A stretch of 64,000 nt of DNA from the IMG/VR virus record IMGVR_UViG_3300033148_007408, positions 6,871 through 70,870 of that record. One strand, 5' to 3'. The DNA comes from a virus. Both the position numbers and the translations under genes were made by a program. Below, in pieces: positions 1-64,000 of the stretch. Numbering within the stretch: the stretch's first letter is position 1; each line of letters opens with the position of its first letter. The notes beneath the pieces were generated by a model. It ran no database searches, had not been told where the DNA came from, and worked only from the letters and a program-made list of their open reading frames with translations.

Positions 1-1
1 T

Positions 2-529
2 TTTGATTTTGTTAAACGGCAAATAGAAGCGACCGGATTAATTTTGTTATCTGGGGAATATAAAAATAACTATACCAAATTAAAAGTTTTATGTTCTTGT
101 GGAAAAATATTTTTTAGATCTTATGATAAAATATGCAATACGGGACAAATATTATGTTCTAAATGTGGTGGTTTGGGTGCAACACAGAAAAAGGTTCTCA
201 ATATAGTAAAAAACGCATACCCAAATCACACAATTAATTCAGAACAGCGATTCGAATGGTTAGGATTACAAAGTATAGATATTTATATTCCAGATCTCAA
301 AATAGCCATAGAATATGATGGAGAACAACATTTTGGTCCAGTTCAATTTGGCGGAATAAGCATGAAGAAGGCACAAAAGAACCTTAAAAGACAAAAAGGC
401 TGGGATCGCAAGAAAAATAAATTAATCAAACAACATCCAGAAGACGTTAAACATTTCATAAGAATACCTTACACAGAGAAGATAAACGAAAAAAATGTCC
501 TTGATATAATAAATGGAGCAATTAAATGA
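2..529 (+). CDS. Homing endonuclease, restriction-fold (EDxHD-like), 5' end cut off
   Basis: The reading frame is open to the left edge, so the N-terminus lies outside the window. A TTG at 44 is an internal codon of a longer protein, since the residues before it (ending TGLILLSGEYKN) fit the usual repeat preceding such nucleases. A four-cysteine zinc-binding module (CSCG near the visible N-terminus and CSKCGG about 20 residues later) precedes a nuclease core with IDIYIPDLKIAIEYDGEQHF. There the D, E and D-G-x-Q-H residues match the PD-(D/E)xK/EDxHD type found in very-short-patch-repair-like homing endonucleases. The same core occurs in the 52.2 kb endonuclease. Its stop overlaps the start of the fibre gene as ATGA, and its last codons supply a GGAG ribosome site for that gene. 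Function is inferred from the family; no target site is visible. Confidence 0.75.
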   Translation, partial: FDFVKRQIEATGLILLSGEYKNNYTKLKVLCSCGKIFFRSYDKICNTGQILCSKCGGLGATQKKVLNIVKNAYPNHTINSEQRFEWLGLQSIDIYIPDLKIAIEYDGEQHFGPVQFGGISMKKAQKNLKRQKGWDRKKNKLIKQHPEDVKHFIRIPYTEKINEKNVLDIINGAIK

Positions 530-3500
530 GTTTATATCCCAACTCCCTAGACACCGATCTTGAAATTGGTCGTGTTGATAATAACGTCACTGAGGTAAGC
601 GCAGATACTATCAACGAGATACGTTCTGCGATTTTTGCCATCGAGAAAGCATTAGGCGTTTCTATTCAGGGCAACGTAGCGGATCTGGTTACGAGAATCA
701 ATTCTGTTATAGACGCAAATGGTTGTATACGAGCCAGTGCACTTAACTCATCAGGTTTAATTTCTCTTCCAATTAATAATTCGCATATAGGAACCACGGC
801 TGGAATTAAAGAAAGCAAACTCGATTTAGATTTCAGCACTCAATCGCTCCAAAACTCCGTTAGTTCTCTACAAACCACTCTTAATGCCGTTTCTTCTGGA
901 CTATCCTCGTCTACAGGTCGTTTTAATACTCATGCGCTGGGATTAGGGGAATTTCATGACGGCTATCAAATAAAAACCAATCGAACTACTGGAAATGGTA
1001 TTGCCGGTCTTTCTTCTCTTACGATCGGAGACGCTCTAAATGAACTTTCTGTGCTCTTGCTTGCTGGAGACTCGATCACCACACCACATATTGATTTAGA
1101 CATTCCCTCGACAATAAAGCATATGGCCGAATCATTAGCCATAAAATCATCTTCAAGTTTCGATATTTTAGATATGTCCTCATACGATATGCAATCTGTG
1201 GTAGAAAACATAGACGCAAATCTCAAAGGCCAACAAGAAGAACACGTAGACGGCTTTCACTCTAACGGTATTTTCAAGAATATCAATGCCGGAGATTATT
1301 ACAGTTCCACACAAGAACGGTTGAGTTCTACTAGCGCCGTTACCTTTACTTCTGGAACTTCTATTATTACCATACCCGGAGTCACTTCTTTTTCGGATTT
1401 ATACATTTACTCCGGAAGCATTATAAACATAGAAGGCAGTCTCATGGATTCCGGTGCCCGCCAGATCGTAGAAACTGGTGCTTTGGCTTCGGCAGATACT
1501 TTAGGTTCTATCCCTGTCTTGAACGCCAATCAACTTTATATCAATCATGTATTCGCCGAGACCAAAGTAGCAGGAGATAACGTTTCTGCTTCCATATATG
1601 ACGCAGCTTCGATAGACAGTGAGCTTGCGCCTCTTGCTTGTGCGGTTAAAAATAATGAAACGCTGGTAGATTCCATCGCCGTTCTTAATCCTAATGCTGC
1701 GCGAATTGTAAGCCTAGGATTCAACGGGTGTATTTTGGGTGTAGATGGATATGAAATCGCAATCGAAGCCGGTTTAGACGACAGCATGGTTCGCGGCTTG
1801 ACCATCGAAGACCTCAATGTAAATCGACTGGGCGAACATGCTGGATCAGTAAGTGCAAAAACAGTTGCCGAGCGAATAAATGCCTTTGTGTCCGATCCTA
1901 CACTCGGTTATCACTTTCCCATTACTGCTTTCGAGGTTGGTAATGAACTAGTAATAGCACACAACTTGGTCGGCCCCCAATATACACTAAAAATATTGGA
2001 CGGATACACTGGAAATTACGCTACGGGATTTGATGCCAGTGGAGCAGATTTATTAGACAGGGTTATTTACGGAAACAATAATAACACATATAGCGTCAAT
2101 GGCGTTTCTCTTAATACACTCAAAACTGTCTTTTCCGGCACATCTACTCTTTCCGGCGCTTCTACTGATATTCCATTATTTGATTCTGACGGAAACAGTG
2201 CTGATCCAACTTTGCTGGGGATACAGGCTGGAGATATTTTACACATAACCAAACACACCGATCTAGACACCAATGGAAGTTATACTATTGCGTCTGTCTC
2301 TTCTTCCGCCATTTCTGTTTACGCGGCTGAAACAATAGCGATAGATGCCAGTTTTAATATTTCTGTAACCAGCTCTTTTGTGTCTCTAAATGATTTACAA
2401 AGCGGAACTGAATCTAAAAGAGGACTAGTATTAACTTACGTAGATGAAGACGGATATACTTTCTTCAAGCAACGAGCCCAGTATGCTACTTTGGGTAGTA
2501 ATATTGAAGTAATTAATGTATCTGCCAACTTCCCAATAGGCGATGTGACTGTGGCGATAACTGCCAGTGGTGATTCAAGATTGTTTAACATCATATACGA
2601 CAGTGTATCCGGCGTAACTAAAACCGCTCATCATAATTTTGCTGGAACCTTTAAACTATATCACACCAATAACATAGATTACATTACCATAAAATCTGCT
2701 GGGAATATTTCTGTCGCGTCGGAGACTCTTTCAATTTATAGAGCCATGAACGACGATGAGGCGATGGAATTGTGCGTTGTTCATTTTGATGGTTCTACTG
2801 GTATTACTAATTTAATTGATTCGCGACTTTTTGGTAATCTGGCTGGCGATCAAATAAGAGATGATTTTGTAGAGACATTTAGCGAGCGTCCATTTTCAGA
2901 GCTTCGGTCGAACGGCGTTGTTCGTGGTTTTGATTTGATGGATCTTGCCTATACAGATTCAACTACCGGAATGCATGCTTTACCTCTTACTGGTGGTGTT
3001 GCATATATTGACGGAACCAGATGTGAGGTGGAAACGCAAAAAGTAATAGTGCAATCATACAATGAAGGATTCGAGTCGTTGGATGGATATAAAGTAATAG
3101 GAATTAATGGGCACGGAACAATAAAAGCATATTCTGACGAACTAGGAGAGATACTTTCAGACGGTTATAATTCTGACTCTCAATTCGGAAAAATATTGCC
3201 GTTGTATAGATTGACAATGATAGATGGTTTAATTTATTCTGTAATAGATTTACGCTTCTTTATTAACAACCTCGACAGTAAAATAGATTTAATAGTAGAT
3301 CCGACTAATAACAGGGTTGGCAACTTCAATACACTAGAGGGTGCGTTGCTTTATGCTGAAAATTATCCCAGTGCCGAAAAACTCAAAATACAAATACTAG
3401 GCCCAGTAACTGCTAGTGGTCCTTTACATATTCCCACCGGAGTATCTATTGTTGGTGGTGCTGCATTTGGAGGCATGAATAGAGTTGACGGCGAAATAGG

Positions 3501-5529
3501 TAGATATAGAATAACCAATGACAACACACTAAACAATCACTTCGTTATATTGGACGGTTGTAATCACCTAGAAAACATAGAAATAGCCAGCACCAATAAA
3601 GACATGAATGGTTCTTTGGTATTAGTAGATGGCTCAAATGTTAGTGTTGAAAAATGTTTAGTGCAATTTACAGATATAGATTCATTATCCTCAAGCGAAA
3701 GAGATTTGGGGATTCAAGTTAGTGAAAATGCTTCGGACAATATCAGCATAACTAATAATCGAATAACCAAAGTATATTCCGGTATATCTGCTTTATATGG
3801 CTGTAATAATATCAAAATAACAGACAATGAGATTAGTCATGTTTCTGGCTCTCTTACGGCGGCATATGGAATCGCTCTTGGTTCTGCTTCTCGTCCTATT
3901 GAAAACGCCTTAATAGACCACAACAAAATAACAGTTCCCAGCGTTTCTAGTTCTGATATTCGCGGGATTAATGTGGATGTAGGCGAATCAATATTTTCTT
4001 TGAGAATAACCAATAATGACGTTACGCATGTCGATGGAGATACAGTAACCAACGGAATACGCATAGAAAACCTTGCTTCTACCGGCAATTTAATAGAGCA
4101 TTTGTTTGTGCGAAATAATAATGTTTATGGTGTGAAAGCCAACTCTAATGATGTTTGGGGGATCTGGATTACTAACACAGAAGTTGCCAATGTGTCTAAT
4201 AATATCGTTCGTCATGTGGGTCGTTCGGGCAGCACGGATCTTGGTTTTATAGGCATTGATGAGAATGTGAGTTTTGTTAAAGTCGACTCTAACATTCTTC
4301 AAGATGGTGATGGCAGTACTCCTAATTATGGAATCTATAAAACAACTACAAATGTCGCCACTGAAAAGGCGGTAATAATAAATAATACCATTTCTAATAT
4401 TGGTTCCTCTGCTTATTATATCTATGGCACTACCGCCTATTCTACTATTACCGGAAATATATTAGATGGACAAGGCGATCGTGGTGTTCATTGGAGCGGG
4501 CAATATAGCAAGATATGTAATAACAATATGAATGATGCTTCCGGCACTTATTCTTTTGCGAACTATGGAATATACACAACTGCCAGTGATTTAGATATAA
4601 GCAATAACACCATTAATGTTCTGAACTCTGGTGCGGTTGGAATCATAACTAATACCGGGCGAAATAGAATAAAAATTATAGGCAATACTATAACCGGAAC
4701 TTCTTTGAGTACTTTTATCGACATTCATGGTAATCATCACATAGTTTCCAAAAACAAATTACAAAATACGACAGATAATACAACTTCATTTATTAAACTT
4801 ACCACTGTGGCCGATTCATTGATAGACGGAAATATAATGAATGCCATAGGGACGGGAGCAACTAATGGTGTTTTGGAATCTGGAACTACAAGTCGAGTTA
4901 CTTTTTCCAATAATGTGCTGATAGGAACAGTAACTAATGGTTTCAATATGCCCAATGCTGATGATTGTTTCATGTTTGGAAACAAGGTTCCTGACAGCAT
5001 AACTAATACTATTGGACCGACTCCTGCTACTGCCACAATTAATACAAACGTAATAGGAGCGAATCGAGGACTATTAGATACAATTGGTGTTTCGATGGCA
5101 GAAGGATCAACAACTGGGGATAGTGAATGGCAAATAAACTCTGCCGACTCTTCTTGGTCTCCCGCTGCGGTTGGAACATATTATTTGTATTTTCCACTAG
5201 ATAAGATTCCGAACGGCGCTAGATTTACTTCTGTGGAGGCAAGTGGAACTAATCCGGCCGGGGGAGCGTTAGCTTTTGATGTTTTTAGAAAAAGCATGAA
5301 ATCTACTTTTGCCATAGATGCAATATCCACTGGTGCTATAAATATCGCAGCCGCAGCAGGAGATTACGGACCAGGACAAGGAACGACTTGCGAAGTAATA
5401 ATGGACACCACCGCAGATGTCAATATAGCAAATTATGAAGAAAGCAATTATTATTTGCGTGTTGCAACAGATGGGTCTACGGCAATCACAGCCAAAGTGC
5501 ATGGAGTGACGATAAACTTTAGATATTAA
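526..5529 (+). CDS. Large tail fibre/tailspike protein with parallel beta-helix
   Basis: This 1667-residue virion protein is probably a host-recognition fibre or spike attached to the baseplate. The N-terminal 120 residues are polar and helical (ALGVSIQGNVADLVTRI, then SLQNSVSSLQTTL) and look like an attachment or trimerisation segment. Residues about 200-900 are beta-rich. From about residue 920 (IPTGVSIVGGAAFGG) to about 1490 there are regular short repeats of the type ISITNNRITKVYSGI and IKITDNEISHVSG, typical of right-handed beta-helices of the pectate-lyase/NosD kind that bind or cut polysaccharides. The last 120 residues form a separate beta-sandwich-like tip. No catalytic residues can be assigned. 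It starts in an ATGA overlap with the upstream endonuclease and has a GGAG site inside that gene. A different attachment role on the particle is possible. Confidence 0.75.
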   Translation: MSLYPNSLDTDLEIGRVDNNVTEVSADTINEIRSAIFAIEKALGVSIQGNVADLVTRINSVIDANGCIRASALNSSGLISLPINNSHIGTTAGIKESKLDLDFSTQSLQNSVSSLQTTLNAVSSGLSSSTGRFNTHALGLGEFHDGYQIKTNRTTGNGIAGLSSLTIGDALNELSVLLLAGDSITTPHIDLDIPSTIKHMAESLAIKSSSSFDILDMSSYDMQSVVENIDANLKGQQEEHVDGFHSNGIFKNINAGDYYSSTQERLSSTSAVTFTSGTSIITIPGVTSFSDLYIYSGSIINIEGSLMDSGARQIVETGALASADTLGSIPVLNANQLYINHVFAETKVAGDNVSASIYDAASIDSELAPLACAVKNNETLVDSIAVLNPNAARIVSLGFNGCILGVDGYEIAIEAGLDDSMVRGLTIEDLNVNRLGEHAGSVSAKTVAERINAFVSDPTLGYHFPITAFEVGNELVIAHNLVGPQYTLKILDGYTGNYATGFDASGADLLDRVIYGNNNNTYSVNGVSLNTLKTVFSGTSTLSGASTDIPLFDSDGNSADPTLLGIQAGDILHITKHTDLDTNGSYTIASVSSSAISVYAAETIAIDASFNISVTSSFVSLNDLQSGTESKRGLVLTYVDEDGYTFFKQRAQYATLGSNIEVINVSANFPIGDVTVAITASGDSRLFNIIYDSVSGVTKTAHHNFAGTFKLYHTNNIDYITIKSAGNISVASETLSIYRAMNDDEAMELCVVHFDGSTGITNLIDSRLFGNLAGDQIRDDFVETFSERPFSELRSNGVVRGFDLMDLAYTDSTTGMHALPLTGGVAYIDGTRCEVETQKVIVQSYNEGFESLDGYKVIGINGHGTIKAYSDELGEILSDGYNSDSQFGKILPLYRLTMIDGLIYSVIDLRFFINNLDSKIDLIVDPTNNRVGNFNTLEGALLYAENYPSAEKLKIQILGPVTASGPLHIPTGVSIVGGAAFGGMNRVDGEIGRYRITNDNTLNNHFVILDGCNHLENIEIASTNKDMNGSLVLVDGSNVSVEKCLVQFTDIDSLSSSERDLGIQVSENASDNISITNNRITKVYSGISALYGCNNIKITDNEISHVSGSLTAAYGIALGSASRPIENALIDHNKITVPSVSSSDIRGINVDVGESIFSLRITNNDVTHVDGDTVTNGIRIENLASTGNLIEHLFVRNNNVYGVKANSNDVWGIWITNTEVANVSNNIVRHVGRSGSTDLGFIGIDENVSFVKVDSNILQDGDGSTPNYGIYKTTTNVATEKAVIINNTISNIGSSAYYIYGTTAYSTITGNILDGQGDRGVHWSGQYSKICNNNMNDASGTYSFANYGIYTTASDLDISNNTINVLNSGAVGIITNTGRNRIKIIGNTITGTSLSTFIDIHGNHHIVSKNKLQNTTDNTTSFIKLTTVADSLIDGNIMNAIGTGATNGVLESGTTSRVTFSNNVLIGTVTNGFNMPNADDCFMFGNKVPDSITNTIGPTPATATINTNVIGANRGLLDTIGVSMAEGSTTGDSEWQINSADSSWSPAAVGTYYLYFPLDKIPNGARFTSVEASGTNPAGGALAFDVFRKSMKSTFAIDAISTGAINIAAAAGDYGPGQGTTCEVIMDTTADVNIANYEESNYYLRVATDGSTAITAKVHGVTINFRY

Positions 5530-5540
5530 AGGAGTAAAGC

Positions 5541-6011
5541 ATGAAGGAAACATCGGGGCTTGAAATGATCCAAGCACTACTGCAACAGATGGATTTATTG
5601 CAGAAAAAAGTGGATTTGGTGGATCTAAATATAAAACGACTTATGAATGAAGGACGAGCAAAGCCCAAAGTAACCGCAGCAGAGGCACCCAAAGCAGTTC
5701 CAAAAAACGGCATTCGAAACTTTAAGTTTGAGGCCACCAAGAAAACTGGCGCCTGTATGTGTGTGGGAAAAATGGTTGTCAACAATGGGGGAAAGTCTAA
5801 GTTTTTGGGGGGACTTTCGGTTAGAATTTTTAATGAGAAAAATAAAGAAGTGAAGTCTACGCGAACTAATATGGGTGGAGAGTGGAGAAGTCTTCTTCCG
5901 GTAGGTCGTTATTGTGCGCTTATCGAAGGAAAGTTCGGCGGAAGAGATTTATATCCTGTTAATATGGTTTTCGAGGTTTTGCCCGGAGTTAAAGAGATGG
6001 AGGTAAAGTGA
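5541..6011 (+). CDS. Small virion-associated protein with coiled coil and carboxypeptidase-regulatory-like domain
   Basis: This 156-residue protein has two visible parts. Residues 1-40 are a heptad-rich helix (MIQALLQQMDLLQKKVDLV) suited to oligomerisation. After an Ala/Lys/Pro linker, residues about 65-155 form a beta-rich module (LGGLSVRIFNEKNKEVKSTR, then GEWRSLLPVGRYCALIEGKF) with the strand pattern of carboxypeptidase-regulatory-like or transthyretin-like folds. The start has a strong AAAGGAG site and lies 11 bases after the fibre stop, so it is co-transcribed with the fibre. A role as fibre-associated or neck decoration protein is a guess from position; no specific family is recognised. 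Confidence 0.5.
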   Translation: MKETSGLEMIQALLQQMDLLQKKVDLVDLNIKRLMNEGRAKPKVTAAEAPKAVPKNGIRNFKFEATKKTGACMCVGKMVVNNGGKSKFLGGLSVRIFNEKNKEVKSTRTNMGGEWRSLLPVGRYCALIEGKFGGRDLYPVNMVFEVLPGVKEMEVK

Positions 6012-6059
6012 GAAAACATATACTAAAATTATTTCAAAACAATATATCGGCGGACTAAC

Positions 6060-6833
6060 ATGGCTTTTACAGATCATAATGTTTATTCTGACGTACTAGG
6101 ACTTGAGAAAGTTGTACAGCAGGTTGGAATCTTACATAGTAAATCAATTATTATAGACACAATTCGTGAGATATTTCGCGGAGATAGGTGGTTTGCCTAT
6201 CGCGATGATGTATTTGGATTCCCAGCAACCCCTTCTCATCTCGGACTTGACCCTGATGCCGGATTAGACGACAATGAGACAACCCGAATTTTTATAGGTG
6301 GCGCTTATAGATATGATGTAAAGTTCAATCCAAGCATAATAGTTCGACACACTGGCTCTCGTTATGTTCCTATCTCGTTCAACCAAGATTTATTAAGCGT
6401 TATTTACACCACAGAAAGACTTGTGGATGAAAACGGAAACGAAACTCTAATTTATTCCCCGCAATATCATACTTTGGTCGGAGCATGGGATCAGACAATG
6501 GAGGTTAAAGTAATTACCGAAGACGAAGTAGATCGTGAGGAAATAGCTGATATTGTTATGGTTTCTTTACAAGGCACTAGGCGAATGGAGCTACAACGGG
6601 AAGGTATATTTATTCGTTCCGTGAGTTCTAGCGGAGAGATGGAGGAACCCTATGCGAATGATTGGTTGTATTCTGTGTCGATTAACTTGAATATTCGCAG
6701 CGAGTGGAAGGTTCATATCCCAATATCTAACGTAGTTGAGCGTATAGGCTTCTGTCTTACCTTTGACGCACTGGATACTGATGTTCCGGCTGACTCGTTG
6801 GCTGTTAATTTATCGACAGACTTTTCGACATAA
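6060..6833 (+). CDS. Probable tail terminator / neck protein
   Basis: This 257-residue protein has no clear motif to the eye. It is mixed alpha/beta, with an N-terminal helix (DVLGLEKVVQQVGILHSKS) and strands such as IFIGGAYRYDVKFNPSIIVR, and no signal peptide or membrane segment. It ends about 290 bases before the sheath gene. In contractile-tail phages that position is usually occupied by neck or tail-terminator proteins (T4 gp3/gp15 roles), and length and composition are compatible. The ribosome site is weak (GGCGGA before the ATG). Confidence rests on gene order, not on sequence identity. Confidence 0.4.
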   Translation: MAFTDHNVYSDVLGLEKVVQQVGILHSKSIIIDTIREIFRGDRWFAYRDDVFGFPATPSHLGLDPDAGLDDNETTRIFIGGAYRYDVKFNPSIIVRHTGSRYVPISFNQDLLSVIYTTERLVDENGNETLIYSPQYHTLVGAWDQTMEVKVITEDEVDREEIADIVMVSLQGTRRMELQREGIFIRSVSSSGEMEEPYANDWLYSVSINLNIRSEWKVHIPISNVVERIGFCLTFDALDTDVPADSLAVNLSTDFST

Positions 6834-6853
6834 TAATGTGTTGGTTTCTTGAA

Positions 6854-6878
6854 AATCTATCAATAATCCGAATACAGT
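6854..6878 (+). promoter_or_regulatory. Promoter-like motif, class 1, copy A
   Basis: The stretch AATCTATCAATAATCCG is followed at once by AATACAGT. The same 17 bases occur before the GIY-YIG gene, and a one-base variant occurs before the 52 kb endonuclease operon. TACAGT would serve as the -10 box. A TTGAAA overlapping the 5' end, 18 bases upstream of it, could act as -35, but that element is not conserved in the other copies. Here it stands about 80 bases upstream of an endonuclease relic and would now also feed the sheath gene. Confidence 0.55.
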
Positions 6879-6957
6879 GTGAGGGCGGTTGTGTATTTTC
6901 AGGAATTGCCCTAAATAAAAGTTGAATGAAATTAGGGAGTTGTAGTGGAGGAATTAA

Positions 6958-7107
6958 AACGCTGGATGGCATATAGATCACACTATTCCATTATCTGCTT
7001 TTAATTTGAAAAATAAAGAAGAGTTCCTAAAAGCCTGTCATTATACAAACTTACAGCCTTTATGGGCAGAAGATAATTTAAGCAAGGGAAATAAAATCCT
7101 ACGCTAA
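6958..7107 (+). pseudogene. Relic of an HNH homing endonuclease (C-terminal fragment)
   Basis: The interval between the terminator-like protein and the sheath is not empty. In one frame it encodes about 48 residues, [20 protein letters not shown], then a [15 protein letters not shown] stretch and KILR before a stop. This matches the catalytic C-terminus of the intact HNH enzyme at 15.1 kb (GWHIDHIIPLAFFD and HYKNLQPMWAYQNL). A TAA at 6955 closes the frame upstream, and no N-terminal domain remains, so the gene has been largely deleted. The sheath start codon follows 11 bases after its stop. The core histidines and the asparagine of the HNH motif are preserved, which suggests recent decay. Confidence 0.8.
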
Positions 7108-7118
7108 GGAGAATCAAC

Positions 7119-9710
7119 ATGTCGCCTAACATAGCCGGTACCACTGGGTACGTAAGTCCTAATACCTACTCACGAGTACGAACAATCCGCAGAAGCGTAA
7201 GTATTCCAGGTGGTCTTCGTATCACTTGTATAGTTGGCTTGGGAGAGTCGACCGAAACAGTTGTACTATCCGCAAAAGGAGCCGGCGAAGATGGTGTAAA
7301 TCCAGACTACGCTGCTTCCAATGCGCCTGATGGTCGGCATTTTGAGTTGTCTAAAACCACTCTCATAGCACAACGCTCCACGATACTTAAAAACAGTATC
7401 CCTCTCGCTGGCGTTGAACAGACCATAAGCACTAACACTTTCGACAGTCGTTATGATTATCGCATGGAACCTGCTACTGGTCGAGTGGAACTTCAACGAG
7501 CACATTTGGTCGATCAAGGTGGGTCAGATTTTGTTACGTCTTCTGCCAACGTAGGTGATGGTACTATTTCGCTTCTAAATCTTATTGATGCTGACGCGCC
7601 CACTGAGACTTGGACTTTGCGCGTGACCAGTGTTATTCGAGATGCGTATGGCGATCCAATTACAGACAATGCCGTTTTCAGTGTGACGGGTTCTGTGTCT
7701 GGAACCATGTATGACGCTTACGGTGCTCCAATTGTCTTTATTAGTGATGGTGTAACCCGCGACAATACCATATTACGTGTGGCGATTACAGAAGGAACCA
7801 CCATTTTTGACAGAGGAGATAGATTTACTATCAAAGTCGATAGTGGTGTGTTAAGAAAGGGAGATCTTCTGGAGGCACGGTATATTGCCACTGAAGATTT
7901 GAACGATCCCGAGTTCTTTACAGATGCGGCGTCGTTATATGAAAAACATGGAGTCCCTTCAATTACCAACACTCTTTCGTTAGGTTCTTCGATGGCGTTT
8001 GAGAATGGAGCATTTGGTATTTTAGCACTTCAAGCTAAACCATCTTTACCGCGAAGAACTAGCGATGTGTTAATTGAGTCTAACGATCCACTCACCGACG
8101 ATACAGAGGGACTGAGCGGTTTGTTAGCTCCTCCTGTTCCCGCCAGTGGTGATGTAGATTTATTCCAATTTTCTATTGCCGGCGTTGGAGTGCCGGATAC
8201 AGACACGTCGGTTAATATCTTTGTTATAGATGCCGATAGTGGAGATGAAACGCAGATATTCCCCACGAAGACTGCATTCTATAACTCATTAATTACCAAC
8301 GATCCATACAATAATTTCATCGACAACCCAAACTATACTTATGGTTATACTGTAATTTTAGACGGCGAGGTTGAAGATGAGGGTGATGATGGCGTAGTAG
8401 TTGCTGGAACCTATAATTTCCGTGCCGACTCTGCTAGTTTTTCGAGCAGCAACTTGGATACGGGCGAAGTGGATCCAACCAAGTATGTTCGGATTTTCAG
8501 TACAGATAAGGTTGGTAATCCTGTTCCAAATATCGCCGGAACTTATATTATTGGTTCTGTTGGCGATGGCACTGGTGATGATTCGTTAGTGCGACTAGAT
8601 GCCATAGCGCCCGGAGCAAGTGGAACCCTACCGTTTGTTAGTTCTTCTTCCGATTTGCGTTGGGAGTTGATAGATTCGGCAGACGAGTCGTCTCATATTT
8701 TGTTCACTACCGACTTGAATACTGGTGGAACAATGGGGCGTGGAGATGGAATACGAGTAACCTACATCGATACTGATGATGCTGATTTCTACGACAATAA
8801 CTGGGGCGCCGCTTTAGATACTTTGGAGGCCGAAGACCTGCAGATATTGGTTCCTTTACCGACTCAAAACTTTAGTGCAATTCAACAGGCATCTAGAACT
8901 CACGTAGATTTAATGAGTAATACTGCCAACCGAAGAGAGCGTGTATTATTTACTGGTGCTCAAACTGGTGTCACTGCGCAAGCATTGTTAGGAAATGAGT
9001 TAGTGGCGGTTGAGGACATCGGGGTGCTTGAAGGAATACAAGGCGATAGTGCTGACGAGATATTGAATAATGACATAGAAGATTTGCAGGATTTCAGTAT
9101 TGCAACTAATTTTGGAGGTACTTTCCGAGTTTTATATTTGTTCCCCGATCAGATTGTACGTGCGGTAAATGGAACTAGAACCTATTTAGACGGTTTTTAT
9201 ATGGCCGCCGCTGCTGCTGGTTATATGTCTGGTAATGCCGATCTTTCTATTCCTTTGACTCGTAAGATTTTGACAGGATTTAGTATTTTGCGCGCAAGCA
9301 CTTATAACCAAAACATAATAGATTTCTTGGGCGGCGCTGGAGTTGCAGTAGTAGTTCCAGTTACGGGCGGCGGACAAGTAGTACATGGCAAGACAACCAC
9401 TTCGAGTGGTGCAGCGGAAGAAGAAGAACTTTCGGTAATCTTTATACGAGATTATATCGCAAAAGTTATGCGAACAGTTTTACAAAGTTTCATAGGTGTG
9501 CCGGAAACCGCTACATTGGTTGCAGAGATGTCCGCCAAATCTTTGAGTGCTCTTAATGCTTTGACTTCTATAAATTACATTACGAGCTTCAAGAACTTGG
9601 GTGTAAGTAGAGATGTCTCGGACCCACGACAGTTTAATATTGTTGTTGAGGTTGCGCCAAACCTTCCAGTTGGCTGGGTGTTTATCGATATAAGCGTTGG
9701 TGTGACTTAA
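7119..9710 (+). CDS. Tail sheath protein
   Basis: This 863-residue protein is the contractile tail sheath subunit, which polymerises around the tube and drives tube penetration on contraction. The C-terminal third carries the sheath hallmarks: DGFYMAAAAAGYMSGNAD (the insertion-domain hinge seen in sheath families), LTRKILTGFSILRASTYNQN, an IRDYIAKVMRTVLQSFIGVP segment, and a final beta-strand region ending in FIDISVGV that takes part in subunit handshakes. The N-terminus is IAGTTGYVSPNTYSRV. The long middle (about residues 150-600) is variable and beta-rich, making it larger than the roughly 660-residue T4 sheath. A good AAGGAG site precedes the ATG, and the tube gene follows, as expected. 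Confidence 0.93.
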   Translation: MSPNIAGTTGYVSPNTYSRVRTIRRSVSIPGGLRITCIVGLGESTETVVLSAKGAGEDGVNPDYAASNAPDGRHFELSKTTLIAQRSTILKNSIPLAGVEQTISTNTFDSRYDYRMEPATGRVELQRAHLVDQGGSDFVTSSANVGDGTISLLNLIDADAPTETWTLRVTSVIRDAYGDPITDNAVFSVTGSVSGTMYDAYGAPIVFISDGVTRDNTILRVAITEGTTIFDRGDRFTIKVDSGVLRKGDLLEARYIATEDLNDPEFFTDAASLYEKHGVPSITNTLSLGSSMAFENGAFGILALQAKPSLPRRTSDVLIESNDPLTDDTEGLSGLLAPPVPASGDVDLFQFSIAGVGVPDTDTSVNIFVIDADSGDETQIFPTKTAFYNSLITNDPYNNFIDNPNYTYGYTVILDGEVEDEGDDGVVVAGTYNFRADSASFSSSNLDTGEVDPTKYVRIFSTDKVGNPVPNIAGTYIIGSVGDGTGDDSLVRLDAIAPGASGTLPFVSSSSDLRWELIDSADESSHILFTTDLNTGGTMGRGDGIRVTYIDTDDADFYDNNWGAALDTLEAEDLQILVPLPTQNFSAIQQASRTHVDLMSNTANRRERVLFTGAQTGVTAQALLGNELVAVEDIGVLEGIQGDSADEILNNDIEDLQDFSIATNFGGTFRVLYLFPDQIVRAVNGTRTYLDGFYMAAAAAGYMSGNADLSIPLTRKILTGFSILRASTYNQNIIDFLGGAGVAVVVPVTGGGQVVHGKTTTSSGAAEEEELSVIFIRDYIAKVMRTVLQSFIGVPETATLVAEMSAKSLSALNALTSINYITSFKNLGVSRDVSDPRQFNIVVEVAPNLPVGWVFIDISVGVT

Positions 9711-9811
9711 AGTAGGTTTCAATTGACTTATTTCGATTCTACACCACAAATACGTCTTGATAGAAAACACGAAAGATACACAAATTATACTAAGCAAGTT
9801 GGAGGATTTTA

Positions 9812-10450
9812 ATGGCATTCGTTCCTAATACACAATCAAATATAGACAGGGGAATAGCAATTCCAACTGAAGAGGGTCGTACTAGCACCGGTCTTTCTAC
9901 TCAGGTCATAATAAAGATAAATGGGATTGCCGTTGGTGCTTTACAAAATCTTTCCGTTACTCAGACTCGTGGGTTGGGAAGAATTACCGAAATAGGGACA
10001 GATGGAAACATCGAAATAGTTCCAAATGCTGCGACCACTTTCGATCTGGAAGTTACAAGGGTGGTCTTTGATCAATTGAGGCTTCCTGAGGCTTTTTCGC
10101 GAGCTTTTCGGTTTATTAATGCCCAGCGTGTTCCGTTCGATATTGAGATTTTTGATATCGGGAATGCTTCGGACCCAGAATCTGAATCGGGCATCGCTGT
10201 CATGAAATATGTTAATTGTTGGTTTCAGCGTTATACTACCCCGTATACCTCGGACAATTATATTATTAGCGAGACGGCAACTATTTGGGCCGAAACTGCA
10301 TCAATGGCAACAGAGAACTTTTCAGTACCCAATTTGCGCACACTTGATACACAGACAGATAAATCTGGAATCGAAACAGATGTTAATCAAGGCAGACGCC
10401 GTGGAGCAATTGATGCCGCTGGTATTATCAACGCCGTATTTAGTGAGTAA
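9812..10450 (+). CDS. Tail tube protein
   Basis: This 212-residue protein is the tail tube subunit, forming the hollow tube inside the sheath. It lies directly after the sheath and has the expected beta-sandwich pattern: TQVIIKINGIAVGALQNLSV, a loop of Gly/Arg/Glu around LGRITEIGTDGNIEIV, and the strand-rich TTFDLEVTRVVFDQL, resembling tube/gp19-like folds. Its leader of about 100 bases holds a strong GGAGG site and a TATACT that could serve as a -10 box for extra transcription. No consistent -35 is visible, so that promoter is only suggested. Confidence 0.85.
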   Translation: MAFVPNTQSNIDRGIAIPTEEGRTSTGLSTQVIIKINGIAVGALQNLSVTQTRGLGRITEIGTDGNIEIVPNAATTFDLEVTRVVFDQLRLPEAFSRAFRFINAQRVPFDIEIFDIGNASDPESESGIAVMKYVNCWFQRYTTPYTSDNYIISETATIWAETASMATENFSVPNLRTLDTQTDKSGIETDVNQGRRRGAIDAAGIINAVFSE

Positions 10451-10482
10451 TTCCTTCTTTTAATCCCACAATGAAAAAGGTT

Positions 10483-10495
10483 AGTTTTAATATAA
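10483..10495 (+). promoter_or_regulatory. Promoter-like motif, class 2, divergent copy
   Basis: AGTTTTAATATAA resembles the TGGTATAATATAA-type element found at 36.25, 40.51 and 55.80 kb, agreeing at most positions of the TAATATAA core. It sits about 57 bases before the chaperone start and abuts a hairpin, so a transcript would begin within or next to that hairpin. This is the weakest of the four copies. Confidence 0.35.
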
Positions 10496-10525
10496 ATGCA
10501 TGTCTCGCAACACGGGGACATGCAT
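10496..10525 (+). promoter_or_regulatory. Leader hairpin before the tail chaperone gene
   Basis: ATGCATGTC and GACATGCAT form a perfect 9-base inverted repeat. It can be extended by a T-G and a C-G pair to leave an 8-base loop. It lies in the 5' leader, between the class 2 promoter-like element and the GGAGAC ribosome site. There is no U-tract after it, so it is not an intrinsic terminator. An RNA-stabilising 5' stem or a protein-binding site are both possible. Confidence 0.55.
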
Positions 10526-10551
10526 AAGTCCATCAAACAAAGGAGACAGTC

Positions 10552-11115
10552 ATGGCAGAAATATCGCATGCATCAATGAAGACATCTAAAAAGCATACAG
10601 CACCAAAACCAACTGGAGAAGTGTTCGTGGTTGAGAACGCAGAGTCGGATATTTTAGAGGCCAATGAAATCGCACAGGAAGAGAAAGTAGCAGAAGCGAT
10701 TGTTGTTCCTGATTCACCACCGGAATCGCCCAATAAAAAAATGTTTGAGGATTTGGTTTTTATTGGCTGTGTTACGGACGTAATAGAAATACACGGACAT
10801 CAGTTTAAGATATCAACACTTACACATCGCGAACAAAATGATCTTATGCGCGAAATCTATAAGTTTGGAGATACAGCAGATTTATACACAGTTCGCACGA
10901 TGACTTTGGCTCAATGTTTAAGAAGTGTTGATGGTATTCCTTTTGAACAAATAGATATTAATGGAGAGTTTAAGTCAGACTATAAAAAGAAATTTGCCAT
11001 GTTAGACGGGATGCAGAACTCATTGGTGGAAAAACTATATGATTTTTACACCAAACTAGATAAAGCCGGAGAAGAAAGCATTAAAGACGAGGAAAAAGAA
11101 ATAAAAAACTCATAA
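10552..11115 (+). CDS. Tail assembly chaperone, upstream (G-like) product
   Basis: This 187-residue protein lies between tube and tape measure, the fixed position of the tail assembly chaperone that coats the tape measure during tail assembly. The first 65 residues are a low-complexity Ala/Glu/Pro arm. Residues about 65-175 form the folded part (FIGCVTDVIEIHGHQFKIST, then LTHREQNDLMREIYKFG and TVRTMTLAQCLRSVDGIPFE), and a charged helical tail follows. The end of the gene carries a -1 slippery sequence and stem-loop, so a fraction of ribosomes should make a longer fusion with the next frame, as lambda G and GT do. The class is assigned from position and the frameshift signal, since direct homology is not visible by eye. 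Confidence 0.8.
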   Translation: MAEISHASMKTSKKHTAPKPTGEVFVVENAESDILEANEIAQEEKVAEAIVVPDSPPESPNKKMFEDLVFIGCVTDVIEIHGHQFKISTLTHREQNDLMREIYKFGDTADLYTVRTMTLAQCLRSVDGIPFEQIDINGEFKSDYKKKFAMLDGMQNSLVEKLYDFYTKLDKAGEESIKDEEKEIKNS

Positions 11116-11136
11116 AGGAGCCATGGCACAGGCTCC
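11103..11136 (+). promoter_or_regulatory. Programmed -1 ribosomal frameshift signal
   Basis: The heptamer A AAA AAC is in the correct phase of the upstream chaperone frame. It is followed by a 7-base spacer and a perfect 6-pair stem, GGAGCC/GGCTCC, with an 8-base loop. The upstream stop codon TAA lies in the spacer. Slipping back one base enters a frame that is open from 11085 and continues without a stop through to 11552, giving a fusion of about 333 residues. Heptamer, spacer and stem all fit the standard layout of -1 frameshift sites. Confidence 0.9.
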
Positions 11137-11153
11137 GATGGAAACTTTGTAAA

Positions 11154-11552
11154 ATGTGGGGTGTGCCAGCAAATGATGAATGTTTTTCCCATATAAACGC
11201 GGCACAATGGATGTGGTACTACTATAGTTATTTAGAAGACAAAGATAGTGGATTTATAGATTATAGAAACTTGATTGAATATCAGGTAAGTTTCTCCGAA
11301 CCAAAAGTGATTCAAGAAATAATAAGAGAGAGGCAATCCAAAGAAGCGGAAGGATTCAATAGTACGGTGAAAGGTATGTTTGGACGAGATATAGAGTTTG
11401 GCGGAAATATTACATCTGATATGAAAAATGTAGAAGATTTGGATAGGATTCTTTCTGTTGTTGATTCAATATCTAGCCGACAAAGACAAACCAAGGACGA
11501 AACTTTATACAATTTTAACTACTGGTTGAATATTAACTTGGAGCAAAAATGA
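11154..11552 (+). CDS. Tail assembly chaperone, downstream (T-like) frame
   Basis: The frame is probably expressed as the C-terminal part of a chaperone fusion, entered by a -1 shift at 11109, and not from its own ATG. Between the shift and the ATG it reads LIKEPWHRLRWKLCKM without a stop, adding 15 residues to the 132 shown by the ATG start. No ribosome site precedes the ATG at 11154. The segment is rich in aromatic residues (HINAAQWMWYYYSYLEDKD) and ends in a helix that binds or hands over to the tape measure in related systems. A strong AAAGGAG followed by ATG at 11123 opens only a 9-codon ORF ending at 11152, so reinitiation at 11154 is an alternative. It overlaps the tape-measure start as ATGA. 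Confidence 0.8.
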   Translation: MWGVPANDECFSHINAAQWMWYYYSYLEDKDSGFIDYRNLIEYQVSFSEPKVIQEIIRERQSKEAEGFNSTVKGMFGRDIEFGGNITSDMKNVEDLDRILSVVDSISSRQRQTKDETLYNFNYWLNINLEQK

Positions 11553-14164
11553 CACCCGAGGAACTGGAAAAATTAAAAGAACTGGAAAAGATGAAAGACG
11601 TTCTGGGCGAGGTTAATAAACTTGAGGAAGCTAGGTCTATGAGTTCAGACTCGATTACTGAAAAAACCAAAGATTCAACAAGTGCCACCAAAGAGACTTC
11701 AGATGCACTATCTGTTTATTTAGAAAAATTAAAAAAAATGCGCGGTGAGGCAGAAAAGTTTGACTTAACCAAATTTTCAGAAGGTGCTAAAAATCTTAGT
11801 GCTAACATGGGCAAAATAATGTCGGACGCAGGAACTTCTATGTTGAGATCCATAGGACAAACCATGAGTTCTATTAATGAAGTCACCGAAGATGGGTCTA
11901 CTAATATAGCCAGTATTCTTAACGCCGGTATTCCGCTTGGTTTAGCTGTGATGCAGAAAAAGGCCGTTGAGACTATGAATGAGGTTATTCCATATTTTGA
12001 GAAAATGGAAAACGCTATTAAACCGGCCCAAAAACAGATTATGCAGATGACTATTCCATTTACTGATTTAAGGGACGCGGCAAAAGATGCGGGCGGAGGC
12101 TTTGCGGCCGCCCAAGAAAATGTTGCTTCGTTTAATAACTTTCTTGCCAAATCTATTCGAACTACACGAAATACGCAAGAAGTTATTATGGGTGTCTCGA
12201 AAGCGTTGGGTAAAACATTCGGCCCTGATGCTACTCGGCCATTAGAAGGCCTGATAAATGTACATAATAAATTAAATTCGGAAATGACACAGACGAACGC
12301 TGCGTTACTAATTGCGACAGCCACCGGGGCAGATCATTCGCAAATTGTGTCTATGATGGAATCGGCCTATTTGGATTTGGGCAGTAAGATAGAAAACACA
12401 ATTGGCATGTTTGGACAGATATACGAGGCGGCTACAAAATCAGGTATAGGTTTTGAACGCACCGCACAATCTATAATGAGATCTGCCCAAACATTAAAGT
12501 TTTGGGGAGGGACTATAGATTCAATTACCCCCTTGTTTAATACATTTTCCAAAAGTTTAACTGGAATAGGACGCCAAGGTTTAACCCCTGAACTTTTACA
12601 GTCTTTTGTTGGCGGACTTAACCAAATGACCTTTAGCACCAGGGCATTACTTTCTATGCAAATGCCCTCTGCTCGTGGTGGCGGATTACTTACTGGCGGA
12701 CTTAAAATGGAAGCCGCATTAGAAGGCGGGACAGAGGGAATGCGTGATGTTGTATCTTCTTTAACCAGCACTCTTAAAAAGTTTGGTGGTCCTCGAATAT
12801 TAACACGAGAACAGGCAATCGAAAGTCCAGCACTTACTCGGAACTATATGATTCAGCGACAGTTATTAGGCCAGATGATGAATATAAGCGATGTGGGCAA
12901 GCAAAACCAAATGATGCGTATTTTACAAGACATAGACAAGGGTGGTTCAGGAGCCAGCGCCACTAACGCAAATGCCATAGGGGAATTGCTAAAAGCCGGA
13001 GAAGATATAGGGAATGAAACGGTTACGGCAATTGATGAGGCTACACAAATTCTTGAGGCAGCTATCGTGAATCAGGGAGCAACAATTCGCGAAAGCATAC
13101 AAAATATGTCAAGAGAATCTGGCATGTCATTAATGATAACAGGCCTGAAAGATATAGTCGCTGATGCTGCCACAGGAAATATGAGTGCCGGGGAAATAGT
13201 CGGCAGAATAATGAAACAAATGGCAGATGCACCCAAAACAGATATCAGTGCCTTGAGTAAAACCGCCCGCATAGAGGAAAAAAAGACTGGCGCAATTAAA
13301 AAATCTGAGCGAGAAAAAGAAAGTGCCTTATCACAAGTCGAATCTGAGCTTGCTATTTACACACCACTCATGCAGATTGGCCAAAAAATTGCCGACGTTA
13401 TGAGAGAAACTGCTACGCCGGAACAAAAAGAAACATTTGAGAAGCACGGTGTTGTTCCTAGTGAGATAACAGATCTGGCTAAAGCATCATCCGCTTTTGA
13501 CATAAAGGGACAAATAGCAGAATTAAAAAAAGAAGGCGTTAGTAAGGGCGAAGAAAGACACATATCTTCTTTGCGAAAGTCACTTGATAATTTAAATAAA
13601 GGGTTAGATGCTGCGGAAAAAATGTTCGTCGGTATGGGCAAAAAAGAACGAATCAAAATATTACAACAGCCAACAAAAACCGAGAAAGGACCAATCGAAC
13701 AAAAACTAGCACCTGAAACAAGACGAGAATTAAAACTCGAACAAAAGCCGGCACCCGAAGTAAGACGAGAATTAAAACTCGAACAAAAGCCGGCACCCGA
13801 AGTAAGACGAGAATTAAAACTCGAACAAAAGCCGGCACCCGAAGTAAGACGAGAATTAAAACTCGAACAAAAACCAGTGCCTGAAACGAAACTGGTGCTG
13901 CCGATTTTTGAGAGAGACCAAAGACCGGATCTTAAAACCGAACGAATAGCACAAAGAACAGAGCAAGTTAAAGCAATAGTAGAATTAGAAATGAAAACCA
14001 AAGAACTAACAATTCCTATTAAATTAGAAGTAGAGGGAAGTACAATAACAGTGGGTGTGTCGGAAGAAGAAAAGAACAAGATAATAGAACTTGCCGTAAG
14101 TAAGGGTGCTATTAAGGCTGTCAATGATATAAGAACAATAGCCACAGAATCCGGAATGGCTTAA
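11549..14164 (+). CDS. Tape measure protein
   Basis: This 871-residue protein most likely sets tail length and passes through the tube ahead of the DNA. It immediately follows the chaperone frame and is highly helical, with long Ala/Gln/Glu/Lys stretches. A moderately hydrophobic patch lies around residues 125-145 (ASILNAGIPLGLAVM). Residues 180-470 are Ala/Gly/Met-rich helices (FAAAQENVASFNNFLAKSIR, GEIVGRIMKQMADAP further on). Residues about 716-780 hold a 14-residue tandem repeat with the unit LEQKPAPEVRRELK. No lysozyme or peptidase domain is seen. It is short for a jumbo-phage tape measure, so a second tape-measure-like protein elsewhere cannot be excluded. Confidence 0.75.
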   Translation: MTPEELEKLKELEKMKDVLGEVNKLEEARSMSSDSITEKTKDSTSATKETSDALSVYLEKLKKMRGEAEKFDLTKFSEGAKNLSANMGKIMSDAGTSMLRSIGQTMSSINEVTEDGSTNIASILNAGIPLGLAVMQKKAVETMNEVIPYFEKMENAIKPAQKQIMQMTIPFTDLRDAAKDAGGGFAAAQENVASFNNFLAKSIRTTRNTQEVIMGVSKALGKTFGPDATRPLEGLINVHNKLNSEMTQTNAALLIATATGADHSQIVSMMESAYLDLGSKIENTIGMFGQIYEAATKSGIGFERTAQSIMRSAQTLKFWGGTIDSITPLFNTFSKSLTGIGRQGLTPELLQSFVGGLNQMTFSTRALLSMQMPSARGGGLLTGGLKMEAALEGGTEGMRDVVSSLTSTLKKFGGPRILTREQAIESPALTRNYMIQRQLLGQMMNISDVGKQNQMMRILQDIDKGGSGASATNANAIGELLKAGEDIGNETVTAIDEATQILEAAIVNQGATIRESIQNMSRESGMSLMITGLKDIVADAATGNMSAGEIVGRIMKQMADAPKTDISALSKTARIEEKKTGAIKKSEREKESALSQVESELAIYTPLMQIGQKIADVMRETATPEQKETFEKHGVVPSEITDLAKASSAFDIKGQIAELKKEGVSKGEERHISSLRKSLDNLNKGLDAAEKMFVGMGKKERIKILQQPTKTEKGPIEQKLAPETRRELKLEQKPAPEVRRELKLEQKPAPEVRRELKLEQKPAPEVRRELKLEQKPVPETKLVLPIFERDQRPDLKTERIAQRTEQVKAIVELEMKTKELTIPIKLEVEGSTITVGVSEEEKNKIIELAVSKGAIKAVNDIRTIATESGMA
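13694..13889 (+). repeat. 42-bp in-frame tandem repeat in the tape measure gene
   Basis: Three identical 42-base units begin at 13736, 13778 and 13820. A diverged copy precedes them and a partial copy follows. Each unit encodes LEQKPAPEVRRELK, a charged Pro-containing helix. Exact nucleotide identity between units points to recent slippage or unequal recombination. Confidence 0.95.
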
Positions 14165-14175
14165 TGGGGCACTAA

Positions 14176-15057
14176 ATGTCAAAACCAACCATAGATCCTA
14201 AAGCCAAGGGATGGGAAAAAGCATCTAAAATAGCTCAATCGGCAGGACAGGCTCTTGCTCGATACCCGCATGTTCGATCGGGAATAGGAATAACCGATCG
14301 TCAAGGCCAAATTATGACTTGGAGACTTTCTAATGGTGATGTAATACAGATGTACATTAACCCTGAAAACTTTGTTATACGCGAATCTAAACAAATAACC
14401 TCGACTCGTACTAAGGGCGGCTTTGTTATTCAGTATTGGGGAGAAAATCTTTCTGAACTTACTTTAAGCGGAACTACAGGATCTTCTGGTGTCAAGGGTA
14501 TTAATGTTTTGCGAGGCATTTATAGAAGCGAAAATAAGGGATTTGATCTAGTAGCGGCACAACAACTTAATGATGTCCAAAACATACAACAAAGCGTGAG
14601 TTTAGGATCTAACCTAAGTGATGCGTTTGCGGATATGTCGACAGAAGTACAAAAACGAAATTTTTTACTTAGGCCTTCGTTGGCGTCGTTGGCATCTAAT
14701 ATTTTGTTATTTTATCAAGGCGACCAATGGAGGGGGTATTTTACTGCCTTTTCGGTTACTGAGAGTGTAAGCAAACTAGGTCTTTTTGATTATACATTGG
14801 CCTTTATGGCTTACGAAAAACGCGGAACAAGAAAGAACTTCCTGGCCCACCATAAAGAACCAACAGCAGACGATTTTGTTAGTAGTCTGATAAATATGGC
14901 TGGAAATGCACTAAGAGGACTTGCTAATCTCGGCAAACAAGGGCCACAACAGTATCATCCCGAGAATGCCCCTCTAACATTCGGTAGTAATCCTTTGGCA
15001 TCTGGTTTGGGTTATTCAGACGATCCACTAACTGAAAATAGAACAATATTCACATAG
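14176..15057 (+). CDS. Tail tube-baseplate junction (hub-proximal) protein
   Basis: This 293-residue protein is encoded after the tape measure and before the hub. Its core, MYINPENFVIRESKQITSTR followed by a GGFVIQYWGENLSELTLSG segment, follows the pattern of tube-initiator or LysM-less XkdP/gp53-54-like proteins: an NPE-type start, then a strand of the form 'G..xQ.WG..L..LTLSGTTG'. These link the tube to the baseplate. Middle residues (LLRPSLASLASNILLFYQGD, WRGYFTAFSVTESVSKLGLF) continue the beta-fold shared with tube proteins. The C-terminus is Gly/Pro/Asn-rich. It stops with TAG, and a GGGGC-type site precedes the start. Assignment is from pattern and order. Confidence 0.55.
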   Translation: MSKPTIDPKAKGWEKASKIAQSAGQALARYPHVRSGIGITDRQGQIMTWRLSNGDVIQMYINPENFVIRESKQITSTRTKGGFVIQYWGENLSELTLSGTTGSSGVKGINVLRGIYRSENKGFDLVAAQQLNDVQNIQQSVSLGSNLSDAFADMSTEVQKRNFLLRPSLASLASNILLFYQGDQWRGYFTAFSVTESVSKLGLFDYTLAFMAYEKRGTRKNFLAHHKEPTADDFVSSLINMAGNALRGLANLGKQGPQQYHPENAPLTFGSNPLASGLGYSDDPLTENRTIFT

Positions 15058-15064
15058 GAAAATT

Positions 15065-15928
15065 ATGGAAAAAACTAAAATCTGCGGTGGTAAATGGGGC
15101 TGCGGAGAAGAAAAACCCATATCTGAATTTCAATTCTCAAATGAGGAAAAGGGTACTTATCAAGTGCAATGTAAGAGTTGCAGAAACAAAATGCGTCGCG
15201 ATAAAACTCAAGAAAGAAAAGACAAATGGAATAAAGAAAATGGAATAACGTCTGGCGTAAACAAAAAATGCTCAAAATGTAAAGAGGTTAAGCCAGTTAA
15301 TGAATTTGGAAAACTTAATAAGAGAAAAGATGGGTTAAAAGAGCTGTGTAAGGAGTGTAAAAGAAAAGAAACAAAAGAATATCGGACTAAAAATCCCATT
15401 TCTGAAGAATGTCGGGAAATATCTAGAAGAAAAGCAAAAGAGCGACGAGCCAAAGATCCAGAAAAGTATCGGACCGAATCAAGACAGTATTTCAAAAACA
15501 ATCCAAATTATAGACTTGATTACGAGCAAGAAAGAAACAAAGATCCAATATTCAGAATTAAAAAGAACATTAGCAGGAGGATGCGTTATGCTTTATTCTC
15601 TGGCGTTAAAAAAGATTCAGCTACTAAAAACTTGGGCTGTTCTGTTCCCTTCCTCAAGCAACATTTAGTACAGCAGTTTTATTCACATCCAAAAACTAAA
15701 AAACCAATGACCTGGGAAAACTATGGAATAAAAGGATGGCATATAGATCATATTATTCCATTAGCATTTTTCGATTTAGCCGACCCAGAACAGTTCAAGA
15801 TAGCAGTTCATTATAAAAATCTTCAACCAATGTGGGCATATCAAAACCTACAAAAATCAAGTTCTTTGCCTGACAATTTATATGAACTTATGGCAGAGAT
15901 TAAACACACCATTAAGGACAACCAATGA
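15065..15928 (+). CDS. HNH homing endonuclease with zinc-ribbon repeats
   Basis: This 287-residue free-standing nuclease is inserted between two tail genes. The N-terminus has one zinc-knuckle unit (CGGKWGCGEEKPISEFQF, then VQCKSCRNKMRR). A second follows (KKCSKCKEVKPVNEFGKL, ELCKECKRKE). After a basic helical linker comes the catalytic HNH region: GWHIDHIIPLAFFDLADP and HYKNLQPMWAYQNLQ. It starts 7 bases after the preceding stop and ends with ATGA, sharing bases with the hub start, while AAGGA near its own 3' end serves as ribosome site for the hub. The gene probably spreads by cutting alleles lacking it. The relic at 6.96 kb is a paralogue. Confidence 0.9.
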   Translation: MEKTKICGGKWGCGEEKPISEFQFSNEEKGTYQVQCKSCRNKMRRDKTQERKDKWNKENGITSGVNKKCSKCKEVKPVNEFGKLNKRKDGLKELCKECKRKETKEYRTKNPISEECREISRRKAKERRAKDPEKYRTESRQYFKNNPNYRLDYEQERNKDPIFRIKKNISRRMRYALFSGVKKDSATKNLGCSVPFLKQHLVQQFYSHPKTKKPMTWENYGIKGWHIDHIIPLAFFDLADPEQFKIAVHYKNLQPMWAYQNLQKSSSLPDNLYELMAEIKHTIKDNQ

Positions 15929-18900
15929 GTATTTTATTTGGAAGTGATACTGGAATAGAACTGAATGCCGTGGGAAATTTCTGGGAGGAAATTAAATCTG
16001 AATTTTCTCGTGTTGCTGATGGGTTTAGCGGAAAATTATCCAGCACAAACAAACCACTGCCAAAAGAAACAGTATATGTTGATGATGGTTTTATGAATGT
16101 GGCGGGAACTGCTTTTGTCGGATCCGGTGTCGAGAATCTAGATGACGCAAAGAAACGACGAATAACTACTCAGAAACCAGATGTCACTGTTTATATTAAG
16201 AAAAAGTTATTTTGGTCTTTGCGAAATGAACATGATACAAAGTTCATGGATAGTGGTGAGAAATTATTCATTCGTGCCTCTAAATTATTGTTTGAAAGAA
16301 AATGTTCCCAAATTACCGCTTATGAATCAATGACCAAACTTACCAGTCTGTTGGATGAAGAGGCAGAGTTAGATGCCGAAATAATGGATTCGGTAGTAGC
16401 TGGTTATGCCGAAAATCTTAGTATAGCAATGGTAGATGCATTGGAGGACGAAGTAAGCGCAGCAAGTGCTGATCCAAATAGACAATTCTTGGCAGATGCA
16501 CTTGGGACACAACTAGATTTGCTTAAAAATGATGTTGCTAAATTAGATAATGCCATACAAGGATTAAGAGATCTTGCCAAAGATGTTCGTAAAACCAAAT
16601 CTGCCCTTACTACTAGTTGGGTTATTGATCCAGAAAAAAACATTGACATATCGCGAACTGGTCGAGGAGTAGGTGTAATAGAACTTACTATGACAGAGTC
16701 GTTTAGTACTTCGTTAAGCTTAGAGTATAATGATTTAGGTAGTATATCTTTAACTGTCGAAGATCCATATAACCTTATGAAAATTACCCCAAGTGATGTC
16801 GAGTTGGCATTGAAGTCTGCCTATAGAGAAATGAATAATTTTGATTTTAGCCTAGGATCAAATTCGGCTGAAGCACTTTTATCTGAAGCACGAAGAAAAG
16901 ATAATTTGCTTAAAATGGAACGAGAATCAAGATTTGGTTCCTCCGGAGATTCAGTTGTAGATGCCGGAGTAGGTGAAATAACTTTTGAGATTAATATTTC
17001 ATCAAATGCTGCACATAATATTGTCGGACATGTTTCTTCCTTGCCGGAATCTTTTAACTCTGACAATTTTAATATTATTTTGCTTAAGTTGTCATATGAG
17101 CAGAGATTAACTAGCACAGAAACTAATTTGGTTAAAGGAATATTCGAGCTGCTAGAAAACTATGTTAGAGAAATCGTGAAAATATCTGAAACCGCTAAAA
17201 TAGACGGTGGCGATGTTGATATTAAATATGCCAGAAGACAATTAAGGATATTCTATCTTGGTAAAAATATCGTTCAACCTATGGATGGGATTCATGTTTA
17301 TATGAGAGGTAGAACCTTCCGTGATTCCGAGCTACTTGGTCCATTAAATCACTTGTTAAACGGCTCTTCTTTTGTTCGTAGTTTTGCCACTAATGCTGAA
17401 GCTTCTGATGCTGTATTACAAGAAGAAATGCGACAGTTTAACCTAGATAATGCAGGAATACCGTTAGATTTATATCGCGCCCTTAGGTCTGGGTCTTTAT
17501 TGAGGAATGCCGGAACACATATATTTGGCGGATTAGTAAGCACAGTGTCGGAATCTTATAATGCCAACTCTGGTAAGTATATTCTAAATGTATCTGGCGA
17601 AAGCAATATGAAATGGCTTAATCTCTCGAAAGTAAATACAGCGCCATCATTAGATCAGCCACAGGGAGTTCTAGAAGATCCCCTAACCCCACTCGATCTA
17701 AAAATAGATGATGCGACCGGTTTGATAATAGGAAATCCGGGCCTAAGTGCGGAGAATAAGAAAAAACTATTGTATTTTGATAGCGGAATTAACAAAGGGG
17801 AAAAAGTAGATGAAAGCAATATCTATCAGGATATAGTCATATACGGAACTCGTGCTTATGCTAAAATGAAACATGCGCCGGGTCTAGTTTATAAATGGAA
17901 GCAGGGTGTAATAACTGCGACACGACATATTAATTTACGCACTCAATTGGACGGAAATCGATCTGAGATAGCCAAATTGCGAAGAGATGTTGGTGTGACA
18001 ATAACTACGGATCCATTTGCTAATCTGGATATAGCCGATGTCGTAAGTCTTTTAATTACAGGATTCCCGCACAATTATGAATCGTTTTTCTTAAACACTC
18101 AATCAATAGGAACATATACAACTGGAGGAAATACAAACGACCCCGAAAGTTTTTTTCATTCTTTTTTTGATATAACACGAAGTACCAATCGAGCACTTGG
18201 AAACTTTCAACCGTTCCAAACGATACATATAGATCGCAAACAGATGGCTAAAAGACTTGATTTACAGACAGACCTATCTAATGATAATGAGGAAATTAAA
18301 AGTTTGCAGTCTCAAATAGCAACTTTGCAAGATCAGCTAAACGTTCAAAATGCATCTTATCAAGAAGGTGATCAAACTAGCCTTTCTTCTATAAGTCGCA
18401 CCGGAACAATTTCGGATCTCAAGAATCGAATAAAAAAATTAAAAACCAAACTGAAAGAGGAAGAGAGATTATTTACAGAAAAAATAAAAGAGGGTTCTAA
18501 TTTTGGTCTCAGGATTTATGGAGACGATATAATATTAGAATTCGCAAATGAAACCGCCGCATCAAATGCCGAAGGAGTTGAGAGTTCTACAAAAAAACTT
18601 AAAACCCGATCTAAACTTATGCAAATAAGACCGCAACTTAATACTAAATACAACACTGACAACAATTTATTTATAGTTTCGGATGATTATGATAAGGATT
18701 TGGACCTACAGGCGTTTGCTATTTCATTAGCATCAAGTGAAATACCGATATGGAACAGCACTTATAAAAAACCACTAGAGACATGTATTAATGCCGCTAA
18801 GGTGATAGATTTTGAGTTATTCTGTAACTCTCAAGGGCACATAGAGTTTCGTCCTCCTCGGTATAACAAAATACCTTTGTCTTTAATTGTAAAAATGATG

Positions 18901-20592
18901 TTGTTGTCAGAAGAGGGCGTGGATATATTTCCACCATTCCTGAAATCATTATTTTTATCAAGAGAAAAATCTTTAGAAGACACAAAAGAGGTTGTAGAGC
19001 TTGAAATTGCTATAATTGGTCTTTTATTGTTTGGAGATGAGTCATTAGACGATAAACTTTTTGGACAAAGGACCGAATCAATAGATCTGTTTTTAACTAG
19101 TATGGTGAATACAGATACATCAAACGTTTCAAGCCAAGATGTGGTAAAAAATATACGTGATAAAAGAAATGATCTTGCTAGAAAAATAGGTTCATCTAAT
19201 TTTGCTGACACCGAAGAGGAGAATAAGAAAATAGCAGAAGAAATAGATGACTTGCAAAACCCGAAATCATCAAATGTAAATTCTAAACGCTTACAAAAGT
19301 TCAATAAGTTATTACAGCTAGTCAGTCAAAAAGAACGAGCAGAAGAAACGTTGAAAAAATTACAGTCGCGAAATACCAAAGAGGGGAAGTTCGGTAGTTT
19401 GCTGGAGGAGAAAACATCTGGCTCTGGAAAAGCTCTTAATACTGGTGAAATGGCAACACTATTAGAACCATTTGGGGACCTTATAGAAGACGATTATAAT
19501 GATTTTATCGGACCGGGATCGGCCAAAAGATTTATAATATACGATGATCAAATAATCAGTTATGATTTTAAGGAGAGCGATTCCAATGTATATTGCAGAG
19601 TCGATGTTACCGGACAAGAAGATTTGTTGGGCGGTAAACCCGGAGAAGTTGGTGGCATACCTTTAATATGGGCTGGTGCTACTGATTTTGATTTATGGAA
19701 ACAATATGGGTGGAGATCTGGGGATACAGCAGTTAAACCATTTTTTAAGGATGCTGAAAACCAATGTGCTCCTTATGCCTTAATGCTATTATCGAGAAAA
19801 CGCAGAGATACAGTTAGGGCCAATCTGACACTCGTGGGAAATGAGTATTATCAATTGGGGGACGTTGTTTATATTAACTCTCGTGATATGCTTTATTATG
19901 TGTATGCCGTCAGACATTCATTTTCCTATAGCTCTGGCACTTACACTACGCAATTAGATTTAAGATACGGACATCCATTGGGGGAGTTTATACCTACACC
20001 CCTCGATGTTATTGGTAAAAACTTTATTAAGAATCAAAGAAAGTTTAATACCACTTTTATGTTCAGAAAAACAGCAGGGTCGGATATAGGTAGATTATCT
20101 GGGGTAATATTGTTTAATAATCCAAATGTTTTGACGACTGGAGAATTAAGAACCGAAATGTTGTCAGGCGATCTGGGAGTCGAAAATCTTAATGAGCTTA
20201 AAAGATGTTTGCTTAAAATAAATGCTCAGATCGGAAAAGATATCGCCGTAGAAATCCGTGGCTATGTTTCATCCGAAGACGAAACGGAAAAACAAAAAGT
20301 AAAGAGTAGAATGGCTGCCGTTCAAGAGTGGCTTGAAAATCCCATCTCTGGATTTGGATCTACTTCAGGAGAGGAAATTACACTTAGCCGAGAGTTTTAT
20401 TCACCTATCGAAAAAAATATAATACGTAAGTTTGATTCCGACAATGATCCAATTAATTTAGTTAATATGACAGATGACAATAAAGCATTTGGCAGAACAG
20501 CACGGGAAGAAACGCGAAATGTTAGTCAAAGTGATACAGATATAAGCGCCGTAGAGATAATAATAATTTTCCCAGAAACAATACAAGTATAA
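15925..20592 (+). CDS. Baseplate hub protein, very large
   Basis: This 1555-residue protein is the probable baseplate hub (gp27/gpD type). The best evidence is near residues 1305-1357: LVGNEYYQLGDVVYINSRDM, then YYVYAVRHSFSYSSGTYTTQ and LDLRYGHPLGEF. This is the typical ending of hub proteins, with a 'GD.VY....YYV..V.H....G.....L.L.YG.P' pattern. Two coiled-coil stretches (about residues 775-850 and 1070-1150) are inserted. After the hub ending there is an extra C-terminal domain, about residues 1410-1475 (AVEIRGYVSSEDETEKQKVK, then MAAVQEWLE), that vaguely follows an OmpA-like peptidoglycan-binding pattern. It is three to four times longer than T4 gp27. It sits next to the spike gene, as hubs usually do. 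Confidence 0.7.
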   Translation: MSILFGSDTGIELNAVGNFWEEIKSEFSRVADGFSGKLSSTNKPLPKETVYVDDGFMNVAGTAFVGSGVENLDDAKKRRITTQKPDVTVYIKKKLFWSLRNEHDTKFMDSGEKLFIRASKLLFERKCSQITAYESMTKLTSLLDEEAELDAEIMDSVVAGYAENLSIAMVDALEDEVSAASADPNRQFLADALGTQLDLLKNDVAKLDNAIQGLRDLAKDVRKTKSALTTSWVIDPEKNIDISRTGRGVGVIELTMTESFSTSLSLEYNDLGSISLTVEDPYNLMKITPSDVELALKSAYREMNNFDFSLGSNSAEALLSEARRKDNLLKMERESRFGSSGDSVVDAGVGEITFEINISSNAAHNIVGHVSSLPESFNSDNFNIILLKLSYEQRLTSTETNLVKGIFELLENYVREIVKISETAKIDGGDVDIKYARRQLRIFYLGKNIVQPMDGIHVYMRGRTFRDSELLGPLNHLLNGSSFVRSFATNAEASDAVLQEEMRQFNLDNAGIPLDLYRALRSGSLLRNAGTHIFGGLVSTVSESYNANSGKYILNVSGESNMKWLNLSKVNTAPSLDQPQGVLEDPLTPLDLKIDDATGLIIGNPGLSAENKKKLLYFDSGINKGEKVDESNIYQDIVIYGTRAYAKMKHAPGLVYKWKQGVITATRHINLRTQLDGNRSEIAKLRRDVGVTITTDPFANLDIADVVSLLITGFPHNYESFFLNTQSIGTYTTGGNTNDPESFFHSFFDITRSTNRALGNFQPFQTIHIDRKQMAKRLDLQTDLSNDNEEIKSLQSQIATLQDQLNVQNASYQEGDQTSLSSISRTGTISDLKNRIKKLKTKLKEEERLFTEKIKEGSNFGLRIYGDDIILEFANETAASNAEGVESSTKKLKTRSKLMQIRPQLNTKYNTDNNLFIVSDDYDKDLDLQAFAISLASSEIPIWNSTYKKPLETCINAAKVIDFELFCNSQGHIEFRPPRYNKIPLSLIVKMMLLSEEGVDIFPPFLKSLFLSREKSLEDTKEVVELEIAIIGLLLFGDESLDDKLFGQRTESIDLFLTSMVNTDTSNVSSQDVVKNIRDKRNDLARKIGSSNFADTEEENKKIAEEIDDLQNPKSSNVNSKRLQKFNKLLQLVSQKERAEETLKKLQSRNTKEGKFGSLLEEKTSGSGKALNTGEMATLLEPFGDLIEDDYNDFIGPGSAKRFIIYDDQIISYDFKESDSNVYCRVDVTGQEDLLGGKPGEVGGIPLIWAGATDFDLWKQYGWRSGDTAVKPFFKDAENQCAPYALMLLSRKRRDTVRANLTLVGNEYYQLGDVVYINSRDMLYYVYAVRHSFSYSSGTYTTQLDLRYGHPLGEFIPTPLDVIGKNFIKNQRKFNTTFMFRKTAGSDIGRLSGVILFNNPNVLTTGELRTEMLSGDLGVENLNELKRCLLKINAQIGKDIAVEIRGYVSSEDETEKQKVKSRMAAVQEWLENPISGFGSTSGEEITLSREFYSPIEKNIIRKFDSDNDPINLVNMTDDNKAFGRTAREETRNVSQSDTDISAVEIIIIFPETIQV

Positions 20593-20596
20593 TTAC

Positions 20597-22657
20597 ATGC
20601 CCAATATACCTATTAATTATTCAGTTCGACTTGCAATTGTTAAAAGTGTAGATAATACCTACATAGATTTTCAATTTATCGATCAGCTGGACGACCAAAC
20701 TTTTAGATCTCCAATTCCACACCCATATGCTGGACGTGGTGGTGGAATATTTGTCGGTATAGAAAGAGATACAATAATATTAGTATCCAGTGGGCCGAGC
20801 GAAAAGTGGTATTGTGTTGCTGTAATACCAGATCACAACTTCTATTTTGATTTGGATGGTGCATCAAACATAGGTTATGACGAAACGACATATCCTGAGT
20901 TGCTGGAGGGGGAAATAGCAATAAAGGGAAACCAAGCACAATATTTGGATATGCGTAAGAATGGAAATATTAGATTGGACGCTGGATTAGGGTCTGCATC
21001 TTCAGACATTGAACTCTCTAATGCCACCGGTGTTTTATTTCATAGGATAAACCAACATTATTCTTTTACAGAGGCTGGAAGAAGTATAGACGGTATAATA
21101 CGAAGAGATATGCGAGAGGAAGAAGATAAATCGTATGCCGATACTACCAATTTCCTAGACAGTGAGGACTATGATTTTATATTGTCTGACATTGGACGTT
21201 TTCCATCGAGCGAAGTACAAAATAGGACCACAACTCTTGTGCTTCGAACTTTACGTAATCCCGCTTTAGTTGAAAAAAGAAGTTTGGTTTATGAATATGC
21301 CAACAGTTTTAATGTTCAATCTTTTGATGATGAAGTGAGAACATTAAAAGACACTGATATTCCCGAAGTTGAGTCTGATATTGGTGCTTTACAGGTTGAT
21401 GCATCGTTGAGGAAAAACAGGCGAAGTGATATATTAAACTTAAATAGTAGAAATTACAATCATTTGATAGAGAAAGTAGAAGGAACGGTGGTTGATATTT
21501 ATGGCAATGTTCTAGATATTAACAGAAGTATTATTCAAGTGCCGGAAATAACATCTATACAATCAACTGGTGCGGACAAAGAAGGCTTGGGCAAGGTATA
21601 TGATTACCATCGACGATCAGTAAAATTACACTACGAGATAAACAGCCGAAAGCCCATAATAGATTCAGAGCCGGCCGAAAATGATAAAATAAAAAACAAT
21701 GCTCGGAGTTTTAGCACTTGGAGCGTAGATGTTGACGGAGAAGGTCTAACTAAACTCAATATTCCGGCCTCATCTGAAACTGGAAATATTCCGGTGTTGG
21801 GTAGATATTTTACTTCTCGTGATTCAGATCCAAAAAATCTCGAAAATGGCTCGTTTAAAGATGGAAACCGAAGAGATATACGGCTTAAACAATTTGGGGC
21901 AAAAGACATTGACGACACAACATCTTTTTCCGGCCAAAAAATAAAAAATGAAAATTATCTGCCAAAAGAAATAGGCGGTTCTTCAAAACTAGAACAATCT
22001 GTGACTACTACTGGTACAGCATTTCATGATATTATGAATGTAGCAAATTCAATATTATCAAATGGAAAGTTTAAGAATAGTGGAACAAACACATCGCCAA
22101 TATCAGAGCATATAACTAATAAAATTGCCGGACGTAATGAAATATTAGATGATCTGCCAAATGCGGGCGGCAAAAGTCTTCATGCCAATTTGGATGGTAG
22201 TTTTGAGATGTCAGTTGGGGCAGATACAGTAGATAGAAAGTCAATAGTTTTAGATACAGCAGGTGGAATGGTCGCACATTTTGGCAGAGATAAAAACGGA
22301 AGAAGTATTGTTCAACAAGCGGACGGGGATATTATTATTCAAGTTGGTGGTGCGGGATTAAGTAGTGATACGAGATTCAAAGAAGAGTCTGATGTAGAAG
22401 ATAGACCGGGAAGAATAGAAATACATCTAAATCGGCCAAATGGAACGCCTCAAAAAATAATAATAGATGAGGACGGACTTACTTTTGATATACAGCAGGG
22501 AATGTATTTTAAATCAACCGGCGATATGGTATTTGATTGTGGTGGAAATATGCTGTTACACGCCAAACGAATACACAACTATGGAAGTGGAAATATAGAT
22601 ACACGAACGGTAGAGGCAACGGAATCAAAAATTAGAAGAAGAGGAAGGGGTGTTTAA
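20597..22657 (+). CDS. Central baseplate spike protein (OB-fold plus beta-helix)
   Basis: This 686-residue protein is the likely membrane-piercing spike at the tip of the tube (gp5/gpV role). Residues 1-100 give an OB-fold pattern (YSVRLAIVKSVDNTYIDFQF, then a Gly-rich GRGGGIFVGIERDTIILVSS strand set). The C-terminal region from about residue 540 (GSFEMSVGADTVDRKSIVLD, DGDIIIQVGGAG, MYFKSTGDMVFDCGGNMLLH) shows the regular short strands of a spike beta-helix. The middle, about residues 150-500, is charged and without recognisable fold; no lysozyme domain is seen. The start follows the hub by 4 bases, and the stop overlaps the next start as TAATG. Confidence 0.7.
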   Translation: MPNIPINYSVRLAIVKSVDNTYIDFQFIDQLDDQTFRSPIPHPYAGRGGGIFVGIERDTIILVSSGPSEKWYCVAVIPDHNFYFDLDGASNIGYDETTYPELLEGEIAIKGNQAQYLDMRKNGNIRLDAGLGSASSDIELSNATGVLFHRINQHYSFTEAGRSIDGIIRRDMREEEDKSYADTTNFLDSEDYDFILSDIGRFPSSEVQNRTTTLVLRTLRNPALVEKRSLVYEYANSFNVQSFDDEVRTLKDTDIPEVESDIGALQVDASLRKNRRSDILNLNSRNYNHLIEKVEGTVVDIYGNVLDINRSIIQVPEITSIQSTGADKEGLGKVYDYHRRSVKLHYEINSRKPIIDSEPAENDKIKNNARSFSTWSVDVDGEGLTKLNIPASSETGNIPVLGRYFTSRDSDPKNLENGSFKDGNRRDIRLKQFGAKDIDDTTSFSGQKIKNENYLPKEIGGSSKLEQSVTTTGTAFHDIMNVANSILSNGKFKNSGTNTSPISEHITNKIAGRNEILDDLPNAGGKSLHANLDGSFEMSVGADTVDRKSIVLDTAGGMVAHFGRDKNGRSIVQQADGDIIIQVGGAGLSSDTRFKEESDVEDRPGRIEIHLNRPNGTPQKIIIDEDGLTFDIQQGMYFKSTGDMVFDCGGNMLLHAKRIHNYGSGNIDTRTVEATESKIRRRGRGV

Positions 22658-24687
22658 TGGCTTTTGATATTCATTTTATGCAAGATCCTGTGGTTATTAG
22701 TATTTTACAGGGCATTTTGGATTCTGCTGGTCCAAATTTTACTCCGCCTTATGACTCTAACTATCAGCCGGCAGATGGAAATGCATTTAACGAAGAAGAT
22801 CTTATACAGTTTCAATTGCCCGGCGGTTCATCAATTCGGGGAAATTCGAAGCCGGGAATCACCGAGGATATATCTTCGTCTATTAATAGTATGCTTTCTG
22901 CTTTAGCCCCATTTATATCTGCATACGCTCTAATACTTCCTATACTTGGTGTGATACGAGGAATAATAGAGATTATATGTGCTTTGCTTAACCCGTTTGC
23001 TGTAATTAGAGCGGTAATAAGATTATTCAAAAAATGGATCCCTCCGTTTATTTCTTTATTTCCTGCTTTAGCTGGTGTAATAATTATTCTGAATATAATA
23101 AAAGCCATAATAGCCATTGTGCTTTATGTAATGACTATGGTTATTCCAACAATAGAGCTTATAATAGCGAACATTAAACTTATAATAAATGCAACTGGTG
23201 CAGACAAAAGTGACGCAGCGGTTGAGGCGGGAAAACAAAAGATAATAGATTTAGTTGCCGAACTCATACAACAATCTGGTATTCTGGGGGTTCTTCAGCC
23301 TATATTAGAAATAGTGTTTTCAATACTTGGGTTATCATCAGGATTCCCGTGTAAAAAGGGACGTAAAAAAGCAGATCTAGATAATGGTTCTTTAGTCCCC
23401 GCTTATGATCCGTTAGTCGGCGAAGATTGTCCTTCGTGTGATTTATGCCCTTCTATAATAAGCGAAAGAGATGCTGCGCCCAGAGGTATTGGAGTTTTAG
23501 TTCCAAGCAATTTTTGTGACTATGCCCCATTGTTTGTTTTTAAGCTGGTAACTAACAACGCCAAAATACGAGAACTAGAAACATATATTGAAAGCAAAGA
23601 AGCACAGCTCGAAGGGTGCTCTGATGAAAAAATTAGGTTTGCTCGTCCAGCAGGATCAACCAGAGATAATTCATTAGTAAAGGTAAAACTCACTAGTCGT
23701 AGAGGCACATCACGTACCATTACCGTTCCTGTGTTGGACATTGATGGAACAAATCTTAAAATAGTAAGTCCTTTGGCTAGATTATTCACCGGAAGTGTTA
23801 ATTATGAAATAGAAGTTGATTATGATATGATGGTAATGAATGGAATAATAGGAGTAGGGTGCCATCCGGATGTTCAAGATGTAAAAAATAATATAAATAG
23901 ACGGTTCGCGGATATTGATACGGATTTATTTGATAGATATCCAGAAATAGCATCTCTAAAAGATGAATACAATGGTATGGTTAAACAATATAACGGTTTA
24001 TTATCTCAACTTAGTGATATTGCCATTCCACCAGAACCACCGATACCACCAGAGCCACCAGAACCACCGATACCACCAGAGCCACCAGAACCACCGATAC
24101 CACCAGAGCCACCAGAACCACCGATACCACCAGAGCCACCATATGACGAAGACTCTTTAAAAGATTTAGCTTCCTTGAGGAACAGTATGATAGGCTTATT
24201 GAATTCTTTTTATGGAGATATGAAAAATAAAATGGGAAGCATATTATCTAAGGCATCCGATACTTCGGCAAGTGATTTTGAAACAGATAAAATAGAAATC
24301 AAGGCAGACAATGCCGACAAAGCAATTATAACGGTCACACCTCGTGATATTACCGGAAGTCTGTTGGTCAAAAATATCCCATCAGATGTTAATCTCGGTG
24401 TTGATATTTTTAGCACTTTTGGTACGATAGTTAATAAAGAAGTGGATAATTCCAGTGGTATAGTGACTGCCGAAATATTATCACCATCTATAGGCACTGC
24501 GAGTATAACCGCCAAAATAAATGGAAAGTTTATTACACGGGCAACAGATACTGGTGATTTTACTAAAACTCTGTCTGTTAGGTTTGTGGCCGATGCAATG
24601 CTTCCTACGCGAAGAAGAAAATCTAAACCGTCTCCGGGTTCTACAGCTAATACCGGCGCTAACACTGAAAAATCTCCGAGGAAATAA
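22657..24687 (+). CDS. Baseplate-locus protein with multiple membrane segments, Pro-rich repeat and Ig-like domain
   Basis: No family is recognised for this 676-residue protein. Residues about 75-175 are extremely hydrophobic, with roughly four helices able to span a membrane (FISAYALILPILGVIRGIIE, PFISLFPALAGVIIILNIIK and others). This is unusual between spike and wedge genes. A cysteine cluster, CPSCDLCP, follows near residue 265, then a charged helical region. A nine-residue proline repeat (PEPPIPPEP type) lies at about 458-495. The C-terminal 150 residues resemble an Ig-like or invasin-like domain (ADKAIITVTPRDITGSLLVK), and the tail is basic and Ser/Pro-rich. It could help form a channel or anchor during infection; that is inference. 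It is translationally coupled on both sides. Confidence 0.55.
   Translation: MAFDIHFMQDPVVISILQGILDSAGPNFTPPYDSNYQPADGNAFNEEDLIQFQLPGGSSIRGNSKPGITEDISSSINSMLSALAPFISAYALILPILGVIRGIIEIICALLNPFAVIRAVIRLFKKWIPPFISLFPALAGVIIILNIIKAIIAIVLYVMTMVIPTIELIIANIKLIINATGADKSDAAVEAGKQKIIDLVAELIQQSGILGVLQPILEIVFSILGLSSGFPCKKGRKKADLDNGSLVPAYDPLVGEDCPSCDLCPSIISERDAAPRGIGVLVPSNFCDYAPLFVFKLVTNNAKIRELETYIESKEAQLEGCSDEKIRFARPAGSTRDNSLVKVKLTSRRGTSRTITVPVLDIDGTNLKIVSPLARLFTGSVNYEIEVDYDMMVMNGIIGVGCHPDVQDVKNNINRRFADIDTDLFDRYPEIASLKDEYNGMVKQYNGLLSQLSDIAIPPEPPIPPEPPEPPIPPEPPEPPIPPEPPEPPIPPEPPYDEDSLKDLASLRNSMIGLLNSFYGDMKNKMGSILSKASDTSASDFETDKIEIKADNADKAIITVTPRDITGSLLVKNIPSDVNLGVDIFSTFGTIVNKEVDNSSGIVTAEILSPSIGTASITAKINGKFITRATDTGDFTKTLSVRFVADAMLPTRRRKSKPSPGSTANTGANTEKSPRK
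24028..24140 (+). repeat. 27-bp tandem repeat encoding a Pro-Glu-rich linker
   Basis: About four near-identical 27-base units of the type CCAGAACCACCGATACCACC plus AGAGCCA encode a PEPPIPPEP-like nonapeptide. The reading frame is kept. This is a flexible or extended polyproline linker between the helical and Ig-like halves of the protein. Long proline runs usually need EF-P for efficient translation. Confidence 0.92.
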
Positions 24688-25997
24688 TGGTTTTTGATTT
24701 TACCAAATTCAGTATTAATGCCATTAAAGTTATTGACGAAATTCGTGGCACCAACTCTAATCCCAACAATACGGTTGGGGCAGTGGAAAAAACAGAATCT
24801 AGGATAAATGCGTTTTATCGAGCCCTAGGCCTTCCCGCCTTTGTGAATGAAGATAATCAGCGTAACCTTGCGTTTAAACATAATAATGGAAATGTGTTTG
24901 AGGATTCTGGCGTTTCGGAAGTTAATAAGGATAAAATACAGTCAAGGCAAATTGCATTTACACGAGATATCCCAGAAGACAAAGTGAAGAGTTTTATGGA
25001 TTATAATAAGTTTAATATCGATGACGGTATAGAAATAGATAAGGTAAATGCAAAAAGAATTAGAGGTTCTTTAAACCCAATGTTTGTAGATGGCAATATA
25101 TTGATATATCCACAGAGTAATAGAGTCGCTGGTGCATTTCATGCTAAAGATTACCTCATAGATGATGTTAAATATAAGAGACCCCTAATAGAGCTGATAA
25201 CTTTGTTGAGATTTCGTGGAAAAGGAGTATATGATTCGGAAATAAATAAAGCCGTACAAAAGGATTTTTCATCTACCATTCCGTCACTTCTTGGATCCAT
25301 AGATTTCAATTTAATAACATCTCAAATAGTATCTAACCTTTTGTTATCTGTTTTGGAAATCCCAGATTTTGTAAATAAGACCACCCAAGAAATAAACAAG
25401 ACGCGCACCAAGACTAGAAAAAGTTTTGAATCTTTAATAGCAAATATTCCATCCGAACAACCTATAGAATCGAAGAGTAGTTTAGATGGGTCAATAGATA
25501 AATTAAAATCCAAACAAGAGGAAATAATTGACAGAAATCATGCCCTTATATCTCTATTGGAGTTTGATGATACTATAACTGGCGGAGAAGAGATAACTAG
25601 AAACATGAAAGAGGCATTGCTTTCGTCTTCTGTGTTGAACATGATAGAGATTCCGACAGAAGATATTAATAAAAAAATATCCGACACTCAAGATAAAGAA
25701 AAGAAGTTCTTAAAAATACTTAAAAACCTACAGCAAAAAATGGATATAGTGCTGGGTATTTATTGTGGCATTTCCGGCATAGATATATTATTAACCATAA
25801 CGGCACTTTTTATTATAGAAGAAAAATACCTTTTGGGTTTATTAAATAGTGAAACACAAGATAACTTATCGGCTCTCAAAAATAAAATAGATCTAAAAGA
25901 GGTTGCGTCAGTTTCCGAATCAATTGTTGCATTAGAAGCAACATTGTCTGATTTATTTCGTTTAGTTACACAAAAAATGAAACGGGGAGATGGATAA
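24687..25997 (+). CDS. Uncharacterised baseplate-locus protein
   Basis: This 436-residue protein of unknown family is embedded between the membrane-segment protein and the gp25-like wedge gene, joined to both by 1-base start/stop overlaps. Residues 1-190 are mixed alpha/beta. Residues about 230-360 are strongly helical and charged and probably form coiled coils (SSLDGSIDKLKSKQEEIIDR, KKFLKILKNLQQKMDIVLG). A hydrophobic stretch follows near 355-380 (YCGISGIDILLTITALFIIE) that could be a single membrane helix or a buried core helix. Order suggests a baseplate component or baseplate assembly factor. No catalytic motif was found. Confidence 0.5.
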   Translation: MVFDFTKFSINAIKVIDEIRGTNSNPNNTVGAVEKTESRINAFYRALGLPAFVNEDNQRNLAFKHNNGNVFEDSGVSEVNKDKIQSRQIAFTRDIPEDKVKSFMDYNKFNIDDGIEIDKVNAKRIRGSLNPMFVDGNILIYPQSNRVAGAFHAKDYLIDDVKYKRPLIELITLLRFRGKGVYDSEINKAVQKDFSSTIPSLLGSIDFNLITSQIVSNLLLSVLEIPDFVNKTTQEINKTRTKTRKSFESLIANIPSEQPIESKSSLDGSIDKLKSKQEEIIDRNHALISLLEFDDTITGGEEITRNMKEALLSSSVLNMIEIPTEDINKKISDTQDKEKKFLKILKNLQQKMDIVLGIYCGISGIDILLTITALFIIEEKYLLGLLNSETQDNLSALKNKIDLKEVASVSESIVALEATLSDLFRLVTQKMKRGDG

Positions 25998-26428
25998 TGT
26001 CTTTTGATTTTCAATTAATTGATAGCGATTTAAAAATAAAATCTGACGGATCTATACGAACCGTTTCTGGTGTAGATAAACTTAAACAAGATATCATAAA
26101 AATTATTTTAACCCCAATAGGTAGTGCAAAATTACATCTTTGGTACGGTTCGGCAATTAATGATGGTACAATTGGACAATCGATATCTGATAATATGTTG
26201 TTTGAAGAAATAAGCAGTTCTATAGAGCAAAGTTTAGATCGGCTTAAAAAGTTACAAATAGCACAGGCAAGCGGACAACCTGTATCGACTAGCGAACTCA
26301 TTGGCATTATTGAAGGAGTTTTGGTTCAGCGATCAATTTATGACATGAGACAGGTTAATGTCATAGTTTCTGTTTTTTCTAAAGATTTATCGAAAGTAGA
26401 AGAATCATTTTCTGTCAATAATTTGTGA
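25997..26428 (+). CDS. Baseplate wedge protein, gp25/W-like
   Basis: At 143 residues this matches the length of the gp25-like/GPW family, a lysozyme-fold wedge component that nucleates sheath assembly at the baseplate. The pattern DFQLIDSDLKIKSDGSIRTV, then SGVDKLKQDIIKIILTPIGS, matches the typical 'D..L..G.l..v.G.d.l.Q.I..iL.T..Gs' core. Unlike T4 gp25, the family's 'EPR' motif is not obvious here. The neighbour downstream is the J-like wedge protein, the standard partner. The start overlaps the preceding stop (TAATG). Confidence 0.85.
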   Translation: MSFDFQLIDSDLKIKSDGSIRTVSGVDKLKQDIIKIILTPIGSAKLHLWYGSAINDGTIGQSISDNMLFEEISSSIEQSLDRLKKLQIAQASGQPVSTSELIGIIEGVLVQRSIYDMRQVNVIVSVFSKDLSKVEESFSVNNL

Positions 26429-26435
26429 GGATACA

Positions 26436-29400
26436 ATGACAACTTTTCGCACATTAAACGATATTATATTATCTTATATTGAGTACCTTAGATTAATTCA
26501 AAATGAGCTAGATACAAAACCAGGAACAGTGGCCCGAGATGTTTTTATCGATGCCCCATCTGTTCAAATATCGGATTTGTATGATCAGTTGAGAAACATA
26601 TCGTCATTGCAATCATTATTTTCTACTAGTGGCTCCGATTTGGTTAGACTAGGATCAAACTATGGCTTACAGAAGTTACAAGGTAGTCCCGCACGTGGAA
26701 TATCTGTTTTTACTACTAATAATTTAGATTTAGATATTCCTATTTCGTCCGGCACGGTGGTTACAGCACGAAATGGTGTAACTTTCAAAACCACAACCAA
26801 TTCTATTATAAGTTCATCTAGTTCTAATGTTTATAGGGCCACAGCGGTTAGACTTAGAGGAGATTTAGATTTAGCCGGTATAACAGATATTTTTGCAATA
26901 GAAGTTAATTGCGAAGCTTTAGTTTCTGGTATAAGTGGAAACATTGGACGATTCTCGCTTATATCACAAAACGTTCCCGGAATATCAAATATAACCAATC
27001 TTCAAGCCTTTTCTGGTGGAACTGGACTCGAAAGCGATTCAGAATTTAGAGCAAGAGTGCTTAGTGTTTTTGCCGGAAGCAATACTGGCACAGCTTTAGG
27101 GTATGAGAGCGTAATAATTTCAAATACAAACGTGAAAGACGTAGTTGTAATAGTTCCGGGCGATCCGTTATTGATTAGAGATGGTACGCAAACAACTACA
27201 AATTCGGCAGGTGATTTGATAATATCTGAAGCCGGTAATGGTGGAAAAGTCGATATTTATATTTTGGGTGAAAGTAAAGAAAGTGCCATTGATTCTTTTA
27301 TCTATAATGATCAGAGTGGTCTTAATGAACCAACAGATTCATCTAATGATGTTATATTAGGACAGCAAGGTGCAGATACTACGCTTGATTCCTCCCAAAG
27401 GCGGGTTAATCTTATTGCTAGTGGTGTTTTACCCCAACAACCCATAAGTGAAATAGTGACAGTTTCTGGAAGCATATCCGGCAGTAATTTTATATCCGAA
27501 TATACCAATTCGGTTGGTGAAATTAAGGGAAATTACAAACTAATAAAAGATACGGGAAATCTATCAGGCAGTCCATTTGGATTTGACAAATTAGTTTGGA
27601 TATCGGATGAGATAGATTTGGATAATGAGGACGTTACTAAGGGAGTTTTTAATGGTAGCGATGAGTTATCATTTTCCAATGTTACTAAAATACAGTCAGC
27701 AAATAAAAATGTTTTAGTGACTAATGAAAATCCAACAACAAGTACGTCAAACAGAAGTTCGTTAATATTAAAACATTCTCCCATTAAAAGTGTTAGTCGT
27801 GTTGTTAATATTACTACCGGAGAAAGATATACGATAACCAATCAAAACCCAGATGGTGCTGTTGGATCTGATAACACAACTGGTCGTATTTTAATATCCG
27901 GAAGTACTTTGCCAATTGCTAATGACACACTTCAAGCCGATTATACTTGGGTTAAAGAGTTTGATAATGTTTTGGATTTCGATGATCTTAAAAACAGAAA
28001 TAAGTTTAGGAGTGTGCAAGACTCAGTGGATTGGAGTTTTGGAAACTTTGTTAAAGAGGAACTGTCTTCTGTGGCTAGCGCTTTGGGTGTTTTTACTATA
28101 GAGGTAACAGATCCAATCTCTAGAGTTGTTAAAATAAGCTCATTCGATACTGAAAATACCATCGTTTCTAGTGGCACTATAACACTTAGTAAAGTAATAA
28201 GCAATATAATAGACATAACGCGCATATCCGACGGGGTAGAGATTTTTAATACGGATTTATACAATGGAACTCTATCTGGAACTACTTCGGCCATACTTCC
28301 GACAGATACATTGGCCGTTGATGATGATTTAGTCTTAGTCAGATTTAACGCTACTGACATATATATATCAGATGCCTATGGGTCTGGATCATTTTCTGAT
28401 AATGTCATTACTCTTCCAGAAGATACAAGTTATGATGGATATGTTCTAGCGACATATGTTGCTGATGTGCAAAGCCTTGTTTCATCTACCGATTTATCCG
28501 ATCTCCCGATTTTTGATAGTGGAAATAATTTTTTAGTGTCTGGCGTTATTGCGGGATATCAACCGACATCAAATATAGACTTACAAAACTTAAGGCAGGC
28601 AGCGTCCAACATAAACATAACATTATCATCTATTGCTTCGAGCGGAAATATAGTCTTAACTGGCACATCATTCAATAAAGTAACGGATGCGTTGGTAACG
28701 GTTATTTCTGGTAATGGATATGATATAGATTTAAGCGCCTCTATAAAATCTGATTTGGATGTATCCACTATACCATCGTCTGTTAAAATGGCACGTGTTC
28801 AAAAAGTTGAGAGGGTCAATGTAAATAGTTCAAATATTGTAACATCAACAGATAATATATTCGATATAGTGAATTATCGCATTCGAGATGATTCCTATGA
28901 TTTGGCGGTTTCTATTGAAGACACTTCTTTGGGTCGTCTAGTTGTCTCGTTGCCAAGAACCGAAGATAATACTAGTGAATTATTAACTACAGGCGATGTA
29001 TTAAGGATTACATTTTATTATGTAGATACTGACGATTCCGAACAGATTTTCTTTTCAAGAAGCGGAACCCAAATAAGTAATAAAATATTTTCATATATTT
29101 CTAAAATATATGTGTCTTCTGGGTTTCTAAACTCTTCCGGTAGTTTATCTGGCGAAGTGGCGATAAGTAATTTTAATCAGCCAATAAGCAATACTACTTA
29201 TTTGACGAACTACAGCTATACAGCACCCATAGAGGATGAAAGAATTACAGTAACTTTTAATGCCAATAAATTGATCGAACTCTCGACATTAGCCATTGAA
29301 GACGCCAGGCCAATAACAAGCGATGTGTTGGTTAAATCAGCAATTCCTAAGGATGTAGATCTAACCGCATATATTGTAATACTTAGCGAGTTTAGTGATA

Positions 29401-29642
29401 GTGAAACTACTGTGTTGCAAGATGCTAATGATTCCGTTACAGCATTTTTGAACTCCGATAGTTTGGGTACTACAATAGACTCATCGGATATAGTTAATAA
29501 TTTATACACTGTGAGTGGGATAGATAGAGTTAGAATTATCAATTTTAGTAGTGCAACTGGCGGAAATAAATTAAGTATATCTGCTAATAAAAACGAATAT
29601 CTTAGAGCTGGAATCATAAATATAACCAAAGAAACTAGATAA
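26436..29642 (+). CDS. Baseplate wedge protein, J-like (gp6-like)
   Basis: This 1068-residue protein has an N-terminal half that follows the baseplate J-like family: a helical start with a TKPGTVARDVFIDAPSVQIS segment and a helix before the SDLVRLGSNYGLQKLQGSPA region. A strand region with a typical 'G..v..G..v.t..G..F.T' progression follows (ISSGTVVTARNGVTFKTTTN). The Gly-rich AFSGGTGLESDSEFRARVLS segment comes next; it contains the conserved 'GG.d.Es..e.R.R' motif. It forms the inner wedge heterodimers around the hub. The second half (from about residue 290) is beta-rich insertion or extension sequence, making it longer than P2 gpJ or T4 gp6. It lies 7 bases after the gp25-like gene. Confidence 0.87.
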   Translation: MTTFRTLNDIILSYIEYLRLIQNELDTKPGTVARDVFIDAPSVQISDLYDQLRNISSLQSLFSTSGSDLVRLGSNYGLQKLQGSPARGISVFTTNNLDLDIPISSGTVVTARNGVTFKTTTNSIISSSSSNVYRATAVRLRGDLDLAGITDIFAIEVNCEALVSGISGNIGRFSLISQNVPGISNITNLQAFSGGTGLESDSEFRARVLSVFAGSNTGTALGYESVIISNTNVKDVVVIVPGDPLLIRDGTQTTTNSAGDLIISEAGNGGKVDIYILGESKESAIDSFIYNDQSGLNEPTDSSNDVILGQQGADTTLDSSQRRVNLIASGVLPQQPISEIVTVSGSISGSNFISEYTNSVGEIKGNYKLIKDTGNLSGSPFGFDKLVWISDEIDLDNEDVTKGVFNGSDELSFSNVTKIQSANKNVLVTNENPTTSTSNRSSLILKHSPIKSVSRVVNITTGERYTITNQNPDGAVGSDNTTGRILISGSTLPIANDTLQADYTWVKEFDNVLDFDDLKNRNKFRSVQDSVDWSFGNFVKEELSSVASALGVFTIEVTDPISRVVKISSFDTENTIVSSGTITLSKVISNIIDITRISDGVEIFNTDLYNGTLSGTTSAILPTDTLAVDDDLVLVRFNATDIYISDAYGSGSFSDNVITLPEDTSYDGYVLATYVADVQSLVSSTDLSDLPIFDSGNNFLVSGVIAGYQPTSNIDLQNLRQAASNINITLSSIASSGNIVLTGTSFNKVTDALVTVISGNGYDIDLSASIKSDLDVSTIPSSVKMARVQKVERVNVNSSNIVTSTDNIFDIVNYRIRDDSYDLAVSIEDTSLGRLVVSLPRTEDNTSELLTTGDVLRITFYYVDTDDSEQIFFSRSGTQISNKIFSYISKIYVSSGFLNSSGSLSGEVAISNFNQPISNTTYLTNYSYTAPIEDERITVTFNANKLIELSTLAIEDARPITSDVLVKSAIPKDVDLTAYIVILSEFSDSETTVLQDANDSVTAFLNSDSLGTTIDSSDIVNNLYTVSGIDRVRIINFSSATGGNKLSISANKNEYLRAGIINITKETR

Positions 29643-29656
29643 TAGGGGTAACTCAT

Positions 29657-32600
29657 ATGGCCTTTTCTGTAGTTAGGGTAGTTGCTTTAACTGCTTCACA
29701 AATAACAGTGGTTTTTAATGACGATATAGATGAAGGCGTAGGTGTCAATAATATTACTGTTTCGTCTATTATCGATAGTGTTCCAAACACAACTGTTACA
29801 TCTGTTTCGGTAGATGGTGATGAAATAACGGCAAACTTCTTATCTATTTTTCCCGATGTTCAATATCGTATAGTATTTTCGAGCACAACGAGTCAAAACT
29901 TTCAATCTCTTGATGGCGAGAAGATAGTTGAAGATGGACACAGAAATGCACTGTTTATTGTTGGGCCGGAAGAAGCAAACTCTATTCAAGAAGATATGCT
30001 GGACTCTCTATCAATTATTTATGAGACCGAACAACCATCTCTGATAAAAGATTTAACCGCATCTACCGCTAATAGATTGCAGGATGTTGATGAAGCAATA
30101 TCTACTGTAAAATCGGCAAATTATCTGTCGGTTTTAGTCGAAGATGAACAAATGATACGAGGATCGGGCCCAACAGATCAGTTTTCTAACGGTGGTGTTT
30201 TTGAATTATCACGAGCAGGCTCTACTATAACTGGTGTAACGAAAAACAAAACTCTTCAATGGAATAGCGAAAGATATAACTCGTTTGTCACTAGTTCGTA
30301 TGTAATAGTCAATAATGTTTTGAAATTGATGAGCAATGATCCTGTTAGCTTACAATCTATAGACGTTATTAATGAAGAAGTAACCGACAATACAAATTTG
30401 GACAATTATTTTGACGGACTAACTATAAAGGTTGCAAATAAACCGGTGGTACAATTAATATCTGTTACATTAAAACGCGGCGCTTCTTATATTCCATACG
30501 ATATAAATAGATTTGGCTATACGCTAAAAACCAATAGATACGATACGGATCGTGCTTTAATTAATGTAAATCTTACGGACCAACAGATACAACTTTCATC
30601 TAGTTCCGTTTCGGACGATGAAGATTTTGTAACTCCTCGGTTTGACGACCGTATGTTTGTGTCGTATGTGTATAAAAACTTAGGAAGAGACGCAAGTCAA
30701 ATTAATTTATACACCATTAAACAGTCTGTCCGAAAATCTATCTCCTCTATTATTACTAGTTTTTACTTAGATAACGCACCAGTTGTTTTAAGTAATGACA
30801 CTGTCCCTGTATCGGGCGGAGTGTCGTTCTTAAATGCAATAGAATATGATGGTGCTCCGCCCTTTTCTACCTCTCATCCTGCTTTTTTGACCGAAATACC
30901 ATTTGATTTTGGAAAAACCCCCAAAAGCCCCGGACAATTTAGTGTTAATTATCCAACCGGACAAGTTTTGGTTTTCGGAGAAGATGCAGACAATCAAGGC
31001 ACCGGTGACAATCCCCCACTAGCAACATATTATTATCAAAACAAATTTGTAAGCGATTTAGATTTTACTTTTGACGGCGATACAAATGATTTAACTCTAA
31101 ACTCTACACGAAATATATCTGAAATGGAAGCAAAGGTGGCGTTTAAATATGAAGATTCATTTACCGAAAATGAAGATTTTAGATTCCTTTCGCACGTCGA
31201 GTCTCTTAACGAACGAGTTAATAACAAACTCACCTCAGAGTTTGCCATTCAGACCGACTATTTTCCCATAACTGATGTGTTTAGAGTATTTAACGAAACT
31301 ACTGGCGAAATTTACCCCATAACTAGGTTTAATGACACTACAATTAGTTTCTCCGGTAGAAAAGCACCAGAGCAACTAGAGGTTACACGAGAAAAGGCAT
31401 CTTTTGTATTATCAGATCAGGAAACGTTATTTGTTTCGGATGAGCTTACCAATGTTTATAATCTATACGTACTGAAAATAGAATTGGAAAATACGGGCGT
31501 CGGTGATAGCAAACAAAGATTTATAGGGGCAAATTTTGATTCGTCGGTATCATTTTCCGACGTTGATATTTTCAAAGAAGAAAGGTTCTATGAAGACTGT
31601 TTGTTTAGTAGCGTTACAACCAATATAGACAGGCTAATTTCTATAGGCGATTATTCCATAGATTATACCAATGGAATAGTTTATGTTGCCGTAGAAGACA
31701 GCCAAGATAGTGATTTGGGCCAAATATCATATAAGCACTCAAGAATACAGACTAAAAATGATCATATATTGAAAGCAAACAATATATATCGAAGTGGAAG
31801 TTCATTATCAAGTAACATAAGCACCTACACTCCTGTTGAAATTGCCGATGAAACAATATCAATATCGGGATTGGAGTCTGTCGGGGAAAGATTTATTAAC
31901 AACAATGCGTCTAGGGCAATTCTAATAGGAACATATCAAAGTGGCGAAGATGGTGTTACGACCAATGGTAGTAATTTATTTACCTCCAATAGTGCGACTT
32001 TTACTGCAGATGATGTTGGCAGAGCACTTATTATAGGAGCATCAACAAATACTCCAGTTCAGCAGGTGGAGATATCAACAATAATAAATAGCCATCAAGT
32101 TACTGTAGATGAGAGTATAACACATACTGGGGCCGATAGGGTCTGGGTTATATTGGATTTATCTACTGAAGCCGACAAAACCATTACACTAGAAAATGAT
32201 ATTATATCTGTTAGTAATATCTATCTGGTTAATCAACTTGGAACAGTTCCATTTTCTTCGCTGGATGGATATTATGATGTAAGTCGTGATTCGTTTAGTG
32301 GGAATATAATAACTTTGGGTGCCACTAACCCACTTTCAGTTGGAGAGGCAATAATAGTAAATTATAACTCTGGTAATATTTTTGTTGATTATCAATATCT
32401 CAAAGACGAAATGTTAGTATCTTATGAATATGGAAAAAACTCAATAGATTGGAGTATCAGTAATAGTTTAAGCGAGGATGATGAATATTTTGTGACATAT
32501 AAATATGGAGCACTGAGAGAGCCACTTTTATTAAACTTTGGCTCTTTAACACAAATACCGGTTTTAACAAACTTCCCATATGATTTTGACCGAGAAGTTT

Positions 32601-35600
32601 ATCGCTCTGTCGTTGGTGGAACTTTACAATCGTTCGTAAAGGGCCCAACCATACCCTCTATGGAAAAATTAGTAGAATCTTTTACAAATGTTACCCCCAC
32701 TATAACCGAATATGCTTTTAGTAATTGGGTGCTAGGAAGAGATTACCTAAATCTAAATGTTGCGAAATCAGAAACATCAGCCAAATTTGATGTTGGAAAA
32801 TTCGGAAATGGTGTTAAAATTGAAACAGGGCAAAATATACAAATCTCCGCATTATCGCATTTGAGATTAGAAGAGGGGACTTTGGAAACTTGGGTTAGAC
32901 CATCGTGGAAGGGACTAGATAATGATGCCACAATAACCTTTGATTTATACAAAGATGGTTATAGGACGGCGGATAATGTGTTTATAGGTTTTGATGCTCA
33001 AAATCCTGACGAGATTCCATTTGATTTGTTAGCATCAAGCACCTCTGTTATAGGACAGCCGAAAAATATAGACTCTAGTGTGGGATATTTTATATGGTAT
33101 GATGAGTTTGCCAACCAGTGGAATTTAAGATGGAGAGAGACTAACGATTCAACGCACGATTTTGTCGGAACTATTACCACTAGCGGGGAATTATTTAATA
33201 TAGAAAAACCAACGAGCGACGGTTATGATTTAAATGAGATTACTGATTTAATAACCAGTTCTATTAAAATAATAGATTTTTCCGCCGAAATAGATGGATA
33301 CGAACCCTCTGGGGATTATTCAAGTGATGGTTTATTATTTTCATCCGGCGACATTCATTATGTTTTAGATATGGCTGGTGCTTCTGATGCAAATCGATTT
33401 TCAATATTCAAAGATGGTGTAGGTTATTTGAACTTTAGAATAATAGACAATAGCAAAGAGTTAGGTAATGATGCTAGAATATGCAACATATCCGAGTATG
33501 TGGGTGGTTGGAGCGCGGGAAGCTTACATCATGTTGCTGTTTCTTGGAAACTTAATTCATATAATGAAAATGACGAAATGCATCTTTTTATTGACGGACA
33601 AGAATCCCCAAATCTGTTTAAATATGGCGGAAATCCCAGTGCATCAAGCCAATATGATTTTGGTGATGTCGGAGAAGAGATAGTTGTGTCTATTGCCACC
33701 CGACCTACAGTTGGGGGATATGATGGCGTTTCAGAAGCAGGCTCTACTTTATTTAGGTCCGTAGATATAGATTTTGAGTCACGCGGTGTTTTGGTCGGCG
33801 ACAACCTATATGTATTAGAAGAAAACGCGGATGGCACAGAAGATTCTTTAGGTGGAATCTATACTATTGTTGGTGTAGGATCAAATACACTAAGTTTGAA
33901 TCGTGCTCTTACTCTTTCATTGGGAAATATAGATTTTAGTGTTAATCCAATCGCACAAGAGGTTGCTACTGCTTTAAACTTGCAAAAGTTTGGAATATAT
34001 ACGACTGACGCAGATGGAAGCGAAACGGAACTTCAAGGTCTTAATGCTTCGGAACCAGATTATTCAGTGTCTCGTGGAACATACGATGCTCATATATTAA
34101 CAGTAATGGATGGCGTGGATGTTGGTGATGCGATTACTATTAAAACTTTTGGTCTTGTATTTAGAAGATGTAAAGATCAAATATTTGTATATGAAAATAA
34201 TGAAAGTCAAATAAGGACAAACTCTCCTTATCCCGCTACATTGGGCGATGTAGATATAACTGCTATATTATTATCTAAAAGGTTGGTAAGTCAATATAAT
34301 GATGAATTTACTCTATTGGAAAATGGCTCATTATTCGCATCTTATGGTGGTGATGGGTATGATTCACAATTTAGAGATGGATATGTGTATGGAGATGGAT
34401 ATGTGTGTCAGCCTAGCAACCAAACTAAGGGCCGTCGGGTGTCTCTTACTTTATCCGGCGACAATATTAACTACGGAGTAAATAAAGGAAATAGGGCAAT
34501 TTTAACCGGAGAAACATATAATGGAGATCTGGAAGAGACTTTATATTTTACTGAAAACGGAACAGTTACCACATCCGAATATTGGTTAAACATCGAATCT
34601 GTTCAAATATATGTAATTCCAATAGATTCATCGGAACATGCCGGAACATTAGAAATTAGGGAGTTCAAGCCAATAAATGAATCGGAAAATAATGGTGATT
34701 TTGCCTCAATTGCCAATTATGAAAATGGAATATTCTCACTTGAAATTTTTGGTTCTGGTGGTTTAGATTTCGATCTAACCTCTTGTTCTTATGAAATAGA
34801 CTATCCTACATTTCTTAAGATAAATATAGACACGATTCCCGATACATTATTTTTTGGCAGTGATTTTGAGGAAAATAATGAGTTCGATGGCACTATGGAT
34901 GAATTACGTATATTAAATGTTATGTATGGTGATTTAAGAACTGGAGACACTTCGTCCGATGGCAAAAATATTACATCAGATTACAATAAGATTGCATCTT
35001 TTGTTAAGGACAATAATACTACATTATTGATGCATTTTAATGATTCTGTGGCTGATTCTGCCGACTATGTAGATTCTTTTGATTCTGGATTTGAGGTGGC
35101 GGAGAGTGTAAATAGTTTATTTGGGAATGCCATTAGAGTTTCAGAAGATAAAAAATACGAAATAGGCAATGCAACCAATATATTTAACAACAACGAAGGA
35201 ACCATTGAGTTTTGGGTAAGTCCATTGATAGAACCTCAAGAAGATCCGACTCTTCGCTATTATATCGATATTTCCTCATCAGTCGAAGAAGAGGTTGGGT
35301 CCTACACAAAACTTAATCTTATAACATCTAGAAGAATTAAAGAAGTAATTAGTATTTATTTACTGTCGGATATAAAAAACATAGGAATAGATTATTTCGT
35401 TGGAGGAAGTGTTTCTAATGTGGATGGAAAAACAATAACCCTAGGAACGCCACTTCCGTCCCAAAATACAAACGTCAAGGTTAGATATGTTCCGTTGGGC
35501 GTAAGTGGTGATAGAGTGTCTATATTCAAAAGCAAAGAGGGAGCCATTAACTTCTTTTTGAAAGCAGAAGAAGTAGAACATATGATAACCATGCAGGTTG

Positions 35601-36214
35601 ATTGGGACAGAAACACATGGCATCGAGTAATGGTAATGTGGAAAACTAATAATTCAGATAATAATGATCGCATACGACTTTTTGTAGATGGAACGGAACG
35701 AGGAACTATTAAGTATGGAACTGGTTTATTATATGGAACCGGCGTAATATATGGGCAGGCAGAAATAAGACCGGGAGTTAATAGGTTCGTTGTTAGTGAT
35801 ATAAACCTACTGGACACTTTCTCAAAAATACACATAGGGACAGATTTTTATGGTGTAAATAATGCTATGGCACGGATAGACAATATAAGATTCTCAGACG
35901 AACAACGACTTTCATCCATTAAAACAGTTGGTTATGATGTGCTGGACACAAACTATAATAGTAATGACAGTTTAGCCAATCCAGTAGTAAGCGATTTAAT
36001 AACTACGCTGTTGGTGAACTTCGACAAAGAAATACAAATAATTGATGATTTAGTGACTTTGATGAACTCAAATCGGGGCTTATTTAGGTTTAAGATTGAA
36101 GTAGTGGATAGTTTTGGTAAGATAGGAGATGATGCCGTGCTTAGACAATTGTTGGTTGATTTAATAAATACATTAAAACCTGCTAATAGTGAAGCAATTG
36201 TAGAGTTCATTTAA
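29657..36214 (+). CDS. Giant baseplate/tail appendage protein with two LamG-like domains
   Basis: At 2185 residues this is the largest gene in the window. It follows the J-like wedge gene, a place often held by gp7-like wedge or appendage proteins. Residues 1-100 are an Ig/fibronectin-like start. Two concanavalin A/LamG-type beta-sandwiches are visible. One is at about 1060-1330 (RLEEGTLETWVRPSWKGLDN and LHHVAVSWKLNSYNENDEMH, then LFIDGQ). The other is at about 1840-2090 (NEGTIEFWVSPLIEPQEDP and RNTWHRVMVMWK, then IRLFVDGTERG). Such domains usually bind glycans. The intervening regions are beta-rich. The C-terminal 60 residues are helical. It may be a peripheral baseplate protein or fibre; binding to host glycans is inferred. 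Confidence 0.65.
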   Translation: MAFSVVRVVALTASQITVVFNDDIDEGVGVNNITVSSIIDSVPNTTVTSVSVDGDEITANFLSIFPDVQYRIVFSSTTSQNFQSLDGEKIVEDGHRNALFIVGPEEANSIQEDMLDSLSIIYETEQPSLIKDLTASTANRLQDVDEAISTVKSANYLSVLVEDEQMIRGSGPTDQFSNGGVFELSRAGSTITGVTKNKTLQWNSERYNSFVTSSYVIVNNVLKLMSNDPVSLQSIDVINEEVTDNTNLDNYFDGLTIKVANKPVVQLISVTLKRGASYIPYDINRFGYTLKTNRYDTDRALINVNLTDQQIQLSSSSVSDDEDFVTPRFDDRMFVSYVYKNLGRDASQINLYTIKQSVRKSISSIITSFYLDNAPVVLSNDTVPVSGGVSFLNAIEYDGAPPFSTSHPAFLTEIPFDFGKTPKSPGQFSVNYPTGQVLVFGEDADNQGTGDNPPLATYYYQNKFVSDLDFTFDGDTNDLTLNSTRNISEMEAKVAFKYEDSFTENEDFRFLSHVESLNERVNNKLTSEFAIQTDYFPITDVFRVFNETTGEIYPITRFNDTTISFSGRKAPEQLEVTREKASFVLSDQETLFVSDELTNVYNLYVLKIELENTGVGDSKQRFIGANFDSSVSFSDVDIFKEERFYEDCLFSSVTTNIDRLISIGDYSIDYTNGIVYVAVEDSQDSDLGQISYKHSRIQTKNDHILKANNIYRSGSSLSSNISTYTPVEIADETISISGLESVGERFINNNASRAILIGTYQSGEDGVTTNGSNLFTSNSATFTADDVGRALIIGASTNTPVQQVEISTIINSHQVTVDESITHTGADRVWVILDLSTEADKTITLENDIISVSNIYLVNQLGTVPFSSLDGYYDVSRDSFSGNIITLGATNPLSVGEAIIVNYNSGNIFVDYQYLKDEMLVSYEYGKNSIDWSISNSLSEDDEYFVTYKYGALREPLLLNFGSLTQIPVLTNFPYDFDREVYRSVVGGTLQSFVKGPTIPSMEKLVESFTNVTPTITEYAFSNWVLGRDYLNLNVAKSETSAKFDVGKFGNGVKIETGQNIQISALSHLRLEEGTLETWVRPSWKGLDNDATITFDLYKDGYRTADNVFIGFDAQNPDEIPFDLLASSTSVIGQPKNIDSSVGYFIWYDEFANQWNLRWRETNDSTHDFVGTITTSGELFNIEKPTSDGYDLNEITDLITSSIKIIDFSAEIDGYEPSGDYSSDGLLFSSGDIHYVLDMAGASDANRFSIFKDGVGYLNFRIIDNSKELGNDARICNISEYVGGWSAGSLHHVAVSWKLNSYNENDEMHLFIDGQESPNLFKYGGNPSASSQYDFGDVGEEIVVSIATRPTVGGYDGVSEAGSTLFRSVDIDFESRGVLVGDNLYVLEENADGTEDSLGGIYTIVGVGSNTLSLNRALTLSLGNIDFSVNPIAQEVATALNLQKFGIYTTDADGSETELQGLNASEPDYSVSRGTYDAHILTVMDGVDVGDAITIKTFGLVFRRCKDQIFVYENNESQIRTNSPYPATLGDVDITAILLSKRLVSQYNDEFTLLENGSLFASYGGDGYDSQFRDGYVYGDGYVCQPSNQTKGRRVSLTLSGDNINYGVNKGNRAILTGETYNGDLEETLYFTENGTVTTSEYWLNIESVQIYVIPIDSSEHAGTLEIREFKPINESENNGDFASIANYENGIFSLEIFGSGGLDFDLTSCSYEIDYPTFLKINIDTIPDTLFFGSDFEENNEFDGTMDELRILNVMYGDLRTGDTSSDGKNITSDYNKIASFVKDNNTTLLMHFNDSVADSADYVDSFDSGFEVAESVNSLFGNAIRVSEDKKYEIGNATNIFNNNEGTIEFWVSPLIEPQEDPTLRYYIDISSSVEEEVGSYTKLNLITSRRIKEVISIYLLSDIKNIGIDYFVGGSVSNVDGKTITLGTPLPSQNTNVKVRYVPLGVSGDRVSIFKSKEGAINFFLKAEEVEHMITMQVDWDRNTWHRVMVMWKTNNSDNNDRIRLFVDGTERGTIKYGTGLLYGTGVIYGQAEIRPGVNRFVVSDINLLDTFSKIHIGTDFYGVNNAMARIDNIRFSDEQRLSSIKTVGYDVLDTNYNSNDSLANPVVSDLITTLLVNFDKEIQIIDDLVTLMNSNRGLFRFKIEVVDSFGKIGDDAVLRQLLVDLINTLKPANSEAIVEFI

Positions 36215-36250
36215 ACGTATTATATATAACTTTTCTTGTCTTGTCATACA

Positions 36251-36263
36251 TGGTATAATATAA
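36251..36263 (+). promoter_or_regulatory. Promoter-like motif, class 2 (TGGTATAATATAA)
   Basis: An extended -10-type sequence, TGGTATAATATAA, lies 49 bases before the next gene, in the first clear gap after the J-like/LamG run. It differs at one position from the copy at 55.80 kb. TTTCTT 16 bases upstream of TATAAT is a poor -35, consistent with an extended -10 or phage-specific promoter. Confidence 0.6.
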
Positions 36264-36311
36264 CGCCATTTCTTAAAAAAACAAGTAAAAAGCGACATAG
36301 GAGATAAAAAA

Positions 36312-38117
36312 ATGAGTCATATGATTTATTCACGAAATAATTTCTTCGACGGCCAAGAAATATTCGAGGAAGAGATGGATTTGGAGCAAAATGCTTGGCA
36401 CGGTACTTTAGCCGGCAATGTGGATTTTATTTCTGGCAGCGGCGTAGAGAAAGAATATTCCACGCAAAGAGTTTTATTTGACACTGATTCGGCTCCTGCA
36501 TCTGTTCAAACATTAATAAGTACGCAAAACTTTGATGGAGAGCCCTTGTATGAAACTGATTCATTCGGCAGCACTGTGTTTTTACAGCCATCGGATTCGA
36601 CTCAAGGAAATCAGATGGAAATAGAAATAAGCGGATCTTCTTTAGATGGGACGCCCCTTCTCAAAGTTTATTTATTCGGTACAATTTTTGATGGGGAGTT
36701 TAAAGAAGAGGTAATGATATTTGATTCAAATTCCAGTCATATCACTCAAAATTATTTTACTACTGTTGTTGCTATTATGACTCAAGATTTTAGAGGAAAT
36801 CAAAATACTCTTGTGGACGGAGTGGCAAGTAGAAATAACGGAGGCAGGCTTAAGATCTTGGAAGCATTACCTATGGCCGTTGCTTATGATTCTATAATGG
36901 TTCAACAGGCACGAGAACCCAACCAAGACTATGTAGATTTCAAGCCGGCTACCCTATTTAAAACTTTGGATATTTTGCTGGATGAAATTGCGGCAGAGGG
37001 AGGAAAGGACAAAGACGATCTGGAAATAAACATGACATCCACTGACACACGAAAGCTTGAATCAGAACAAACGGGTGTAATTATAGGGCAGAAGTTTAAA
37101 GCGACAACCAATAATATACAAAAAATAACTATATTGCTTGCCGTAGAGGAAAGAACATTAGTACCAGAGTCCGTAAAGTATGATTGGTCTGGAGATATAG
37201 TTGTTGGAATAAGAGCGTTACAGACTACTACATCCTGTCCTACCGATATAATACCAAACTCTCAAATTGAATTCGACCCAGAGCCATCCTCAATAGCGGA
37301 AGTATCATTCAGTAAAGCAGAGTTAGAAGATCTTGGTGTGGTACTTACAGACACGGCACAAGAGGTTGATTTTGTATTCACTCAATCTTTATTGGCAAAC
37401 CCAAATCTATCGCCAAGTATTATTCCGAGTTCTTATTATGTTTTAACCATTAGACGATCAGGAAATGTTAGAACTGGAAATATAATACTACAAGAGGCGG
37501 CGAATACTACTGCGGACCCAACTGAAACTGATGAAATGATGATGACCGTATTCTCACAAAATAAATGGACTGATATTCCGGAAAATGATTTGTGGTTTCA
37601 GATTCACACAGATGCCGTTAGAATTGTTGACGGCACAGCAATAGACACGGGAGTTGCCATTACCTCACCCAAAGTTAAAGAAAATACAAGCACCGGCCTT
37701 AACGAGCCATATGTTGAGGGACATCATAGTTTTATTAACGTTTCGGATAATGATTACAATTATATCATAGTTCAGAAGTCTAACGAATTTACCGATACGG
37801 TTAGTCACCCCTCTACTGGAAACTTGGTATTTTCGAGAATTAATGATGCTCCAGAAATTGCAGTGGTGGCGGAGTCTACTTTAACTACCTTGATTTCTGC
37901 TGGCAATAAACCCATAGTTCTCGCTGCGGTTCAAGACACAAATCCGGTAAGTAATGAAACTATAACTGGATATACTTTATTTCCGGGGCTTGCGGGAACG
38001 AATACTTTTACGTTTATTGCTCCTTCTTCTGACATTACAGTAAATAATTTAGTTGGGTCTATTTTGGTGCCTAATACCGATGAGCCTGACCTAAAGCAGA
38101 CTCATACGGCGATATAA
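36312..38117 (+). CDS. Tail/baseplate-associated structural protein (N-terminal part of a frameshifted gene)
   Basis: The N-terminus of this 601-residue protein, MIYSRNNFFDGQEIFEEEMD, is of a type often seen in phage tail and baseplate accessory proteins ('..FFDGQ.l...d...eq'). The rest is beta-rich without a recognised domain. The frame ends in DEPDLKQTHTAI, but the -1 frame continues meaningfully from DLK with a dockerin-like sequence (see next gene), so the functional protein is probably about 930 residues. Its own class 2 promoter-like element and a good spacing to the ATG suggest a separate transcription unit that runs to the terminator at 39.15 kb. The role on the particle is unknown. 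Confidence 0.65.
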   Translation: MSHMIYSRNNFFDGQEIFEEEMDLEQNAWHGTLAGNVDFISGSGVEKEYSTQRVLFDTDSAPASVQTLISTQNFDGEPLYETDSFGSTVFLQPSDSTQGNQMEIEISGSSLDGTPLLKVYLFGTIFDGEFKEEVMIFDSNSSHITQNYFTTVVAIMTQDFRGNQNTLVDGVASRNNGGRLKILEALPMAVAYDSIMVQQAREPNQDYVDFKPATLFKTLDILLDEIAAEGGKDKDDLEINMTSTDTRKLESEQTGVIIGQKFKATTNNIQKITILLAVEERTLVPESVKYDWSGDIVVGIRALQTTTSCPTDIIPNSQIEFDPEPSSIAEVSFSKAELEDLGVVLTDTAQEVDFVFTQSLLANPNLSPSIIPSSYYVLTIRRSGNVRTGNIILQEAANTTADPTETDEMMMTVFSQNKWTDIPENDLWFQIHTDAVRIVDGTAIDTGVAITSPKVKENTSTGLNEPYVEGHHSFINVSDNDYNYIIVQKSNEFTDTVSHPSTGNLVFSRINDAPEIAVVAESTLTTLISAGNKPIVLAAVQDTNPVSNETITGYTLFPGLAGTNTFTFIAPSSDITVNNLVGSILVPNTDEPDLKQTHTAI

Positions 38118-38158
38118 ACCGCTCTGGAGAAATCGATGCCGACGACGTAACTCGATGT

Positions 38159-39097
38159 TTGGAAATCGGAGATATTGTTGCCGGAGATGGATATTCTGAA
38201 GATCTGGCCACCGGTTCTTTGGGTTCTGATAATCAACTGGCCGGCCTACTAGCTGGCAACGTAACAATGGTTGAAATCATCAGAGCAGACGTATTGGATG
38301 TTGGGCTTGTAACAACAGCATCAGCGGCAGCGATACAACAACACATTTCTTTAGGGACGGCGTTTGCTGCGGGAACTACATTTACGCGAGTAATGCTGAC
38401 AGTGGAAAGCGTCATCAATCCACTTACAACAAGCCCAGATATAGAGGGTGGTGATACTGCGTTCAACACAGTTCCGTTTTCAGATATACCTTTCCGGATA
38501 GATTTCATTCCGCTGTGGTCCGAAAGTAATATCGCGGTAACGGATTTGAGACGATTTGTACCGAAAACACTTACTGAGATTGCCACTACCGATATTACAG
38601 GAACAACAAAAAGCGGAGGAAAGAACATTGCGCTCGTTCCGGATGATCTAATTTTGACAGGTGATTTATTGGACGAAGATAGCAATCCGAAGAAGATAGA
38701 TTTAGAGACAACGAATATTACGATTACTTTGCCTGAAGGTGATACGATTGGAGAAATTGATATTTTCAACAACTACATAAAAAACATTATGTATTTTTCA
38801 GATGGTACGTTGGTTAGTTCGAGTGCTCTTACAGACGAGCAGATTCGTATAGACGCTGCGATACAAAGTTTATATAAATCGGATGGATATTCTGATCAAG
38901 TCGAGAATATCGCCGTTTTATATACTTCGTCATCGGGGATATTGCGTATTAATGCAACAAGTGTGCAGAATGTAGTTACGAGCGCCGAACAGAAAACGAG
39001 AATAGTGCTTTCCGTATCCCTCAAAAAAGCAGGATTTAGAAACGCCGAAGTTGATATTTCTGCCACTGATGTTGACGAATTGCTGATTCCGCTGTAA
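38159..39097 (+). CDS. C-terminal part of the frameshifted tail protein, with dockerin-like EF-hand pair
   Basis: The only start codon in this frame is a TTG at 38159 without a ribosome site, but the frame is open from 38090 and overlaps the upstream gene. Read from there it gives GDINRSGEIDADDVTRCLEI, a calcium-loop pattern (D, N, S, G, I, D spacing) typical of dockerin type I. A second loop follows about 48 residues later (ADVLDVGLVTTASAAAIQQH). The rest is beta-rich, ending with strands like TRIVLSVSLKKAGFRN. Joining the frames needs a -1 shift at CTA AAG. Programmed slippage on A-AAG, a true mutation, or an assembly error would each explain it. It ends just before an intrinsic terminator. 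Confidence 0.65.
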   Translation: MEIGDIVAGDGYSEDLATGSLGSDNQLAGLLAGNVTMVEIIRADVLDVGLVTTASAAAIQQHISLGTAFAAGTTFTRVMLTVESVINPLTTSPDIEGGDTAFNTVPFSDIPFRIDFIPLWSESNIAVTDLRRFVPKTLTEIATTDITGTTKSGGKNIALVPDDLILTGDLLDEDSNPKKIDLETTNITITLPEGDTIGEIDIFNNYIKNIMYFSDGTLVSSSALTDEQIRIDAAIQSLYKSDGYSDQVENIAVLYTSSSGILRINATSVQNVVTSAEQKTRIVLSVSLKKAGFRNAEVDISATDVDELLIPL

Positions 39098-39128
39098 AAA
39101 AGCACAATTAAAATAATAGGTTAGGATT

Positions 39129-39172
39129 AAAAGCCTCTGTTGAAAAAAAGTCAAAAAAACAGAGGCTTTTTT
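39129..39172 (+). terminator. Intrinsic terminator closing the tail module
   Basis: A perfect 13-base inverted repeat (AAAAGCCTCTGTT and its complement) with a 16-base A-rich loop runs into a run of six T. It lies about 30 bases after the last tail gene and directly before the next promoter-like element. Confidence 0.93.
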
Positions 39173-39177
39173 GCGTC

Positions 39178-39202
39178 AATCTATCAATAATCCGGATATA
39201 GT
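39178..39202 (+). promoter_or_regulatory. Promoter-like motif, class 1, copy B
   Basis: AATCTATCAATAATCCG is followed by GATATAGT. The 17-base first part is identical to copy A. TATAGT is a good -10, and a GAGGAG ribosome site follows within 15 bases. It lies immediately after the terminator and drives the GIY-YIG gene. Confidence 0.65.
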
Positions 39203-39217
39203 ATAGAGGAGACAAAA

Positions 39218-40489
39218 ATGGAAAAAACTGGAATAATTTACATGGCAACAAACAAAATAAGCGGAAAATCTTATATTGGGCAAACCATAAGGGCGTTGAA
39301 AAAAAGAATTCGGGAACATTTTTATGACTCGAATATAATAAAAAAAGATGGCTCTTTCAAACATACTTTTAAGTTTGCTAATGCTCTCCGAAAATATCAA
39401 GAGGGCGATTGGAAGTGGAAGATACTACTTGACGACATTCCCCAAAAATATCTTGCAACCAAAGAGGAGTGGTCTGTCGCCAAACATGACACTTTTCATA
39501 ATGGTTATAATTCTACTAAGGGTGGAGAAGACTGTCCAATGAGATACGAAGAATCTAGAAGAAAATTATCTGAGTCCAAAATGGGAACAAAACGACCTGA
39601 TTTATCTGAGAGGAACAAACGAGTTAAATATTTCGGAGAAAAGAATCCCAAATCTAAACTGAATTGGGAAAAAGTAAAAGAAATTAGAGACAAATACTTA
39701 TCGGGCAAGTTCACATCTGTTAAATTAGGCAAAGAATATGGGGTGGCACCAAATACTATTTTGGGCATCATTGAAAACAAATCGTGGAAGAATGATGATT
39801 ATAATGTCGATTTTGATAAGATTCGAGAAATTAAAAGAAGAAATCTTAGCGGCAAGGGAGGAAACAACTATGGCGCTAGATTAAGTTGGGATAGGGTCGA
39901 AAAGATTAGGAGTAAATATTTATCGGGCAATTTTTCATTAAGCAAATTGGCAACTAAATATGAGGTAAGCAAAGATGTTATAAGTCGCATCGTAAATAAT
40001 AAATTTTGGATTGATCCATTATACAAAGCGGATAGTAATGTTATAAAAGAGATAGGGAAAAAGAACAGAAAAAAAGAAATGAGCGGTGAAAACAGCCCAC
40101 TTGCTAAATTAACTTGGGGTCAAACTAGGGAAATTAGAGAAAAATATTTATCGGGTGGTTTAACATCTGCTAAACTCGCCAACCAATATAATGTAAGCCC
40201 ATCTACTGTTTTGCGTGTAATAAATAATAAAGCATGGGAAGATCCGTTATGTAGTATAAACGGCGATGTGGCAAAAAAGATTGGAAAAGAAAACGAAAAA
40301 ATGAAGAAAATAAGCGGAGAAGATAACCCACATGCTAAATTAACATGGGATATTGTGAGAGAAATAAGAAGCAAGTATTCATTCGGCAAATTTTCTTATG
40401 ATGATTTGTCTAAAGAATATCACGTATCAAAACCACACATTGGTCGTATTATTAATAACGAAAATTGGAAAATACCACCAAAAAAATAA
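39218..40489 (+). CDS. GIY-YIG homing endonuclease with four HTH repeats
   Basis: Residues 1-95 of this 423-residue protein are a GIY-YIG nuclease domain, with GIIYMATNKISGKSYIGQT containing both motif halves and a conserved arginine near AIREH/KKRIREH. The remainder contains four copies of a 45-residue helix-turn-helix module, each beginning LxWxxVxEIRxKY and ending with NNKxW (for example LTWGQTREIREKYLSGGLTS and VSPSTVLRVINNKAWEDP). These belong to the NUMOD/HTH types that read the target DNA. It has its own promoter-like motif and ribosome site, separate from flanking operons. It is probably a mobile free-standing endonuclease inserted at the boundary between tail module and glycan cassette. 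Confidence 0.93.
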   Translation: MEKTGIIYMATNKISGKSYIGQTIRALKKRIREHFYDSNIIKKDGSFKHTFKFANALRKYQEGDWKWKILLDDIPQKYLATKEEWSVAKHDTFHNGYNSTKGGEDCPMRYEESRRKLSESKMGTKRPDLSERNKRVKYFGEKNPKSKLNWEKVKEIRDKYLSGKFTSVKLGKEYGVAPNTILGIIENKSWKNDDYNVDFDKIREIKRRNLSGKGGNNYGARLSWDRVEKIRSKYLSGNFSLSKLATKYEVSKDVISRIVNNKFWIDPLYKADSNVIKEIGKKNRKKEMSGENSPLAKLTWGQTREIREKYLSGGLTSAKLANQYNVSPSTVLRVINNKAWEDPLCSINGDVAKKIGKENEKMKKISGEDNPHAKLTWDIVREIRSKYSFGKFSYDDLSKEYHVSKPHIGRIINNENWKIPPKK

Positions 40490-40507
40490 GCGGAAACCCA
40501 TAATAAA

Positions 40508-40520
40508 CTGTATAATATAA
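40508..40520 (+). promoter_or_regulatory. Promoter-like motif, class 2 (CTGTATAATATAA)
   Basis: A TATAATATAA core preceded by CTG lies directly before AAGGAGG and the start of a 54-residue gene. It agrees with the 36.25 and 55.80 kb copies in the core. A transcript from here would have a leader of only about 13 bases and would carry the first part of the glycan cassette. Confidence 0.55.
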
Positions 40521-40535
40521 ACAAGGAGGTCTAAA

Positions 40536-40700
40536 ATGGCTAGAAAGAAGTATGATTATAAAATTCTTATCGTGAACTTTAAGAAACAACACTATGACCT
40601 GTACGATTGGTTGAAAAAGTATTGTGATGACAACGGACTTACTATTTCTCATTTAGTGCGGGAAATAATAAGAGATTTCAAGGATTCTAAGGGTGGATGA
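40536..40700 (+). CDS. Small ribbon-helix-helix-like protein
   Basis: The gene encodes 54 residues, with a strong AAGGAGG site 8 bases before the ATG. A short basic start and a beta-strand (YKILIVNF) are followed by two helices (DLYDWLKKYCDDNG, then LTISHLVREIIRDF), the layout of Arc/MetJ-type ribbon-helix-helix DNA-binding proteins. It aligns along its length with the 60-residue protein at 52.1 kb (HKDLIRWIKEKAERDDRSIS). It overlaps the next glycosyltransferase start (GTG) by 8 bases and is the first gene of that operon, so it may be a repressor of its own promoter; that is inferred. Confidence 0.7.
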   Translation: MARKKYDYKILIVNFKKQHYDLYDWLKKYCDDNGLTISHLVREIIRDFKDSKGG

Positions 40701-41916
40701 AAAATTAGATATTAGAAGTTTCAGTTGGCTTAAACCCGATCTTTCATGGGCGTTTGTAATATACGAGTTGACAAACGCTTTTGACAATCTTGGGTGTAAT
40801 TCGATGGTCCTTTCTACAAACGGAATGGACGAATCTTATTTTGATACACCCAACAAACGAAACAAATCTATCGCTGCTCTTGAACAATTTGGGCCGGGAA
40901 AGAAATCGGTATTTCTGGACTACTGTTATACGGTGGCTCCAAATTATTCAAAAAGATTTCTTCAAAACTCAAAAAATCGGGCGTGTGTGTATAACTACGA
41001 GACAACTATAATGCCCCCAGCGTGGAAGAGTTTGTATGACACTATCGACTATCACTTTCCCAGTTCTAATTTTTGTGCCGAGGTTTTTTATCGTAATGGG
41101 GTGCCGCTGGAGAAGATATTTGTTATACCTCATGGTGTGAATCAAAGAAAATTCAATAAAGATGTGCCTCCGATTAAATTGAGAACCAAGAAGGCTTATA
41201 AGTTTCTTTGCGTTGCGGCGCCTCATTATCGAAAAAATCTGGATGTGTTGCTAGATGCATATTGTCAAGCGTTTACTGCTGATGATAATGTATGTCTTGT
41301 ACTGAAAACGAAGGTATATAAACACTCGGATGGGATTATTGGGAAAGACAATCCGAACGGCAGACAGTTATATGAGTTATGTTTGGGTGATTTGTTTAAA
41401 CCGCTGATTAAAAAATATGGTAAAAAAATGCCTGAAATTGAAATACTGGGCGGGCGAGTGAAAAATCCCGCCAGTGTGTATAATTCGTGTAGTTGCCACG
41501 TTAGTACTACTGGCGGGGAAGGGTTTTTCCTCCCTGGGCTAGAGTCGCAATCTTGTGGCGGCGTTGATGGCAAAGGCATTGTAAATATTGTTCCGCGATA
41601 TTCTGGTCATCTTGATTTTATGAATGAGAATAATGCCCTTCTTATTAACACTAAATTACGCCATGCGACCGGGCAGGAGCAATATTGGGGATATGATCCG
41701 AAAGCCGTAATAGGACAGCCGGATTTGAGGTACACTGTGGAGTTAATGAGAAAAGCCTATAAAGAACACGACTCATTAGTTCAAAAGTTTAAGCCAGAAA
41801 TAGAACGCATCGTGAATAAGTTTTCGTGGGAAAACGCTGCACAAATGATGATAGACGTGTGCAATAAAAAAATAAACCATTATATTCCGGACACTTACAA
41901 TTACTGGCCAAAATAG
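40693..41916 (+). CDS. Glycosyltransferase, GT-B fold, family 4-like
   Basis: This 407-residue enzyme is likely to transfer a sugar from a nucleotide donor. The N-terminal half ends with NGVPLEKIFVIPHGVNQRKF, the usual linker with a 'P.GVn...F' motif. The C-terminal half begins YKFLCVAAPHYRKNLDVLLD and includes STTGGEGFFLPGLESQSCGG, which corresponds to the 'EGFGLP.LEAMACG' phosphate-binding E-x7-E motif, with both acidic residues present. The C-terminus has a helical SWENAAQMMIDVCNKKI. The GTG start overlaps the small regulator-like gene. Substrate is not predictable. It is the first of the cluster's GT4 types; the other is at 56.5 kb. Confidence 0.88.
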   Translation: MDEKLDIRSFSWLKPDLSWAFVIYELTNAFDNLGCNSMVLSTNGMDESYFDTPNKRNKSIAALEQFGPGKKSVFLDYCYTVAPNYSKRFLQNSKNRACVYNYETTIMPPAWKSLYDTIDYHFPSSNFCAEVFYRNGVPLEKIFVIPHGVNQRKFNKDVPPIKLRTKKAYKFLCVAAPHYRKNLDVLLDAYCQAFTADDNVCLVLKTKVYKHSDGIIGKDNPNGRQLYELCLGDLFKPLIKKYGKKMPEIEILGGRVKNPASVYNSCSCHVSTTGGEGFFLPGLESQSCGGVDGKGIVNIVPRYSGHLDFMNENNALLINTKLRHATGQEQYWGYDPKAVIGQPDLRYTVELMRKAYKEHDSLVQKFKPEIERIVNKFSWENAAQMMIDVCNKKINHYIPDTYNYWPK

Positions 41917-41924
41917 GATAATAA

Positions 41925-42611
41925 ATGAACAAATCAACAGTCTCTATAGTTATTCCCGTTTATAACCAACTCAAAATGACGATCGCTTGTCTTAACGATC
42001 TCCTCAAAACCCCTATACCAACAGAAACAATAGTAATAGATGATGGCTCTAAACGCGAACCAATATCAAAAGCACTTCCTAAACTATTTCCACAAGTTAA
42101 ACTTCTCACCAACGATACAAACTTAGGATTCGCCAAAACTGTAAATAAAGGCATCAAAGCATCAACAGGAACCCACATACTTTTACTCAATAACGACATT
42201 CGACTTCACAATCCCAACTTTCTACAAATAATGCTCGACAACATGAAAAAACGCAATTTAGACTTAACCGCTCCTAAAGGCGGAAGAATGTGCGAGAAAA
42301 CTTGGGAATATCAACCCGGAGAAGCAACTAAAACTACGGACTCTTTTACTTTTCTGCCATTCTGGTGTTGTTTGATTAAAAGAGAAGTATTTGACAGGAT
42401 AGGTTTTATAGACGAATCATATGGTAAAGGGTTCTGGGAGGATGTGACTTTCTGTCTAACCGCAAAAAAAGCAGGATTTAAGATGGGAATTACTGAAGGT
42501 ACAGGCGTAGAGCATCTTTATCACAGGACTTTTAGAGCAGAGGGTTATGATTTAGCCAAAGAATACGAAGAGAAACGCAAAATATTTCTGAAATTAGTGA
42601 AGAAAATATGA
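41925..42611 (+). CDS. Glycosyltransferase family 2
   Basis: This 228-residue GT-A enzyme starts VSIVIPVYNQLKMTIACLND and has ETIVIDDGS (nucleotide-binding Asp) and a DxD-like ILLLNNDIRLHNP. An acceptor-side segment, FLPFWCCLIKREVFDRIGFI, is followed by the acidic GKGFWEDVTFCLTAKKAG, which carries the usual 'ED.D' catalytic region as WEDVTF. This is the common arrangement of small rhamnosyl- or galactosyltransferase-like GT2 enzymes. It starts 8 bases after the GT4 stop and ends in an ATGA overlap. Confidence 0.9.
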   Translation: MNKSTVSIVIPVYNQLKMTIACLNDLLKTPIPTETIVIDDGSKREPISKALPKLFPQVKLLTNDTNLGFAKTVNKGIKASTGTHILLLNNDIRLHNPNFLQIMLDNMKKRNLDLTAPKGGRMCEKTWEYQPGEATKTTDSFTFLPFWCCLIKREVFDRIGFIDESYGKGFWEDVTFCLTAKKAGFKMGITEGTGVEHLYHRTFRAEGYDLAKEYEEKRKIFLKLVKKI

Positions 42612-43000
42612 TTAGTTTATCGAATGAAACCACATCTTATATGAACCGTATGATGACTTATAGATACACGAACGATGTGTATTCTATTTTTCCACCGACA
42701 ATATATCAGCGTTATTTGGCACATGGAGAAGTTGGAGTTCTAAAATCACCAGGAAGGTATTTGACTAGAACCCATAATAATAACTGGGGAACAGTGATTA
42801 CAGGGAAATATCCAAATAGGTATATGGTGAGTGTGGATGGAGTTAGTCCTGGGCTTTTATTGATGAAAATATTTTATATTTGCGGGATGTTTAATATTAA
42901 GCAGATATGGTGGGGATCAATGCCAGAGATTCAGTCTTTCGGAGACAAGTTTTTTACAAAATGCATGTGTTCTTTTATACTTGAAGGTGCCAGTGGTTAA
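42608..43000 (+). CDS. Uncharacterised small protein in the glycan cassette
   Basis: This 130-residue protein has no family resemblance that can be recognised. It is compact, aromatic-rich (NRMMTYRYTNDVYSIFPPT, IYQRYLAHGEVGVLKS) and has a hydrophobic stretch around residues 78-95 (GLLLMKIFYICGMFNI). It overlaps the glycosyltransferase upstream (ATGA) and the first of two paralogous 99-residue genes downstream. Expression is therefore tied to the glycan operon. Function unknown. Confidence 0.6.
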   Translation: MISLSNETTSYMNRMMTYRYTNDVYSIFPPTIYQRYLAHGEVGVLKSPGRYLTRTHNNNWGTVITGKYPNRYMVSVDGVSPGLLLMKIFYICGMFNIKQIWWGSMPEIQSFGDKFFTKCMCSFILEGASG

Positions 43001-43292
43001 TTTTAATGTTTTGGTAATGAGAATGTCAAAAAACCGTGGGCTTGGGTTATACTGTAATAATATATCCCACTTGGTGCTTCGGTATTTACATAAAAACTGC
43101 CAGAGTTTTACGAGAGAGCCTTTAACACAAGCCACAGAATATCGAATTGAGCAATATTGCGAGTCTATTTTAAACGAACTAGGGCGTTGTGGGATAATTA
43201 GAGAAAACCAGCATAGGGTTTGTGAGTTTGCTATATTTTCACACGAAATAACACCAAAAGAATATTATTGTCATTTTGCGAGGAAAACATGA
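42993..43292 (+). CDS. Uncharacterised 99-residue protein, first of a tandem pair
   Basis: The GTG at 42993 was chosen as start because it gives exactly the same N-terminus and length (99 residues) as the next gene (VNFNVLVMRM against MNKFDVSVMRV). An upstream TTG at 42981 is possible. Shared features with the paralogue are LGLYCNNISHLVL, YLHKNCQSF and the ending EFAIFSHEITPKEYYCHFA. Several cysteines are conserved (YCNN, CQSF, YC before the end). No known fold is recognised. It overlaps both neighbours. Confidence 0.7.
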   Translation: MVNFNVLVMRMSKNRGLGLYCNNISHLVLRYLHKNCQSFTREPLTQATEYRIEQYCESILNELGRCGIIRENQHRVCEFAIFSHEITPKEYYCHFARKT

Positions 43293-43588
43293 ATAAATTT
43301 GATGTTTCGGTAATGAGAGTACCACACAATCTTGGGCTGTCGATTTATTGCAACAACGTATCTTACTTGGTGCTTCTATATTTACATAAAATTTGCCAGA
43401 GTTTTGTGGGAGTATGTTTAACGTCGGCAGTAGAACATGAAGTTAAGGCACGTTGTGAGTTTGTCTTAAGTGATTTATGGCATAGTGGGACAATTAGGGA
43501 GAACGAGTATATGATTTATGAGTTTGCTATATTTTTACACGAAATAACACCAAAAGAATATTATTGTTATTTTGCGAGTAAGACATGA
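43289..43588 (+). CDS. Uncharacterised 99-residue protein, second of a tandem pair
   Basis: This is a paralogue of the gene before it, at roughly half identical residues and equal length. The ATG at 43289 overlaps the preceding TGA and has a GAGG site, so this start is preferred over an upstream TTG at 43268. The conserved ends (LGLSIYCNNVSYLVLLYLHK and IFLHEITPKEYYCYFA) show a tandem duplication that has since diverged. The next glycosyltransferase start overlaps its stop. Function unknown. Confidence 0.72.
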   Translation: MNKFDVSVMRVPHNLGLSIYCNNVSYLVLLYLHKICQSFVGVCLTSAVEHEVKARCEFVLSDLWHSGTIRENEYMIYEFAIFLHEITPKEYYCYFASKT

Positions 43589-44409
43589 AAATCGATATTT
43601 GCATAACCTCATATAGAAACGCCGAAAAACTCAAAATGTGCTTAGAGTCGATAATAGAAAAGACCAAGTTTGTCGATTACCATATTTATGTTTTGTTAAA
43701 TGACCCAAATGAAGAAATGAAAAAAGTTATCCATGATTCAATTTTTATGGGCGATGTACAATTTACCGATCGCATTACTCCGGTTTTTAATGACAATAAC
43801 AATGGTTCGTTTTCTAAAAATAATAATGAGTTAGTCGCAGAGGGCGACGGAGACCTAATTTTGTTTTTGAATGACGATATCGAGATTCAACACGATTCTT
43901 GGTTATTGAACATGACTCAAGTAACGGACAACGACCCAAATATCGGCGTTGTGGGGGCTTTATTGCTATACCCTTCAAAAAAAATTCAGCACGTCGGGGT
44001 GTTTTTTAGCGAACGAACCAACAATCTTCCCTTTCATATGTATTATCGCAAAAGCCCAAAAGAAGTTAAGGATTTCATATCTGTTCCTCGTTATTATCAG
44101 GCAGTAACGGGAGCTTGTATGTTAGTGAGAAGAAAAGATTTTGAGACATTGGGCGGGCTATGTAATGATTATTTCTATTGCTATGAAGACATACAATACT
44201 GTTTGGATGTTAGACATAAATTAAAAAAGAAATGTGTTTATACGCCCAATGCGGTTCTTATTCATCACGAAGGAATAAGCAGCTCTTCTAAAAATAACCC
44301 CCATCTACAAAAAAACATAGAAGCATTTAGGAAAAACTGTACGGGTAAATATTATAACGATTTAGAATTTTACCTATCTAATCCAAACTTCATGGTATAC
44401 AATAAATGA
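43585..44409 (+). CDS. Glycosyltransferase family 2 (rhamnosyltransferase-like)
   Basis: This 274-residue GT-A enzyme starts KIDICITSYRNAEKLKMCLE, has a donor-binding loop around FNDNNNGSFSKNNNELV, and a clear DxD in LILFLNDDIEIQHDSWLLNM. The acceptor or catalytic part includes YYQAVTGACMLVRRKDFETL and the acidic FYCYEDIQYCLDVRHKL, followed by a histidine pair (LIHHEGIS) that often coordinates or positions substrate. The same core is found inside the 854-residue enzyme encoded next, which suggests duplication. It overlaps neighbours by 4 bases on both sides. Confidence 0.9.
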   Translation: MKIDICITSYRNAEKLKMCLESIIEKTKFVDYHIYVLLNDPNEEMKKVIHDSIFMGDVQFTDRITPVFNDNNNGSFSKNNNELVAEGDGDLILFLNDDIEIQHDSWLLNMTQVTDNDPNIGVVGALLLYPSKKIQHVGVFFSERTNNLPFHMYYRKSPKEVKDFISVPRYYQAVTGACMLVRRKDFETLGGLCNDYFYCYEDIQYCLDVRHKLKKKCVYTPNAVLIHHEGISSSSKNNPHLQKNIEAFRKNCTGKYYNDLEFYLSNPNFMVYNK

Positions 44410-46970
44410 ACTCTGCTGGTGGCCCCGGATATAAATGGCGCGGTAAAAATATTCGTCTCATACAAAGGCGAAATATTGATTGCGTAACTATGCCACGAAA
44501 AGATTCTTGCGTGGTTTTAAGCGCCAAGATAAAAGCAAATACCATGTACCGCGTTAATATAACAGCGAAAAATGCCGGCGGAAATGGTTTGGTTGCTGCG
44601 AGATTTTCTTCCGGAGAGTGTGGGGCATCACCGGCATATGTAGTATCAAAAGACTTTCATACTGTGCAGATAGAGGTTTGGGTAAAAAGTATAGTTTCAA
44701 AAGATACTACCCTAGAAGTATATCGTCCCCCAAAAGCAACTGGCAATATACTCGTCAGCAATGTTTCTTTTCATATGATTAAGAAAGTTAAACCCGCACC
44801 TATTAAAAAAATAGAGGATAAGGCTACAAAAAAACGAGTGCAAGAAATAACGGCGCGACAGAATAAGTTGGAACAAAAAGAACGCGTAGATAAATTGAAA
44901 AAAATATCCGAGGCGCGAAAAATAGGTATGTCGGTCGGAAATCAGTGGCAAGGAAAGAATATACGCACAGTTAATAAGTTTGGATCCAGTTGTGCTAATA
45001 TATCGGGCTCAGACTCAATTCTTTTATTGCCAGTTGTTGTAAAACCCGACTCAATATATCGTGTGGTTATTACGGCATCTAAAGCATCAGCGTCTGGAAA
45101 TGGCGAACTATTAATAAACTTTTCTGCCGGCCGAGGTTTTGATGGACCCTTGGCGACTTTTAAGGCAAATGGTATAATACTTCGTGACTATTCTCTCAAT
45201 CTTCAAAGTCCAAAAGCAAAACCAAGCACACAAGTTTATTTAAGAGTGTGGCGGTCAAAATCTTCAGGTGCCAATATACTCATTAAAGATATTAGGTATT
45301 CTTATGTGAAAGAGGTCCAGAAACCAAAACCTAAAATTAGACCTCGACCCAAACCTCGAAGTAAAACAAAAAACAAGGAAGATAAAATAATGAAATTTCG
45401 ACCATATGCAAAAATAAAATCTAGTGTGGCGAATATGGTGAATGAGGTTTTAATCACCGATGCACTTCAAGTTCCCAAGGTGAGCATAATAACTCCAACA
45501 CGAGATAATCTAAACTTGCTTTCGAAATGCCATAAAGCGTTAGGTGAAAATACTGCTTATCCGAGCTGGGAGTGGATAGTTGGAGATAGCGATTCTACTG
45601 ACGGCACTGTAGAGTTTATGCAAAATGTGAAACGAGACAATGTAAAGTTCATAGAAAGAGGAACTACGGACGGTTCATTTTCTTCTATAAACAATGAGCT
45701 AGTGGAACAATCAACGGGAGAATATGTGCTCTTTCTTAATGACGACACGGAACCTCAACCGTTTTGGCTTTACAATATGATGTCCAAGATTCATCGTCAT
45801 CCGGAGATAGGGATAGTTGGGGCAAAATTATTATACAGTCCAGGCAGAATACAACACGCGGGAATAGCATTTATGAACGAGGGGCCAGGAAACTTGGGTA
45901 AATCTGTGTTGAAATCATTCCCCAAGGGCTTTGCCGAACACGATCGTTTTTATCAAGCAGTTACTGGTGCTTGTTTGTTAATGCGCCGTGAAGATTTTGA
46001 AGCAATTGGTGGGTTTGATTTGGAGTACTGGTTTTGCTACGATGATATGGCGCTGTGTATGAAAGTTAAACATCAATTAAAGAAAAAGATTCTATATGCG
46101 GCTAATGCGGAGGTGTTTCATCGAGAAAGCGTAACGCAAAACAAATTCAAGACGGGCGGAGAAAAACAAAAGGCGGGAATAGAATATTTTAAGAAGACAT
46201 GGATGCCCAAAGCAGAAAAAGATTTCAATAAGTATATGAAATTAGTGGGAAAAAACAAGTATCCAGTTGACATTTCCTTCGTAACTTGCGTAAATAACCT
46301 TCAGCAATACACCAATTATGTTGTGGGGTCTCTGTTTAGCAACAAAACCGGTAAAAATTATGAGATTATCCCTATTCTTAATTTCGGCAACAAATATTCA
46401 GCAGCACGAGCGTTAAATATTGGAATAGACAAAGCGAGGGGTAGTTTGATTATCCTAATACACCAAGATGTAATATTCCTCAAAGGGTGGGTTGAGATGT
46501 TATATGAACGGATTGCAGAAATAGAGAAAGAGGACAAGGGATGGGGTGTATTGGGGACAGCAGGAATAAACACAAAAGATGACACAATAGGTATAGTTTA
46601 TAATACCAAGGGAAGAGTTCAATGGCAATCCACTAGGAGAAAACGCATATGTTCTGTGCAAACAGTAGACGAGCATTGCATGATAATACGAAAAAAATCC
46701 GGATTGAGATTTGATGAGGCCTTTAATGGCTGGCATATGTATGGGCCGGACATTTGTTTGACTGCGATCCAAAAGGGAATGACTAATTATGGGATATTAT
46801 GCCCTTTAATTCACGATTCCAAATCCACTAGTTTAATTTCAGGCAAAAAAGAGTTCATGAGATACTTAAATATGCTGAATACAAAGTGGGGATCTAAAAT
46901 ACCACTGATAAGAACGCCCACATCGATAATAAAAAAGAGAGTGGCGAGAACTTTTGTGAGGTTCAAATGA
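44406..46970 (+). CDS. Multidomain glycosyltransferase: two beta-sandwich modules, GT2 and StrF-like GT
   Basis: This is an 854-residue modular enzyme. Residues 1-125 and about 178-305 are two related beta-sandwich modules, each starting W(R/Q)GKNIR and containing YRVNITAKNAGGNG or YRVVITASKASASGNG. They look like carbohydrate-binding domains. A Lys/Pro linker follows. Residues about 356-590 are a GT2 domain with VSIITPTRDNLNLLSKCHKA, LFLNDDTEPQ and FYQAVTGACLLMRREDFEAI. Residues about 620-854 are a second GT-A-like domain of the StrF/Glyco_tranf_2_5 type (DISFVTCVNNLQQYTNYVVG, IILIHQDVIFLKGWVEMLYE, QTVDEHCMIIRKKSGLRFDE). It may add two sugars in sequence. The C-terminal domain is shared with the 556-residue protein at 49.5 kb. 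Confidence 0.85.
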   Translation: MNSAGGPGYKWRGKNIRLIQRRNIDCVTMPRKDSCVVLSAKIKANTMYRVNITAKNAGGNGLVAARFSSGECGASPAYVVSKDFHTVQIEVWVKSIVSKDTTLEVYRPPKATGNILVSNVSFHMIKKVKPAPIKKIEDKATKKRVQEITARQNKLEQKERVDKLKKISEARKIGMSVGNQWQGKNIRTVNKFGSSCANISGSDSILLLPVVVKPDSIYRVVITASKASASGNGELLINFSAGRGFDGPLATFKANGIILRDYSLNLQSPKAKPSTQVYLRVWRSKSSGANILIKDIRYSYVKEVQKPKPKIRPRPKPRSKTKNKEDKIMKFRPYAKIKSSVANMVNEVLITDALQVPKVSIITPTRDNLNLLSKCHKALGENTAYPSWEWIVGDSDSTDGTVEFMQNVKRDNVKFIERGTTDGSFSSINNELVEQSTGEYVLFLNDDTEPQPFWLYNMMSKIHRHPEIGIVGAKLLYSPGRIQHAGIAFMNEGPGNLGKSVLKSFPKGFAEHDRFYQAVTGACLLMRREDFEAIGGFDLEYWFCYDDMALCMKVKHQLKKKILYAANAEVFHRESVTQNKFKTGGEKQKAGIEYFKKTWMPKAEKDFNKYMKLVGKNKYPVDISFVTCVNNLQQYTNYVVGSLFSNKTGKNYEIIPILNFGNKYSAARALNIGIDKARGSLIILIHQDVIFLKGWVEMLYERIAEIEKEDKGWGVLGTAGINTKDDTIGIVYNTKGRVQWQSTRRKRICSVQTVDEHCMIIRKKSGLRFDEAFNGWHMYGPDICLTAIQKGMTNYGILCPLIHDSKSTSLISGKKEFMRYLNMLNTKWGSKIPLIRTPTSIIKKRVARTFVRFK

Positions 46971-47713
46971 GAGGATTTAACTTGGATAAAAAAACGCTTA
47001 GTGCGTTATATTTAGACCAGAAAAAGAGTTGCAAAAGTATCGGAGAATTGTATGGAGTGGGCTTTGAAGCCATAAGAAAAAATCTGATTAGATGCGATAT
47101 ACCAAGACGCTCCGCGGCATCTTATAAAATTAGAGATAGATTGGTGCTTAAACCGGAACAATTAGAGTTTTTAGACGGGTTTTTGGCAGGTGATGGTTCT
47201 ATTTCATACAGGCTTGCGCGCGACACTTGTAACGGTTGGCTCAGTGGGATGTTCAAACACAAAGAATTCGCCAAATACATTTCTAATTATTTGGATATAG
47301 ATAAAAATGTTTCAAAATATATACATAAAAGCGAAAGATACAAGTCCGGAGAGTGCATTTGTTATACCGTTCATTCCGGAGCAAATGTTTTTTACACCGA
47401 AGAAAGAGGTAGGTGGTACCCAAACGGTGTTAAAATAATTCCCAGTGACTTCAGTTTTTCGCCAACATCAATGAACATACTATACTTATGCGATGGGTCT
47501 AAACTAAGGCTGGGCGCAGTAATTTGTACAGATAGTTTTGAAATTGATAATGTAGAGGCGACAATTATTACATTTTTAAGAGATATAGGGATTAAATGTC
47601 ATGTACGTAAAGACAGTAAAGTCTATATAAGCGAAAAGTCGATTAGAGATTTCTTGAACTTTATTGGCGATTGTCCGGTAAAATGCTACAACTATAAATG
47701 GAGAATCAAATGA
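46967..47713 (+). CDS. LAGLIDADG homing endonuclease (LAGLIDADG_2 type), first
   Basis: This is a 248-residue free-standing endonuclease with two motifs in one chain. The first is LEFLDGFLAGDGSISYR. The second is MNILYLCDGSKL, followed by the family's GAVICTDSFEIDNVEATIIT and the end FLNFIGDCPVKCYNYKWRIK. The N-terminal 45 residues are an HTH (TLSALYLDQKKSCKSIGELY) that probably adds DNA contacts. The second-motif residues deviate from DDG to CDG, so activity should be tested. It starts in an ATGA overlap with the upstream glycosyltransferase and ends in one with the downstream one. Its last codons, WRIK, contain the GGAG used by the downstream gene. Confidence 0.9.
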   Translation: MRGFNLDKKTLSALYLDQKKSCKSIGELYGVGFEAIRKNLIRCDIPRRSAASYKIRDRLVLKPEQLEFLDGFLAGDGSISYRLARDTCNGWLSGMFKHKEFAKYISNYLDIDKNVSKYIHKSERYKSGECICYTVHSGANVFYTEERGRWYPNGVKIIPSDFSFSPTSMNILYLCDGSKLRLGAVICTDSFEIDNVEATIITFLRDIGIKCHVRKDSKVYISEKSIRDFLNFIGDCPVKCYNYKWRIK

Positions 47714-48540
47714 GTAAAAATCTAATGTCCGTTGTAATACTTAATTGGAACAGACTTGAATATTCTAAACGCACTATCGAAAGTATAATTAAAAAGATGA
47801 CCGTTCCGCATATTTTAACATTAGTGGATAATAACAGTTCCAAGCAAAGTGGTATTCGAGATTATCTTTCCAGTATAACCAAATCGAACACCAACGCCGA
47901 GGAGGTTATTCATGTATTTAACGAAAAAAATCTTGGCGTTGCTGGCGGTCGAAACTCTGGAATATGGGCGGTAGAGCAGAAAAAGTTGGAACCGACTTAT
48001 TTGTTTAATCTTGATGACGATGTACTCTTACCAGATCGGTTCGATGTATTAATGAAAGAAATATGTGATAAAGTGTTAAGGGTGGGAATAACAGGTGTGA
48101 GCGTAGAGCCAAACAAATATCCTTTAGTAACAATGAATGGAGTTAGGGTACAGTTGAAAAGACAGGGGAACTTGAATGGGGCAGCACTTTGTCTATCGCG
48201 GCGTGTTCTTTTGAGAGTTGGTTATTATGGGTTTGGAAGGGGGACTATATATGGGCACGAGGATAGCTATCTGAGGTACAAACTTGACATTCTTGGTCTT
48301 TTAAGTGCTTATATTCCTGGTCGTGGCATACATTTGGACACCGATAAGGATAAAAAATATAGAAAGGCAAAGAATCTAGCACACGTAAAAGGTTCAATGC
48401 AGCTTAACGAATTATCCGGAAGTATTGTAGAAATGCGGAAAACAAAGAACGTTTATACTTCTTATACACTGCCGGAAGAATATAACCCAGTTGACGGAAA
48501 GATTTTTACCAATGATTTAATTCTTGGTGATAGAAAGTGA
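47710..48540 (+). CDS. Glycosyltransferase family 2
   Basis: Start 47710 was chosen because ATGA overlaps the endonuclease stop and GGAG lies 7 bases upstream; an in-frame ATG at 47698 is inside the endonuclease. The GT-A pattern is clear: MSVVILNWNRLEYSKRTIES, LTLVDNNSSKQSG, NLGVAGGRNSGIWAVEQ (donor-binding motif of small GT2 proteins) and YLFNLDDDVLLPDRFD with the DxD. GTIYGHEDSYLRYKLDILGL carries the ED acidic pair. The C-terminus is helical and charged. The gene is flanked by endonucleases on both sides. Confidence 0.9.
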   Translation: MSKNLMSVVILNWNRLEYSKRTIESIIKKMTVPHILTLVDNNSSKQSGIRDYLSSITKSNTNAEEVIHVFNEKNLGVAGGRNSGIWAVEQKKLEPTYLFNLDDDVLLPDRFDVLMKEICDKVLRVGITGVSVEPNKYPLVTMNGVRVQLKRQGNLNGAALCLSRRVLLRVGYYGFGRGTIYGHEDSYLRYKLDILGLLSAYIPGRGIHLDTDKDKKYRKAKNLAHVKGSMQLNELSGSIVEMRKTKNVYTSYTLPEEYNPVDGKIFTNDLILGDRK

Positions 48541-49496
48541 TCGGAAGAAATTATGTTCCACCATTAAACAGAGATAAACTATACGATTTATATATTACCA
48601 AGCATATGCGTATGATAGATGTGGCTAAGGAATTTGGTGTATGTACTGATACAATAAGAAGAGATTTGAACAAATACAATATCCAAATTCGCAAAAGAGG
48701 TTATGGATTTTTGGTTCATCCAGAGATAAAATATTCACCCGAGCAGCTTGAGTTTTTTGACGGTTTAACGGTGAGTGATGGCAATCTAGCCAAACCGAAA
48801 CAGGGAAGGGCGTTCAAAAATTCATTTGTTAGTTGCAAGTTCAAATATGAAGAGTTTGCCGAATATATAAATGAATATTTGGATTTTAAGTGCAAAGTTA
48901 AAATGTATAGACATTATAGCGAGAGATATAAAAAAGGCTATTGCGATAATTATAATTTATACTCTCAAAATAATATATTTTTTACAAAAGAGTTGTCTCG
49001 TTGGTATCCCGCTGGAGGTGAGAAAATAGTACCAATGGATTTTAGGTTTAGCCCAATATCTATAAACATAATGTACTTGGGTGATGGTTTTATTACCTCC
49101 GGAGGCGCCGTGTTATGCACCAATTCTTTTACAGAGAGCAACTTAAATGATACATTTGTACAGTGGTTTGCTCAAATTGGAATAATGTGTGCGGTTAAAA
49201 CTGGAAACAAATTGTATTTTAATATGGAAAATACACGTAAGTTTTTAGAATATATAGGAGAATGTCCCGTTAAGTGCTATGAATATAAATGGAAAGTTCG
49301 GGAAATTGCCCATCCTACATTTATTAAGCCACTCCAAGAAGATTTATTTGAAATGTATATAGGGGAAAAAATGTCATCGCCGGAAATATCAAAAGTTTAT
49401 AAAACCAGCGCAAATGTAATATCGAGATACCTTAGGAAATACAACATCCCAGTAAGATCTTTATCCGAGGCAGTTAAGTTGGCAAAAAACAAATGA
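48537..49496 (+). CDS. LAGLIDADG homing endonuclease (LAGLIDADG_2 type), second
   Basis: This 319-residue paralogue of the endonuclease at 46.97 kb has the same layout: N-terminal HTH (DVAKEFGVCTDTIRRDLNKY), motif one LEFFDGLTVSDGNLAKPKQG, motif two INIMYLGDGFITSGGAVLC, and the FLEYIGECPVKCYEYKWKV ending. It then has an extra C-terminal HTH of about 60 residues (EMYIGEKMSSPEISKVYKTS). The first acidic motif is present, while the second is GDG instead of DDG. The start is GTG, overlapping the TGA of the preceding gene. Its own stop overlaps the next ATG. Confidence 0.88.
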   Translation: MIGRNYVPPLNRDKLYDLYITKHMRMIDVAKEFGVCTDTIRRDLNKYNIQIRKRGYGFLVHPEIKYSPEQLEFFDGLTVSDGNLAKPKQGRAFKNSFVSCKFKYEEFAEYINEYLDFKCKVKMYRHYSERYKKGYCDNYNLYSQNNIFFTKELSRWYPAGGEKIVPMDFRFSPISINIMYLGDGFITSGGAVLCTNSFTESNLNDTFVQWFAQIGIMCAVKTGNKLYFNMENTRKFLEYIGECPVKCYEYKWKVREIAHPTFIKPLQEDLFEMYIGEKMSSPEISKVYKTSANVISRYLRKYNIPVRSLSEAVKLAKNK

Positions 49497-51163
49497 AAAA
49501 ACCCAAATCTAAAAAAACAAAACTCAACATCGGCACAAAATGTCATGGAGAGAATGTAAAAGTCTATCGCAGAGACCGTGGATTTGCCGTTTCTTTTAAG
49601 GATCCAGAGGCAACCATAGTAATACCAGTGCACACAGCTGAACACGCGATTCATAAAGTAAAGATAATTGCCGAAAAACCGAGTTATTTTGGATTTGCCG
49701 AGATACGCATGTTTTTAGTTGAGGGTGGCAGAGTAATTGCACGATCCGAAAAGGCACAGGTCAAATATGATAGGTCTTCTGTTCATTCCGTGCCAAAGGA
49801 ATATTTGTTGACGATAGAAACTAGAAAAATTAAAGAAAGTGCTATTTCCGCCCAAAGAGTTTTGAAAATAAGAGGAACTGAGAAATCTAAAGCGTTATTT
49901 TACATAAACAGGCTACAATATAAAGTAATACAAAAAAAGAAAACGCCCAAAAATACAGACAGTGCCTTGAGGTTTCACGTGTTTAAAGAAACTAACTCAG
50001 TATCCGATTTTAACAAAGAAGTTTTAATGACAGATACGAGCGATTTTCCAGCCGTTAGTATAATAGTATATGGTGAAGACAAATATCTCAAAAAAGTATC
50101 GGCGGTAGTTAAAGACATTTCTGTTTATCCGAACTGTGAGGTAATAGTTGGCCACGAGGAAGAAATACAGGGTACACCGGAACCTAATCACATCGAATCA
50201 ACAAAGCAAGGCGATTTGATTGATGTATGTAGCGGGGAATATGTGTTTTTTCTTAAAGATGATTTTGAAATAAATCCTTTTATTCTATTCAATTTAATCA
50301 GCAGTATGAAGCGATATAGGTTAATTTATCGTAGAGGAGATACGATATGCCAATATCTTTTTGCTCGACGGAAGGATTTTTACAGATACGATGAAATTAA
50401 ACTTCGTGAGTGTTCGGAGGAGAGGGATGTAAAGTTTGATTTGTCTTTTGTTTCATGCGTGAATAATATAAGACAATACACGCAATATATAATAGCGTCT
50501 TTGTATAAAAACCATACGGATAAGGTTTACGAGCTTGTTCCTATTTTGAACTTTAAGAACAAATACTCCGCGGCACAAGCATTAAATATTGGAACAAAAC
50601 AAGCACGAAGCAATCTGATAATCGCATGCCACCAGGACTTAATCTTCTACAGGGATTGGGTTGAGACTTTGTTTGTGCGAATTGGGGAAATAGAGGAAGA
50701 GGACGAAAACTGGGGCGTATTGGGGACGGCAGGAATAACTACGAGGGAAAGTGCGATAGGGAGGGTCTATGATTTAAAGGGAAGGTGTCAATGGGAGGGT
50801 GTCAAGTCGATTATGTTTGCTTCCGTGCAGACCGTAGATGAGCACTGTGTGATTTACAGGAAAGATTCGGGGCTTGAGTTTGACGAAGAAAGATTTGACA
50901 GCTTCCATTTTTACTCGATTGATTTATCACTTTTGGCATTATCTAGGGGTTTTAAGAATTATGGTATTATGTGTCCGCTGTCTCATATCTCAAACTCGGC
51001 AAGCATGTTAACCGGCGAAGAAGTTTTTATGAAGTATTTAACTGTGATAAGAAAAAAGTGGGAGGGTCAATTTAGGAGAATCAAAATGCCTACCGCTATT
51101 ATTGAGAGAGGCAAAATAAGCGTATTTATTAAGTTCAAAAAGGAGGAGTGGAATGGCAAGTAA
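49493..51163 (+). CDS. StrF-like glycosyltransferase with degenerate first GT domain
   Basis: This 556-residue shortened relative of the 854-residue enzyme has a single N-terminal beta-sandwich module (NIGTKCHGENVKVYRRDRGF, then KIIAEKPSYFGFAEIRMFLV), against two there. The middle region keeps the position of a GT2 domain (SIIVYGEDKYLKKVSAVVKD, YVFFLKDDFEINPFILFNLI) but lacks the usual acceptor-binding sequence and is short, so it is probably no longer catalytic. The C-terminal 230 residues are a complete StrF-like domain (DLSFVSCVNNIRQYTQYIIA, NLIIACHQDLIFYRDWVETL, VQTVDEHCVIYRKDSGLEFD). It overlaps the following gene by 11 bases. Confidence 0.78.
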   Translation: MKKPKSKKTKLNIGTKCHGENVKVYRRDRGFAVSFKDPEATIVIPVHTAEHAIHKVKIIAEKPSYFGFAEIRMFLVEGGRVIARSEKAQVKYDRSSVHSVPKEYLLTIETRKIKESAISAQRVLKIRGTEKSKALFYINRLQYKVIQKKKTPKNTDSALRFHVFKETNSVSDFNKEVLMTDTSDFPAVSIIVYGEDKYLKKVSAVVKDISVYPNCEVIVGHEEEIQGTPEPNHIESTKQGDLIDVCSGEYVFFLKDDFEINPFILFNLISSMKRYRLIYRRGDTICQYLFARRKDFYRYDEIKLRECSEERDVKFDLSFVSCVNNIRQYTQYIIASLYKNHTDKVYELVPILNFKNKYSAAQALNIGTKQARSNLIIACHQDLIFYRDWVETLFVRIGEIEEEDENWGVLGTAGITTRESAIGRVYDLKGRCQWEGVKSIMFASVQTVDEHCVIYRKDSGLEFDEERFDSFHFYSIDLSLLALSRGFKNYGIMCPLSHISNSASMLTGEEVFMKYLTVIRKKWEGQFRRIKMPTAIIERGKISVFIKFKKEEWNGK

Positions 51164-51992
51164 GAAGAAGGTTTTGCTTATAACGACTATCTATAATCGG
51201 GCACATTATTTGTCCGCTTGTTTGGATTCTGCATTAAACTCTACGCTGGATAAAAAATATTGGGTTCATTTACTGATCGACAACGCAAGTACTGATGGAG
51301 CGACAAAAATAGCACAGGAATATTGCGATAAACACGAGCATATGTATCTGGTTAAAAATGAAACTAATATAGGCCAAATGCCTGCTTATAACTTTGCTCT
51401 GGATTGGGTGCGGGAGAAGTTCAGTGAAATCGAATACCTGTCGATGCTAGACTCGGATGATTTAATAGCGAAAGCTGGTCTGGAGACTTGTTTTGATTTA
51501 TTTGAACGAGAGCCTAGCATCGACATATCATATTCTGGTTTTCATGTAATTGGGCCGGGTAAGGGAAAAATACAGGTTAAAAATCACCCCAAGAGTCATC
51601 GAATTGTACCTAAAGAGATAGAGTTGACCGAAGCAGGGCAAAGGGCTTATAGACAGAGGCAAATTAATGTTCGTAATGGAAACGTGGCTACACATTTACG
51701 CTTTCTTAGATTATCCAGTCTTTTCAGTAAGATGGGACGGTTTAATGAAGACAAAGAGTTTTCGACAGATTTTAATATTTATACGTCGGCCCTCGATTTT
51801 GGAATGATTTTAGCTCGTGCGGATGCTGGAAAAAATAATAAGGGCGTTCTTTATCTTTGGCGAGATCATGGGAAAAGAAAAGGCGAAGTCGTTATTCAGG
51901 TGGAAAAAAACCACGGAGAGATTCAAAACAGGCAGTGGCATGAATTGCGAGAGTTTTATGAGAAAAAGTGGAAAAAAGAAGGTCGAATATAA
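51153..51992 (+). CDS. Glycosyltransferase family 2
   Basis: This 279-residue GT-A enzyme contains KVLLITTIYNRAHYLSACLD, LIDNASTDGATKIAQEYCDK and the DxD-like YLSMLDSDDLIAKAGLETCF. The downstream block FSTDFNIYTSALDFG and a C-terminal LYLWRDHGKRKGE resemble the paralogue at 53.8 kb (EFSTDYAIFGQLLERF, LYKFRQHGN). The two therefore descend from one enzyme separated by a homing endonuclease. A GGAGGAG site inside the preceding gene gives a strong start. This gene ends the first glycan operon. Confidence 0.9.
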   Translation: MASKKKVLLITTIYNRAHYLSACLDSALNSTLDKKYWVHLLIDNASTDGATKIAQEYCDKHEHMYLVKNETNIGQMPAYNFALDWVREKFSEIEYLSMLDSDDLIAKAGLETCFDLFEREPSIDISYSGFHVIGPGKGKIQVKNHPKSHRIVPKEIELTEAGQRAYRQRQINVRNGNVATHLRFLRLSSLFSKMGRFNEDKEFSTDFNIYTSALDFGMILARADAGKNNKGVLYLWRDHGKRKGEVVIQVEKNHGEIQNRQWHELREFYEKKWKKEGRI

Positions 51993-52047
51993 AATAAATG
52001 CTCAATGAAATCAGTTGAGTCCAAAAAAGTTTCAGATATTTTCCACA

Positions 52048-52073
52048 AATCTATCAATAATTCCGTATATAGT
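52048..52073 (+). promoter_or_regulatory. Promoter-like motif, class 1, copy C
   Basis: AATCTATCAATAATTCCG is followed by TATATAGT. It matches copies A and B except for one extra T and one changed base. The TATAGT -10 lies 15 bases before the start of the ribbon-helix-helix gene, and an AAGGAGG ribosome site follows it. Confidence 0.65.
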
Positions 52074-52088
52074 TAAGGAGGAAAGATT

Positions 52089-52271
52089 ATGTATGATAAA
52101 ACGAAATATTATTTTATTACGATCAATTTGTTTAGAGGGCGTCATAAGGATTTAATCAGATGGATCAAAGAGAAAGCAGAACGAGATGATAGAAGCATAT
52201 CCTCCTTTATTATCTCTATTTTAAAAGAAAAATTTGCGGAGGATAAAAATGACCAAGAGAAAATGGAGTAA
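52089..52271 (+). CDS. Small ribbon-helix-helix-like protein
   Basis: This 60-residue protein pairs a beta-strand (KYYFITINLF) with two helices (HKDLIRWIKEKAERDD, SISSFIISILKEKF) in the Arc-type ribbon-helix-helix layout. It is similar to the 54-residue protein at 40.5 kb. It is the first gene after the class 1 promoter-like motif and overlaps the following endonuclease by 23 bases. Repression of the shared promoter, limiting nuclease expression, would fit and is inferred. Confidence 0.75.
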   Translation: MYDKTKYYFITINLFRGRHKDLIRWIKEKAERDDRSISSFIISILKEKFAEDKNDQEKME

Positions 52272-53772
52272 GGAAAAAATTGTTGATGAGATAAGAGAAA
52301 TTGTCGAAAAGCATGGTGAAGAACATCTAACTACTTTAAATCTGGCTAAAAGTTATCCTTTGTTGTATCAAGCTATGGGTAGGTATTTTGAAAAACTAGA
52401 GGATGCAATAGTTTCTGCGGGTTTTGATTGTAATAACTTTAGACAAAATAAAAGATGGGGCAAAGATGAGGTGTTAGCAGGGTTGAAAAAAATTGTAAAG
52501 AAAAGTGGTAAAGATGGATTAAATGCTAAGTTTTTAAGGGAGAACTGTCCGGCCTTATATCATGCGTCTCGTCAGCATTTTGGTAGTTTAGAGCATGCCG
52601 TTACAGCCATTGGGTTTAACTATAAAGATATTAAAAAACATCGCGATTGGAATAAAAATAAAGTCGTTTCGGAATTGCAAGCGATAGCCAAAAAGGATGG
52701 TTTGGGGTGTTTGTATCATTGTTATCTAAGGAGGCATAATTCTAGATTAATTGGCGCGGTCATTATGTATTTTGGAAATCTATCAGATGCAATTACGTTC
52801 GCCGGCTTTGATTATGATGAGGTCCGAAAAAAACAAGAATGGAATGATTGTAAAATTATTGAGGCGCTTCAGATAATTGCGCGACGAGACGGAGAGGAAT
52901 GTTTAAATGACTCTATGATGAGAAAAAATAATGGAAAGTTGTTGGGAGCCACTAGGGTGCATTTTGGAAGCTTAGAAAATGCAGTCCGCGTAGCCGGTTT
53001 TGATTATGATAAGATTAGGGGAACCGAGAAATGGAATGGGGATAAAGTTATCTATAGATTACAGAAGATCGCACAAAAAAATGGTGAAAAATATTTAACA
53101 CGTGGTTTTGTGAAAAGGAAGTATAGAGGGCTGGCCGATGCTGGCATTAGATATTTCGGCAACTACGGTAATGCGGTTGAGGCAGCAGGCTTTAATTACA
53201 GCGACATTAAGAGACATGAGGAGTGGAGCAAGGATAGAATTATTTATGAATTGCAAGAAGTTGCAAAAGAGAAGGGCCAAAAATATTTAAGTGATCATAT
53301 GCTCAGGAAATATAACGGCAGGTTGCTTGGTGCTTCTAGATTGTATTTTGGCACTCTGGAAAATGCAGTTGAGGCGGCAGGTTTTGATTATAGTAAAATT
53401 AGAAAAATTAATATTTACGAATCTATGGTTAGAGATGTGCTTATCAACCTATTTCCTAATATTGAAATCAAAACTCATTATACCGGTTTTAAGTGGCTCA
53501 GACATAAAGGACAAATGCATGTAGATTTTTATATTCCGACATCAAAAGCGGTCGTTGAATTTCATGGACAACAGCATTATGAGTTCGTAGATTGGGGCGG
53601 AAGTGAGCCATATGAGAAGAAATACGAGAAGTTTAAAGCAGGATTATTTCGCGACAAGCTTAAAAGGAAATTGTTTAAAAAACACGGCATTAAACTAATT
53701 GTCTTCAAATATGATGAAGATATTTCCACCGAGGCTATTAAAAAGAAACTCATCAAAAAGGGCATACTATGA
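52249..53772 (+). CDS. Homing endonuclease: six DNA-reading repeats plus restriction-fold nuclease
   Basis: Start 52249 was chosen for its GGAGG site; an in-frame ATG at 52234 lacks one. The protein has 507 residues. Residues about 3-390 are six copies of a 64-residue helical repeat, each with a leading Trp, an L-xx-IA helix, and YFGSLENAVxxAGFDY-like ending (for example LLGASRLYFGTLENAVEAAG). This is the homing-endonuclease-associated repeat type. The C-terminal 115 residues are a PD-(D/E)xK-like nuclease core (GQMHVDFYIPTSKAVVEFHG then QQHYEFVDWGGSEPYEKKYE) related to the partial gene at the window start. It ends in an ATGA overlap with the next glycosyltransferase. Confidence 0.88.
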   Translation: MTKRKWSKEKIVDEIREIVEKHGEEHLTTLNLAKSYPLLYQAMGRYFEKLEDAIVSAGFDCNNFRQNKRWGKDEVLAGLKKIVKKSGKDGLNAKFLRENCPALYHASRQHFGSLEHAVTAIGFNYKDIKKHRDWNKNKVVSELQAIAKKDGLGCLYHCYLRRHNSRLIGAVIMYFGNLSDAITFAGFDYDEVRKKQEWNDCKIIEALQIIARRDGEECLNDSMMRKNNGKLLGATRVHFGSLENAVRVAGFDYDKIRGTEKWNGDKVIYRLQKIAQKNGEKYLTRGFVKRKYRGLADAGIRYFGNYGNAVEAAGFNYSDIKRHEEWSKDRIIYELQEVAKEKGQKYLSDHMLRKYNGRLLGASRLYFGTLENAVEAAGFDYSKIRKINIYESMVRDVLINLFPNIEIKTHYTGFKWLRHKGQMHVDFYIPTSKAVVEFHGQQHYEFVDWGGSEPYEKKYEKFKAGLFRDKLKRKLFKKHGIKLIVFKYDEDISTEAIKKKLIKKGIL

Positions 53773-54539
53773 ATAAAATATTATTAGTTTCTCTTGTGCA
53801 CAATCGCAAACAATTACTCGGGTTGGCAATTCGTAGTGTATTGGCTCAAACTTTGTCGTCGGATAAGTTTGATTATCTCTTATGGAATAATGCATCTACG
53901 GACGGAGCGGAAAAAATTGCTCGTATCGCGGCGCAGAAATATAAAAACTTTCATATGATTGATTCGAAAGTAAATCTAAAACAGCAAGGGGCCTATAACG
54001 AGATTCTAAAAACCGTTATTCCCAGCCAATTCAAAAATCGTCATGATATAATCGTAATTCTCGATTCGGACGATGAGCTGTATCCGAATGCACTTTTTGA
54101 AATCCAAAAAGTGTTCTCTAAGCACCCAGAAATAGGCGGGGCCTATACGGGATTTTGTCTTATTAATTCCCGAGGATCTGTTATCGTACCGGATCACGGA
54201 AAAGCAAAGTTAGTACCTAAACAATATACGCCGGAGGGACAGTTGGCTCTTAGACGGCTCTTTTTATTAGCAAATCCTTGTGGCCATGCGAGATGTTATA
54301 GAATAAGTGCTCTCAATGATATAGGCGGATTTACAACAGCCCAAGAATTTTCTACAGATTATGCTATTTTCGGACAACTTTTAGAAAGGTTCTCAGTAGT
54401 AAAAATAGATAAAGTTCTCTATAAGTTTCGCCAGCACGGAAATCAAATTCAGGCTAAACACAGTCCCGCTCAAACGGCAGCATGGCACTACTACCAAGAC
54501 TATTTTCGCGAGAGATGGAAGAAACTTAAACTAATATGA
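53769..54539 (+). CDS. Glycosyltransferase family 2
   Basis: This 256-residue enzyme is a paralogue of the one at 51.15 kb. It has KILLVSLVHNRKQLLGLAIR, LLWNNASTDGAEKIARIAAQ, and the DxD-like IIVILDSDDELYPNALFEIQ. The acceptor-side block SALNDIGGFTTAQEFSTDYA is followed by VLYKFRQHGNQIQ. The catalytic acidic residues of the family are present. An AAGGG-type site lies in the endonuclease upstream. It overlaps the deacetylase start by 4 bases. Confidence 0.9.
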   Translation: MNKILLVSLVHNRKQLLGLAIRSVLAQTLSSDKFDYLLWNNASTDGAEKIARIAAQKYKNFHMIDSKVNLKQQGAYNEILKTVIPSQFKNRHDIIVILDSDDELYPNALFEIQKVFSKHPEIGGAYTGFCLINSRGSVIVPDHGKAKLVPKQYTPEGQLALRRLFLLANPCGHARCYRISALNDIGGFTTAQEFSTDYAIFGQLLERFSVVKIDKVLYKFRQHGNQIQAKHSPAQTAAWHYYQDYFRERWKKLKLI

Positions 54540-55209
54540 TGCTTTTTAATCTTTCCCTAGATGATTTTTCGCCCCATTTACACGCGGGTCTTAATTTTGA
54601 GTCCATCTATTGGTGTCTCAAACCGAACTTTATCCCGACATTAAAATCAATCTGTTCGTTCCCGCTAGATATGCTCGTCTCCAAGAAAACCCACATCCGC
54701 TCATCCAAAACCCAGAATGGTGCGAAAGAGTAAATGAACTTCCGAGTAACTTTCAGGTAGGGATGCATGGACTGTACCATCGTAGTTCTTCCGACGATTT
54801 TAATTTTCACACCACACAGTCAAACAACGATGAGTTCCGATACTTAAACACCGAACAGGCCGAAGTTGTGGTAAATGAAATGATAAATGAGTTCGAGCAA
54901 TCGGGGCTTAAATACGCTAAGATTTTTCGTCCGCCTCGTTGGTCTATTTCTTATGATGTCGCCCAAATACTAACGAAGCGGGGTTTTACTATAGCCGGAC
55001 ATGATGATTATTTTCAGCAGTGTAAGGGTATTGAAGGGTTAAAGTGGGTTAGCGTGAACTGGCATTTAATTGATGTTCCTCCCCCGCAAAACATTATAGC
55101 GGCGGGACATACGAGCGACTGGACTTATAACTATTTCAACCAAGAGAGGTTTGAGCTAGTGAAGAAGGTTTTGGAAGGACAGGAGTGGAAGTTTCGGTTT
55201 ATAGTTTAA
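54536..55209 (+). CDS. Polysaccharide deacetylase-like protein with a frameshift
   Basis: The N-terminal frame begins MMLFNLSLDDFSPHLHAGLN and FESIYWCLK. The continuation TELYPDIKINLFVPARYARL lies in the -1 frame, starting near 54621. A single extra A in CTCAAACCGAA would restore one frame of about 225 residues. The joined protein has features of NodB/DUF2334-type deacetylases: an N-terminal 'S.DDF' metal-binding pair, HGLYHR with two histidines, and RPPRWSISYDVAQILTKRGF near residue 140. Such enzymes remove N-acetyl groups from glycans. The shift may be real (pseudogene) or a homopolymer error. The C-terminal frame overlaps the convergent methyltransferase by 11 bases. Confidence 0.75.
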
Positions 55210-55768
55210 TAATGCCTAATCCGCCCCATTTTTTATTTTTTGTTATTTCGGTGGTGTTGGAGTACTGTAATTTGAGTTCTTCCCAAAACTTATATATGAG
55301 GCACCCAAGTTGTATATGATAAGAAGATTTTGTAATGTCATGTAAAACTATGTGTCCGCCGGGCTTAACTAGGGGCGAATATGTCTGAAAGTCCCTTTTT
55401 GCTCCTCGATATGTGTGATCTGCGTCGATTAACAAAAGATCAACTTCTCGTCGATGGAATCTTAGCAGATGGTTAATTTTTGTCAACACGCGAGGGTTTT
55501 TGCTGGTCCGGTTAATAAAATAGAGTTGGCTTTTTCTGGATATGATGTTTTGCTTCTTTGGCTTAAAGAGATTATTGTTGTCTACTGTAATAATTAAATC
55601 AGCAAAATGAGCGAAAGTATAGGCACTACCACCTTTGTAAGTGCCTATTTCTAATACTGTTTTGGGTTGTGCGACCATAAGGAACTTAATAAACTCTATC
55701 CATTCGGCTCGAACTTGCTGTAGTCCGAAGTTTTTTTGGGCACGTTTATATAATTTTAATGAGCTCAT
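55199..55768 (-). CDS. SAM-dependent methyltransferase (Methyltransf_24/CmcI-like)
   Basis: This 189-residue protein is the only gene on the - strand in the window. It has a class I SAM-binding glycine motif VLEIGTYKGGSAYTFAHFAD, LIITVDNNN (motif II acidic residue), LLLIDADHTYRGAKRDFQTY with the D-x-D-H signature, and VKPGGHIVLHDITKSSYHIQ. These belong to the Methyltransf_24/cephalosporin-hydroxylase-like group, some of which methylate sugars. The upstream 20 bases contain no ribosome site, and its end overlaps the deacetylase. The 59.7 kb gene is a distant relative on the opposite strand. Insertion of a single gene against the operon direction suggests separate acquisition. Confidence 0.85.
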   Translation of the reverse strand: MSSLKLYKRAQKNFGLQQVRAEWIEFIKFLMVAQPKTVLEIGTYKGGSAYTFAHFADLIITVDNNNLFKPKKQNIISRKSQLYFINRTSKNPRVLTKINHLLRFHRREVDLLLIDADHTYRGAKRDFQTYSPLVKPGGHIVLHDITKSSYHIQLGCLIYKFWEELKLQYSNTTEITKNKKWGGLGIIKL

Positions 55769-55802
55769 ATAGTAAATGAAATATTAGTAGATTTTTTAAG
55801 AA

Positions 55803-55815
55803 TGGTGTAATATAA
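55803..55815 (+). promoter_or_regulatory. Promoter-like motif, class 2 (TGGTGTAATATAA)
   Basis: It differs from the 36.25 kb copy at one position. It stands in the divergent gap between the - strand methyltransferase and the second glycan operon, 14 bases before the ATG of the next gene, with a GAGG ribosome site following. Confidence 0.6.
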
Positions 55816-55828
55816 AAGTGAGGTTAAA

Positions 55829-56446
55829 ATGAAATATTATAAAAAATACGCAGATTACTGGTCTAAACGAAATGAATTAATCGATGTATATTGGAACGAC
55901 GAAGATCTGATAAGACATTCGAAACGACTGGCAAGTAGATTGAGTAGATATGATTTTTCTTCTGTATATGAAATTGGTTTATATTGCGGGAGAAACCTCA
56001 AATATATTCATGACAGGTTTCCAGAGGTAAAAATAGGCGGGTGTGATGTAAATAGATCTGCTCTTAATTATGCTAGGGAAAACCTTCCGCCAAATACGGT
56101 TTTAGAAAATATTGATGTCTTAAACATGGATACAGACGACAAATGGGATATAGTATTTACGCACGGAGTTTTAATGCACATTCCTCCGGACGGAATATCT
56201 TTGGTGCTCGATAAGTGTTTAGAAAAGGCTAATAAGTATGTAGTGCATATGGAAAGACAAGAAAGCGATAATCATATTCTTCGAGGTGCTGAAGAAATGA
56301 AACCCGAAATGGTGTCAGTAGAGTTTAGGTGGGCACCTAATATTTCTGATATGTATCGTGCGAAGGGATGTAATATAATATACAAAAAGAATAAAAGGGT
56401 GGGAATAAGCGAGAAATTACAAACAATTTTAGTAATTAAGAAGTAA
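55829..56446 (+). CDS. SAM-dependent methyltransferase, class I
   Basis: This 205-residue protein has SVYEIGLYCGRNLKYIHDRF (motif I, with YEIG.xCGRN in place of the usual GxGxG), GGCDVNRSALNYARENLPPN (motif II acidic residue) and WDIVFTHGVLMHIPPDGISL (motif IV/post-IV). This is the pattern of small SAM methyltransferases acting on sugars, lipids or small molecules. It is the first gene of the second glycan operon, downstream of a class 2 promoter-like motif. The final 60 residues are not typical of any subfamily recognised here. Substrate unknown. Confidence 0.8.
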   Translation: MKYYKKYADYWSKRNELIDVYWNDEDLIRHSKRLASRLSRYDFSSVYEIGLYCGRNLKYIHDRFPEVKIGGCDVNRSALNYARENLPPNTVLENIDVLNMDTDDKWDIVFTHGVLMHIPPDGISLVLDKCLEKANKYVVHMERQESDNHILRGAEEMKPEMVSVEFRWAPNISDMYRAKGCNIIYKKNKRVGISEKLQTILVIKK

Positions 56447-56455
56447 GGAGGCTGG

Positions 56456-57448
56456 ATGGCTACTATCTATTATAGCGTTCAAGGTTCATTCAATGCCGGA
56501 GGTCCAAGCATTCATGTGGCAAAAATGACTTCTGGTTTGGCCCAAAAAGGACATAAGGTAATATTCGACAAGCCACAAAGAGCGTCGGTGGCAATGTGTA
56601 TTATTAACGCAGGAAGTATATTTAGAAAGGTGAATAGAGACAAGACTCGTGTAATATTAAGAATAGACGGAATCTATAACAAACTTTATAATGAAAAGTT
56701 CAAGCGTAAAATAAGACCAGATATGATTGCTTTACATGAGGAGTTGAGACGAACTATTCCTTTATTTGATTACATCGTGTATCAGAGCGAATGGTCTAAG
56801 GGTTGTATAGACACAGAGATTTTGCCAAGAAACGACAATTATTCTATTATTCACAACGGAGTTAATACAAAGATTTTTAAGCCGCACCCCGACGCAAATA
56901 AAAAAGATGGGTTTATTAAATTGGGACATATAGGTTTTATGAGAGACGCTTATTTGATGGAAGTTTTAGTGGGAGTTTATAAAGAATTAAAAAGTCGAGG
57001 ACACAAAGTTAAATTATTTTTATGTGGTAGTATGGATGCTGGTTGTAGTAAAGTTTATTCCGCCAACAAAGACTCTAATATTATTTACTCACCTCATGTT
57101 AAAAATACTCGACTGGCCACTAAATACTGTGAGGCTGATATTTATATGAATGTTCGCCAAGGCTGTTCTTCCAATAATGTAGTTCCAGAAGCCCAAGCAT
57201 GTTGTTTGCCTGTGATTACAAGTAGTTGGGGCGGAGATTGCGAAATGGTCGTGGGTGGGAAAACTGGAATAGTGGTGGACGGAGGAAAGTGGGATTACGA
57301 TCGGAAATATATTGTCAGCTTATCTGATGCGGTAGAGAAAATAATACCAGATTTAGACGGATTTAAGACTCGGGCTAGAAAACATGCAGTTAAAAATCTC
57401 AATGTTGACACTATGATTAACAAATATCTAAAGGCGATGAAATTATGA
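56456..57448 (+). CDS. Glycosyltransferase, GT-B fold, family 4-like
   Basis: This 330-residue enzyme starts with a donor-side SFNAGGPSIHVAKMTSGLAQ loop (the 'GG....v..La..L...GH.V' motif of GT4). HNGVNTKIFKPHPDANKK is the inter-domain linker. IKLGHIGFMRDAYLMEVLVG opens the C-domain, and QGCSSNNVVPEAQACCLPVI gives the 'pEA.acG.Pvv' phosphate-binding part. A Gly-rich TSSWGGDCEMVVGGKTGIVV follows. It starts 9 bases after the methyltransferase stop with AAGGAGG. The stop overlaps a 39-codon gene. Confidence 0.88.
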   Translation: MATIYYSVQGSFNAGGPSIHVAKMTSGLAQKGHKVIFDKPQRASVAMCIINAGSIFRKVNRDKTRVILRIDGIYNKLYNEKFKRKIRPDMIALHEELRRTIPLFDYIVYQSEWSKGCIDTEILPRNDNYSIIHNGVNTKIFKPHPDANKKDGFIKLGHIGFMRDAYLMEVLVGVYKELKSRGHKVKLFLCGSMDAGCSKVYSANKDSNIIYSPHVKNTRLATKYCEADIYMNVRQGCSSNNVVPEAQACCLPVITSSWGGDCEMVVGGKTGIVVDGGKWDYDRKYIVSLSDAVEKIIPDLDGFKTRARKHAVKNLNVDTMINKYLKAMKL

Positions 57449-57564
57449 GTCATTTCATGCGTGATGTTTATACGATAATGGTTTCTGCTTATTGGAGGTT
57501 GGGGCAGAGGGCTGTTGCTTCACTTTCATATGATTTTGTAATGAAACATTTGAGGCCGAAATGA
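57445..57564 (+). CDS. Small ORF between coupled genes, unknown
   Basis: This 39-codon ORF is linked to both neighbours by ATGA overlaps (start in the GT4 stop, stop overlapping the next ATG), which is the reason to call it. The product (DVYTIMVSAYWRLGQRAV and so on) is short and mildly amphipathic. It has no recognised family, no signal peptide and no independent ribosome site. It may be a real small protein or a linker translated for coupling. Confidence 0.45.
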   Translation: MSHFMRDVYTIMVSAYWRLGQRAVASLSYDFVMKHLRPK

Positions 57565-57872
57565 ATGGCGAAATGAAAGTTTTATATCGGTATTGTTGCG
57601 GTGGTTCATTGCCAAAAATTAGCCTTTTTTTGATGCGGAGAGATATAAAACGCGCTCTTAACTTATATGAGGAATATAGGTATTTGAGAGGTAAGTTTTT
57701 CTGTAATCATCAATGGCAGTTATTTACCATAGTGCCTTCTGGAACTTTCGCTGTATATTTTGGCACCGCGAAGTGCATATGTGAAAAATGTGGCAAGGTT
57801 TCGTATGATAAGAGATGTAGAAATCCAGACGATAGGCTGATAGATTGCTCTAGTCATGTGGTGTATGGATGA
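57561..57872 (+). CDS. Small zinc-ribbon-like protein, unknown
   Basis: In this 103-residue protein a metal-binding pattern is visible in the second half: CNHQW, then CICEKCGKVSYDKRC and later DCSSH. It resembles a zinc ribbon but with widely spaced ligands. The N-terminal half is basic and aromatic (LYRYCCGGSLPKISLFLMRR). It is coupled by overlaps to neighbours in the glycan operon. No function can be inferred. Confidence 0.6.
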   Translation: MNGEMKVLYRYCCGGSLPKISLFLMRRDIKRALNLYEEYRYLRGKFFCNHQWQLFTIVPSGTFAVYFGTAKCICEKCGKVSYDKRCRNPDDRLIDCSSHVVYG

Positions 57873-58111
57873 ACTATTTATTTTTGGAATTATATAGGGA
57901 TTTTTGTTCAGATCTGTTTGTTTTTACATCAGAGCGATTAGGGTGGAGTTTTCCCGAAGGTTATAAGATACATGTTTTTAACAAAGAAGTTTTACAGCAC
58001 ATTCGGCCAAAACTGATTAAATTGTTTGTGTTTCAAAAGTCATCCGAGCATTTGATAAAGACATTCACAATAGTTGGAAGCTATATAGGAAGAGCGGATA
58101 GGAGATATTAA
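57869..58111 (+). CDS. Uncharacterised small protein
   Basis: This 80-residue protein is rich in Phe and Lys (LFVFTSERLGWSFPEGYKIH, LIKLFVFQKSSEHLIKTFTI), with no cysteine motif and no signal peptide that can be recognised. It overlaps both neighbours (ATGA, TAATG). Composition differs slightly from the glycosyltransferases, in having more aromatic residues. Unknown function. Confidence 0.55.
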   Translation: MNYLFLELYRDFCSDLFVFTSERLGWSFPEGYKIHVFNKEVLQHIRPKLIKLFVFQKSSEHLIKTFTIVGSYIGRADRRY

Positions 58112-58461
58112 TGAGCAATTATACGACGGCAGCAGTAGGGCAAATGAAAGCGAGATCGTTTATGTTTTGGTTTCCTCGTCAATGTTATTCTCAATTTGTG
58201 CCATCTAAATATCCTAATCTTAAGGAGGGTTCTGTGGATTTCGGACATGATTTTGCTTCTGATATTGATTATAAATTAGCACATATGCTTGTCGATAAAA
58301 ATGAAAGAAAAAAGCGATTCGACAAGGTTAGGGGTAAAATATTTCATTATTTTCACACGCGATCGGCAATAGCAAACGAAATAATGGCTTTAATAGAACT
58401 CAAACAGAAGATTCGGGATTATATACGAGTAAGCATTGAGTCTTTCAGAGCCACCAAATGA
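58111..58461 (+). CDS. Uncharacterised small protein, first of a paralogous pair
   Basis: This 116-residue protein has an N-terminal half (SFMFWFPRQCYSQFVPSKYP) of unknown type, followed by a helical C-terminal half. The last 33 residues (SAIANEIMALIELKQKIRDY then IRVSIESFRATK) correspond to those of the next gene. Translation is coupled at both ends. Function unknown. Confidence 0.6.
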   Translation: MSNYTTAAVGQMKARSFMFWFPRQCYSQFVPSKYPNLKEGSVDFGHDFASDIDYKLAHMLVDKNERKKRFDKVRGKIFHYFHTRSAIANEIMALIELKQKIRDYIRVSIESFRATK

Positions 58462-58766
58462 AAATAGATTATTTTGTAAAAAAAACATATTGGAGGTTTA
58501 TTCCGCCTAATGACTCAAGGCCAGAGGAGGAGACAGACGAATATTACATTTACGATCAAAGTGACGATGATGATTATAAGATTATTAAATATCTGTGTTC
58601 CAAACAAGAGAAAAAGAAAAACTATCAAAAAATTAAGAAGCGATTACTGCGGAACATGAGACAAAGATCCGTATTGATCTCAGAAATTATAAATGCCAAG
58701 ATTACAATTAGAAATCTTATTGATTATGTAAGGTTCAGTCTAGAGTCTTATAGAGAAACCAAATGA
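58458..58766 (+). CDS. Uncharacterised small protein, second of a paralogous pair
   Basis: This is a 102-residue relative of the preceding gene. The C-terminal pattern SVLISEIINAKITIRNLIDY and VRFSLESYRETK aligns with it, and both have a central KK-rich helix (KQEKKKNYQKIKKRLLRN). The N-terminal third is acidic (DSRPEEETDEYYIYDQSDDD) and differs. It overlaps the next glycosyltransferase by 4 bases. Unknown function. Confidence 0.6.
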   Translation: MKIDYFVKKTYWRFIPPNDSRPEEETDEYYIYDQSDDDDYKIIKYLCSKQEKKKNYQKIKKRLLRNMRQRSVLISEIINAKITIRNLIDYVRFSLESYRETK

Positions 58767-59455
58767 GCAATCTAACTGTAATTACCGTTGCTTATGGTGC
58801 AGGTGATTTGCTAAACTTGATGATTCGCTCTGTTAAAAAAACTTCTTCTCCGCGAATCTTAATATGCGATACTTTAGGCAACCTAAAAACCAAAGAAGCG
58901 GAAGTAATACAATACAAACCTTCTTTATTGGGTGGCAGTAATGCTCATGGTGAATCTCTTAACTACCTAATAAAACAAGTAAAAACTTCCCACACCGCAA
59001 TAATTGAAAGCGATGTGGTTGTTTTTGACGGTTGGAATAAAATAGACAACTGTGATGCGTTATTAGCAAGAAAGGATAAAGGCTTATACCATGTTTGTTT
59101 TGCTATATTAAAAACAGATTTAATTAGGGGCGTAGATTTTAGAGCAGGAAAAAATAAAGCAGGCAGAATAAACAATAAGAGTTATGGCGCTAAATATGAT
59201 GTAGGTTGGCAGTTGGGTAAGGTAAAGTTAAATGTGAAACCTGTAGATTTTGTTGATTGTAAAACAGATAAGGCTGTGTTCTTCAAGCACTTTCAGGGGG
59301 ATGAGTTTCATTTAGACGGTAAATGTATAGCAGCGCACTTCGGTCGGGGTAGTAATATTGGGGGAAAAGCAATTCGTAAGAACTTTAAGTCACACTCGGA
59401 GCAGTTAAAAGAATGGAAACAAATATGCGAGAAACTCATATCGAACAAACAATAA
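58763..59455 (+). CDS. Probable GT-A glycosyltransferase
   Basis: The N-terminus of this 230-residue protein, NLTVITVAYGAGDLLNLMIR, is a GT2-like first strand. It is followed by ILICDTLGN, a donor-site-like GGSNAHGESLNYLIKQVKTS, and TAIIESDVVVFDGWNKI, in which ESD fills the DxD position. The second half (FAILKTDLIRGVDFRAG, FFKHFQGDEFHLDGKCIAAH) differs from the other GT2 genes, with histidines that may be acceptor-side residues. It shares a 43-base overlap with the following gene. Confidence 0.68.
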   Translation: MSNLTVITVAYGAGDLLNLMIRSVKKTSSPRILICDTLGNLKTKEAEVIQYKPSLLGGSNAHGESLNYLIKQVKTSHTAIIESDVVVFDGWNKIDNCDALLARKDKGLYHVCFAILKTDLIRGVDFRAGKNKAGRINNKSYGAKYDVGWQLGKVKLNVKPVDFVDCKTDKAVFFKHFQGDEFHLDGKCIAAHFGRGSNIGGKAIRKNFKSHSEQLKEWKQICEKLISNKQ

Positions 59456-59709
59456 AGGGTTATTTGTCTTGGGACGATGTATTTATGGTGATTGAGTTTG
59501 AAGGCGATAAAGAGATATTTTTAGCATTGATAGTAATTACACAGGATAGTGATTTTTTTCCTTTTGAAATACCCACAGAAAAACAGGGTGTTAAATACTT
59601 AAAAATAAGCGGAGAGACTAATATTTTTGGTTTATATAAGAGAATGGTTGGCGTTGAGCAGTGGGGAGTTAAGTGGCCGTCTAAAATTAAAAAGGTGTGG
59701 ATAAAATGA
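59413..59709 (+). CDS. Uncharacterised small protein
   Basis: This is a 98-residue protein with a beta-rich pattern (DDVFMVIEFEGDKEIFLALI, GVKYLKISGETNIFGLYKRM). The first ATG lies inside the preceding gene, and an in-frame ATG at 59425 is a possible start. The long overlap is unusual for this cassette, where 4-base overlaps are the rule. It ends in an ATGA overlap. Function unknown. Confidence 0.5.
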   Translation: METNMRETHIEQTIKGYLSWDDVFMVIEFEGDKEIFLALIVITQDSDFFPFEIPTEKQGVKYLKISGETNIFGLYKRMVGVEQWGVKWPSKIKKVWIK

Positions 59710-60293
59710 AAACTCGAACTGATATAATCAATTATTTAATAATGAGATTTCAATATAAACGATATTTGGAAATAGGCGTAGGAACGGGAGACAATTTCAA
59801 TAAAATAAAAATAGAATCTCGGCATAGTGTAGATCCAAATTATCCCGCTACTTTTTCTATGACATCCGGCAAGTTTTTTCAGGAGGCATGTAAAGACAAA
59901 TATGACATAGTTTTTATAGACGGAGATCATAAAGGAAAGGCGGTAATTAAAGATATACAAAACTCACTTCAACATTTATCTGAGAATGGAATTGTATTGG
60001 TTCATGATATAAGCCCAACATCACCAAAATTAGCACGAAATAAACCAAAAGAAGGCCGCGTCACTTGGTTTGGGAGTGGGTTTATGCAAATAGTAAAACT
60101 TCGTGCGTCAAATCCATATTTATTTATACGAACGATAGATACAGATTGCGGTGTGGCAATTATTAAACCGGTAAAAGAAAAGCAGGAATTAATTAAAACG
60201 CCCGAACGAATATCATATGTTTTTATGGATCAAGATAGGCGATATTCACTGGGACTTATATCCGTTCAAGAGTTTCTAAAACTTAACCTGTGA
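59706..60293 (+). CDS. SAM-dependent methyltransferase (Methyltransf_24-like)
   Basis: ATG 59706 was chosen because it overlaps the preceding stop; an in-frame ATG at 59697 is inside that gene. The 195-residue protein has motif I RYLEIGVGTGDNFNKIKI, an HSVDPN acidic segment, YDIVFIDGDHKGKAVIKDIQ and VLVHDISPTSPKLARNK, where DGDH and HD are the family's metal/SAM-site residues. It is similar in layout to the - strand enzyme at 55.2 kb, and the two may share substrates. It lies at the end of the glycan genes, before thymidine kinase. Confidence 0.82.
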   Translation: MKTRTDIINYLIMRFQYKRYLEIGVGTGDNFNKIKIESRHSVDPNYPATFSMTSGKFFQEACKDKYDIVFIDGDHKGKAVIKDIQNSLQHLSENGIVLVHDISPTSPKLARNKPKEGRVTWFGSGFMQIVKLRASNPYLFIRTIDTDCGVAIIKPVKEKQELIKTPERISYVFMDQDRRYSLGLISVQEFLKLNL

Positions 60294-60299
60294 GGAAAA

Positions 60300-60845
60300 A
60301 TGATTACACTTATTTTAGGACCGATGCATAGCGGAAAAACCACAGAACTTTTGCGTAGATTAGAGCGTTTTCATTTAGCCCAAAAACCAACTGTATTATT
60401 GCGCCCCTCGATAGATTCTCGTCCGTTTCTTACCCATTCCCCAAAAGATGTTTCGTGGCTTAAAGAGGAGTTTGTATCTTCTTTGGTGGATTATGATATA
60501 GGCGATTATTCTGCTGTCGGGCTAGATGAGGGTCAATTTCATTTAGGACTATCAGAGTTTTGTAAAAAATACGCACCAACCAATAAAAATATAATTATTA
60601 GCGGTTTAGTTGCCACATCAGAATCCGAAATGTTTGGTTCTATGGTAGAAACTATTCCGTTTTGTGATAAAATAATTAAATTAAATGCGGTATGTACGGG
60701 GTGTGGTTCAGAGTTTGGAAGTTATACCTATTATACGGCAGGAAAAAAGACAGATAAGATAGTAGTAGGCGGAACAGAGTCATACACGGCCTTATGTAGC
60801 CGGTGTTATTTCGGAAGAATGGAGGGCGGGCACCATAACACATAA
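60300..60845 (+). CDS. tdk: Thymidine kinase
   Basis: This 181-residue protein is a type II thymidine kinase, phosphorylating thymidine with ATP for the salvage supply of dTMP. It has the P-loop GPMHSGKTTELLRRLERF, the D-E-G-Q-F catalytic motif in SAVGLDEGQFHLGLSEFCKK, and zinc-binding cysteines in the lasso domain (AVCTGCGSEFGSYTYYT and YTALCSRCYFGRMEGG). Length is normal. It is placed at the end of the second glycan operon, 6 bases after the methyltransferase, with a GAGG ribosome site. It is the only nucleotide-metabolism gene in the window. Confidence 0.93.
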   Translation: MITLILGPMHSGKTTELLRRLERFHLAQKPTVLLRPSIDSRPFLTHSPKDVSWLKEEFVSSLVDYDIGDYSAVGLDEGQFHLGLSEFCKKYAPTNKNIIISGLVATSESEMFGSMVETIPFCDKIIKLNAVCTGCGSEFGSYTYYTAGKKTDKIVVGGTESYTALCSRCYFGRMEGGHHNT

Positions 60846-61512
60846 AAAATGTTTAAAATGCAACGAGAACAAACATTTAGAAGAATTTTGCAAAGATAGG
60901 CTTTGCAAGGATGGGTATAGAAATGTTTGTAAGGAATGTTATAACGCTCGCAAAAAAGAGTTGGTCAACCCGAAAAAAAGAGCTAAGAAATATCAGGAAA
61001 ACAAAGAAAAAAATAAGAAGAGGGCAAGGGAGTATTACTATAAAAACAGAGAAGACATTTTGAAGTATAAGAAGCAACATTATGAGCAAAATAAAGAAGA
61101 TATTATAGAATATCACAGAGAATATAACGAAAAAAATAGAGAAGTTATAAATCAAAAAGCAAGGGTTTATAAAGATAAAAATCGTGAAAAAGTTAAAAGG
61201 TCAAATAGGCAGTACGACAGGAAGAGGAGAGATTTGCGAAAATCCATAGGAGAAAAATATACCAGTTTTGATGAAAAAGTTACTAGGATGGTGTTTGACA
61301 ATGTATGTGCCAATTGTGGCTCTAAAGAGAATCTTCAAATAGACCATCACTATCCATTATCAAAAGGTTTTGCTCTTTCCATAACAAATGCCGTGCTATT
61401 ATGTAAAGATTGTAATTGGGCGAAATTTACTAAACTGCCAGAAGAATTTTACTCCAAGAGAAAGTTGACAAAAATAAATTTGTTGCTTAAAAAAGCAAAG
61501 GATTACAAATGA
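60835..61512 (+). CDS. HNH homing endonuclease with non-ATG start
   Basis: The first in-frame ATG, GTG or TTG is a TTG at 60961, but the frame upstream encodes an intact zinc-ribbon module (KKCLKCNENKHLEEFCKDRL, VCKECYNARKKE) matching the N-terminal module of the 15.1 kb HNH enzyme. The likely start is ATA at 60835, 9 bases after GGAGG, just where an ATG would be expected; ATT at 60808 is an alternative. From ATA the protein has 225 residues. It ends in the HNH nuclease region ANCGSKENLQIDHHYPLSKG and CKDCNWAKFTKL. A start codon mutated to ATA, making expression weak, is possible. It overlaps tdk by 11 bases and ends in an ATGA overlap. Confidence 0.8.
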   Translation: MTHKKCLKCNENKHLEEFCKDRLCKDGYRNVCKECYNARKKELVNPKKRAKKYQENKEKNKKRAREYYYKNREDILKYKKQHYEQNKEDIIEYHREYNEKNREVINQKARVYKDKNREKVKRSNRQYDRKRRDLRKSIGEKYTSFDEKVTRMVFDNVCANCGSKENLQIDHHYPLSKGFALSITNAVLLCKDCNWAKFTKLPEEFYSKRKLTKINLLLKKAKDYK

Positions 61513-62582
61513 CTGAAAAAATTGCGTTAGTGGTAAGAGAACTTACCTATCTTAAGGCGCTTCATCCGATAATGGTGGAATTGAAAAAAGCAGGCCAACA
61601 ATATATCATTTATCATTATGATATGTTTAGAGGCGCGAAGGAATATAATCGTGCGACCAGAAAGAAAATGGTACAATCGTCCAGAGAAGTGATGGCCGGC
61701 GCTAAGAAAATTAAGGCATTTGCGGACGAAAAAGAGTTACAAAAGGGTTTGTTACACGATAGAATAACTAAAATGGTGAGTTTGGAGATATGGCTGTGGG
61801 CTCGTAAGTATATGGATTTTTTTAAGAAACATAATATAAAAACATATTCTATTATGTATTTAACCGATAGTTTGTGGCAACCAGATCCAAGATGTGCGAC
61901 TTCGGTTTATAGAGTTTATTATTCCTCTCGGCATATTATGGAAAAACATCATAAATTTGCTGGAATTAAATATAATGAGGTTCGAGATAAATGCATAGGC
62001 TCTCCGATATTCGACTCGTTGGCGGAAGAAACAGAGGGGGAAGATATTTTAGTGTTGCTACCCAATATGCTGGCAGAGCATGTTAGAGCGACATTCGGCA
62101 CCAAGGCAAACTTTAATAAAATCATCGAAAAAGTGTGCGAATATAAAAAGCCCATATTCAAAGCACGAAAGAAACAATGGATTCCCAAAATAGTTAAAAA
62201 CGGGAAACATGAGATAATATTCGATGGGGCTCAAATGTATCCGCCTAAGATTTCGGAATTATTGCAGAGGTCGTTTGCTGTTGTAATGTTTCTCTCTAGC
62301 GGTGTTTATGAGTGTGTATATAGTGGAAATTACGTAATAAACATAACTATTCCGGTTAAAAGATGGTCTTGGAGTAAAGATAAAATGCAAGAGTATTTTT
62401 CAACCAAACCCCAAAGTTTATACAATTTCGAGGGGGTGATTGAAAGCCACTCACAAGAAGGCTTTTTATCTGGCGATTTTAACCCTCGGCGAATTGATAA
62501 AGATAAACAAAAAGATTGGGTTAAGTCGTTCGGTGTTGCCAGTGGGGCGTCAAATATTGCACAAGATATAATTAACAGTTAG
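61509..62582 (+). CDS. Possible GT-B-fold sugar transferase, unassigned
   Basis: This 357-residue protein opens KIALVVRELTYLKALHPIMV, a strand-helix resembling the start of GT-B enzymes. It contains the DLxxR-like NIKTYSIMYLTDSLWQPDP and, near residue 265, a C-terminal AVVMFLSSGVYECVYSGNYV. The latter resembles the 'SG...E....g.P.i..' nucleotide-sugar region of the 2-epimerase/GT-B superfamily. Substrate and exact family cannot be told by eye. It is the last gene of the operon, stops with TAG, and is followed by the control region. Confidence 0.5.
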   Translation: MTEKIALVVRELTYLKALHPIMVELKKAGQQYIIYHYDMFRGAKEYNRATRKKMVQSSREVMAGAKKIKAFADEKELQKGLLHDRITKMVSLEIWLWARKYMDFFKKHNIKTYSIMYLTDSLWQPDPRCATSVYRVYYSSRHIMEKHHKFAGIKYNEVRDKCIGSPIFDSLAEETEGEDILVLLPNMLAEHVRATFGTKANFNKIIEKVCEYKKPIFKARKKQWIPKIVKNGKHEIIFDGAQMYPPKISELLQRSFAVVMFLSSGVYECVYSGNYVINITIPVKRWSWSKDKMQEYFSTKPQSLYNFEGVIESHSQEGFLSGDFNPRRIDKDKQKDWVKSFGVASGASNIAQDIINS

Positions 62583-62818
62583 TTTTTTTCGGTCAGACCT
62601 TCCAAAAAAATCGCGTTCTTAAAAAATATCCTCCAAGTCGCGTTTTCTTAAAAATACTTTCCTAATAATTTCAACCACTTAAAAAAAATAATTCTGAAAA
62701 TCTATCAATATTCTAAAAATCTATCCATAGTTGGGTATAAGGTGTGGGTATAAGTTTTCTTAAATGGGCTTAAATAATGACATTGCTGGAAAGTAATTAA
62801 ATCTGGGGTTTGAAACGC
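62583..62818 (+). promoter_or_regulatory. Control region with several pairs of short direct repeats
   Basis: This 236-base gap carries no gene. It holds TCGCGTT with CTTAAAAA-type sequence twice (62611 and 62638), AAAATCTATC twice (62698 and 62717, the second in a shortened class 1-like context), TGGGTATAAG twice (62732 and 62745) and CTTAAAT twice (62759 and 62769). TATAAG boxes near 62736 and 62749 could be -10 elements for the following gene. No terminator-type stem with a U-run is evident. Confidence 0.6.
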
Positions 62819-64000
62819 ATGGAACAATATTCAATAGGCGAAATGGCTAAAAAATTGGGAAAAAGCGTGAAAACCTTGCAGCGGTGGGATAAAAATGGGA
62901 CACTATCGGCTTTTAGACATGCTTCCAATAGGCGTTATTATACCCAAAAACAATTTCTAGAAGCCTCCAACAGAGTCAATTATATTAAAGATGGTACGGA
63001 CTTGGATGCTGTTAGAAATAAAACGGTATTAATAACCGGGGCAACAGGGAGTCTCGGAACTAAACTCACGGCACGCATTTGTACTGTGGCCAAAAAAATT
63101 ATTGTTTTTAGTCGGTGCGAATTAAAGCAAGCAAATATGCAGGCTCAGTTTTCCGATAAAGACAATATAAGGTATATGCTGGGAGATATTAAAGACAAGG
63201 AAAGGTTAGATTCTGCCTTGGATGGTGTAGATGTTTGTGTCCACGCTGCTTGTTTTAAGAGAATAGACAGTTGTTCTTATAATCCCTTTGAGGCAATTAA
63301 AACCAACATTAATGGCTCCGTAAATGTTGCGGAGGCGTGTATTAAGCGACAGGTTAAAAAAGTAATTTTTGTTTCAACAGATAAGGCAACTGAGTCCGGT
63401 ACGTTATATGGCGGAACAAAGTTTGTCGCAGAACAGATGTTTATCAATGCAAATAACTATTCTAGTCGTAACTCTACAATTTTTTCGATAGTCAGGTATG
63501 GGAATGTTTATGGCAGTAATGGGAGCGTTAGGCATATTTTTGAGAAACAGGCGGAAGAAAATGGTGTTATTGGCATAACACACCCGGAAATGACTAGGTT
63601 TTTTATGTCTCTTGATGATGCGTGTGATCTTGTTTTATTTTGTGCAAATGGTATGATTGGTGGAGAAATATACGTTCCGAAAATGAAATCCATAGAGATA
63701 GTAAAATATGCAGAAATCTTTGCACCAAATACTCCCATAAAAATTATAGGACTTCGTGGCCATGAGAAAATACATGAAAAGTTAATCTCCGAAACGGAAA
63801 TGCTATATGTGGTTAAATGTAATGAAAAGTATTACAAAATAATCCCGCCCCATGTTAATATTCCGGGATTGGGTTGGGACGTTAATTATCCAGAAGAAAA
63901 AAAGACACATAAAGTTACCTTATCATCGAATACTGCAGAAAGATTTACCAACCAAGAAATTATGAAGTTTGAATGCGACTTAAGTAATAAGGATGCGTGA
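62819..64000 (+). CDS. MerR-type HTH fused to PseB-like UDP-GlcNAc 4,6-dehydratase
   Basis: This 393-residue fusion starts with a MerR/IS607-type winged helix (residues 3-48, YSIGEMAKKLGKSVKTLQRW, then RHASNRRYYTQKQF). From residue 68 comes a complete short-chain dehydratase. It has the NAD motif GATGSLG, STDKA, a Y-GGT-K catalytic pair (Tyr197, Lys201), RYGNVYGSNGSV and EMTRFFMSLDDA, all typical of PseB/FlaA1 and related CapD-type UDP-GlcNAc 4,6-dehydratases, which open pseudaminic acid or deoxyaminohexose synthesis. A TTG at 62810 is an alternative start. The stop is the last three bases of the window. The DNA-binding part may regulate the gene or its operon; that is inferred. Confidence 0.88.
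   Translation: MEQYSIGEMAKKLGKSVKTLQRWDKNGTLSAFRHASNRRYYTQKQFLEASNRVNYIKDGTDLDAVRNKTVLITGATGSLGTKLTARICTVAKKIIVFSRCELKQANMQAQFSDKDNIRYMLGDIKDKERLDSALDGVDVCVHAACFKRIDSCSYNPFEAIKTNINGSVNVAEACIKRQVKKVIFVSTDKATESGTLYGGTKFVAEQMFINANNYSSRNSTIFSIVRYGNVYGSNGSVRHIFEKQAEENGVIGITHPEMTRFFMSLDDACDLVLFCANGMIGGEIYVPKMKSIEIVKYAEIFAPNTPIKIIGLRGHEKIHEKLISETEMLYVVKCNEKYYKIIPPHVNIPGLGWDVNYPEEKKTHKVTLSSNTAERFTNQEIMKFECDLSNKDA

Follow-up and report, generated by a model that had tools for sequence, protein, structure and literature searches.

A probable programmed -1 ribosomal frameshift joining a pair of tail assembly chaperone cistrons in a phage with a contractile tail, with candidate stimulatory elements that differ among its relatives

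Are the two overlapping reading frames that lie between the probable tail tube and tape measure genes of this phage two separate genes, or are they joined by a programmed ribosomal frameshift into a pair of products, G and G-T? The question arises in a stretch of 64,000 nucleotides from a virus recorded in metagenomic sequence alone (IMG/VR record IMGVR_UViG_3300033148_007408, positions 6,871 to 70,870), hereafter the window. The record has 102,655 bases and the window a G+C content of 37.5%, which agrees with the "large AT-rich phage" of a first-pass annotation made from the letters alone. That annotation had also proposed a product pair like G/GT of phage lambda. In lambda, gpG and gpGT come from two cistrons before the tape measure gene, and a rare -1 shift occurs near the end of the first, as described in a section of PMC5009743; the same section gives different shift directions in the tail chaperone genes of other phages, -2 in Mu and probably +1 in HSTV-2. 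Frameshifting of 6-7% was measured for two phage tail chaperone genes, according to a passage in PMC3711429, and PRFect, as presented in an excerpt of PMC10885494, handles chaperone frameshifts as a class.

The genes around the locus, all on the plus strand like the locus itself, are arranged in the order sheath, tube, G, T and a long ORF in the tape-measure position, the tube and tape measure labels being partly assigned by place. The tail sheath gene (7119..9710) matches PHROG 2839 (tail sheath, E 8.8e-19). The probable tail tube protein (9812..10450) matches PHROG 985, labelled 'virion structural protein' (E 3.3e-8), and takes its tube label from gene order. The ORF at 11549..14164 (871 aa), for which no PHROG or Pfam match above noise was found, is a probable tape measure protein by its position after T and its length, and the probable tail tube initiator (14176..15057) scores above the cut-off of Pfam PF23980 (E 1.6e-6). 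A 42-nt repeat (13695-13872, 4.2 copies, 95% matches) occurs towards the 3' end of this probable tape measure gene, and an endonuclease VII/HNH-like ORF lies within the tail module (15065-15928, PHROG 1035, E 3e-21). A different ORF, homing-endonuclease-like on reading its sequence, is found between sheath and tube in a relative, L002 (2908-3705).

The zero-frame ORF, G (10552..11115, 187 aa), ends in the codons ATA AAA AAC TCA TAA and contains the slippery heptamer A AAA AAC in phase at 11103..11109. It is followed by the 7-nt spacer TCATAAA (11110..11116), which includes the zero-frame stop TAA (11113-11115), and by a stem-loop at 11117..11136, in which GGAGCC (11117-11122) and GGCTCC (11131-11136) form six perfect pairs around an 8-nt loop, ATGGCACA. 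The -1 frame, T (11109..11552, 147 codons plus stop), opens with CTC at 11109, and its stop at 11550-11552 shares bases with the ATG of the ORF that follows (11549); the predicted fusion is of 186 + 147 = 333 residues. The phase of the heptamer, the 7-base spacer, the perfect 6-pair stem-loop, the 333-residue fusion and a -1 frame open to the next gene, up to 11552, had all been read in the first-pass annotation and are borne out here, the tape measure label of that next gene being a positional one.

The heptamer alone is weak evidence, because 35 in-phase A AAA AA(A/C/G) sites are present in 46 genes (19,939 codons) of the window; the general pattern X XXY YYZ occurs in phase at 144 sites in the same genes. 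After 32 of the 35 heptamers the -1 frame is open for at most 20 codons, and after the remaining three for 557, 258 and 147 codons. The two longest of these open frames are just the next gene, entered at an ATGA overlap (49493 and 46967): A AAA AAC at 49484-49490 precedes the end of ORF 48537-49496, and A AAA AAG at 46931-46937 precedes the end of ORF 44406-46970. These two gene ends are probably cases of coupling, and a shift there would fuse each pair. The 147-codon frame is T.

Relatives of the locus were selected by protein homology and not by the heptamer. A tblastn search of named phages with G gave just three records, all weak matches (one of Eggerthella phage LE2-3 at E 0.02, two of Bacillus phage G at E 0.07), and these matches fall inside annotated tail assembly chaperone genes. 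In viral contigs, a single-sequence search with G found no relative and one with T found a single relative. The family was then opened through the structural-gene neighbours of G/T: viral contigs were queried with the tube protein and the tube initiator as well as with T and two alignments of it, which yielded 174 loci, some of which share a contig. Adding the window, L001, L179 and three loci of named records brought the sources to 180. A T homologue at E<1e-4 was found in 172/180, and 112 loci were non-redundant at 90% nucleotide identity, among which the window is counted once, as L001. Sources with no T match at this cut-off (L003, L005, L011, L014, L015, L026, L044 and L179) were excluded from every count. 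L179 was the one weak match in genome contigs, and a profile search finds no T there; in L003, which is Eggerthella phage LE2-3, the chaperone gene ends in A AAA AAA TAA. The tree has two deep clades of 49 and 63 rows, with 100% SH-aLRT each, and contigs of up to 472,749 bases imply that the family extends to very large phages.

The slip site is conserved across most of this family. A AAA AAN stands exactly at the start of T homology in 104/112 non-redundant loci, the last base being A in 81, C in 21, G in 1 and T in 1, and another 3/112 have T TTA AAG, T TTA AAA or T TTT TTA instead, in phase and one or two codons earlier. The remaining 5/112 are without an in-phase heptamer (L098, L173, L176, L178, L097). 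L098 keeps the -1 relation of the frames, with G AAA AAG in place of X XXY YYZ. L097 was considered as an in-frame G-T fusion without frameshift and rejected: at 2900-3100 G and part of T are left in one frame, and the sequence is otherwise about 100% identical to L082. Since it is the same phage as L082 minus the junction stretch, removed by an internal deletion, it is a deletion variant or an assembly error and no independent exception. The zero-frame stop follows the heptamer after 0 nt in 86/107 loci, after 3 nt in 20/107 and after 6 nt in 1/107. Given the Lys codon usage of each gene (on average 0.63 AAA), AAA in all the heptamers would have a joint probability of about 10^-41, a figure that presumes independent loci whereas the loci are in fact related; genes with AAA shares as low as 0.17-0.25 still use AAA at the slip site. 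The signal of the window had been called unusually clean, and this is half right, as most relatives are equally clean at the heptamer and the closest one in the tree, L002, has no perfect stem.

If T were instead a separate gene, it would be translated by coupling at the ATG at 11154, and the heptamer would be incidental in an A-rich gene end. A gene caller does give an ORF from this codon (11154..11552, 132 aa), A-rich heptamers are common in the window (the 35 sites in 46 genes), and coupled overlaps exist in it, namely the ATGA at 49493 and 46967. However, the protein homology of T sets in immediately 3' of the slip site and reaches 15 codons 5' of ATG 11154; the residues EPWHRLRWKLCKMWGVP at its start are identical in the window and L002. 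Between slip site and ATG, variable columns among ten loci of the window's subclade number 6, 1 and 12 of 15 at -1-frame positions 1, 2 and 3, and this coding ahead of ATG 11154 is evidence against a T gene starting there. Moreover, many relatives have no T-frame start codon until 35-116 nt 3' of the heptamer, inside the homology. A clear Shine-Dalgarno sequence is lacking at 11154, as had been noticed before: the anti-SD duplex energy is -3.3 kcal/mol, which 28% of random positions equal or exceed, a weakness that is not decisive because 15/46 listed ORFs of the window are weaker still. The ORF from 11154 thus probably has no independent start, and we consider the chance that T is a separate gene almost negligible. 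A run of As can serve transcriptional as well as ribosomal slippage, and RNA polymerase slipping on it would join the frames into the same product; seven consecutive As are found in 81/112 loci. The window has six As and a C, however, as do 20 other non-redundant loci, and the conserved phase, the zero-frame stop at 0-6 nt, the downstream RNA structure and the upstream Shine-Dalgarno-like element (both described below) are features of ribosomal slippage. We regard slippage of the polymerase as very unlikely.

In a frameshift of the lambda type the G part would be expected to have a tail assembly chaperone fold. G was modelled by AlphaFold2 on 52 aligned sequences (mean pLDDT 84.1). Against viral models (BFVD) the G model gave six matches at E <= 0.001, two of them phage G gp181/182 and one named TAC; the tail assembly chaperone of Rhodococcus phage Finch was matched at E 5.5e-8 and Bacillus phage G gp181 with TMt 0.81. 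The HK97 tail assembly chaperone 2ob9 ranked first among 621 chains (Z 7.4, 99 residues, rmsd 3.9), with YqbN 3klu at Z 6.9 and the following row at Z 4.3; a Z near 7 is rated middling by the structure-comparison tool. Foldseek of G against the PDB returned nothing at E <= 0.001, a profile search of G against PDB sequences returned two matches, both at chance level, and the G and T of the window match no PHROG or Pfam family at E <= 0.001. Among 53 aligned G-family members that were scanned, 4, 3 and 1 match PHROG 2992, 2792 and 344, all labelled 'tail assembly chaperone'. A tail assembly chaperone fold is thus supported for the modelled G, and we annotate its ORF accordingly. The T model, likewise made on 52 aligned sequences (mean pLDDT 85.9), is helical, and Foldseek of it against the PDB gave no useful match.

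Downstream of the slip site, the stem-loop of the window is a probable stimulator. Of 20,000 random window positions, 0.015% have a perfect 6-bp stem in which five or more pairs are G-C, with a spacer of 5-9 and a loop of 3-9. RNA 11110-11150 folds at -12.5 kcal/mol vs -7.2 in dinucleotide shuffles (z -2.40). The site also has a z of -3.03 (p 0.02) against synonymous shuffles, in which codons are permuted among the synonymous positions of each T gene and the peptide is preserved. By this control the region just 3' of the slip has a mean z of -2.37 in the 47 testable rows of the window's clade (p<0.05 in 28/47, with 19/47 falling short) and of -0.93 in the 60 testable rows of the sister clade (14/60). 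At 50, 100 and 150 nt into the T frame the mean z is -0.20, -0.04 and -0.06 in the window's clade, and ranges from -0.20 to +0.18 over both clades. In the window's clade, RNA folding just 3' of the slip site is therefore above codon-shuffled controls, and the stems are unrelated between lineages: different and longer stems occupy this place in L047, L074, L009 and the L091-L096 group.

The frameshift could be real and the stem still be a by-product of the conserved peptide EPWHRLRW rather than a selected RNA element, as the pairing strands encode EP and RL(R). L002, joined to the window in the tree, forms 5/6 pairs without excess folding (z +0.25), and L059, near the window, has no perfect stem and no excess folding; both retain the peptide and lose pairs. 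All six GGAGCC/GGCTCC pairs can be formed in 23/44 loci inspected. For a test of the helix, 32 rows judged to share it were retained and 12/44, with another stem or none, were dropped, a choice that favours the helix; in these 32 selected rows 94.3% of cells pair vs at most 54.2% when slid, and two of the six pairs change on both sides, the other four varying on one side only. Covariation in the same selected rows is 0.224 vs 0.185 shuffled, with 1/500 shuffles as high, which speaks against a by-product, as do the excess folding of the clade under a shuffle that preserves the peptide and the strong folding just 3' of the slip site (z -3.9 to -6.1) of L047, L074, L009, L091 and L094, whose peptides or stems are others. 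We thus find it rather unlikely that the stem arose only from the peptide.

Upstream of the heptamer, loci of the sister clade mostly have a Shine-Dalgarno-like AAGGAGGT, 12-14 nt 5' of the heptamer and inside the G gene; AAGGAGGT stands at a fixed distance from the slip site in L036 (where the downstream stem is not significant), L039, L100 and other loci of that clade. The 60 nt 5' of the heptamer contain, over 107 loci, 41 copies of AGGAG; 33 copies end exactly 14 nt ahead of the heptamer. In the 44 loci with the peptide KE, the codon is AAG for 30/44 Lys vs 150/503 at the other Lys of these genes (P 9e-7), and GAG for 38/44 Glu vs 209/742 (P 1e-14), both P values being too small because related loci are not independent. 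A duplex energy <= -8 was obtained for 36/60 sister-clade loci vs 4/47 in the window's clade; the window itself has -5.9 kcal/mol vs -4.0 shuffled (p 0.37), which is not significant. Most single-locus p values for the element are not small, because the peptide KEV allows few synonymous choices, and its support comes from the pooled codon test. The element can hardly serve initiation of T, since T homology follows the heptamer and the first start is usually well downstream. With set cut-offs, 12/107 loci have both this element and a hairpin. We do not claim a trade-off between the two: Spearman's coefficient is -0.40 (107 loci) but Fisher's p is 0.15, four independent pairs on the tree go the same way as a trade-off and one the opposite way, and the contrast is mainly one deep split.

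G and T stand in a +1/-2 relation in three of the loci without an in-phase heptamer, L173, L178 and L176; L177, from a different sample, is identical to L176. AAA AGT is common to their G/T junctions, at 2995-3017. In L176 no more than 14 nt (2995-3008) can hold the frame switch, and the homology already covers its first T-frame start codon, at 3058. A tRNA-Lys slipping by +1 would move from AAA to AAA and re-pair fully, and a -2 slip would re-pair fully in none of the three loci. As L173 and L178 are sisters (99%) and L176 is without a firm place in the tree, the direction of frameshifting has apparently changed once or twice inside one G/T family. Compared with the difference between Mu and HSTV-2, this change is found within a single family that is recognisably homologous.

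How does the site compare with known systems? With lambda G/GT the window shares two overlapping cistrons between genes labelled tube and tape measure partly by position, an in-phase heptamer at the overlap and T coding from the slip site. The likeness is one of arrangement and not of compared sequences, the lambda slip sequence is G GGA AAG, unlike A AAA AAC, and the window phage has a contractile tail. Bacillus phage G has homologous G and T, its T being 30% identical to that of the window, and reads TTA AAA AAC TAG: its zero-frame stop comes immediately after the heptamer A AAA AAC, and its -1 frame aligns with the window T; its depositors annotate gp181/gp182 as a joined CDS, 'tail assembly chaperone'. 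Among the named phages recovered, this one alone combines the heptamer of the window with a homologous T frame. Unlike the window, it has no significant downstream stem (z -0.06), nor a strong upstream Shine-Dalgarno element, and its genome is of 497 kb. In E. coli dnaX the stimulators are an upstream Shine-Dalgarno element and a downstream hairpin, as a part of PMC3711429 states. An A-rich heptamer with a downstream hairpin is shared by the window, and the upstream Shine-Dalgarno-like element by the sister clade; the window has the hairpin without a significant upstream element, and is thus not of the dual type. Whereas dnaX has both helpers at one site, in the G/T family they are mostly in different clades. 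In the literature searched, mainly freely accessible papers, we found no study of stimulators being replaced within one homologous family of tail chaperones.

We conclude that a programmed -1 ribosomal frameshift very probably joins two tail assembly chaperone cistrons in this contractile-tailed phage, as judged from sequence comparison and modelling. A frameshift of the lambda G/GT type is supported by the conservation of the heptamer, by T homology from the slip site onwards and by the fold of the G model, which is that of a chaperone, and the proposed product pair is consistent with the gene order as well. Most ribosomes would stop at TAA 11113 and release G (187 aa). In a minority, the stem-loop 7 nt 3' of the heptamer would help tRNA-Lys and tRNA-Asn on AAA AAC to slip back by one base and pair again with AAA AAA, and G-T (333 aa) would be made. 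By analogy with lambda, many copies of G and few of G-T may coat the tape measure protein, and the T domain may recruit tube subunits. We infer from these comparisons that the shift happens, and with what efficiency, that the stem has this role and that G and G-T act in this way here.

The window site is a well-supported added case of a long-known device, and its relatives, compared with one another, tell more than this one site. For annotation it means that gene callers would give T a false ATG start in such phages. For the family, there is in our judgement about an even chance that the G/GT frameshift has been kept throughout and the elements that tune it replaced, with hairpins (several of them unrelated) in one deep clade, Shine-Dalgarno-like elements mostly in the other, and a direction changed from -1 to +1 (or -2) at AAA AGT in a small branch; the selected trait would then be the G:GT ratio rather than one given RNA element. 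The relatives amount to a natural experiment, with more than 100 homologous frameshift sites that have a hairpin, a Shine-Dalgarno element or neither, and they allow one to ask whether phages keep the G:GT ratio constant while swapping the signal.
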